From the NCBI GenBank assembly GCA_903930765.1, contig CAIYZV010000291.1, positions 1 through 33,146 on the forward strand: a stretch of 33,146 nucleotides of DNA, read 5' to 3'. The notes beneath the pieces are model-generated. The model had not been told where the DNA came from. It was given only the letters and a program-made list of their open reading frames with translations, and searched no databases. The DNA comes from an uncultured Pirellula sp. Lineage in GTDB: Bacteria > Planctomycetota > Planctomycetia > Pirellulales > Pirellulaceae. Shown in pieces: positions 1-33,146 of the stretch (the first letter of the stretch is position 1; each line of letters starts with the position of its first letter). A program made the translations under genes and the position numbers.

Positions 1-27
1 GCAATCCCTTTTCTTTCCCAACTACCG

Positions 28-1242
28 ATGGCAGCTCTATCGTCGCTTCTGGTGGGTTACTGCACCAATGTCCATGCAGGTACCGACGTCGAACATGTCC
101 TAAACAACCTTCGCGCGTGCGCCTTGCCCGTCCGCGAAGAGTTGAGGGCCGATTCGCTCGGGATCGGGCTGTGGTTCTCCGAAAACGCCGCCGTCGAAGC
201 CCTCCGCGCGGGCCCGCTCCAGCGCATCCGTGAACAGTTGCACGAAATGCGGTTGATTCCCTATACCTTTAACGGTTTCCCCCAAGGGGACTTTCACTCG
301 GCGGTTGTCAAGCATCGGGTTTATCAGCCGACATGGTGGGAACATGCTCGCGCGGAGTACACCCGCAACCTCATCCGACTGATCGACCATCTCCTTCCCC
401 CAGGAATGAACGGTTCGATCTCGACACTCCCGATCGCATGGGGATCCCCAACGCCGACCGAGGAACAACTTGTGCAATCTGCCAAGCATCTCGTCGAGAT
501 TGCCATCGACCTGAATCGCTTGTTCGAATCTACGGGCCGAACCATCGTGATCGCGGTCGAGCCCGAACCCGGTTGTGCGCTGACCGACACGGCATCGCTG
601 CGTCGTTTTTTTGACGACTACCTTTCCGCGCCGCGACTTTCAGAGTCCACCGCCTCCATCGTACGAAAGCACATCACCATGTGCCACGACATTTGTCACG
701 CTGCGGTGATGGCCGAAGATCAAGCGTACGAATTACGGACCAACCACGAGCATGGGATCCGGGTCGGCAAGGTCCAGGTTTCCTCAGCCATCGCCATCGA
801 ATGGGATCTGCTTACTGCCGAGGAACGCTCCCAAGCACTCCAGCAACTATCCCAATTTGCAGAAGACCGCTACTTGCACCAGACCATGGTGATCGCCCCA
901 GACGGAACCAAGCAACTGCATGAGGATCTCCCTGCAGTCCTGAAGGATCCAACGCTGCAGCGAGGTCAGTGGCGGATCCACTTCCACGTGCCGATCTATC
1001 TCGAGGGTTGGGGCCATCTCAAAACCACACAGCATGAGATACTGAAGTGGATCGAGATTACCAAATTGTCTGAGCAACACGTCCATGATAACGCCCAACC
1101 GAGCGGTTTTACCCAATGGCTCTATCCCCACTGCGAAGTGGAGACCTATGCGTGGGGAGTCCTTCCAGAAGCACTGAAAGCTCCATCGCTGCATCATGGA
1201 ATCGCGAGCGAACTAAAGTGGCTTCGCGATTCCATGGGTTGA
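28..1242 (+). CDS. eboE: EboE-like metabolite traffic protein (TIM-barrel fold)
   Basis: The 404-residue protein resembles EboE, a member of the xylose-isomerase-like TIM-barrel group encoded in ebo/edb clusters, which are linked to movement of specialised metabolites out of the cytoplasm; its exact reaction is not known. Features I recognise are the N-terminal GYCTNVHAG, the PYTFNGFPQGDFH block near residue 78, the acidic EPEPGC segment near residue 177, CHDICHAAVMAED near residue 219, FHVPIYLEGWG near residue 320 and HCEVETYAWGVLP near residue 369. Repeated His, Glu and Asp residues on predicted barrel strands would fit metal binding. It starts at the first ATG of the frame, 27 bases into the window, so other ebo genes would lie upstream out of view. 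It converges on the debranching enzyme gene after a 39 bp spacer. Family assignment is from memory of the motif pattern, so function is inferred. Confidence 0.72.
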   Translation: MAALSSLLVGYCTNVHAGTDVEHVLNNLRACALPVREELRADSLGIGLWFSENAAVEALRAGPLQRIREQLHEMRLIPYTFNGFPQGDFHSAVVKHRVYQPTWWEHARAEYTRNLIRLIDHLLPPGMNGSISTLPIAWGSPTPTEEQLVQSAKHLVEIAIDLNRLFESTGRTIVIAVEPEPGCALTDTASLRRFFDDYLSAPRLSESTASIVRKHITMCHDICHAAVMAEDQAYELRTNHEHGIRVGKVQVSSAIAIEWDLLTAEERSQALQQLSQFAEDRYLHQTMVIAPDGTKQLHEDLPAVLKDPTLQRGQWRIHFHVPIYLEGWGHLKTTQHEILKWIEITKLSEQHVHDNAQPSGFTQWLYPHCEVETYAWGVLPEALKAPSLHHGIASELKWLRDSMG

Positions 1243-1260
1243 GCAGACCAGCGACTCATC

Positions 1261-1277
1261 CTGGGCAACGAGCCCAG
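1261..1277. terminator. small hairpin between convergent genes (weak terminator candidate)
   Basis: CTGGGC, a five-base loop and GCCCAG form a perfect 6 bp stem in the 39 bp spacer between the two converging genes. There is no T run after it on either strand, so it is at best a weak bidirectional terminator. Confidence 0.3.
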
Positions 1278-1281
1278 AAAA

Positions 1282-3363
1282 CTACTCGGCGATCCAAACC
1301 ATCGCGGAACGGTATGTCAATTCCACGTGGCGATTGGCGGGTGCAACTGGACCATCAAGGTCTGGGTATACATCCTTCGGCGAGTCCTTTGACGTGTCGA
1401 TGAACTGACGCCATCGAAGCCCTCGGGATGCGGGAGGGAACAAAAACGTTTTCGGTTCGGGCGTTCCGTTGAACATGATCAGGATGTCCCGTCCGAATCC
1501 ATCTGGATCATCCGCAGTGGAAGGTTTACCCAGCCAGCAAACCAACGTCCCATCCGGTGCATCCCAATGGATCGGCTTGCCAGTCGATTCAAACCAGCTT
1601 ACATCGGGTACGCCCCGGTGGTCCTGGGGGCGACCGGTCAAGAACTGGTCGCGGCGCAGCGACGGTTGCATGCGCCGAAACTCGATCAAGGCTTGGGTGA
1701 AACGAAGCATATCCGGGTGCTGGTCCAAGTTGGACCAGTTGAACCACGAGATCTCGTTGTTCTGGCAATAGGCATTGTTGTTGCCCCGTTGGGTCCGGCG
1801 AACTTCGTCCCCCATGACCAGCATCGGTACACCTTGACTGAGCAACAAACTCGTCAGCATGTTCTTTAGCTGCCGTACACGGATCTGTTCGACAGCCTTC
1901 TTCTTCGTGGGACCTTCAACACCGTAGTTATCGCTATGGTTGTTGTTATCTCCATCGCGATTTCCTTCACCATTCGCCTCATTGTGCTTGTCTTTGTAGC
2001 TGACCATATCGTTCAGCGTAAAGCCATCATGGGAACTGATGAAGTTGATGCTGCAGTAGGGAGCTCGACCGGCGTGCTCATACAGATCCGAGGAGCCGCT
2101 TAACCGGGTCGCCATGGCTCCCACCATGCCGCTATCCCCTCGCCAATATCGGCGAACATCATCTCGATATCGACCGTTCCATTCCGCCCACCGCAGATCC
2201 CCGAACGAGCCCACTTGGTAGGCACCGGCTGCATCCCAAGCTTCAGCGATGATCTTGGTATCTGCAAGCATGGGATCCTCGGCAATCAATTCCACCAGAG
2301 GCGGATTGGGAATCAGATTTCCGTACCGATCGCGCGATAAGATACTGGCCAGATCGAACCGGAAACCATCGATGTGATAGTTGTGAACCCAGTGTCGCAA
2401 GCAATGGAAAATCAATTCGCGGCAGACGGGATGATTGCCATTGAACGTATTCCCGCAGCCTGAGTAGTTGCTGTAGTGCGCGCCACCCGAGTTCAGGATG
2501 TAATAGACTTGGTTCTCCAATCCCTTGAAGGATAGGACAGGTCCGCGTTCGTTTCCTTCGCAGGTGTGGTTGAACACCACGTCGAGGATAACCTCGATGC
2601 CCGCTTGGTGGAGCGCCTTGACCATCTGCTTGAACTCGTTGACCTGGGCTCCCGGTGCCTTGGAGGATGCGTAACCGCGGTGAGGCGAGAAAAAGGCCAT
2701 CGGGTCGTAACCCCAGTAATTGGGGCGTTCCGGCATGTTGCCATGAATATCGAAGATCGGGAACTCGTGGACCGGCATCAGTTCCACGGCCGTCACCCCA
2801 AGGCTCTTCAGGTACGGGATCTTTTCAATCACCCCGAGATAAGTGCCCGGATGTTCCACTCCACTGGTCTTGCTCTGCGTGAAGCCTCGCACGTGCATCT
2901 CGTAGATGATCGAGTCGCTCATGGAGCGTCGGATGTGCCGATCCCCTTCCCAGTCAAACGTATCATCCACCAGAACACATTTCGGGGGCCGAATGACGCC
3001 GTCGGTGGTATGCTGGAAGCAACCCGCCAGGGCTTTGGAATACGGATCGATCAATCGGGCGTTGCCATCAAACCACTGCCCGGACTCGGGATCGAATGGC
3101 CCATTGGCCTGGAAGTGATAAAGTTGTCCCGGTTTGATTCCGTGCAAGTGAATGCTCCAGACATCTCCCCAGCGATCGTGATTGCGATCGAAGTCGATCA
3201 CTTCCGATGGTTCACGGTCCTCGACATCTTTGTAGAGGAGCAGCCGCATCGCGGTTGCAGACCGGCTGAACACGGTGAATTGGGCGCCGCGTTCCGTAAC
3301 GGACGCACCGTAGGGTAGGCGGTAGGTAAATTGAAGATCAGGGAGCGGATGCCGCATGAGCAT
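1282..3363 (-). CDS. glgX: Glycogen debranching enzyme GlgX
   Basis: The enzyme hydrolyses alpha-1,6 branch linkages of glycogen limit dextrins in the cytoplasm (GH13, isoamylase/GlgX group). The 693-residue length is normal for the family. An N-terminal CBM48-like beta domain covers roughly residues 10-110 (GASVTERGAQFTVFSRSA). The catalytic barrel follows with IYEMHVRGFTQ near 153, the nucleophile Asp337 in DGFRFDLAS, the acid/base Glu374 in IAEAWDA and the transition-state Asp446 in SSHDGFT. GDEVRRTQRGNNNAYCQ marks the late barrel loop, and a C-terminal beta domain ends at MVWIAE. The ATG at 3363 is followed two codons later by a second ATG at 3357; neither has a strong ribosome site. The gene stands alone on this strand, with no other glycogen gene beside it. 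Confidence 0.96.
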   Translation of the reverse strand: MLMRHPLPDLQFTYRLPYGASVTERGAQFTVFSRSATAMRLLLYKDVEDREPSEVIDFDRNHDRWGDVWSIHLHGIKPGQLYHFQANGPFDPESGQWFDGNARLIDPYSKALAGCFQHTTDGVIRPPKCVLVDDTFDWEGDRHIRRSMSDSIIYEMHVRGFTQSKTSGVEHPGTYLGVIEKIPYLKSLGVTAVELMPVHEFPIFDIHGNMPERPNYWGYDPMAFFSPHRGYASSKAPGAQVNEFKQMVKALHQAGIEVILDVVFNHTCEGNERGPVLSFKGLENQVYYILNSGGAHYSNYSGCGNTFNGNHPVCRELIFHCLRHWVHNYHIDGFRFDLASILSRDRYGNLIPNPPLVELIAEDPMLADTKIIAEAWDAAGAYQVGSFGDLRWAEWNGRYRDDVRRYWRGDSGMVGAMATRLSGSSDLYEHAGRAPYCSINFISSHDGFTLNDMVSYKDKHNEANGEGNRDGDNNNHSDNYGVEGPTKKKAVEQIRVRQLKNMLTSLLLSQGVPMLVMGDEVRRTQRGNNNAYCQNNEISWFNWSNLDQHPDMLRFTQALIEFRRMQPSLRRDQFLTGRPQDHRGVPDVSWFESTGKPIHWDAPDGTLVCWLGKPSTADDPDGFGRDILIMFNGTPEPKTFLFPPASRGLRWRQFIDTSKDSPKDVYPDLDGPVAPANRHVELTYRSAMVWIAE

Positions 3364-3944
3364 AAATCGCGCAAAGTCCTTTCCAGCGAGGGGGTATTTG
3401 GCTTACGAGCAAACCAACCTTAGCACGCTGAATTTCATCAACTGAAAGCCAAGTCGCCGGAAAGGGTGTGAAATGGTATTTAGGCGTTCGGGATAGTTTG
3501 CCTAGTGAAACTAGGGCAGCACTGGCAAACCTTGCGATTTGTTCCTTTGCCTCCATCTTACTGTGAGCCCAACCGTGAGCGACAACCGATTTGCTCACCT
3601 CCACACTTTTCCCGTCGCTATTCCCTGAGCTAATCCTGGCCAAGATCAGCGTGAAGCTCGCGACTGAAAACCCCGAGCAACCCGTTGCGAATACCTCGCA
3701 GGCTCCATCCCCCGAATCACGCAACCGTTAAAATCGACTAGAACTCGCCGTTGGATTAAGCGTAGGATTCGTCAGGCCTTTTTGGTTTCGGAGACTTGTC
3801 AATGTCTTCGAGCTGAACGATCATTTTTCAGACCAGCGCATTTTTCAGACCACCGCATTTTCAGACCAGCGAGATTCCCCCGTTGCTTGAGCTTGCAAAC
3901 GGTGCTTTCCTCCCATGTTCCCTCCGAGAATAAGAACCACTTCC
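3364..3944. other. Gene-free divergent spacer between glgX and the LRR protein
   Basis: About 580 bp separate the divergent starts of glgX and the LRR gene. I see a three-copy 17 bp repeat (annotated separately) but no convincing promoter pair; TTGTCA at 3796-3801 lacks a good -10 box. Open frames here, including one ending at 3338 inside the glgX start, lack protein-like features. Confidence 0.6.
3822..3871 (+). repeat. Three tandem copies of a 17 bp unit
   Basis: The unit CATTTTTCAGACCAGCG occurs at 3822-3838, with one mismatch at 3839-3855 and with one T deleted at 3856-3871. It lies 70 bp upstream of the LRR protein start and may be a slippage-prone minisatellite. Confidence 0.95.
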
Positions 3945-5282
3945 ATGAGATCCTATCGCAATTCGCACGCCAACCGTCCAAAGCGAAGTACATTCTGCCT
4001 TGCGTTTGGTTTGTCGCTGGGTTGCGCTGGTTTTGTAGGGGCCTATGCATCGACAAACGCAGGGCCGTCGGTATTTGCACAAGACAGCTCGCGGAAGGGA
4101 GATGCGCCCTCAGCCGACGCGATCGCGGCTATTAAGAAGATGGTTGGGGTTGCCGTCCAAGAAAAAGATGGTGAATTGATCGCCGTCGATTTTAGAAAAT
4201 GCGGCGACAATTGGATCGATACCTACCCGCGCGTTTTGGAAATACCCTCGGTGCAAACCATCTCGGTCAGCGGACCACTAGCTACCCACGAACGCATCGT
4301 GGCTCTTGGAAAGCTTCCGAACTTGAAGGCGTTGCGATTGGAACAAGCCGCCATCACCGACGAGACCATCGCTGAGGTGGCGAAATTCCCAAAGATCGAC
4401 GACGTCAATTTGGATCGATGCCCCGTGACCGACGAGTGCTTGAAGAGCCTCGGAAAATCCCCCAACATCAAACGGATCCGAGCACCTCGGACCAAGCTTT
4501 CCGACAAAGGACTTGAGTATCTTAAAGACACAGTGCAACTGGAACTTCTCGATCTCTCCGATTGCAATCAGATCAGCGACGCAGGGCTCGCCCACCTCAA
4601 GGGGCTCACCAAATTGCGAAACCTCAGCTTGTGGGGGCCTCGGATCACCGATGACGGAATGCCCAATCTAGCCGGAATGACCAATATGGTCGCGATCTCC
4701 TTTCAAGACTGCGGTGTGACCGACGCGAGTTTTACACACCTTTCGGGCATGACCAAGCTCAAAGAGTTCGACATCTTCCGAACCCGTGTTGGCAACGATG
4801 CCTTGGCTGCAATCGCCGGAGCCAAGGACATGTCCAAAATGAAGCTGCGCGACTGCGCGATCACAACCAAGGGACTCGTTGAACATATCGGAAAATTCCC
4901 CAATGTGACGGTGCTCGATATCAGCGAGACATCGATCAAAGACGCCGCGATGGTGGAGATCGGTAAATTGCCCAAGCTCGAGGATCTCAATCTTTGGCAC
5001 ACACGAGTCACCGATCAAGGTGTAGGGGCGTTGGTGGATTGCAAACTCAAGAAACTAAACTTGGACGATACCAATGTCGGCGATGGTGCCATCGAATCGG
5101 TCGCGAAGATAAGCTCGCTCGAGTTTCTCCATCTCGGAAAAACCGCGGTCACCGACGAAGGGATCCAAGGCTTAGCGAAGCTGACCCATCTGAAGGATTT
5201 GATCCTGACCAACACGGGCCTGAGCAAAAAGGGTGTCGCGGAACTTCAGGCCAAACTACCCAAGACGAACATTAAGTACTGA
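3945..5282 (+). CDS. Secreted leucine-rich-repeat protein
   Basis: This exported protein of about 445 residues consists almost entirely of leucine-rich repeats. The N-terminus (MRSYRN, then basic residues and a hydrophobic stretch near residues 18-35, ending around VFAQ) looks like a Sec signal peptide. From about residue 95 a 23-25 residue repeat of the type L..L.L....(I/V)TD.G(L/I)..L runs to the C-terminus, roughly a dozen copies, as in the cysteine-containing or RNI-like LRR class common in planctomycetes. Such proteins usually bind other proteins at the cell surface or in the periplasm; no enzymatic domain is visible and the partner is unknown. An earlier in-frame ATG at 3915 would add ten residues; I prefer 3945 because it puts the basic region at the signal-peptide N-terminus, but no Shine-Dalgarno site decides it. 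Confidence 0.85.
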   Translation: MRSYRNSHANRPKRSTFCLAFGLSLGCAGFVGAYASTNAGPSVFAQDSSRKGDAPSADAIAAIKKMVGVAVQEKDGELIAVDFRKCGDNWIDTYPRVLEIPSVQTISVSGPLATHERIVALGKLPNLKALRLEQAAITDETIAEVAKFPKIDDVNLDRCPVTDECLKSLGKSPNIKRIRAPRTKLSDKGLEYLKDTVQLELLDLSDCNQISDAGLAHLKGLTKLRNLSLWGPRITDDGMPNLAGMTNMVAISFQDCGVTDASFTHLSGMTKLKEFDIFRTRVGNDALAAIAGAKDMSKMKLRDCAITTKGLVEHIGKFPNVTVLDISETSIKDAAMVEIGKLPKLEDLNLWHTRVTDQGVGALVDCKLKKLNLDDTNVGDGAIESVAKISSLEFLHLGKTAVTDEGIQGLAKLTHLKDLILTNTGLSKKGVAELQAKLPKTNIKY

Positions 5283-5388
5283 TCGCTAGCGAGCGATCGA
5301 GCCGGATTACGGCTGGTCGAAAGACTGGCGTTTTCGTAGCAAAAACCCGGTTTTCTTCCGAAATACAAGCGGCTCTCCAAAAGTGCTG

Positions 5389-5418
5389 TTGACAGGGCTT
5401 GGGCCAGTTTCGTAATTG
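5389..5418 (+). promoter_or_regulatory. Candidate promoter for the downstream RNA
   Basis: A perfect consensus -35 hexamer TTGACA lies at 5389-5394. A weak -10 follows at 17-18 bp (GTAATT at 5412-5417 or TAATTG at 5413-5418). Transcription would start near 5424, which makes a transcript of about 330 nt to the terminator at 5727-5758. The -10 is poor, so this is a hypothesis. Confidence 0.4.
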
Positions 5419-5680
5419 CTTGGATCAGCGACGAGTACCGCCGACGGCATTGGCTCGAGCGCAGGTAAACCGAGGTCGACGGACGCACCCCCAAAAGGGT
5501 GTGTTGTGGTCCTTGGGAACCGAATCACAAGAGAACAAAAAAAGGCTCTATCGTCGGTCGAGAATTTGCGGGAATGCTCGACTGGCCTTCCTCCTGGGTT
5601 GGAGCAGCATATAGCCAGCGATCTGTAGTTACTGGGTCAATTGCAGAACGCTGGTGCTTCACGATAGAGCTTACGACTGC

Positions 5681-5714
5681 GCACCGGGACAAACCGCATG
5701 GTTTGTCCCGGTGC
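5681..5714 (+). repeat. Perfect 15 bp inverted repeat (hairpin, GCAT loop)
   Basis: GCACCGGGACAAACC at 5681-5695 is followed by the loop GCAT and by its exact reverse complement at 5700-5714. It sits 10 nt after the junction-closing stem and 12 nt before the terminator hairpin, so it is probably the penultimate helix of the RNA. It could also be a protein-binding inverted repeat. Confidence 0.9.
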
Positions 5715-5726
5715 CAGGGAACAGAA

Positions 5727-5758
5727 GGCCGATGGGAAACCATCGGCCTTTTTGTTTT
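5727..5758 (+). terminator. Intrinsic terminator with GAAA tetraloop
   Basis: GGCCGATGG (5727-5735), loop GAAA (5736-5739) and CCATCGGCC (5740-5748) form a 9 bp GC-rich stem followed directly by TTTTTGTTTT. This is a textbook plus-strand rho-independent terminator. No protein gene ends just upstream, which supports a non-coding transcript. Confidence 0.92.
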
Positions 5759-5798
5759 CCCTTGGGCAATCAACCCGATCTGCACTTAAGACACTCGC

Positions 5799-5804
5799 TA
5801 TAAT
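5799..5804 (+). promoter_or_regulatory. Consensus -10 box upstream of the DHH phosphoesterase gene
   Basis: TATAAT lies 36 bp upstream of the ATG at 5840 and just after the terminator, where a promoter for the next gene is expected. No good -35 hexamer is seen at 17 bp (CGATCT). Confidence 0.45.
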
Positions 5805-5839
5805 GCCGTCTTTCCACGTGTTAACTTTTGTTTTTAGAA

Positions 5840-6838
5840 ATGCCCCTCATGACCCTCGCCTGGGACAAACTGATTCCGATCCTTCGATCGCATCATCGAT
5901 TCATTTTGACGAGCCACATTCGGCCCGACTGCGATGCCTTGGGCAGCGAACTTGGAATGGCCGGGATCTTGGAGGCGCTTGGCAAACAAGTCACGATTAT
6001 CAATGGCCATCCCACCCCACCCATCCTTACGTTTTTGGATCCTCGGCAAAATATCCGAGTGCTCGGTGAGACGATCCAAGCCGACGAGGTCTCCGGCGAT
6101 TGCTTGATCATCCTGGACACCAGCGCCTGGGCTCAATTGGGCCCCATGGCGGAAGTGGTGCGCCGCTTCAATGGACGCAAGATCGTGATCGATCACCATG
6201 TGGGCGAGGACGACCTAGGCACCGAGTTCTACAAAGACACCAGCGCCGAGGCAACGGGCCATCTTGTGGCGCTGTGCGCCAAAGAAGCTGGCGTGCCGAT
6301 TACCAAGTCGATGGCCAATGCGCTTTATGCTGCCATCGCAACCGACACCGGTTGGTTCCGATTTGCATCGACCACGAGCGCTACGTATCGCATCATCGCA
6401 GACTTGGTCGATTGCGGCGCTTCGCCATCGACCATCTACGGTGATCTCTATGAGCGGGACACGATCGGTCGAGTTCGATTGCGAGGTCGAATCCTTTCAC
6501 GGGCCATCGAGGAATGCAATGGACAACTGGTGCATACTTATGTTCGCAAAGATGACTTCGCCGAATCAGGCGCCTTGCCCAGCGATACCGAAGATGCCAT
6601 CAATTTGACGCTGGCGGTGGAAGGGACCAAGGTGGCGGTCATCATGATCGAGCAACTCAAGGGTGGCTACAAAGTCTCGTTCCGATCCCGATGCCACGTC
6701 GATTGCAATGAAGTCGCACGGCAATTCGGCGGCGGCGGCCACCGCGCTGCCGCGGGAGCGTTCATGGAGGGGGAGTTCATCGACGTCCAAAACCGCGTCC
6801 TCCAAGCCGTTCGAGCCGCACTTTTGAAGGGTGCGTGA
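5840..6838 (+). CDS. nrnA: DHH/DHHA1 phosphoesterase, NrnA-type oligoribonuclease/pAp phosphatase
   Basis: Members of this family degrade short RNA or linear dinucleotides and dephosphorylate 3'-phosphoadenosine 5'-phosphate in the cytoplasm, using two metal ions. The 332-residue protein has the DHH domain first: HIRPDCDALGSE (His26, Asp30, Asp32), ILDTSAW with Asp93, and the signature VIDHHVG with Asp118-His119-His120. A further metal-site Asp lies in AIATDTGWFRF near 169. The C-terminal DHHA1 domain ends with FGGGGHRAAAG (Gly297-His301), the substrate-binding loop. The frame is open to a TTG at 5828; ATG 5840 or ATG 5849 is a more natural start, and no Shine-Dalgarno site decides between them. 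A clean terminator lies upstream, so it is probably the first gene of its own transcript. The split between NrnA-like and c-di-AMP phosphodiesterase specificity cannot be settled from motifs alone. Confidence 0.9.
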   Translation: MPLMTLAWDKLIPILRSHHRFILTSHIRPDCDALGSELGMAGILEALGKQVTIINGHPTPPILTFLDPRQNIRVLGETIQADEVSGDCLIILDTSAWAQLGPMAEVVRRFNGRKIVIDHHVGEDDLGTEFYKDTSAEATGHLVALCAKEAGVPITKSMANALYAAIATDTGWFRFASTTSATYRIIADLVDCGASPSTIYGDLYERDTIGRVRLRGRILSRAIEECNGQLVHTYVRKDDFAESGALPSDTEDAINLTLAVEGTKVAVIMIEQLKGGYKVSFRSRCHVDCNEVARQFGGGGHRAAAGAFMEGEFIDVQNRVLQAVRAALLKGA

Positions 6839-6927
6839 CCAAGCAGGGCCGTCAAATCTTACCTAGCCAGCTTGAACTGCCCATCTTTTAAGGTATTCTC
6901 GTATTGGCCTCGGGCCCGCATTTCCTG

Positions 6928-6972
6928 CCACAAGGAACATCCCCACAGGGAACATCCCCACAGGGAACTTCC
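6928..6972 (+). repeat. Three tandem copies of a 15 bp unit
   Basis: CCACAGGGAACATCC is repeated at 6928-6942 (one mismatch), 6943-6957 and 6958-6972 (one mismatch). It lies in the 265 bp spacer between the phosphoesterase and the TIGR03000 gene. The rest of that spacer shows no clear signal. Confidence 0.95.
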
Positions 6973-7103
6973 AGCCCGGCAGAACTTCCCGGAAGAGCTT
7001 CGTTTGCAATGAGCTCTTCGGTTGCACGGAAGTCGCGGGAAAACGAGGAAGACCAGGACGACTAGAAGATGGAATCCGTTTAGAGGGAATCAAGAGGAGC
7101 GAC

Positions 7104-8246
7104 ATGAGAAAGTTGATCGCGCGTTGTTTTGTAGTAACTGTAGCATTCGCTGCAGCGTGCTTCGTCGGTGAATCAGCGATCGCTGGATACGGTTCCAGCG
7201 GTGGGTCATCGGGTGGCTATGGCTCCACTGGCAATGGCTCAAGTGGTGGCTCGTCCGGAGCTGCTTACTACGGGACCTATACCGGCTCGTCCGGGGGCGG
7301 TACCTCCGGTGGACATGCAGGACCACTCCGTCGTTTGCACCAAAAAGTCCACGACCATCTCGCGGCCAAGCACGCTCGTCACGTCGCGCGGCGCAGCTCC
7401 TACTCGGGCGGTTCTTCGGGCGGTTCCTCCGGTTACTATACCTCCGGTTACGGCAGTTCAGGCAGCTACGGTGGCTCGTCGGGTGGCTCCTCCGGTGGCT
7501 CGTCGTACGTGACCCGCGGAAGCGGTTCCTCCGGTGGGGGCTCTTCCGGTGGCGGATCCTCGGGCGGACATGTCTACAGCAGCGCTTACGGTAGCAGCGC
7601 GTACGGTAGCAGCTATGCTCCAACCATGACCTACGGCTCCTACGAGAGCTCGTCTGTTCTCGGATCGGATTTGACCTCCTCCTATGCGGTGAATCGCATC
7701 GCCCCATCGCAGTCAGCCGAATCATTTTCGGTTGGGTCGAGCGAAATCCAGCTGTTGGTCGAGGTACCGATGAATGCCAAGGTTTTCGTCAATGGAAATA
7801 CGACAACGTCCCAAGGCTCGATGCGTCGGTTTGTGAGCCGCGATCTGGGCAGCAATGAAACGTATCGCTTCGAAGTCCAAGCCATCTACAACGTTGATGG
7901 CAAGGAAGTCAATCAAACCAAGACGGTGATCGCAAAGTCAGGCTCGTCGGAAAAGGTCGTTTTCGAAGGGGCCCAAAGCGACGACCCCGTCGAAACAACG
8001 TTGACCCTGAACGTTCCTGCCGATGCGACCGTGGTATTGGCCAACAACCAAACCAAAAGCGATGGAACCACACGGGTCTATCGAACAGGTCAATTGAAGA
8101 CTGGGGAAGCGTGGGAAGACTACAAAATTGCAGTCACCCATAAAGGTGTCACCAAGGAAAAAACTATCCGTTTGATCGGTGGCGACAAGCTTGAGATGAG
8201 CTTCAATTTCGAAGATCATTCCGCCAACAAAGTCGCATCGAACTAG
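7104..8246 (+). CDS. Secreted Gly/Ser-rich protein with two TIGR03000 domains
   Basis: The protein has 380 residues and begins with a clear signal peptide, with cleavage likely after ESAIA near residue 27. Residues 28-200 are low complexity, dominated by GGSSGG and YGSS units, with a short basic island (RRLHQKVHDHLAAKHARHVA) near 70-95. The C-terminal half holds two related beta-rich modules, about 210-285 (LLVEVPMNAKVFVNG) and 290-370 (LTLNVPADATVVLANN), matching the planctomycete-specific TIGR03000 domain, whose function is unknown. An extracellular or envelope structural role is plausible. The start is well supported by GAGGAG at 7094-7099, four bases before the ATG. A strong terminator follows, so it is probably monocistronic. 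The high Gly/Ser content creates long antisense open frames that are not genes. Confidence 0.88.
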   Translation: MRKLIARCFVVTVAFAAACFVGESAIAGYGSSGGSSGGYGSTGNGSSGGSSGAAYYGTYTGSSGGGTSGGHAGPLRRLHQKVHDHLAAKHARHVARRSSYSGGSSGGSSGYYTSGYGSSGSYGGSSGGSSGGSSYVTRGSGSSGGGSSGGGSSGGHVYSSAYGSSAYGSSYAPTMTYGSYESSSVLGSDLTSSYAVNRIAPSQSAESFSVGSSEIQLLVEVPMNAKVFVNGNTTTSQGSMRRFVSRDLGSNETYRFEVQAIYNVDGKEVNQTKTVIAKSGSSEKVVFEGAQSDDPVETTLTLNVPADATVVLANNQTKSDGTTRVYRTGQLKTGEAWEDYKIAVTHKGVTKEKTIRLIGGDKLEMSFNFEDHSANKVASN

Positions 8247-8295
8247 CCAACACAGCCGGTTAGAACTAACCGTCTCCTGCCAGTCGGCAAATCCG

Positions 8296-8329
8296 AAAAC
8301 CTCGTTATCGCAGGATAACGGGGTTTTTT
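8296..8329 (+). terminator. Intrinsic terminator after the TIGR03000 gene
   Basis: CCTCGTTATC (8300-8309), loop GCAG and GATAACGGGG (8314-8323) pair over 10 bp with one G-U, followed by TTTTTT. Upstream A residues can extend the stem into the T run. Confidence 0.93.
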
Positions 8330-8443
8330 GTTTGGGGAAAATCGCGGGGCGAGTTTTTGGGAGACTTAAAATCCGATACACTATCGAAAGATGGTTGGAA
8401 TTCCCCCACGTGCGATTTAGCCCCATTTTGGCGGAGGTTTGCA

Positions 8444-9304
8444 ATGGCCACTGAATTGATGGATTCCGAATTGATGGATTCAGAACTGAACGGTTCTAGA
8501 GGGTGCTGCCTTACATCCGGCTTCCGAAAATCGCTCGGAAATTGGGGGCCATTCCTGGCGGGTTCCTTGGCAGGTCTCGGACTTTGCGCTGCATTGGCCG
8601 TTGCGTTTTGGTGCGGGCGAGCTAGCTCGAACCCATCCGAATGGCAGAGCCTTTCGGCGATTCCCTCGGACCGTATCCATCCTGAACTCCGCGGAATTGA
8701 GCAACTGCGAGCATCCGCGACGCACGGCGGTCCGACGATGGCGGTATGTACCGCACAAGTGGACGAAAACGCGGAAGGATTCTTTACATTGGATTACCTC
8801 ACCGGAGATCTCAAGGGCTGGGTCTACTACCCTCGCATGGCGGCCTTTGGCGGTCTCTTTGCAACCAATGTCCTCCAATACCTTGGCCCTCCAGGAAAGA
8901 ACCCTGAGTACCTGCTGATCAGCGGCGGCGCCCTTCCGGGACCATCCGGCTCCAACGTCCGCGCTGCTTCGTCACTCCTCTATGTCATCGATGTCAAACT
9001 GGGTTCTTTTGTCGCGTTTACGATTCCTTGGAACCGATCGATGGAGAACTCCGGTGTTCAACAAATGAATACGTTTGTGCCCGTGGGTGGGGACTTCATT
9101 CGACCCATGATGGGTCCCGGCAATCGCAAGCCACCTGCTGTGAATCCCAACGCGAATAACAAGGCTGGGAACGCGAATCCTAACCCGAACGATCCGAACA
9201 ATGGCGATCCGGATAACCCAGATCCCAATGCTCCGAATCCAAACCAGCCACCCAAAAACAATCAGCCCAATAACAATAACAACAACCGGAAGCCTGCGAA
9301 GTAG
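8444..9304 (+). CDS. Membrane-anchored protein with Asn/Pro-rich tail, function unknown
   Basis: I do not recognise a named family. The 286-residue protein starts at ATG 8444, supported by GGAGG at 8433-8437 six bases upstream; the frame runs back to a TTG at 8357 that has no such site. An N-terminal cytoplasmic stretch contains three tandem five-residue units (ELMDS, ELMDS, ELNGS). One transmembrane helix follows at about residues 32-55 (FLAGSLAGLGLCAALAVAFW). A compact domain of about 150 residues then contains VCTAQVDENAEGFFTLDYLTGDLKGW and ends near IPWNRSMENSG. The last 65 residues are almost only Asn, Pro, Asp, Gly and Lys (NPNPNDPNNGDPDNPDPN), likely disordered and outside the membrane. 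Its stop lies nine bases before the BtaA-like gene, so the two are probably co-transcribed. Confidence 0.75.
   Translation: MATELMDSELMDSELNGSRGCCLTSGFRKSLGNWGPFLAGSLAGLGLCAALAVAFWCGRASSNPSEWQSLSAIPSDRIHPELRGIEQLRASATHGGPTMAVCTAQVDENAEGFFTLDYLTGDLKGWVYYPRMAAFGGLFATNVLQYLGPPGKNPEYLLISGGALPGPSGSNVRAASSLLYVIDVKLGSFVAFTIPWNRSMENSGVQQMNTFVPVGGDFIRPMMGPGNRKPPAVNPNANNKAGNANPNPNDPNNGDPDNPDPNAPNPNQPPKNNQPNNNNNNRKPAK
8453..8497 (+). repeat. In-frame tandem repeat of 15 bp inside a coding region
   Basis: GAATTGATGGATTCC occurs at 8453-8467, with one mismatch at 8468-8482, and in diverged form at 8483-8497. It encodes three consecutive five-residue units near the N-terminus of the membrane protein. Confidence 0.9.
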
Positions 9305-9313
9305 TCGAACGAA

Positions 9314-10507
9314 ATGGCAATTAGTGAATGGGTGAGTGGACGGGTATTCAAATTCGTTCACGGTAATAACCTCGTCTACAACACCTGTTGGGAAGACCCT
9401 CGATTAGATCGTCAAGCGTTGGAGTTAACTTCGCATGATCGTCTCTTGGTGATCACGTCGGCAGGTTGTAATGCGTTGGATTATCTCTTGTGCGGCGTTG
9501 GCCATGTCTACGCCGTGGACATGAACCCGCGTCAGAATGCTCTGCTCGAACTGAAATCGTCGGCGATTCGAAACCTCGACTACGATCAGTTCTTCCAGAT
9601 GTTCGGGCACGGTCGACTGCCAGGTGCTGAAGCCATCTACGCGGCAAAATTAAGGCAATCTCTCTCTTCGGTCACTCGCAAGTACTGGGATCGCTGGATT
9701 CGTTTCTTCGATGATCCGAAGAAAACGTTTTACTTCCGTGGTACCTCAGGGGCATTTGCCCACATGATCGGTAGCTATGTCCAGAAAGTCGCCCGCTGCA
9801 AGAAGGAAATCGTCGAGCTGCTCGACACGCCAAGCCTCGAGGCCCAACAAGCTCTCTATCCCAAGCTGAAAGAGAAGATTTGGTCTAAGACTTTGCAATT
9901 TGCAATGAATCGCGACACCACCCTGAGCATGCTCGGTGTCCCCAAAGCCCAGCGGCGACAAATCGACGAGCAATATCCAGGTGGAATTGTAAAGTTCGTC
10001 GAGGATTCAATCGATGCCGTATTCTCCAAGATACCTCTGCAGGACAATTATTTCTGGAGAGTCTACATCACCGGTTCCTACACTCCCAACTGCTGCCCTG
10101 AATACCTCAAACCCCATAACTTTGAAAAACTTCGGGATAGTGGCCTCGATCGCCTTACCATCCAAACCGACTCCGTCGAAGGCTTCCTGCGAAAGCACAA
10201 CGGGCAGATCTCCCGCTTTGTGCTGCTCGATCATATGGACTGGCTCAGCGATCATTACTTCCCACTCCTCGAGTCGGAATGGCAAGCCATCATCAATCGC
10301 GCCGCGCCGAAAACCCGTATCCTATGGCGATCGGGCGGCCTGCGAACGGAGTTCATCGACAATGTTACAGTCCGTCGCAATGGCAAGTCTGTCATGTTGC
10401 CTGAGTTGCTCACGTATCACAAGGAACTGGCGAACCAACTGCATCAGCTCGATCGCGTCCACACCTATGGCAGTTTCTACATCGCTGACTTGGCCGATGA
10501 AACCTAA
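9314..10507 (+). CDS. BtaA-like SAM-dependent 3-amino-3-carboxypropyl transferase (DUF3419)
   Basis: DUF3419 proteins include BtaA, which moves the 3-amino-3-carboxypropyl group of S-adenosylmethionine onto diacylglycerol in the first step of betaine lipid (DGTS) synthesis. The 397-residue protein opens with VYNTCWEDPRLDRQAL near residue 21. A Rossmann-type SAM-binding segment follows, VITSAGCNALDYLLCGVGHVYAVDMNPRQN near 46-76, with the acidic Asp of YAVDMN expected to hold the ribose. Further family-like blocks are FFDDPKKTFYFRGTSGA near 130, the CCPEYL region near 260 and VLLDHMDWLSD near 305. No BtaB-like N-methyltransferase is adjacent, so a complete betaine-lipid route is not shown here; the substrate could differ. 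It follows the membrane protein gene by nine bases and is closed by a hairpin terminator. Confidence 0.82.
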   Translation: MAISEWVSGRVFKFVHGNNLVYNTCWEDPRLDRQALELTSHDRLLVITSAGCNALDYLLCGVGHVYAVDMNPRQNALLELKSSAIRNLDYDQFFQMFGHGRLPGAEAIYAAKLRQSLSSVTRKYWDRWIRFFDDPKKTFYFRGTSGAFAHMIGSYVQKVARCKKEIVELLDTPSLEAQQALYPKLKEKIWSKTLQFAMNRDTTLSMLGVPKAQRRQIDEQYPGGIVKFVEDSIDAVFSKIPLQDNYFWRVYITGSYTPNCCPEYLKPHNFEKLRDSGLDRLTIQTDSVEGFLRKHNGQISRFVLLDHMDWLSDHYFPLLESEWQAIINRAAPKTRILWRSGGLRTEFIDNVTVRRNGKSVMLPELLTYHKELANQLHQLDRVHTYGSFYIADLADET

Positions 10508-10550
10508 CCGATTTAGCTCATAATCGCATCGAAGAACAACGACGGCACCC

Positions 10551-10587
10551 GGAGCGAGGATCCCCTATATCCTCGCTCCCTTTATTT
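10551..10587 (+). terminator. Intrinsic terminator after the BtaA-like gene
   Basis: GGAGCGAGGAT (10551-10561) pairs perfectly with ATCCTCGCTCC (10569-10579) around a seven-base loop and is followed by CTTTATTT. It lies 43 bp after the stop codon. Confidence 0.88.
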
Positions 10588-10659
10588 CCCCGCCACCTTG
10601 GACTCAATGTCCATTTGTTCAACTCCCATTTGATGGATCCTCAATAGAAAGCCTTCCAG

Positions 10660-11865
10660 ATGATTCCCCTTCCTCGTGGATTTCGTTTTGCCGGTGTTTC
10701 GTGCGGCATCAAGAGCCGAGCCAACGCAAAAGACGTTACCTTGATCATCTCCGACCAACCGTGTGTCGCTGCTGGTGTCTATACCACCAATCAAATCGTG
10801 GCAGCACCCGTGGTCATCTCCCGTTCTCGCACACCGAGCGATCGCATCCGTGGCATCGTGGTCAATAGTGGCAATGCCAACGCATGCACCGGAACGCGAG
10901 GGCATAGCGATGCCATTGAAATGACCCGGTTGGCAGCCCAAGCCGTCTCGCATCAAACACCGCTTTCTGATGACCAGTTCGTCGTCATGAGCACCGGGGT
11001 GATCGGTCGATTCTTGCCGATGGAAAAAGTGCGCGATGGGATCCAGCGCGCTGCGGGCGCGCTGGGTAGTTCCGAATCCCACTTCCTCGATGCTTGCGAT
11101 GGAATCATGACCACCGATGCTTTTCGCAAGATCGCATACCGCACCGCCTATTGTGGGATGAGAGAGCATACGTTGGTTGGAATGTGCAAAGGAGCTGGGA
11201 TGATCGGCCCCAAAATGGCGACAATGCTCGCCATCGTCGTCACCGATGTTCCACTCGAACCGCTCGATGCTCAACGTATTTTACAAGCCGCGGCGAACCG
11301 CTCCTTCAACTGCATCAGTGTCGAAGGGCACATGAGCACCAACGATTCTTTAGTGCTGTTGGCGAAAACACCCTCGGAAGAGGAACCCGCACTCAATGAG
11401 ATGGATCAAGCCATCTTTGCGGCAGATTTGACGGAGTTGTGCATCGAGCTCGCCAAAAAGATCCCCGACGATGGTGAAGGAGCTACGCACTTGATCGAAA
11501 TTCGCATCCAAGGCGCCAACAACGACGCCGATGCCGACGCGATCGCCCGTAGCATTGCACTGAGCAATCTGGTGAAGACAGCCATCACCGGCGGCGATCC
11601 GAACTGGGGCCGAATCGTATCTGCAGCAGGTTACGCTGGGGTTCCCATCTCTCCATCGCGAACCGCCTTGAAGATCAACGAGATCCCGATCTTTGATAAA
11701 GGGGAACCTCTTCCATTCGATGCCAAGGTGGTAAGCCAATCGATCAAATCTCAAAAGCTCACGTTGGTCGAACTCCAAGTCGGACTCGGCCCTGGCTCAG
11801 CCGTCCACTGGACCACGGATTTGAACACCGAATACGTCCGGTTCAATTCGGAATACACCACGTGA
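10660..11865 (+). CDS. argJ: Bifunctional ornithine/glutamate N-acetyltransferase ArgJ
   Basis: ArgJ recycles the acetyl group from N-acetylornithine to glutamate in arginine synthesis. Some members also use acetyl-CoA, which cannot be decided here. The 401-residue proenzyme shows the family hallmarks: TNQIVAAPV near 43, VVNSGNANACTG near 67, STGVIGRFLP near 111, the self-cleavage site KGAGMIGPKMATML with the nucleophile Thr188, CISVEGHMSTNDS near 218, DPNWGRIVSAAGYAG near 310 and the C-terminal RFNSEYTT. It starts at ATG 10660, the only ATG that gives the full family N-terminus (IPLPRGFRFAGV). A four-base overlap joins it to a small downstream frame. No other arginine genes are in view. Confidence 0.96.
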   Translation: MIPLPRGFRFAGVSCGIKSRANAKDVTLIISDQPCVAAGVYTTNQIVAAPVVISRSRTPSDRIRGIVVNSGNANACTGTRGHSDAIEMTRLAAQAVSHQTPLSDDQFVVMSTGVIGRFLPMEKVRDGIQRAAGALGSSESHFLDACDGIMTTDAFRKIAYRTAYCGMREHTLVGMCKGAGMIGPKMATMLAIVVTDVPLEPLDAQRILQAAANRSFNCISVEGHMSTNDSLVLLAKTPSEEEPALNEMDQAIFAADLTELCIELAKKIPDDGEGATHLIEIRIQGANNDADADAIARSIALSNLVKTAITGGDPNWGRIVSAAGYAGVPISPSRTALKINEIPIFDKGEPLPFDAKVVSQSIKSQKLTLVELQVGLGPGSAVHWTTDLNTEYVRFNSEYTT

Positions 11866-12131
11866 CCAAGGAAGATGCCGATTTTCTGGCAGTGACGCTA
11901 GCGAAGCTCGGTGGCAAAACACGGGCCAGGGAAGCGCATCGAGGAGAAACTCTGATTCTCGGGCCCAGAAATTCGGTCGTAGAATACCATCACCTTGGCC
12001 CCAAATCGAAATCTATCATCCAACGAATGAAAGCCGCGAATCGTCCCGTCTATCGTTGCACATCAGAGCAACTTCGGACTATGATCCTAGACCCGACAAA
12101 ACCTTGGCTAGCTCCGGATGCACATGCATGA
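11862..12131 (+). CDS. Small basic hypothetical protein overlapping argJ
   Basis: An 89-residue frame begins with a GTG that overlaps the argJ TGA stop (GTGA), an arrangement typical of translational coupling. The product is basic and soluble-looking, with the stretch KTRAREAHRGETLILGPRNS near residues 18-38 and no membrane segment. I recognise no family. In its favour are the exact overlap and a continuous frame with planctomycete-like codon use. Against it are the GTG start, the short length and the lack of a known homologue. It is likely expressed with argJ if it is real. Confidence 0.45.
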   Translation: MTKEDADFLAVTLAKLGGKTRAREAHRGETLILGPRNSVVEYHHLGPKSKSIIQRMKAANRPVYRCTSEQLRTMILDPTKPWLAPDAHA

Positions 12132-12339
12132 GGTGAGTCGCTCACGCATCGTCAAATCGGTCTGCTCCATTTTGCACTCAGGCAGCCACTCCATTTTTCC
12201 CTACCGATTCGGAATCGACGAAACGGACGACGACGAGCAGGTCGTACACCACCGGTATTTCAAAAATCCACGTGCGAGAATACGACGTGAAGTGATGGAT
12301 CCTACTATTCATGCTTAGTCAATTTTCCCAACGACCCAG

Positions 12340-12623
12340 TCAGCGCTGGGTGGCGGCAGACTGAAACGGCTCGTTGCAACTTTTCGATCATCGCCAGTAT
12401 CGGGGGATATCGGCTTCAACGTCCCGTTGCCACTTGCTAACACGCGTGGCTCGGATTCGATTCGCTATGCCAATCCCCATCAGAGCCCTAAGCGTCAGCG
12501 CCGGGTGGAGGCACACTGATACGGCTCGTTGCAACCTTTCGATCATGGCCAGTATCGGGGGATATCGGTTCCAGCGTCCCATTGCCACTTGCTTACACGC
12601 GTGGCTCGGATTCGATTCGCTAC
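12340..12623. repeat. Two tandem copies of a 129 bp element (155 bp period)
   Basis: Positions 12340-12468 and 12495-12623 are about 90 percent identical and separated by 26 bp of unique sequence. Each copy begins GTCAGCGC(T/C)GGGTGG and ends CTCGGATTCGATTCGCTA, and each contains the possible stem GCCAC...GTGGC. The element occupies most of the gene-free stretch 12132-12652 between the small argJ-linked frame and birA. Open frames on both strands through it are repeat artefacts. It may be a dispersed non-coding repeat or the edge of a miniature element; no terminal inverted repeats or target duplication are evident. Confidence 0.93.
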
Positions 12624-12652
12624 AAGAAAACCATATGCGCATTTACGTGTCA

Positions 12653-13465
12653 TCACGTAACGATAGGGCGTACGGTACCTGAAAGCACTCGTTCGTTGCG
12701 ACCGAAACGATCGATGACGATGAGTGCCCCCGTGCTATCGATCCCGCTGGCGACCCCTTGAATGACACGATCGGGCAACGTGACCTCGACCATTCGTCCA
12801 GAGAGCCAATCCCATGATTCCCAATTCGATTGGATCCACTGTGGGTCGCTGCGCCATTCCTCGTGGACAGCGATCCAACGATTGAGGAAATGAAGTAGGA
12901 CTGACTCCGGCGTGATCGCTTCTTCGATCCGAGACCCGAATGTCTCATGCAAACTGATCGCGGTTGATCGCAATTCTTCCGGCGCATTCGAAAAGTCAAC
13001 GCAGCAATTGATACCGATTCCAATGATACAAATGTCGTGGCTGTTCTCGTCGATCCGCGCAGACGATTCCATCAAAATACCGCAGATCTTGCGATCCTCG
13101 AGGTACACGTCGTTGGGCCATTTGACATACGCTCGTCCATGGGCGAGTTGCGTAATGGTTTGTGCGACAGCCATTCCCGCCAGCAACGGGAGCTTGGCGG
13201 ATTCTCTGTCTCGCTGCGACCACGGCATCGCGATCGAGAACATCAAGCAGCCATCGGGAGACCACCATGTGTTTCCGCCTCGTCCGATCCCTCGCGATTG
13301 GCGATCGGTGACGATAAGGGAAGGGATTGGGAACTGACCCGATCTGCATTCTCTGGCGAGATAGCGATTGGTGGAGTCAACTTCGCTGAACCACTCCACC
13401 TTTTTGAAGTGATCGAGCTCGTGGATCGCTTGGATCGCTGCGGCGCGGCGCACTTCCGAAAGCAT
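12653..13465 (-). CDS. birA: Biotin-[acetyl-CoA-carboxylase] ligase BirA (no DNA-binding domain)
   Basis: The enzyme activates biotin to biotinyl-AMP and transfers it to the biotin carrier protein of carboxylases. The 270-residue protein has the catalytic domain with VDSTNRYL near 29, SRGIGRGGNTWWSPDG near 57-72 (the adenylate-binding loop), VKWPNDVYLEDRKICGILME near 114-133 with the key Lys115, and IGIGINC near 147. A C-terminal SH3-like domain covers about 215-270. It lacks the N-terminal helix-turn-helix of E. coli BirA, so it is a monofunctional ligase and not a repressor. Its start codon directly abuts the stop codon of the TPP-dependent decarboxylase gene, so it is almost certainly in the same operon. 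Confidence 0.94.
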   Translation of the reverse strand: MLSEVRRAAAIQAIHELDHFKKVEWFSEVDSTNRYLARECRSGQFPIPSLIVTDRQSRGIGRGGNTWWSPDGCLMFSIAMPWSQRDRESAKLPLLAGMAVAQTITQLAHGRAYVKWPNDVYLEDRKICGILMESSARIDENSHDICIIGIGINCCVDFSNAPEELRSTAISLHETFGSRIEEAITPESVLLHFLNRWIAVHEEWRSDPQWIQSNWESWDWLSGRMVEVTLPDRVIQGVASGIDSTGALIVIDRFGRNERVLSGTVRPIVT

Positions 13466-15178
13466 TTAGACGCGAAGCCCCAGTCGTTCTGCCAATCGCA
13501 ACAACGACCGACTAGCATCATTCTCGATCAGCTTGACATGGATCAAATGAAGCTGGCTGCGGTCGGCCCAGGCCTCGGTCATTGCGGCATCAAACTCCCG
13601 TTCGTTCGAGACTAAGTGCCCTTTGCCTCCACCGTACACCTCAGGGAGTTTCGAATAATTCCACACGGCGATTTCGTTGTACTTCCACGTACCTTTCTGC
13701 AGAAATCGCTCGGTACCATACCCATGATTGTCGAGGACAATAATGATCGGTGAATACCCGAGTCGGATCAAGGACGACATTTCTTGACCGGTCATCTGGA
13801 ATGCACCATCACCTGCGATGACCAAGACACGGTCTTGGGGTTTGGCGACGCACGCGCCGAGGGCTGCGGGCACCGCGAAGCCCATCGATGTGTAGTACGC
13901 CGGAGACAAAAAGTCGGTCCGTTCATGGATCACTAGTTCCGAGGAAGCAAAAAGCGAATCGCCGATATCCGCGATCACGATGGTTTCCGCGTCGATTTGG
14001 GTATTGATCCGTTCCATGATTCGGGTCACCGACAAACCGCGATCCGGATCGACTTGGAAGGCTTGAGGCTTCTTCAGATGAAGGTCATCAGGAATATGAC
14101 GTCTGGCTGGGCTGGGATTCGCCGCGATGATCTTTTCGATGAACTCATTCAATGGGACGTTGGGGTACTGATGGTAGGAGATCTGCAGTTGCTCGCTGGT
14201 TGCATAGATGCAATTCCGGACATCGAGTTTCGCGGTGTAGATCCCTAGATTGATATCGGTCATGAAGGTACCGAGGAGGAGAACGCAGTCGCTATCCTCG
14301 ACATAATGGGTGACTTCTTCGCGGCCCATGGCACCTTCGTAGAGTCCGACGAAGAGAGGGTGGGTCTCATCGACCACACTCTTCCCGAGAATCGTCGCCG
14401 CGATAGGAATTCCGGCTTGTTCGGCCAACCGGATGACTTGATCCTGCAATCCGAATCGATGAATTTCGACTCCAGCGATGATCAAGGGTTTCTTCGCACG
14501 GTTGAGCCGTTCGATGGCTTCGCGGACCGCTTCGTCCAATGCGAGATGGTCGTACGAAAGGGCTGGTCGACGATACGCATGAGCGATCGGGGGAACGACA
14601 TCGACCATATCCCGAGGAAGTTCGATGTAGACCGGCCGTTTGAAGCGGTAGCACGCGTCGAGGACGCGATCGATTTCGCTGAAGGCTGTCGCCGGATCAT
14701 CCAATTCAGTCGCGGCGATGCAGAGCTTTTCAAAGACTTCGCGCTGGGTACTGAAATCTCGGACCTTGTGGTGCAGCAGTGGGTTGTTGACCCGTTCCTT
14801 GAGTCCAGGAGAGCCGGTCAGCACGACGACAGGTGATTTTTCCGCGAACGCACCGGCCACGCTGTTACATACAGATAGTCCCCCAACGCAGTAGGTAACG
14901 CACAACGCCCCCATACCGTGGATCCTCGCATATGCATCCGCAGCGAAACCTGCGCAATCCTCGCGAGTGCAGCCGACGACATTGATATCGCTCTCTTCGA
15001 GCATGCTGTAGAAATTGAGCACGTAGTCTCCGGGGATGCCGAAGCAGTCGCGGATGCCGTAGTCCTCGAGCCGGTTGATCAGGTACTGACCGATCGAGAC
15101 GTCCCGTCGTCCTTTGCTATGATCGGATGCATGTTTCGCATGCGTATTCTTATCCATCGAACTGAGCGCATTGGACAT
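13466..15178 (-). CDS. Thiamine-diphosphate-dependent 2-oxo acid decarboxylase (PDC/IPDC-like)
   Basis: The 570-residue protein belongs to the pyruvate/indolepyruvate decarboxylase group, which converts a 2-oxo acid to an aldehyde and CO2. The N-terminal Pyr domain includes FGIPGDYVLNF near 46 and the cofactor-activating Glu73 in TREDCAGFAADAYAR. The adjacent histidines His136-His137 in NNPLLHHKVRDF match the HH motif that separates decarboxylases from acetolactate synthases. A central Rossmann-like domain follows. The C-terminal PP domain carries GDGAFQ (456-461) and the metal ligand Asn484 in LDNHGYGTE. The substrate cannot be read from sequence; pyruvate, branched-chain oxo acids and indolepyruvate are all possible. 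It lies 59 bp after thiC and abuts birA, so it would be co-transcribed with an enzyme that makes the precursor of its own cofactor. Confidence 0.87.
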   Translation of the reverse strand: MSNALSSMDKNTHAKHASDHSKGRRDVSIGQYLINRLEDYGIRDCFGIPGDYVLNFYSMLEESDINVVGCTREDCAGFAADAYARIHGMGALCVTYCVGGLSVCNSVAGAFAEKSPVVVLTGSPGLKERVNNPLLHHKVRDFSTQREVFEKLCIAATELDDPATAFSEIDRVLDACYRFKRPVYIELPRDMVDVVPPIAHAYRRPALSYDHLALDEAVREAIERLNRAKKPLIIAGVEIHRFGLQDQVIRLAEQAGIPIAATILGKSVVDETHPLFVGLYEGAMGREEVTHYVEDSDCVLLLGTFMTDINLGIYTAKLDVRNCIYATSEQLQISYHQYPNVPLNEFIEKIIAANPSPARRHIPDDLHLKKPQAFQVDPDRGLSVTRIMERINTQIDAETIVIADIGDSLFASSELVIHERTDFLSPAYYTSMGFAVPAALGACVAKPQDRVLVIAGDGAFQMTGQEMSSLIRLGYSPIIIVLDNHGYGTERFLQKGTWKYNEIAVWNYSKLPEVYGGGKGHLVSNEREFDAAMTEAWADRSQLHLIHVKLIENDASRSLLRLAERLGLRV

Positions 15179-15237
15179 GAAAGACCTGTATGGGCTTGAA
15201 GAGGGTTCTTGGTTGGAAGTTGGATACCGTCGAGTGT

Positions 15238-17129
<1,892 letters not shown>

Positions 17130-18077
17130 ATGAGTGAAGCTCGCAAGCAGAAATTGCAAAGTTTGATCTATTCGATCCAAACGACGGATCCCTTTTCGGT
17201 CGCTTGGGCAAAGACCCAATGCAGAGATTGTGCCCCTGCCTACGTGACTCGAGTATTGAAACAGTTGGCGCGCGATGGTCATCTCGAGGAGACGGTCGAC
17301 CGCAATGAGTCGGTGTATCGCTGGGTACCGGACAAGTTCGATGCGGTGCATGGCTGGATCCATCGCCAAGTGTACGGAGAGCAGATCAAATCTGGACCGG
17401 AGTCCGATCGCCCGCGCGAGCAACTGCTGCGCGACGGGGTGTCGCGATTGAGCGATGCTCAGCTCCTCGCCATCCTTGTTCGGGTGGGAGTCCCCGGCGA
17501 GTCAGCCGTCCAAGCAGGCACTCGGCTGTCGGCTAGCTTCGCTGGGGATCGTTTGGCAGACTTGACCGATTCCAGCTTGGCCGAATTGCGGCAGATGAGC
17601 AAAGCCATACGCAAGGATAGCTACTGCCAGATCATGGCAGGGATCGAATTGGGGCGGCGGATCGCGGCGCTGCGGGATATCAATCCGGTTTTACCTGCCA
17701 GGATTCGAGGCTCGGAGGATGCAATCTCCTACTGCATGACACGTTTTGCGAGGTTAGCGAATGATGGCAAGCAGGAGGAGTTCCACATCGTCACACTCGA
17801 TACGCAGCACGGGCCGATCAAAGACCATCGGATTACGGTAGGGACTCTCGATGCGAGCTTAGTCCATCCTCGAGAAGTTTTCCGGCCCGCCATTCGAGAC
17901 AGCGCTTCTGCTATCCTACTGGTGCATAACCATCCGTCGGGTGACCCTACGCCCAGTCGGGAGGATCATGCTGTCACCGACCGGCTTGCCAAAGTTGGCG
18001 AACTGGTCGGTATTCGCGTTTTGGATCACATCATTGTCTCCAAGCAATGCGGCAAGAGCATCATGGCCGAACGCTAG
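17130..18077 (+). CDS. radC: RadC-family JAMM-domain protein with extra N-terminal domain
   Basis: RadC (UPF0758) proteins carry a JAB/JAMM metal-binding domain; despite the name their role in DNA metabolism is unproven. From ATG 17130 the protein has 315 residues, about 90 more than E. coli RadC. Residues 1-75 form an added module (SLIYSIQTTDPFSVAWAKTQ, then PAYVTRVLKQLARDGHLEE and ESVYRWV) that reads like a winged-helix DNA-binding fold. The usual N-terminal part follows at about 90-175 (RPREQLLRDGVSRLSDAQLL, a helix-hairpin-helix region). The JAMM motif HNHPSGDPTPSREDH gives His266, His268 and Asp279, and VHPREVFRPAI precedes it. The frame extends upstream to 16833, but that part shows no conservation-like pattern, and MSEARKQKL is the sensible start. 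The DUF1080 gene follows after 50 bp. Confidence 0.85.
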   Translation: MSEARKQKLQSLIYSIQTTDPFSVAWAKTQCRDCAPAYVTRVLKQLARDGHLEETVDRNESVYRWVPDKFDAVHGWIHRQVYGEQIKSGPESDRPREQLLRDGVSRLSDAQLLAILVRVGVPGESAVQAGTRLSASFAGDRLADLTDSSLAELRQMSKAIRKDSYCQIMAGIELGRRIAALRDINPVLPARIRGSEDAISYCMTRFARLANDGKQEEFHIVTLDTQHGPIKDHRITVGTLDASLVHPREVFRPAIRDSASAILLVHNHPSGDPTPSREDHAVTDRLAKVGELVGIRVLDHIIVSKQCGKSIMAER

Positions 18078-18127
18078 TTGCGATCCGTTTCTGAAATCCA
18101 AGCTAACAACCATCAAAAAGGTCCATT

Positions 18128-18886
18128 ATGAACTACACGAATTTGAAACCGATTCTTACCCTGAGCCTCCTTGCCGCTTTCGCGACGACTGCTGGTACAT
18201 CCTTTGCTCAGGAGAACAAGACGTCCGCCGGGGCTAGCACACAAGCGACTGTAATCCTCGACACGACGGGATCAGACTGGGTGGAGTTAGGAGCTAGCGA
18301 CTTTGTCCGCGCGAATTGCGATGAAGCAACATGGACCTGGGATGGTGCAACGGTCCACTGCACCGGCAAGCCGGTCGGCGTTTTACGCTCGAAGAAAAAA
18401 TACCGCAATCTCGAGTTCGTCGGCTGGTGGCGCCATTTATCCAAGGGAGGAAACTCGGGGTTCTTCCTTTGGACCCCCGAAGACGCATTGGAGAAACTCG
18501 TCCCGAATCGCTTGCCAGATGCGGGAATTGAAGTGCAGGTCCTCGACCACGGCTACACCGAACAGTACGAAGCATCATCGGGCAAGAAAGCGACTTGGTT
18601 CACCACCAACGGGGATATCTTTCCCGTAGGCAGGTCCAAACTGAAGCCCTTCCCACCCTTGTCGCCAGACGGATCCAGGAGTTTTCCAAAATCAAACCAT
18701 AGCCTTGGTACCCCCGAGTGGAATTTCTACTACGTGCGAGCGATCCAGGGTGAGGTTCGCCTATGGGTGAACGGGCATGAGGTATCGGGCGGTTCTGGAG
18801 CCAATCCCGCCGAGGGCTATTTGTGCTTGGAGTCGGAAGGCGCACCCGTCGAATTTCGGAACATCCGGATTCGTGAGCTTCCGTAA
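18128..18886 (+). CDS. Secreted DUF1080 (3-keto-disaccharide hydrolase-like) protein
   Basis: The 252-residue protein begins with a signal peptide (hydrophobic residues 8-25, cleavage near TSFAQ). The mature part is a single DUF1080 concanavalin-like beta-sandwich. Typical blocks are TWTWDGATVHCTGKPVGVL near 67, YRNLEFVGWWR near 91, GNSGFFLWTP near 108, DAGIEVQVLDHGY near 130, EWNFYYVRAIQGEVRLWVNG near 197 and PVEFRNIRIRELP at the end. DUF1080 proteins are greatly expanded in planctomycetes; some members hydrolyse 3-keto-glycosides, so a role in extracellular or periplasmic sugar breakdown is likely but not proven. No oxidoreductase partner lies nearby. The ATG is used, with only a weak AAAGG seven bases upstream. 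Confidence 0.9.
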   Translation: MNYTNLKPILTLSLLAAFATTAGTSFAQENKTSAGASTQATVILDTTGSDWVELGASDFVRANCDEATWTWDGATVHCTGKPVGVLRSKKKYRNLEFVGWWRHLSKGGNSGFFLWTPEDALEKLVPNRLPDAGIEVQVLDHGYTEQYEASSGKKATWFTTNGDIFPVGRSKLKPFPPLSPDGSRSFPKSNHSLGTPEWNFYYVRAIQGEVRLWVNGHEVSGGSGANPAEGYLCLESEGAPVEFRNIRIRELP

Positions 18887-18971
18887 CGACCCGATGTACG
18901 GTCTGGCTATTGATTTTCCTTGAAATCCTCCGTTTTTCACTCGAAAAAAGGGGCGGTTGGTGCATCATGGG

Positions 18972-20240
18972 ATGAGTACTCGGTCGATCCAGCGCCCTCT
19001 GGATGCGGCCGAAATGACTAGTCCACCTGATCTCGGAAACCACATGTCGGACCCGCGACGTAGGAAAATTCCCCAGCGTCAATTGCAGCCACGCCTGCGC
19101 TGCCTCTACCTCTCCGCCAAGGAGATGGAAAGAGCACTGGTCAAGGAGCGGATGCGCTGCGACCGTTATCGGCAGTGGTTTTCATTGATCGTGATCGAAC
19201 TCCTGACCAGCACGCGGATCCATTCTGGAACTCGGCGACTGCCCAGCCCCAAACAGAGTGAACCCGAACAGTTGCTCCTTCTGGGGAAGTATCTTCGACG
19301 ACGGTTGCGATTAACCGATGAACGGGGAATGCTTCTCAAGGGTGGGGTTGGTGTCATGCTCCCCATGACCGACGCCATTGGGGCTCGAACGGTACTGCGC
19401 GACATTGTTTCATCGATGCACGCTGAAGGAATTGAAATTGAAGCCAATATCTTTTGTTACGATCCGGCACCTTCGCATCAAGACCAGAGGCCGTTGTTAG
19501 ACCCAGAGGATTCCGAACAGAGCGAGGTCGACCTAGATAAAGATCCAGAAGGACACGAAGCAACGCCACGCGACGAACTCATCGATACGACACTCAGCCA
19601 GTCTACAATCGCCGCCGATCACCTCGCGTATTGCGCACCATCATTCCCTGCATGGAAACGGTGGATCGATATCATGGGCAGCGCGTGTGGCATCGTCATC
19701 GCTACGCCCATCGTGTTAGGGGCCGGCCTAGCAATCAAAATGACTTCACGCGGTCCTGTGTTTTTTCGCCAAGTCCGAGCTGGTCAGTATGGGCGTCCCT
19801 TCGCCATGTACAAATTGCGAACCATGGTGGTCAACGCAGAGGACCTGAAATCGACATTGCTGGAACTCAACGAACGCGACGGCCCTGCCTTTAAGATGAA
19901 GAATGACCCCCGTGTAACCAAGCTAGGATATTTCCTTCGGAAGACCGGTATTGATGAGATCCCGCAATTGTGGAATGTCTTAAAAGGGGACATGAGCATC
20001 GTCGGCCCCCGTCCACTGCCATGCCATGAAGACAGAGACTGCAAACATTGGCACCGTCAGCGACTCGACACCAAGCCAGGACTGACCTGTATTTGGCAGA
20101 TCTCAAAAAGCCGCGATGTTAGCTTCGAAGAATGGATGAGGATGGACTTGCATTATGCTCGGAGTCGGACGATTCGCCACGACATTGCATTGATGTTTAA
20201 AACGATCGGTGCCGTCATTCTCGGGCGTGTTGGCCATTGA
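18972..20240 (+). CDS. Sugar transferase (PF02397) with N-terminal degenerate GGDEF-like domain
   Basis: The C-terminal half (about 230-420) is a bacterial sugar transferase, which moves a sugar-1-phosphate from a nucleotide sugar to undecaprenyl phosphate to begin exopolysaccharide assembly at the inner membrane. It has one membrane-entering helix (MGSACGIVIATPIVLGAGLA) followed by GPVFFRQVRAGQYGRPF, MYKLRTM, DPRVTKLGYFLRKTGIDEIP, GDMSIVGPRP and KPGLTCIWQISKSRD. The N-terminal part (about 30-150) aligns in my reading with a GGDEF fold: ERALVKERMRCDRYRQWFSL, then LGKYLRRRLRLTDERG and KGGVGVMLPMTDA, where the GGDEF signature itself is lost (Lys123-Val128). An acidic linker joins the halves. 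ATG 18972 is chosen; GTG 18960, six bases after AAGGGG, and ATG 19044 are alternatives. The next gene is a WecG/TagA-type enzyme. Confidence 0.85.
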   Translation: MSTRSIQRPLDAAEMTSPPDLGNHMSDPRRRKIPQRQLQPRLRCLYLSAKEMERALVKERMRCDRYRQWFSLIVIELLTSTRIHSGTRRLPSPKQSEPEQLLLLGKYLRRRLRLTDERGMLLKGGVGVMLPMTDAIGARTVLRDIVSSMHAEGIEIEANIFCYDPAPSHQDQRPLLDPEDSEQSEVDLDKDPEGHEATPRDELIDTTLSQSTIAADHLAYCAPSFPAWKRWIDIMGSACGIVIATPIVLGAGLAIKMTSRGPVFFRQVRAGQYGRPFAMYKLRTMVVNAEDLKSTLLELNERDGPAFKMKNDPRVTKLGYFLRKTGIDEIPQLWNVLKGDMSIVGPRPLPCHEDRDCKHWHRQRLDTKPGLTCIWQISKSRDVSFEEWMRMDLHYARSRTIRHDIALMFKTIGAVILGRVGH

Positions 20241-20373
20241 ACGCGAAATGGCCATAAAGCGAAGAAGATAAAATGTCATCTTGGTGTGGCTTCTGAGATC
20301 GATCGAGGCACATCCAGTCGATTCTAATGCATAGCACTTGTGATCCCTTGGGCGAGCTTTGGCTCTTATTGGA

Positions 20374-21213
20374 ATGAATGTTACAGAAACTGTCGAAATC
20401 CCTCGTGCATCAGGTAAGCCGCTTGAAGAGCCTCGCCGCGTAACGATTTTGGGACTCCCTGTTGCTTGCGTCCAGATCCCAGACACTATTGCAACGCTAG
20501 CACGTGCCATCGATCTCCGATTATCGCCCAGATATTTCGTACTATTGGGGATGCATGGTCTGATGGAAGCCCGGAGTAATCCGAAAGCACTGTCGGCCTT
20601 TCAGAGAGCTGACTTTCTGCTCCCCGATGGAATGCCATTGGTATGGCTATCCCGATTACGCGGCCACAAGAACATGGTCCGCCGGGTCTATGGCCCTGAA
20701 TTGATGATGTCTTTTTGTGCACAGACTCAAGGGCGATACAAACATTACTTCTACGGCGCAGGGCCCGGTGTCGCGGAAAAACTTGCAACGACCCTGCAAA
20801 ATCAATTTGGAATTCAAATCGCTGGAATCGGTGCACCGCCTTATCGCGACTTGAGCGAAGCGGAACTGCTCGAGCTTTCTCGCGAAATCAATCAGTCAAA
20901 CGCGGACGTCGTATGGATAGGAATCAGCACTCCTAAGCAAGATATTCTGATGATGCGTCTGAAGCCGCTGATCAACGCCCCGGTCATGCTCGGGGTAGGC
21001 GCCGCTTTTGATTTTAACAGCGGACAGAAAACAATGGCCCCGCGCTGGATGCAGGAAAATGGGCTCGAATGGCTATATCGCCTTTTAAGTGAACCGAGAA
21101 GGCTATGGAAGCGATACCTGATGCTCGGTCCAAAATTTGTCGCCCTCGCACTGTTGGAGCTTGTCGGATTTCGGATGGATGCCGAAAAATCGCGACATTC
21201 CACGAATGGCTAG
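20374..21213 (+). CDS. WecG/TagA/CpsF-family glycosyltransferase (GT26)
   Basis: The 279-residue protein belongs to GT26, enzymes that add a ManNAc-type or related sugar to a lipid-linked intermediate on the inner face of the membrane. Matching blocks are VLLGMHGLMEARSNP near 60, DFLLPDGMPLVWLSR near 86 with the conserved Asp, VYGPELM near 110, YKHYFYGAGPGVAEKL near 123, the signature VWIGISTPKQDILM near 185 and GVGAAFDFNSG near 209, followed by APRWMQENGLEWLYRLLSEPRRLWKRY. ATG 20374 is used; the frame is open to a TTG at 20359. It follows the sugar transferase by 133 bp on the same strand, a common exopolysaccharide gene pair. A basic and hydrophobic C-terminus may contact the membrane. Confidence 0.92.
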   Translation: MNVTETVEIPRASGKPLEEPRRVTILGLPVACVQIPDTIATLARAIDLRLSPRYFVLLGMHGLMEARSNPKALSAFQRADFLLPDGMPLVWLSRLRGHKNMVRRVYGPELMMSFCAQTQGRYKHYFYGAGPGVAEKLATTLQNQFGIQIAGIGAPPYRDLSEAELLELSREINQSNADVVWIGISTPKQDILMMRLKPLINAPVMLGVGAAFDFNSGQKTMAPRWMQENGLEWLYRLLSEPRRLWKRYLMLGPKFVALALLELVGFRMDAEKSRHSTNG

Positions 21214-21380
21214 CGAGGAATGATAGCCATTGCGATTCAGGAACAAGCCCCTTCGTGGATGCATGGCTGAGAGATAGAATTGGCATCCTGGGTGGTCAGT
21301 GCAACGAAAAGATTGCGACCTCTCGCAACCACCCCATGGCCAAAACCTAACCATCAAATGCTTTACGGATAAATCTGCTT

Positions 21381-22463
21381 GTGAAAGACCCGAACGCTCC
21401 CTCAAACCCGCCTAAGAGCGAGTTGGATCTTTACGACTTTGAATTGCCTCGCGACTTGATCGCGCAGGAACCACCCGCCAATCGCACGGATTCCAGGATG
21501 ATGGTGGTGGACCGGCGGAGCGGGCGCATCGACCATGCATCGATCAAGGATCTTCCTTCTCATTTGCGGGCGGGGGATGCGATTGTGGTCAATGACTCGA
21601 AAGTGATTCCAGCGAGGCTGGTGGGTTATCGCGAGAAAACTCGTGGCCGGTGGGAAGGTCTCTTTTTGCGTGAAGAGAACGGCATCGCGGAGTTGCTTTC
21701 CAAGACACGCGGCTACCTCCTGCCAGAGGAGCGCATCGTCTTGAGAGACCCTGAAGGGCGGGAGAACCAAGGCGTGGTCGTCGTCGCTCATGCGGATGAA
21801 GGTCATCTACTGGTCCGGCCTGACCCGAATAGAGACTGGCTCGAACTGCTGGAGGCCGTGGGCCGAGTACCGTTGCCTCCCTATATCCGTGATGGCCAAA
21901 TGACGGAGACCGACCGACAGCGATACCAAACTGTCTATGCTAGGACGCCGGGCTCGGTAGCAGCACCGACGGCCGGTCTGCACCTCACGGAAGAACTGCT
22001 ACAGAAAATCCGAGGCGCTGGAGTGGCCTTGGTATCGGTAACGCTGCACGTTGGATTGGGTACTTTTCGACCAGTCCAAGTCCCAACGTTGGATCAGCAC
22101 AAAATGCATAGCGAGTTCGCACAGATTAGTGCCAATGTCGTCAAACGGCTAACAGGAGCTAGGGCCGAAGGTGGACGGATCCTTGCGGTTGGAACAACTT
22201 CCGTCCGCACCCTCGAAACATCTGCCATGCAAGGCGACGGAAAACTGATCGAATGGTCCGGACAAACCGACATTTTTATCCGACCAGGTCACACCTTTCG
22301 AGCTGTCGATATGTTGCTGACCAATTTCCACCTACCCCGGAGCACCTTGATGGTTTTGATCAGCGCATTCGCTGGTAGAGAATTGATGCTGGAGGCCTAT
22401 CGGAAGGCCATCGAAGAACAATATCGGTTCTTCAGTTATGGGGATTGCATGCTGATCGTTTGA
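21381..22463 (+). CDS. queA: tRNA preQ1-34 S-adenosylmethionine ribosyltransferase-isomerase QueA
   Basis: QueA transfers and isomerises the ribose of S-adenosylmethionine onto preQ1 in the tRNA wobble position, giving epoxyqueuosine. The 360-residue protein shows YDFELPRDLIAQEP near 18, DAIVVNDSKVIPARL near 65, VGRVPLPPYI near 161, SVAAPTAGLHLTEELL near 193, LHVGLGTFRPV near 223, VGTTSVRTLE near 274 and TNFHLPRSTL near 317. It starts at a GTG (21381); the next family-consistent start would delete conserved residues. The spacer to the WecG/TagA-type gene is 167 bp. A minisatellite follows its stop. Confidence 0.96.
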   Translation: MKDPNAPSNPPKSELDLYDFELPRDLIAQEPPANRTDSRMMVVDRRSGRIDHASIKDLPSHLRAGDAIVVNDSKVIPARLVGYREKTRGRWEGLFLREENGIAELLSKTRGYLLPEERIVLRDPEGRENQGVVVVAHADEGHLLVRPDPNRDWLELLEAVGRVPLPPYIRDGQMTETDRQRYQTVYARTPGSVAAPTAGLHLTEELLQKIRGAGVALVSVTLHVGLGTFRPVQVPTLDQHKMHSEFAQISANVVKRLTGARAEGGRILAVGTTSVRTLETSAMQGDGKLIEWSGQTDIFIRPGHTFRAVDMLLTNFHLPRSTLMVLISAFAGRELMLEAYRKAIEEQYRFFSYGDCMLIV

Positions 22464-22518
22464 TTCGAATCCGATTGGCATGGAGCATACACGGGCCGTG
22501 GAGCACACTTAGACGATA

Positions 22519-22608
22519 CAATCTGATACTCCCAAACAATCTGATACTCCCAAACAATCTGATACTGCCAAACAATCTGATACTGTCAAACAATCCAATA
22601 CTGCCAAA
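22519..22608 (+). repeat. Five tandem copies of an 18 bp unit
   Basis: CAATCTGATACTCCCAAA repeats at 22519, 22537, 22555, 22573 and 22591, with substitutions increasing toward the 3' end (CCC to GCC, GTC). It fills the spacer between queA and the ASKHA protein gene. Because 18 is a multiple of three, open frames with a six-residue period appear on both strands; they are artefacts of the repeat. Confidence 0.97.
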
Positions 22609-22662
22609 TTCCCAATTCGCGGATTCGTCACCCATCGAACCTGCTCCGAACAAAATTCTCCA

Positions 22663-23796
22663 ATGCCCAGGTCTAACAAACGCAACACTGGCAAAAACAC
22701 CAAATCGATGGCGGCAACGACTGCTCCCGCAACCATTCCGCCCAAGTCCACCAAACGATGCTTGGGCATCGACATCGGTGGTGCCAATCTCAAACTAGCG
22801 CATGCCGACGGGTGGTCTTGCTCACAACCGTTCGCCATGTGGCGAGAGTGGGAAAATCTCGCTTCGACGCTCGCGCCTCTCATCTGCCAATGCCCTGATT
22901 TTGATATCGCCGCAATCACCATGACAGGGGAACTCGCGGATTGCTTTGCGACTCGGGCCGATGGTGTCGCATTGATCTTGGAACAAGTCACACGCATTAT
23001 CCCATCTCCTTTGGTCCAGGTTTACTGCGTCGACGGACAATGGCGCAGTCCCTCGCAAGCCGCACGAGAACCTTGGATGGCTGCGGCCTCCAATTGGCAC
23101 GCGTTAGCATCGTGGGCTTGTCGTTTCCTGGCTTGCGAACACGGAATTGTGGTCGACATAGGTTCCACCACGATCGACTTGATTCCGATCCGCAAAAGCG
23201 GGGTTGTTACACCTTCGATGACCGATTCGCAGCGTTTGCGCCGAGGAGAACTGCTCTACACGGGAATCGAACGATCCAACATTGCTGGGGTCGTACGTTC
23301 AGTCCCCTTGTTCGGCAAGCGTTGCCCGGTCATGAACGAGCAGTTTGCGACGACGCGAGATGCCTACCTTTGGTTGGGCATGCTCCCCGAAGAGCCCGAT
23401 GATCGAAATACGGCCGATGGCAAACCGGCGAGCGTCGATGGGGCAAGGTACCGCATGGCGCGGGTTGTCGGTGAAGACGGTTCGACCCTCACCGATTCGG
23501 ACATCACCGCCATCGCACAAGCGATCTTCGACAAGCAGGTGTCCATGCTCAAACTGGGAATAGGGCGGGTGGCCGCCCGGCAAGTCCGTCTCGACGGTGC
23601 CAGCAAACCGACAGGCTTGATCGTAAGCGGTCACGGCGGCTTTTTGATCGATACCGCGATCCAGGACGATAGGGACTTCTCCAAGCCCGTTTCGCTCCTA
23701 GAATCGATCGGGTCGGACCTGTCTCGGTGCGCTCCCGCATATGCCGTGGCGACACTGGCCTCCGAATCCGTCCCGGCATCGGAAGTGGCGCCCTAA
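22663..23796 (+). CDS. H4MPT-linked C1-transfer pathway protein, MfnF-like (hydantoinase/ASKHA fold)
   Basis: The protein (377 residues) matches the family first known as the probable tetrahydromethanopterin-linked C1 transfer protein (TIGR03123). Its archaeal members include MfnF, which joins two intermediates of methanofuran synthesis. The actin-like ATPase motifs are visible: phosphate-1 LGIDIGGANLKLAHADG near 34, TMTGELADCF near 86, phosphate-2 GIVVDIGSTTIDLIPI near 161 and the adenosine motif GLIVSGHGGFL near 318. RRGELLYTGIERS near 198 is also typical. Residues 1-30 are basic and low complexity, so ATG 22711 is a possible alternative start. Planctomycetes are known to carry these archaeal-type C1 genes, but none of the others is next to it here. 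Confidence 0.82.
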   Translation: MPRSNKRNTGKNTKSMAATTAPATIPPKSTKRCLGIDIGGANLKLAHADGWSCSQPFAMWREWENLASTLAPLICQCPDFDIAAITMTGELADCFATRADGVALILEQVTRIIPSPLVQVYCVDGQWRSPSQAAREPWMAAASNWHALASWACRFLACEHGIVVDIGSTTIDLIPIRKSGVVTPSMTDSQRLRRGELLYTGIERSNIAGVVRSVPLFGKRCPVMNEQFATTRDAYLWLGMLPEEPDDRNTADGKPASVDGARYRMARVVGEDGSTLTDSDITAIAQAIFDKQVSMLKLGIGRVAARQVRLDGASKPTGLIVSGHGGFLIDTAIQDDRDFSKPVSLLESIGSDLSRCAPAYAVATLASESVPASEVAP

Positions 23797-24023
23797 TCCA
23801 ACCAAACCGAACAATCCCTACCGAGCCGCACTCTTTCCTAGGCGGAAAACCTTAAATTCAAGGTGGGGAATTAGGGAATTATTCCATCGGACTATCATCT
23901 AAAGAGTGGCGATTCGACGCGGGTCGAGAGGGATTAGCCCCCAACGAACCCATGAATTGCTCTTGTTTTGCCATTTTCTTTGACCCCGTTGAGATTTCAC
24001 CCCGTCCGGATCCCAGGGATTCT

Positions 24024-26597
24024 ATGAGCGAAGGCAAACTGCGACGCAGTCGAGTTCTAGAGCGAACGCTTTCCTTCGAAAGCTTGGAGGAACGCCGCGT
24101 TATGGCTTCGTTGCCTTTCGGCGCCACGGCGGAGGACACGGGAGAGTTCATGCTCGGTCGGATTGCCGTCACCCCGGTTCTTCTCGAGAGCGACGGGACG
24201 ATCGATCCAAGCACCGAAAATTGGACTCCCGCCCACGTCGCAGCCGTAATGAACAACGTCCAAACGGGACTGAACTGGTGGACTCAGTTGCTGCAAAAAG
24301 AGAGTTCCGTACACACGCTCGATTGGGTCATCGATCGCACTTACGCCGATAACCGCCCCAGCACTCCCTACGAACCGATCAACCGAACATCCAATGCCTA
24401 TGAGCTTTGGGTAAGCCAGTTCCTGAGCGACATTGGCTTTGGTCAAACGAACAACCTCGAATCGAATATTCGTCGGTTCAACGATTCGCAGCGGCAAAAG
24501 CTCAACGCCGACTGGTCGTTCACCATGTTTATCGTCAACTCGGTCAACGATGGCTCGGGAACGTTTGCGTCAGGCGGAGATTTCTCGCGAGCCTTCGCCT
24601 TTGCTGGCGGATTGTTCATGGTGGTCCCGTCGGTGCGACCCGCGTCGACGTTCACGCACGAAACGGGCCACATGTTTTGGGCACGAGACGAATACTCAGG
24701 CGGCGGAACCTACTACGATAAACGAGGGTACTACGACGCGCAGAACACCAATGCGATCGACTCCAACCCGATCCCAGGGTTCCAGCAGCAACCCAGCATC
24801 ATGTCCTCGGGGGCGTCTTTGGACACCGCCTACAATTCGCTCACATCGCCTGATGCGACACTCGCTCAAATTGGTTGGCGCGACTCGGATTCCGATGGTA
24901 TCTTCGACGTGCTCGATGTTCCCATTTCGCTAGAGGGTACGGGACGCTACGACACACTCGGTGGCGATTATCTCTTCAGCGGTGTCGCGTCGGTACAGAC
25001 CTTGCCCAATCGCAACTCATCGGGCCTCCAAAACAACATCACGATCAATAAAGTGACGCGCGTCGAGTACCGAATCGGGACCGGAGCATGGACGAGCGCT
25101 GCGTCGCCAAACGCTTTTACAGCCAATCTCAATCTCGCCATTCCCATCGCAGCTAACGATCTCGGAAAGACCATCGAAATCCGCGCTGTGGATTCCAGGA
25201 TCGGTATCACCAGCAACGTTTTCTCGGGCGTGATCGGAAATGTACCAGACACCACCACTCGCCATGGCATACAAGGTTTCGTTTGGAAGGATTCCAATCA
25301 AGACCGCCAATGGAACGCCTCGGAGATAGGTTTCGCCGGCGCGACGGTGACCTTGGTCGATGCGAATCTCAATCCAGTTTCGTTGCAAAAGATCATCGAT
25401 CCTGATAACTACCCGAGTGGTACCCTCTCGGGGAATCTAGGTGGGGTACGTGTCGATGTTGTGGGATTCGATGCAACGGGAGCCATCGGCGTTTTTGATG
25501 ATTCCGCAGCGTCGACGGGAAGCAAAATCTTCAAACCGTATTCGTTCTGGTCCAAGAAGTATCTCGATACATTTCGAGACCAAGATCAGCAGTTGCGAGC
25601 TAGGTTCGACACGTTGACCTCCTACGTTTCTATCGATGCGATCGCGGTTGCTGACAACTCCAAAGTACGCTTGGAAGCCTATGCCGCCGATGGGACCCTC
25701 CTTTCCCGGTTTGAACGCAAGGGTCTCTTGCGGAATGAGACCGTGAAGATGGAGGTTGAAACCGGTGAAGCGAAGATCGCGTATGTGATCGCTCGAGGAT
25801 TCCAAAACACCACCGTAAAATTTGACAACCTCCGCTTTGGACCCGGCAATACGGCAACCACCGCCGCCGACGGAAGCTATTTTCTGGAGAATCTACCTGC
25901 AGGGAATTACCGTCTCCTCGTCACCGATACCAATGGCGGTTTCAAGGCAACCAATGCGATCAATGGTGTGCTCGAAGTCGCCTATGGTTCAAACCGCTCG
26001 GTAACGCATGTCGACTTTGGTGGGTATGTCGAACCGAGTCCTTGGCAAAACCAAACACTCCCAGAAGACGTTGATGGACAAGCTGGTGTGAACCCGCTCG
26101 ACGTGCTCGTCCTCGTTAACGACATCAACCAAAACCAACCGCGGTCTTTGGTAGGTTCTCCGATCAATCCCCCTCCCTACTTGGATGTTAATGGCGATCG
26201 CTACGTTAGTCCTCTCGATGTCCTTGCGGTGATCAACTACATCAACCGAAACCGAGGTGGTAGCGGTTCCGGCTCTGGCGGTGAAGGGGAACGAACCTCG
26301 GTTCCAATCATCACGGAACCTGTACACTCGAATGAATCCACGCCTCGCTTGGTCTCGTTCGCAACAGGACGGAGCAACACGCTGCCAACAACATGGATCG
26401 TCGAGCAAAGTGGCTCAGCGATTCTTTCGCAAGGTCCAGATCGCTGCGGCTGTCCGACATGCACGGCCTTCGAAACCGCTATGACTGCTGCAGGTGATAC
26501 CAAGAAAAGCGAGATGGCCTTCCTGCAAACACCGCTCGAGGAACGGGACGACGCAGCCCTCCGTGACCTGTTTTTCTCAGCCTTCGATGGGAACTAA
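24024..26597 (+). CDS. Large exported protein: LEPR-like signal, M64-like zinc-peptidase motif, SdrD-B-like and dockerin domains
   Basis: The 857-residue protein begins with RVLERTLSFESLEERRVMA, the planctomycete LEPR-type N-terminal export or sorting signal. Residues about 40-330 form a domain with FTHETGHMFWARDEY: His212, Glu213, His216 and Asp222 fit the HExxHxxxxxD zinc pattern and resemble the M64 (IgA peptidase) motif. Later regions are a beta domain (about 300-400), a SdrD-B-like opening (GFVWKDSNQDRQWNASEIGFAGATVTLVD, from about 415), a roughly 180-residue insert and the matching close (DGSYFLENLPAGNYRLLV). A dockerin type I pair with two calcium loops (DVDGQAGVNPLDV, DVNGDRYVSPLDV) spans about 680-745. 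A Ser-rich linker and a Cys-containing tail (CGCPTC) end it. ATG 24024 is chosen for its AGGGA site and the signal position; the frame opens earlier, at 23952. The target is unknown. Confidence 0.83.
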   Translation: MSEGKLRRSRVLERTLSFESLEERRVMASLPFGATAEDTGEFMLGRIAVTPVLLESDGTIDPSTENWTPAHVAAVMNNVQTGLNWWTQLLQKESSVHTLDWVIDRTYADNRPSTPYEPINRTSNAYELWVSQFLSDIGFGQTNNLESNIRRFNDSQRQKLNADWSFTMFIVNSVNDGSGTFASGGDFSRAFAFAGGLFMVVPSVRPASTFTHETGHMFWARDEYSGGGTYYDKRGYYDAQNTNAIDSNPIPGFQQQPSIMSSGASLDTAYNSLTSPDATLAQIGWRDSDSDGIFDVLDVPISLEGTGRYDTLGGDYLFSGVASVQTLPNRNSSGLQNNITINKVTRVEYRIGTGAWTSAASPNAFTANLNLAIPIAANDLGKTIEIRAVDSRIGITSNVFSGVIGNVPDTTTRHGIQGFVWKDSNQDRQWNASEIGFAGATVTLVDANLNPVSLQKIIDPDNYPSGTLSGNLGGVRVDVVGFDATGAIGVFDDSAASTGSKIFKPYSFWSKKYLDTFRDQDQQLRARFDTLTSYVSIDAIAVADNSKVRLEAYAADGTLLSRFERKGLLRNETVKMEVETGEAKIAYVIARGFQNTTVKFDNLRFGPGNTATTAADGSYFLENLPAGNYRLLVTDTNGGFKATNAINGVLEVAYGSNRSVTHVDFGGYVEPSPWQNQTLPEDVDGQAGVNPLDVLVLVNDINQNQPRSLVGSPINPPPYLDVNGDRYVSPLDVLAVINYINRNRGGSGSGSGGEGERTSVPIITEPVHSNESTPRLVSFATGRSNTLPTTWIVEQSGSAILSQGPDRCGCPTCTAFETAMTAAGDTKKSEMAFLQTPLEERDDAALRDLFFSAFDGN

Positions 26598-26644
26598 TCC
26601 CCGGGAACTAACCCCCGGGAGCTAAACCCCGAGGAACTAACCCC
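26589..26644 (+). repeat. Four tandem copies of a 14 bp unit spanning a stop codon
   Basis: GGGAACTAATCCCC (26589), GGGAACTAACCCCC (26603), GGGAGCTAAACCCC (26617) and GAGGAACTAACCCC (26631) follow head to tail. The first copy contains the TAA stop of the dockerin protein gene. Confidence 0.93.
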
Positions 26645-26668
26645 GTCGAGCCCCATCCAAAAACGAAG

Positions 26669-26694
26669 AAAGCTCGGCGAGTTGGCCGAGCTTT
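26669..26694. terminator. Bidirectional terminator hairpin between convergent genes
   Basis: AAAGCTCGGC (26669-26678) pairs perfectly with GCCGAGCTTT (26685-26694) around GAGTTG. On the minus strand it is followed by CTTCGTTTTTGG, a usable T-rich tail. On the plus strand the tail is poorer (CATTGC). It lies between the dockerin gene and the small minus-strand gene. Confidence 0.7.
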
Positions 26695-26747
26695 CATTGC
26701 TTAGATCCGGGCGATTAACACTGCATAACCGCCGGGAAGGGACAGGG

Positions 26748-26975
26748 TTACTCGCGAGGACGAATGGCACCAGTCAGACCGCTGTAATCGACGCGGTCAT
26801 CGTTGTGCCACAGAGGCTGCCCCAATTCGACACGGCGGCGAAGAACCTCGATCTTCTCCTGCGATCCCGCAGGAGCGTCGGTCGGTAGAAATCGATTGTC
26901 TACCACCGGATCGAAATCCTCGTCGTGCCCGTACTTGAGGATGGCTTCGAAAACGTTCTTGCACAAACTGCTCAT
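26748..26975 (-). CDS. Small conserved-looking planctomycete protein, function unknown
   Basis: A 75-residue soluble protein with an N-terminal amphipathic stretch (SLCKNVFEAILKYGHDEDFD) and a C-terminal part EVLRRRVELGQPLWHNDDRVDYSG that has the look of a conserved motif; I recall similar LGQPLWH-type small proteins in planctomycetes but cannot name the family. No Cys cluster or membrane segment is present. The ATG at 26975 has AGGGG eleven bases upstream, a little far. A promoter candidate lies about 65-100 bp upstream and a hairpin terminator about 50 bp downstream, so it looks like an independent short transcription unit, which supports a real gene. Confidence 0.7.
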   Translation of the reverse strand: MSSLCKNVFEAILKYGHDEDFDPVVDNRFLPTDAPAGSQEKIEVLRRRVELGQPLWHNDDRVDYSGLTGAIRPRE

Positions 26976-27323
26976 TCGGTCAAAACCCCTATTGGAAGAC
27001 GTAAAAACGCTTCAACAAAAACTCATCAACAATTCACTCCCTCGGATTATTTGTAACCGGGGACTAAAGTCAAGGAAAAAGAAATGCCAAAGCTGGGTAC
27101 TTTTTGCCACACTCCGTGAATTGAGGCCTAGGGAACTCTTGACGGTTCGGCAAGAAACGATATGCAACGCTCGCGCAAGGTAGAAATTGCCCCGTGAATC
27201 CTGACCCTAGGGGAAACCAACAGCCTTAAACACCTCCGTAGCGTGTGCACCGCGAAAACAAGGTAAGTCCGCCGTAACCCCGCATCTGGGCCAGAAAAAA
27301 TTCTCTTTTTTAGGGCAGCGGAA
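26976..27323. other. Gene-free spacer upstream of the small protein gene
   Basis: About 350 bp between the end of the ubiD-family gene and the small gene hold the promoter candidate at 27046-27073. An A/T-only inverted repeat (AAAAAA at 27295-27300, TTTTTT at 27306-27311) lies 12 bp beyond the ubiD-family stop and is too AT-rich to be a confident terminator. I see nothing else. Confidence 0.6.
27046..27073 (-). promoter_or_regulatory. Sigma-70-like promoter candidate for the 75-residue protein
   Basis: Read on the minus strand, TTGACT (27068-27073) and AATAAT (27046-27051) are separated by 16 bp. The predicted start is near 27040, about 65 bp before the ATG at 26975. Confidence 0.55.
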
Positions 27324-29219
27324 CTACAGGTATTTGGCGATCGCTCCACCGCGAGCAGCCAGCGCATCGATTCGCCGAGTGACCTCAGGGGATTCCAGTA
27401 GCGGCGGCGCGTGATGAGGCTTGATCCTGGCATCGAGCACGATCGGTCCAACGCAACCCCAATGCTTGTTCTGAACCGTTTCGTCGACGCCATGGATATC
27501 GGTTGCAGGATTGCTACGGGTAAATGCCACCCACAAGAAGTTGTTGACCGATTGGCTGGTAAACGCCGAGTCATCGACGAGAACGACCCAGGGGATCGAG
27601 TCCATCCAACCGGCTCTCGTTTTGCCTGATGAAGAATGATCCAATGGGGAACCGTTTCGCCCTGTCCAGTGCTCGAGCAGCGTATCGATCGATGCTCGTG
27701 CGTTGGCTTGGATGGCCAGCACCCCTCGCATGCACAATTTGGGGGAATGGAACCCTTCCGGGAGAGAAATCTGACTGGGGCATTCCGTGGCCAAAACCCG
27801 CTTTCGAGGACCGCTGGCCGCAATCACGAGTTTGGACCCTTGGTTGAAACCTTCTCCACTGTAATCCAAGGTATCGATGGTGGTTTTGGTCTGAAAATGG
27901 AGATCTGAACTGAAATCAACGCGTTCCAACACCCACCCGAAGAAGCGTTCGATGTCGTAGAGATCCAACTCGGGGGCTTCATTTCCGTCCGCGATCATCA
28001 GGTATTTCGCCAACGACATTTGACCTTGGCCCAAAATCGCGTTGGCTTGGGTCAGTAACTCTTGGGGGCGTCCAGGTTTTGCGTAGGGGGTGTATCGCTC
28101 ACTGCCGATAGCCAGCAGGAGTGGGTGGACACCCGCAGCGTCGACCGCGTGAACCCCGCGAACTCCCGGCAGGACCGACGGGATGATAGGTCCGGTCAGT
28201 TCATGGATCAGTTCCCCAAAGGTGGTGTCCTCCTGCGGCGGACGCCCAACTACAGTGAATGGCCAAATCGCACCGGGACGATGGTATACGTTCGTTACCC
28301 GCATCCAAGGAAACGGGTGCTGCTTCGCGTAATACCCCAAATGATCGCCGAACGGCCCCTCGGGCTTGAGACTTGTGGGATCCACGATTCCATGGATGGC
28401 AAAGTCTGCATCGGCATAAATCGGCGAGTGCCCTTGGCCTAGGATCATCGGTATTCGGTATCCAGCCATGGCCCCTGCAAAGGTCAGTTCGCCGACTCCT
28501 TCGGGAAGTGGCATCACGGCCGCCAGCGTCATGGCAGGCGAGCCCCCCACGGTTACGGACACTCGAAACGGCTCACCGCTGGCGATCGCTTCTCGGTGAT
28601 GAACCCCTATCCCGCGATGAAGTTGGTAATGAAGTCCAATTTCGCGGTCGGGAATGTAATCGTTACCACCGAGCTGCACGCGGTACATGCCCAGATTGCA
28701 TTGAGTTAATCGCCCTGCTCGACTCGAAGTCGAAGCTCCCTTTGGACCTTCGCTGAGAACTTGAGGAAGGGTGACAAAGGGTCCTCCATCGTCGGGCCAC
28801 GAAACAACTTGCGGAAGCTCCGATAACCGCATCGAATGCTTCTGGACAGGGCCGGAGCGGACCGGACGGGGCAGCATGGTCCACGCGGTCCACGGAGCAC
28901 TCGCATACCGGAAGGGATTCCGGAAGAGAGCTGTCGGATCAATCTTCAGCTCGATCGCGCGACGCACTCGGTCGATGGTCGATCGAAAAAGGAATCGAGC
29001 TTGATCGATCGACCCGAAAAGGTTGCTTACCAACGGAAAGGAGCAGCCTTGGGGATTGGTAAAGAGAACTGCCGGTCCTCCGCGAGCATAAACCCGTCGC
29101 TGCACCTCCGCGATCTCCAGTCGCGGAGAGAGCGGTTCCGTGACCTCAATCAAACGGCCATGCCGTTTCAAGTCATCAACGACTTCGCGGGTGCTTCGAT
29201 AACGCATACGTAGGTGCAA
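27324..29219 (-). CDS. UbiD-family (prenylated-FMN) decarboxylase
   Basis: UbiD enzymes reversibly decarboxylate aromatic or unsaturated acids with prenylated FMN made by UbiX. The protein has 631 residues, well above the roughly 490 of E. coli UbiD, with insertions and a longer C-terminus. Recognisable parts are EVVDDLKRHGRLIEV near 13, GNDYIPDREIGLHYQLHRGI near 215 in the prFMN-binding region, FRVSVTVGGSPAMTLAAVMPLPEGVGEL near 247, the catalytic-loop block LKPEGPFGDHLGYY near 312, PWMRVTNVYHRPGAIWPFTVVGRPPQEDT near 330 and WVVLVDDSAFTSQSVNNFLWVAFTRSNP near 548. The start at 29219 is used; Met5 is an alternative. The substrate is unknown: quinone precursors are possible, but no quinone genes are near. 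It lies 218 bp downstream of the acyl carrier protein gene on the same strand. Confidence 0.88.
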   Translation of the reverse strand: MHLRMRYRSTREVVDDLKRHGRLIEVTEPLSPRLEIAEVQRRVYARGGPAVLFTNPQGCSFPLVSNLFGSIDQARFLFRSTIDRVRRAIELKIDPTALFRNPFRYASAPWTAWTMLPRPVRSGPVQKHSMRLSELPQVVSWPDDGGPFVTLPQVLSEGPKGASTSSRAGRLTQCNLGMYRVQLGGNDYIPDREIGLHYQLHRGIGVHHREAIASGEPFRVSVTVGGSPAMTLAAVMPLPEGVGELTFAGAMAGYRIPMILGQGHSPIYADADFAIHGIVDPTSLKPEGPFGDHLGYYAKQHPFPWMRVTNVYHRPGAIWPFTVVGRPPQEDTTFGELIHELTGPIIPSVLPGVRGVHAVDAAGVHPLLLAIGSERYTPYAKPGRPQELLTQANAILGQGQMSLAKYLMIADGNEAPELDLYDIERFFGWVLERVDFSSDLHFQTKTTIDTLDYSGEGFNQGSKLVIAASGPRKRVLATECPSQISLPEGFHSPKLCMRGVLAIQANARASIDTLLEHWTGRNGSPLDHSSSGKTRAGWMDSIPWVVLVDDSAFTSQSVNNFLWVAFTRSNPATDIHGVDETVQNKHWGCVGPIVLDARIKPHHAPPLLESPEVTRRIDALAARGGAIAKYL

Positions 29220-29270
29220 ACCTCGTTAGCCCAACTCGGAAACGATCAAGATACTGGGCTAACCGCACGA

Positions 29271-29327
29271 TCTACGAATCCGCAACTGCTCTACGAATCC
29301 GCAACTGCTCTACGAATCCGCAACGGC
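29271..29327 (+). repeat. Three tandem copies of a 19 bp unit
   Basis: TCTACGAATCCGCAACTGC occurs at 29271, 29290 and 29309 (one mismatch in the last). It lies in the spacer between the acyl carrier protein and ubiD-family genes, within the presumed transcript. Confidence 0.96.
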
Positions 29328-29420
29328 TCCCAACAGCCCATTGAAAAGGCGAGCGGTTGGAACGAACTCGACCCGAATGATCCTCAGTGCGAGGACGATT
29401 TCCAATCGGAATTTGTCGTA

Positions 29421-29446
29421 TTTACTATGCAGATTTACTATGCAGC
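29421..29446 (+). repeat. Direct repeat of 13 bp at the acyl carrier protein stop
   Basis: TTTACTATGCAGA (29421-29433) is followed by TTTACTATGCAGC (29434-29446). The second copy contains the stop and last two codons of the acyl carrier protein gene, so the duplication copied the 3' end of the gene. Confidence 0.9.
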
Positions 29447-29698
29447 AACAATGTCCCGCATTTTTGGCTCGAGGTAGGTTACCGTTGAGCCCATGCTGGC
29501 GAGGTGACCGTAATCTTCCTCGGGAATCTGAACGCGGTGACGTTTTCGCAACTCCATCACGATGTCGAGAAAGTCCATGCTGTCGAGTTCGAGTTGCTCT
29601 CGGAATGACTTGCTGTCTTCCAGTCCGGACAGGTCTTCGTCAGGCGCAATGTCACTCAGAATGTCTAGGATCTCATCCCGGATTTCTGCAGATGTCAT
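29438..29698 (-). CDS. Acyl carrier protein
   Basis: The 86-residue acidic protein carries acyl chains on a 4'-phosphopantetheine arm. The attachment site is Ser40 in LELDSMDFLDIV, preceded by the usual helix (EIRDEILDILSDIAPDEDL). The DSM motif differs slightly from the DSL of fatty-acid AcpP, and the second half (KRHRVQIPEEDYGHLASMGSTVTYL) is close to stand-alone carrier proteins found beside ketosynthases. It lies 119 bp downstream of the FabF-like gene on the same strand, with a hairpin between them, so it probably serves that ketosynthase rather than housekeeping fatty-acid synthesis. GGGAG is twelve bases before the ATG. Confidence 0.93.
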   Translation of the reverse strand: MTSAEIRDEILDILSDIAPDEDLSGLEDSKSFREQLELDSMDFLDIVMELRKRHRVQIPEEDYGHLASMGSTVTYLEPKMRDIVAA

Positions 29699-29725
29699 GG
29701 AATTACGTTACTCCCAAGTGAAATC

Positions 29726-29747
29726 CAGCGGCGCTCAAACGCCGCTG
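29726..29747. promoter_or_regulatory. Hairpin between ketosynthase and carrier protein genes
   Basis: CAGCGGCG (29726-29733) pairs perfectly with CGCCGCTG (29740-29747) around CTCAAA. No T run follows on the minus strand, so it could be an mRNA processing or stabilising hairpin, or a weak terminator, between the two genes. Confidence 0.55.
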
Positions 29748-29817
29748 CGAACCAATTTGACGGAAATGAAAAAGTCAGTACCCGGGGGTACTTCGCCCTT
29801 CGCTACCTCGAGGATGA

Positions 29818-31077
29818 TTAAAACCGTCTAACGATCAAGACCGAATTTATCCCGAGCATACCGAAGGAATTGTTGAGGATGTAGTCGACGCGATCAAGCT
29901 CTTGGGGCTGATTTATCACCAACCCGTCGAGGGCGCACTTCGGATCCAAATTGTCCACATTTATCGTGGCATGGCAAACCCTGTCCTGGAAAGCCGGCAA
30001 ATTGCCGGCCAATTCGATAGCCCCGGCCGCCCCCATCGTATGGCCAATAAAACTCTTGGTATTGTTGAACCGTACCCCCTTGCAACCCGCAAAAACGTCC
30101 CGGAGAGCCTCGCACTCCTGGTTGTCGCCGCTGGTGGTTCCGGTCGCATGCGTGCTAACAATTTGAATCTGATCTGCGTTCAGCTTGCCCCGCTTCAAGG
30201 CCAATCGGACGCATTGAGCCTGGCGTTCTGGGTTGGGAAGCACGAAATCGGTGGCATCGGTATTGATGGCGTAAGAGACGATTTCTGCCAAAACCGTCGC
30301 ACCTCGAGCTTTGGCGTCCGAAAGCCGCTCGAGGATGTACAAGCAGCCTCCTTCGGCGACCACGATCCCATTGCGGTCGGTATCAAACGGCCTCGAGGCC
30401 TTCGTCGGATCCGCGTTGGAAGCGAGGGCACCCTGGGATTTGAACGACGCAAAGATCCCAAACGTGTGGACACTTTCAGACACGCCGCCTGCGATGGCGA
30501 TATCGCATTCATGCAATCGGAGCATCTGAACGCCCTGGATAATCCCTGCGTTACCCGCCGCACAGGCGGCACCAATCGTGTAATGGGGGCCGGTGATTCC
30601 CAAGTTCAATGCGATTTCACCAGCGGGATTGTTGGCGACAGTGCGCGGATTGTGGTGGTGGGACCAATAGGTCGTATCGTATTCGTATTGCTTGATGGAA
30701 TAGATTTCGTTTTCGGTCTCAACATTTCCATGCTCGGTGATACCGACATAGATTCCAACACGCGACTTGTCGACATTGGCCCATTCGAGCCCACTCCTCG
30801 CGATAGCTTCGCCCGCCGACCAGATCCCCACGGTGCCTGCGCGGGTACCACGCCGCATGTCACGCCGGCTCTGATACTTGACCGCTTCAAACTCACAAAT
30901 CCCTGCGTGAGTATCGCCGACGTAGCGGATGTTGTAATCCTTAACCCCGCTTCGCCCAGCCACGAGCGACTCGCGATACATCTCGAGATTGTGCCCATTG
31001 GGGCTGGTCAACCCCACCGAGGTCATGACGATCCGCTGATCGTCCGGCAGTTCGTGAGTGCAATCCCTGAGTGTCAT
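29818..31077 (-). CDS. Beta-ketoacyl-ACP synthase, FabF/KAS II-like
   Basis: The enzyme condenses an acyl thioester with malonyl-ACP. The 419-residue thiolase-fold protein has the KAS catalytic triad: Cys172 in TIGAACAAGNAG, His310 in VSTHATGTTSGD and His346 in KSFIGHTMGAAG. Other FabF-like blocks are RIVMTSVGLTSPNG at 15, SRPFDTDRNGIVVAEGG near 218 and NNSFGMLGINSVL near the end. Compared with typical FabF, the segment around 113-148 (ITEHGNVETENEIYSIKQYEY, then SHHHNPRTVANNPAG) looks divergent, which suggests a specialised ketosynthase. The start at 31077 gives the right N-terminus. The acyl carrier protein gene is next on the strand, and the antiporter gene lies 109 bp upstream. Confidence 0.92.
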   Translation of the reverse strand: MTLRDCTHELPDDQRIVMTSVGLTSPNGHNLEMYRESLVAGRSGVKDYNIRYVGDTHAGICEFEAVKYQSRRDMRRGTRAGTVGIWSAGEAIARSGLEWANVDKSRVGIYVGITEHGNVETENEIYSIKQYEYDTTYWSHHHNPRTVANNPAGEIALNLGITGPHYTIGAACAAGNAGIIQGVQMLRLHECDIAIAGGVSESVHTFGIFASFKSQGALASNADPTKASRPFDTDRNGIVVAEGGCLYILERLSDAKARGATVLAEIVSYAINTDATDFVLPNPERQAQCVRLALKRGKLNADQIQIVSTHATGTTSGDNQECEALRDVFAGCKGVRFNNTKSFIGHTMGAAGAIELAGNLPAFQDRVCHATINVDNLDPKCALDGLVINQPQELDRVDYILNNSFGMLGINSVLIVRRF

Positions 31078-31186
31078 TGGGCAGCTACGGCTCTCTTTGA
31101 GGAAATCGGTAAACGTGTAACGAGGCTAGCTTGGAACCTTGAAATTTGCAAGCGGATCGTCTCGCGACGACTCGCAAGCAATCCAC

Positions 31187-32575
31187 CTACTGGCCGAACA
31201 AGCTGCTCATCAGCCACTGCTGCAGGAAGTAAACCGCGATTCCCGCAAAATAGCCAGCGAGGGCCAGCGGGGCGATTCGACGCAGGTACCAGAAAAAGTC
31301 GATTCGCTCGAGCCCCATCGCGGCCACTCCCGCGGCGGAACCAATGATCAAGCAACTGCCTCCGGTACCGCCGCAATAGGCCAACAGCATCCAAAAAGGA
31401 TCGTTCATTCCGTTGGTTGCAGAGTACATCTCGATCCCCGCGGCGACCAAGGGCACGTTGTCCACGACGGCCGACACTAAACCGATAATGATTGCGATCA
31501 CCGATTGGTTTTGAATCGAAGCTTGCAGTTTATCGGCCAAGCTTGTCAGTACACCCATCGAACCGAGGGAGCCAACCGCCAACAGGATCCCCAGAAAAAA
31601 TAGAACGCTCGACATGTCGATCTTTCGAAGCGCTGCGAGCACCCCCGTGCTGCTTCTCGTTTTTTCATCCATGGTGTGCGAGACCAGTTCCGAGACGAGC
31701 CACAGTATGCCCAAACTCAACATCATCCCCATGAAAGGCGGTAGATGGGTATAGGTCTTGAAGATGGGAACGCTGAGCAGTCCAGCTATTCCCAAAAACA
31801 AGAACAGCGCTCGGTGCCAGCCCTCGATGCTCTTGTCATCTCCTTCGTCATTCTGCTCCGCAGGCGGTTCCACCTCCCCTTTGAGTGTCGGCGAGATCAA
31901 TAATAGGGGAACGAGCAAACATACTACGCTCGCCAAAAATAGATCGCGGATCACTTCCCACTCGCCGATTTTGTGCTTCATCCATATCATCGTCGTTGTG
32001 ACGTCCCCGATGACCGTCCAAGCCCCACCGGCATTCGCAGCGATCACGACAATACCGACATAAACCAATCGCAATTGTTGGTCGCTAACCAGCTTACGAA
32101 GGACCGAAATCATCACGATGGTGGTCGTTAAATTATCAAGGACGGCGGAGAGCAAGAACGCAATCCAGGCAATAATCCACAACAGCGTGACCTTGTTCTT
32201 GGCGCGGATAAACCGCGTGATCAGCGAGAAGCCTTCGTGCGCATCGACCAATTCCACGATGGTCATCGCCCCGATCAGAAAAAAGAGGATTCCTGCAGTC
32301 TCGGCGAACCCATGGGCCAACTGACCATCCACAAGAAACTGGAGCTTTGGGTCGAGGCCACCTGCCTCCTCGACTGCGGCCTCACCGGCATGGTGGGAAT
32401 TATCCCACACACCGAATTCTCTTTCGGGGACCAAGGTCCCAAAGTTCACCGCATAGAGTGTCCAGCAAAGCACTCCGGTCAAGATCGCCGAAGCTGCTTT
32501 ATTGATGTGGATTTGGTGCTCGAGGGCGATCGCCAAATAACCCACTACGAAAATCACGACAATGGTGGTAAGCAT
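31187..32575 (-). CDS. nhaD: Sodium/proton antiporter NhaD
   Basis: NhaD exchanges sodium (or lithium) for protons across the inner membrane. The 462-residue protein has about 12 hydrophobic segments. Family blocks include FAETAGILFFLIGAMTIVELVDAHEGF near 89, LSAVLDNLTTTIVMISVLRKL near 141, ANAGGAWTVIGDVTTTMIW near 180 and SAVVDNVPLVAAGIEMYS near 375, where conserved Asp and Asn residues within membrane helices are expected to bind the ion. A charged loop (PPAEQNDEGDDKSIEGWHR) lies near 238. The protein is somewhat unusual in an extra hydrophilic stretch near 45-80 (PEREFGVWDNSHHAGEAAVEEAGG). It points away from the acetoacetate-CoA ligase gene, with which it shares a 206 bp divergent spacer. 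Confidence 0.93.
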   Translation of the reverse strand: MLTTIVVIFVVGYLAIALEHQIHINKAASAILTGVLCWTLYAVNFGTLVPEREFGVWDNSHHAGEAAVEEAGGLDPKLQFLVDGQLAHGFAETAGILFFLIGAMTIVELVDAHEGFSLITRFIRAKNKVTLLWIIAWIAFLLSAVLDNLTTTIVMISVLRKLVSDQQLRLVYVGIVVIAANAGGAWTVIGDVTTTMIWMKHKIGEWEVIRDLFLASVVCLLVPLLLISPTLKGEVEPPAEQNDEGDDKSIEGWHRALFLFLGIAGLLSVPIFKTYTHLPPFMGMMLSLGILWLVSELVSHTMDEKTRSSTGVLAALRKIDMSSVLFFLGILLAVGSLGSMGVLTSLADKLQASIQNQSVIAIIIGLVSAVVDNVPLVAAGIEMYSATNGMNDPFWMLLAYCGGTGGSCLIIGSAAGVAAMGLERIDFFWYLRRIAPLALAGYFAGIAVYFLQQWLMSSLFGQ

Positions 32576-32712
32576 AGAGATTCTTCGTCAGCGGAAACCA
32601 TGGAAAATTGCAAGTTGATCATCGGGCAATACAACGTAACCTCGCTGTTTTCGTACCCGTGTGGCATGGTAGTCTATTCGATCCACGGATCCAACTCTAG
32701 AGAAGCACACCA

Positions 32713-32749
32713 TTTGCCACGCACCTGTCCTTTTGCCACACACCTGTCC
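32713..32749 (+). repeat. Two copies of an 18 bp unit upstream of the CoA ligase
   Basis: TTTGCCACGCACCTGTCC (32713-32730) and TTTGCCACACACCTGTCC (32732-32749) differ at one base and repeat with a 19 bp period. They lie 33-69 bp before the start codon, a position where a regulator could bind. Confidence 0.93.
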
Positions 32750-32781
32750 TTGAACGGTACCAATTACCTGGATACGCAACC

Positions 32782-33146
32782 ATGCAACATCAAAACTCGT
32801 CCCTTCTCTGGAAACCCAAGACCAGCGATGTTGCCACGTCGAATATGACACGGTTTGCGGACACCATCGCCAGCAAGGTCGAAGGTTTGGATTCTCTAGG
32901 AACGGATTGGACGAGCAACTACCGTACGATCCATGCTTGGAGCGTGCGATTTCCCGATCTGTTTTGGAAAGAGATCTGGGATTTCTGCGGTGTCATCGGG
33001 GATCCAGGAAGCACGGTTCTCAAGAAAGGAGAATCGATGCTGGATTGGGAATGGTTTGGTGACTATCGGCTCAATTACGCCGAGAACATGCTGAAACCAG
33101 ACCGCATGGAAGACCCGAACTTTGCAAACCAAGCTGCATTGATCGC
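32782..33146 (+). CDS. Acetoacetate-CoA ligase, N-terminal part (cut by window end)
   Basis: The first 121 residues are visible from ATG 32782. They match the N-terminal region of acetoacetyl-CoA synthetase (ANL superfamily), which activates acetoacetate with ATP and CoA. Matching segments are LLWKPKTSDVATSNMTRF at 8-25, YRTIHAWSVRFPDLFWKEIWDF near 48-69 and WFGDYRLNYAENML near 92. The full-length enzyme has about 650 residues, so the adenylation motifs lie beyond the window. Two 18 bp repeats lie just upstream. No strong ribosome site is seen. Confidence 0.88.
   Translation, partial: MQHQNSSLLWKPKTSDVATSNMTRFADTIASKVEGLDSLGTDWTSNYRTIHAWSVRFPDLFWKEIWDFCGVIGDPGSTVLKKGESMLDWEWFGDYRLNYAENMLKPDRMEDPNFANQAALI

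Follow-up and report, generated by a model that had tools for sequence, protein, structure and literature searches.

A candidate family of branched structured RNAs spread across the class Planctomycetia

The stretch of DNA analysed here, 33,146 nucleotides of a contig from an uncultured Pirellula sp. (hereafter, the window), carries on its plus strand, at positions 5424-5757, what appears to be the gene of a structured non-coding RNA. Judged from comparative sequence analysis, this is a new family of structured RNAs, spread class-wide and with no function assigned; what is new is the RNA family, a folded non-coding RNA being a familiar type of molecule. The RNA is usually present in a single copy and has two near-invariant loops. 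A first-pass annotation of the window had proposed a new structured RNA with a promoter and a terminator, and this proposal is strongly supported by the covariation of the helices, the lack of an Rfam match and the spread across the class. The family is defined by two covariance models, R1 and R2, and by an alignment, A4. The explanation that we favour, and hold to be rather probable, is that of a stand-alone, trans-acting structured RNA with the loops UUGCGGG and CUGGGUC as its likely points of contact. The following features were recognized (window coordinates):

3915-5282, plus strand: leucine-rich-repeat protein gene, upstream neighbour (context, outside the RNA; common to part of the genus)
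5389-5394, plus strand: -35 box TTGACA (seen in the sequence; TTGAC aligned in 10/10 same-genus loci, window included)
5411-5416, plus strand: probable -10 element CGTAAT (4/6, spacing 16; TAAT aligned in 9/10 loci including the window, L020 having TAGT)
5424-5542, plus strand: lineage-specific 5' segment of the expected transcript (folded, not conserved)
5543-5553, plus strand: P1, 5' strand, pairing with 5662-5672 (11/11 pairs change on both sides; pairing in 98.4% of cells)
5557-5582, plus strand: hairpin H1, loop motif UUGCGGG at 5566-5572 (UUGCGGG in 93/100 homologues, GCGGG in 98/100)
5584-5599, plus strand: hairpin H2, loop UUCCUCCU at 5588-5595, anti-Shine-Dalgarno-like (CCUCC in the loop in 84/100)
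5601-5605, plus strand: P2, 5' strand GGAGC, pairing with GCUUC at 5656-5660 (97.3% of cells paired)
5614-5655, plus strand: P3 (5614-5620/5649-5655) and P4 (5622-5630/5639-5647) (16/16 counted pairs change on both sides)
5631-5638, plus strand: P4 loop ACUGGGUC (UGGGUC in 100/100, CUGGGUC in 97/100)
5656-5660, plus strand: P2, 3' strand GCUUC (pairing counts, variants)
5662-5672, plus strand: P1, 3' strand (covariation count)
5677-5717, plus strand: long hairpin H4 with a CUG/CAG closure and a 15-bp perfect upper stem (sequence and alignment)
5723-5757, plus strand: intrinsic terminator with stem 5723-5752, GAAA loop and T-rich tail (sequence and relatives)
5828-6838, plus strand: DHH/DHHA1 phosphoesterase gene, downstream neighbour (context only; linked to the RNA only in close relatives)

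Positions 5424-5757 fold with an energy of -167.5 kcal/mol (z = -8.4; 0/100 shuffles as good), and the expected length of the RNA in the window's species is about 330 nt. The consensus -35 box and the GAAA-loop terminator reported in the first-pass annotation are both present. A consensus scan of 5000-6100 recovered no sigma-70 promoter because the -10 element is weak, and the window promoter also stays below 9/12 by the score for promoter-like sites used below. Terminator-like structures in the same interval are not more numerous than expected by chance (3 versus a shuffle mean of 1.6), and the window terminator draws its support from relatives, which show similar terminators at the same place. 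The 5' segment folds by itself (-45 kcal/mol, z -3.2 for 5424-5540). Among ten aligned loci, however, it occurs at the window's length (5424 to about 5542) only in L002 and L003 besides the window, whereas L010 has a shorter, different stretch at this place; the distance from the -35 box to P1 in the alignment is about 100 bases longer in the window's clade than in L014, L015 and L018-L020. The insertion was thus rejected as a conserved part of the RNA. Further downstream in the window, two long frames (7104-8246 and 8357-9304) have no Pfam match at E <= 0.001.

The conserved part spans 5543-5717, and its core (5541-5673) was aligned for 100 homologues in A4 (99 distinct rows), which combines 93 of 95 covariance-model matches with 7 of the 37 R1-matched loci from a collection of named genomes. 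The refined fold comprises P1, the hairpins H1 and H2 and then P2, which encloses P3/P4. Covarying helices in relatives, named in the first-pass annotation as the support to look for, were found: 43 of the 48 pairs change on both sides, and the covariation score is 0.500, compared to 0.244 for shuffled alignments and 0.088-0.121 with the pairing partners slid. Overall, 87.9% of the A4 cells are paired in the refined structure, a percentage that leans towards this structure because refinement was done on the same sequences; the measures of change on both sides and the slid control are better guides. The core alone has a z of -5.4, and its reverse strand of -3.9. In an alignment of 27 homologues (A1), RNAalifold predicted 56 pairs, and at 38 of these both sides change at least once; H4 contains many such pairs. 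Before A1 was built, a 31-base chance match (L027) and two opposite-strand palindrome matches (L029 and L030) were dropped; two opposite-strand or partial palindrome matches were likewise removed from alignment A3 before counting.

Several elements described from the window alone are borne out by the letters, namely, the perfect 10-bp stem (5545-5554 with 5661-5670), the perfect 15-bp hairpin (5681-5695/5700-5714, loop 5696-5699) and the 1x1 A-A mismatch (A5621/A5648). Three junction hairpins had also been described, and the minimum-energy fold does contain them, but the CUCC/GGAG pairing of one, which also appeared in the first alignment-wide fold, lacks covariation (0/4 pairs with changes on both sides) and was therefore replaced by P2, to which the GGAG strand belongs. 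P2 is present as GAAAC/GUUUC, GAAGC/GCUUC or GGAGC/GCUCC in some lineages. The weakest helix is H2 (72.3% paired), the stem of which is rebuilt in L141 and L191. Single-sequence folds yield the same branched plan for L141, from another genus, and for L188 and L191, from other families; L252 (family f112) folds less clearly (z = -2.3; 3/200 shuffles as good), with P2 appearing only in the centroid. Sequence constraint is centred on two loops, UUGCGGG in H1 and CUGGGUC in P4. The H1 and H2 loops might touch each other through GGG(A/G)-(U/C)CC(C/U) pairing, for which 92.2% of cells are paired; given that partners slid by +1 to +3 are paired in 95.4-96.6% of cells and that a single pair changes on both sides (A-U to G-C, 9 cells), such kissing is offered as a suggestion only.

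A DNA search of 40 genomes, including that of the window, returned matches in 28, one of which (G039) has only a 31-base chance match; the remaining 27 homologues constitute A1. The order Pirellulales was represented by 296 genomes, of which 176, from 93 of 122 genera, matched covariance model R1; for genomes of good quality (>=90% complete, <=5% contaminated), the count is 146/206. A single match was found in 175 genomes and two matches in one (G163). The 120 order genomes with no R1 match include every sampled genome of family f8. In this family (e.g. G031, G049 and G073), R2 gave no match either, the RNA being lost or diverged. R2, which was built from the 100 core sequences with the refined fold, matches 140/297 class genomes (137/261 good ones) and extends the family beyond the order, to families f21, f112, f113 and f115. 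In a sample of the phylum, R1 matched 9/294 genomes and R2 18/294, all of the latter within the class; outside the class, as assigned by listing order, 0/273 sampled phylum genomes match R2. Furthermore, a 17-base pattern occurs at 60 loci in the named genome collection, 37 of which match R1, all with planctomycete titles (Pirellula, Pirellulales, Planctomycetaceae, a Gemmataceae MAG and others); the remaining 23, titled as members of other groups, have no R1 match.

The first-pass annotation had recognized no known class in this RNA, and the Infernal search that it proposed agrees: neither the window nor any of 19 homologue-bearing loci has a match to an Rfam 15 family at or above the gathering threshold. 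With E up to 10, the interval 5300-5900 yields 11 sub-threshold Rfam hits, none near its cut-off, the best being BSR0739 on the minus strand (20.6 bits versus a cut-off of 191). RNase P RNA and tmRNA are matched over their cut-offs elsewhere in the same genome; the best matches for SRP RNA, tmRNA and RNase P RNA lie on contigs C13, C424 and C197, respectively, and the RNA locus on C291. The SRP RNA match (G000:C13:30145-30237) scores 39.8 bits, just below the cut-off of 40. Our literature search, which covered titles and the beginnings of abstracts of CC0, CC BY and CC BY-SA papers, retrieved no description of such an RNA, and the main text of PMC11109978 contains none of five planctomycete terms. 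The RNA resembles the orphan structured RNA candidates from comparative screens (e.g. PMC2864571) in having a conserved fold and no assigned function. The sole candidate listed there with Planctomycetes (plus Proteobacteria) is Rhodopirellula-1, marked 'y' for cis-regulatory; its table entry has no Rfam accession.

6S RNA folds into a single long, irregular hairpin that has a bubble at its centre; it binds RNA polymerase and serves as a template for pRNA. The RNA described here is similar to it (RF00013) in size, in being usually present in one copy, in its class-wide spread and in being a stand-alone gene at some loci; it differs in its branched, covarying fold, where H1 and H2 occupy the P1/P2 junction. 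Neither the window nor the rest of its genome yields an RF00013 match (48 candidates scored; 5 control genomes positive). RF00013 matches 124/198 class genomes; for the order to which the window belongs, the listed matches are limited to G167, G025 and G049, none of them reaching the cut-off. Given that 40 genomes match the models of both RNAs, 27 of them with 6S RNA over its cut-off, the new RNA, whose locus is separate from that of 6S RNA, is not 6S RNA under another name.

The neighbours of the RNA are often genes of the mur cluster. By tblastn, murE/murF immediately precede the RNA in 69 of the 117 distinct loci with flanks, a subset of the matched genomes (121 loci minus four contigs present twice). 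In these 69 loci, the RNA is followed by mraY in 30, by a MurG-like gene in 13 and by neither in 26; one further locus has MurG only, after the RNA, and 47 have no queried mur gene. These labels use few query proteins, so that diverged mur genes can be missed, and matches to the query labelled FtsW are read as MurG-like because it contains MurG. On representatives, the labels were upheld by matches above cut-off to TIGR01085 (murE), TIGR01143 (murF) and TIGR00445 (mraY) and, for the MurG-like gene, by two glycosyltransferase-28 domains. In 81 loci with frames from a home-made caller, a Mur-ligase-like frame is among the four nearest on either side in 52 and is the nearest upstream frame in 48; the nearest downstream frame is variable and, in 25 of the 77 loci that have one, lies on the opposite strand. 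In a set of 14 f21 loci taken with their flanks, murE and murF are upstream in 14/14 and mraY is downstream in 11/14, and at 13 loci from f112, f113 and f115 none of the query genes was found. In L164, L165, L167 and L187, the match to the RNA is full and the adjoining Mur-ligase frame is only 161-176 aa long, which suggests a murF that is decaying or split. The order murE-murF-RNA-mraY is probably the ancestral one.

Only 32 of the 296 order genomes have mraY over the curated TIGR00445 cut-off. In 29 of these 32, the RNA and the mraY match share a strand, and the RNA precedes the match by 109-559 bases; in two others the two genes are on different contigs, and in the last one, with no RNA match, the mraY match begins 247 bases from a contig end. 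At E <= 0.001, 247 order genomes give some mraY match; many of these matches are weak and probably represent related transferases; the window's genome has two such matches, the best of E 2.9e-18, of the weak type. A constant association with a downstream gene thus holds where mraY exceeds the cut-off and fails in the window and at 47/117 loci.

Promoter-like sites, scored simply as at least 9/12 within 100 bases upstream of the RNA, are present at 14/48 loci with no mur genes (families f1, f112 and f115), at 0/68 loci with them and in 41/2139 control pieces. Terminator-like hairpins (<= -14 kcal/mol), assessed with a similarly home-made score, were found at 29/48 non-mur loci, 14/25 loci with mur genes only and 12/43 loci with mraY or murG behind the RNA; one locus was too short and was left out of both counts. 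At the f21 loci L192-L194, a T-run begins at most 3 bases after P1, and in L267/L268 a T-rich run stands behind the hairpin that follows P1.

The placement before mraY, the arrangement in f21 and these T-runs all speak for a cis-regulatory element of the peptidoglycan genes, attenuator- or riboswitch-like, that would control read-through into mraY and of which the stand-alone copies would be relocated derivatives. Riboswitches and ribozymes upstream of cell-wall genes are known, glmS being an example, and the new RNA resembles such elements in that, within part of the class, its branched fold precedes a cell-wall gene; unlike them, it is kept in genomes lacking mraY over the cut-off. Indeed, most RNA-bearing order genomes have no such mraY, and a general requirement of the RNA for mraY is not borne out (176 versus 32 order genomes). 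Together with the loci devoid of queried mur genes, the downstream frames on the opposite strand and the promoter- and terminator-like sites of the window copy, this makes cis-regulation unlikely as the general explanation. Operon-embedded small RNAs are a known general class as well, and the RNA is similar to them in lying between likely operon genes in many relatives; it differs in also occurring off-operon, with promoter-like sites in f1, f112 and f115. A base-pairing small RNA, the exposed CCUCC of which, in the H2 loop (UUCCUCCU in the window), would mask the Shine-Dalgarno sequences of target mRNAs, accords with the presence of this motif in most of the core sequences. However, CCUCC is missing in 16/100, including all four f21 sequences of A4, L140-L142 and L147, H1 and the P4 loop are kept where it is missing, and the H2 loop could pair with the H1 loop instead; we consider this reading decidedly unlikely.

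That the RNA is a functional stand-in for 6S RNA in the Pirellulales, regulating RNA polymerase, is suggested by the lack of an RF00013 match in the window's genome and by the absence of 6S RNA from this order reported in PMC5673643 after a 6S survey. The co-occurrence of both RNAs in 40 genomes and a fold that is not a single long hairpin with a central bubble make this very improbable. The first-pass annotation had alternatively suggested a leader for the phosphoesterase gene, and the DHH frame does begin about 70 bases past the terminator on the same strand. This suggestion did not survive comparison within the genus: a DHH gene adjoins the RNA at only 4 of the 23 same-genus loci searched by tblastn (L001, L002, L003 and L010 among L001-L023; L011 and L017, with about 400 bases of downstream flank, are weak negatives), and elsewhere in the class the RNA is conserved without this neighbour. 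Assignment of the RNA to the DHH gene was rejected on the neighbour count, which leaves the leader reading with hardly any probability. A short protein-coding gene is less credible still and may be considered negligible: a frame of 96 aa is present (5499-5789), but no frame stays open over the full length in more than 40 of the 100 core sequences, core lengths vary by single bases (127-146 bases, with seven trimmed rows left out) and the changes preserve pairing. The coding reading was rejected on these inconsistent frames and the covariation.

Under the favoured explanation, a stand-alone RNA acting in trans, the conserved RNA unit comprises about 130 nt (P1, H1, H2, P2 and P3/P4), followed by H4 and the terminator. 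The window copy seems to carry a promoter of its own. In many relatives, the RNA probably arises from the murE-murF transcript, because it is located very close behind murF and no promoter is recognizable. We infer the production of a discrete RNA with a role in trans from its retention where mraY is absent, next to Mur-ligase frames that are shortened, and at unrelated loci. The near-invariant loops of H1 and P4 would be the likely contacts, most probably with a protein, as in a ribonucleoprotein or a regulatory RNA. The persistence of the RNA where mraY is missing and at unrelated loci is the strongest evidence for a role in trans, with the RNA detected in 176/296 order genomes and mraY over the cut-off in only 32/296. 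The observation that weighs most against a purely trans role is that the RNA precedes mraY in every testable order genome with mraY over the cut-off; this placement (29/32), which a cis-regulator would also explain, counts against the stand-alone reading, as do the presence of promoter-like sites at only 14 of the 48 stand-alone loci, the low score of the window promoter and the 120 order genomes with no match.

Because the RNA probably had its ancestral place between murF and mraY, it may have a link to envelope or growth physiology. According to PMC10632474, ftsZ has been lost from planctomycetes, and neither the mur genes nor the two mraY genes are essential in Planctopirus limnophila. We tentatively put forward, as a possibility that may well prove wrong, that this is a housekeeping-grade, usually single-copy ribonucleoprotein RNA of the Planctomycetia that arose in, or was moved into, the murF-mraY interval of the division/cell-wall cluster, was kept after decay of the cluster and is tied in its function to the unusual FtsZ-free growth of these bacteria. 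The finding offers a concrete, testable RNA gene for planctomycete biology and a candidate family for Rfam.
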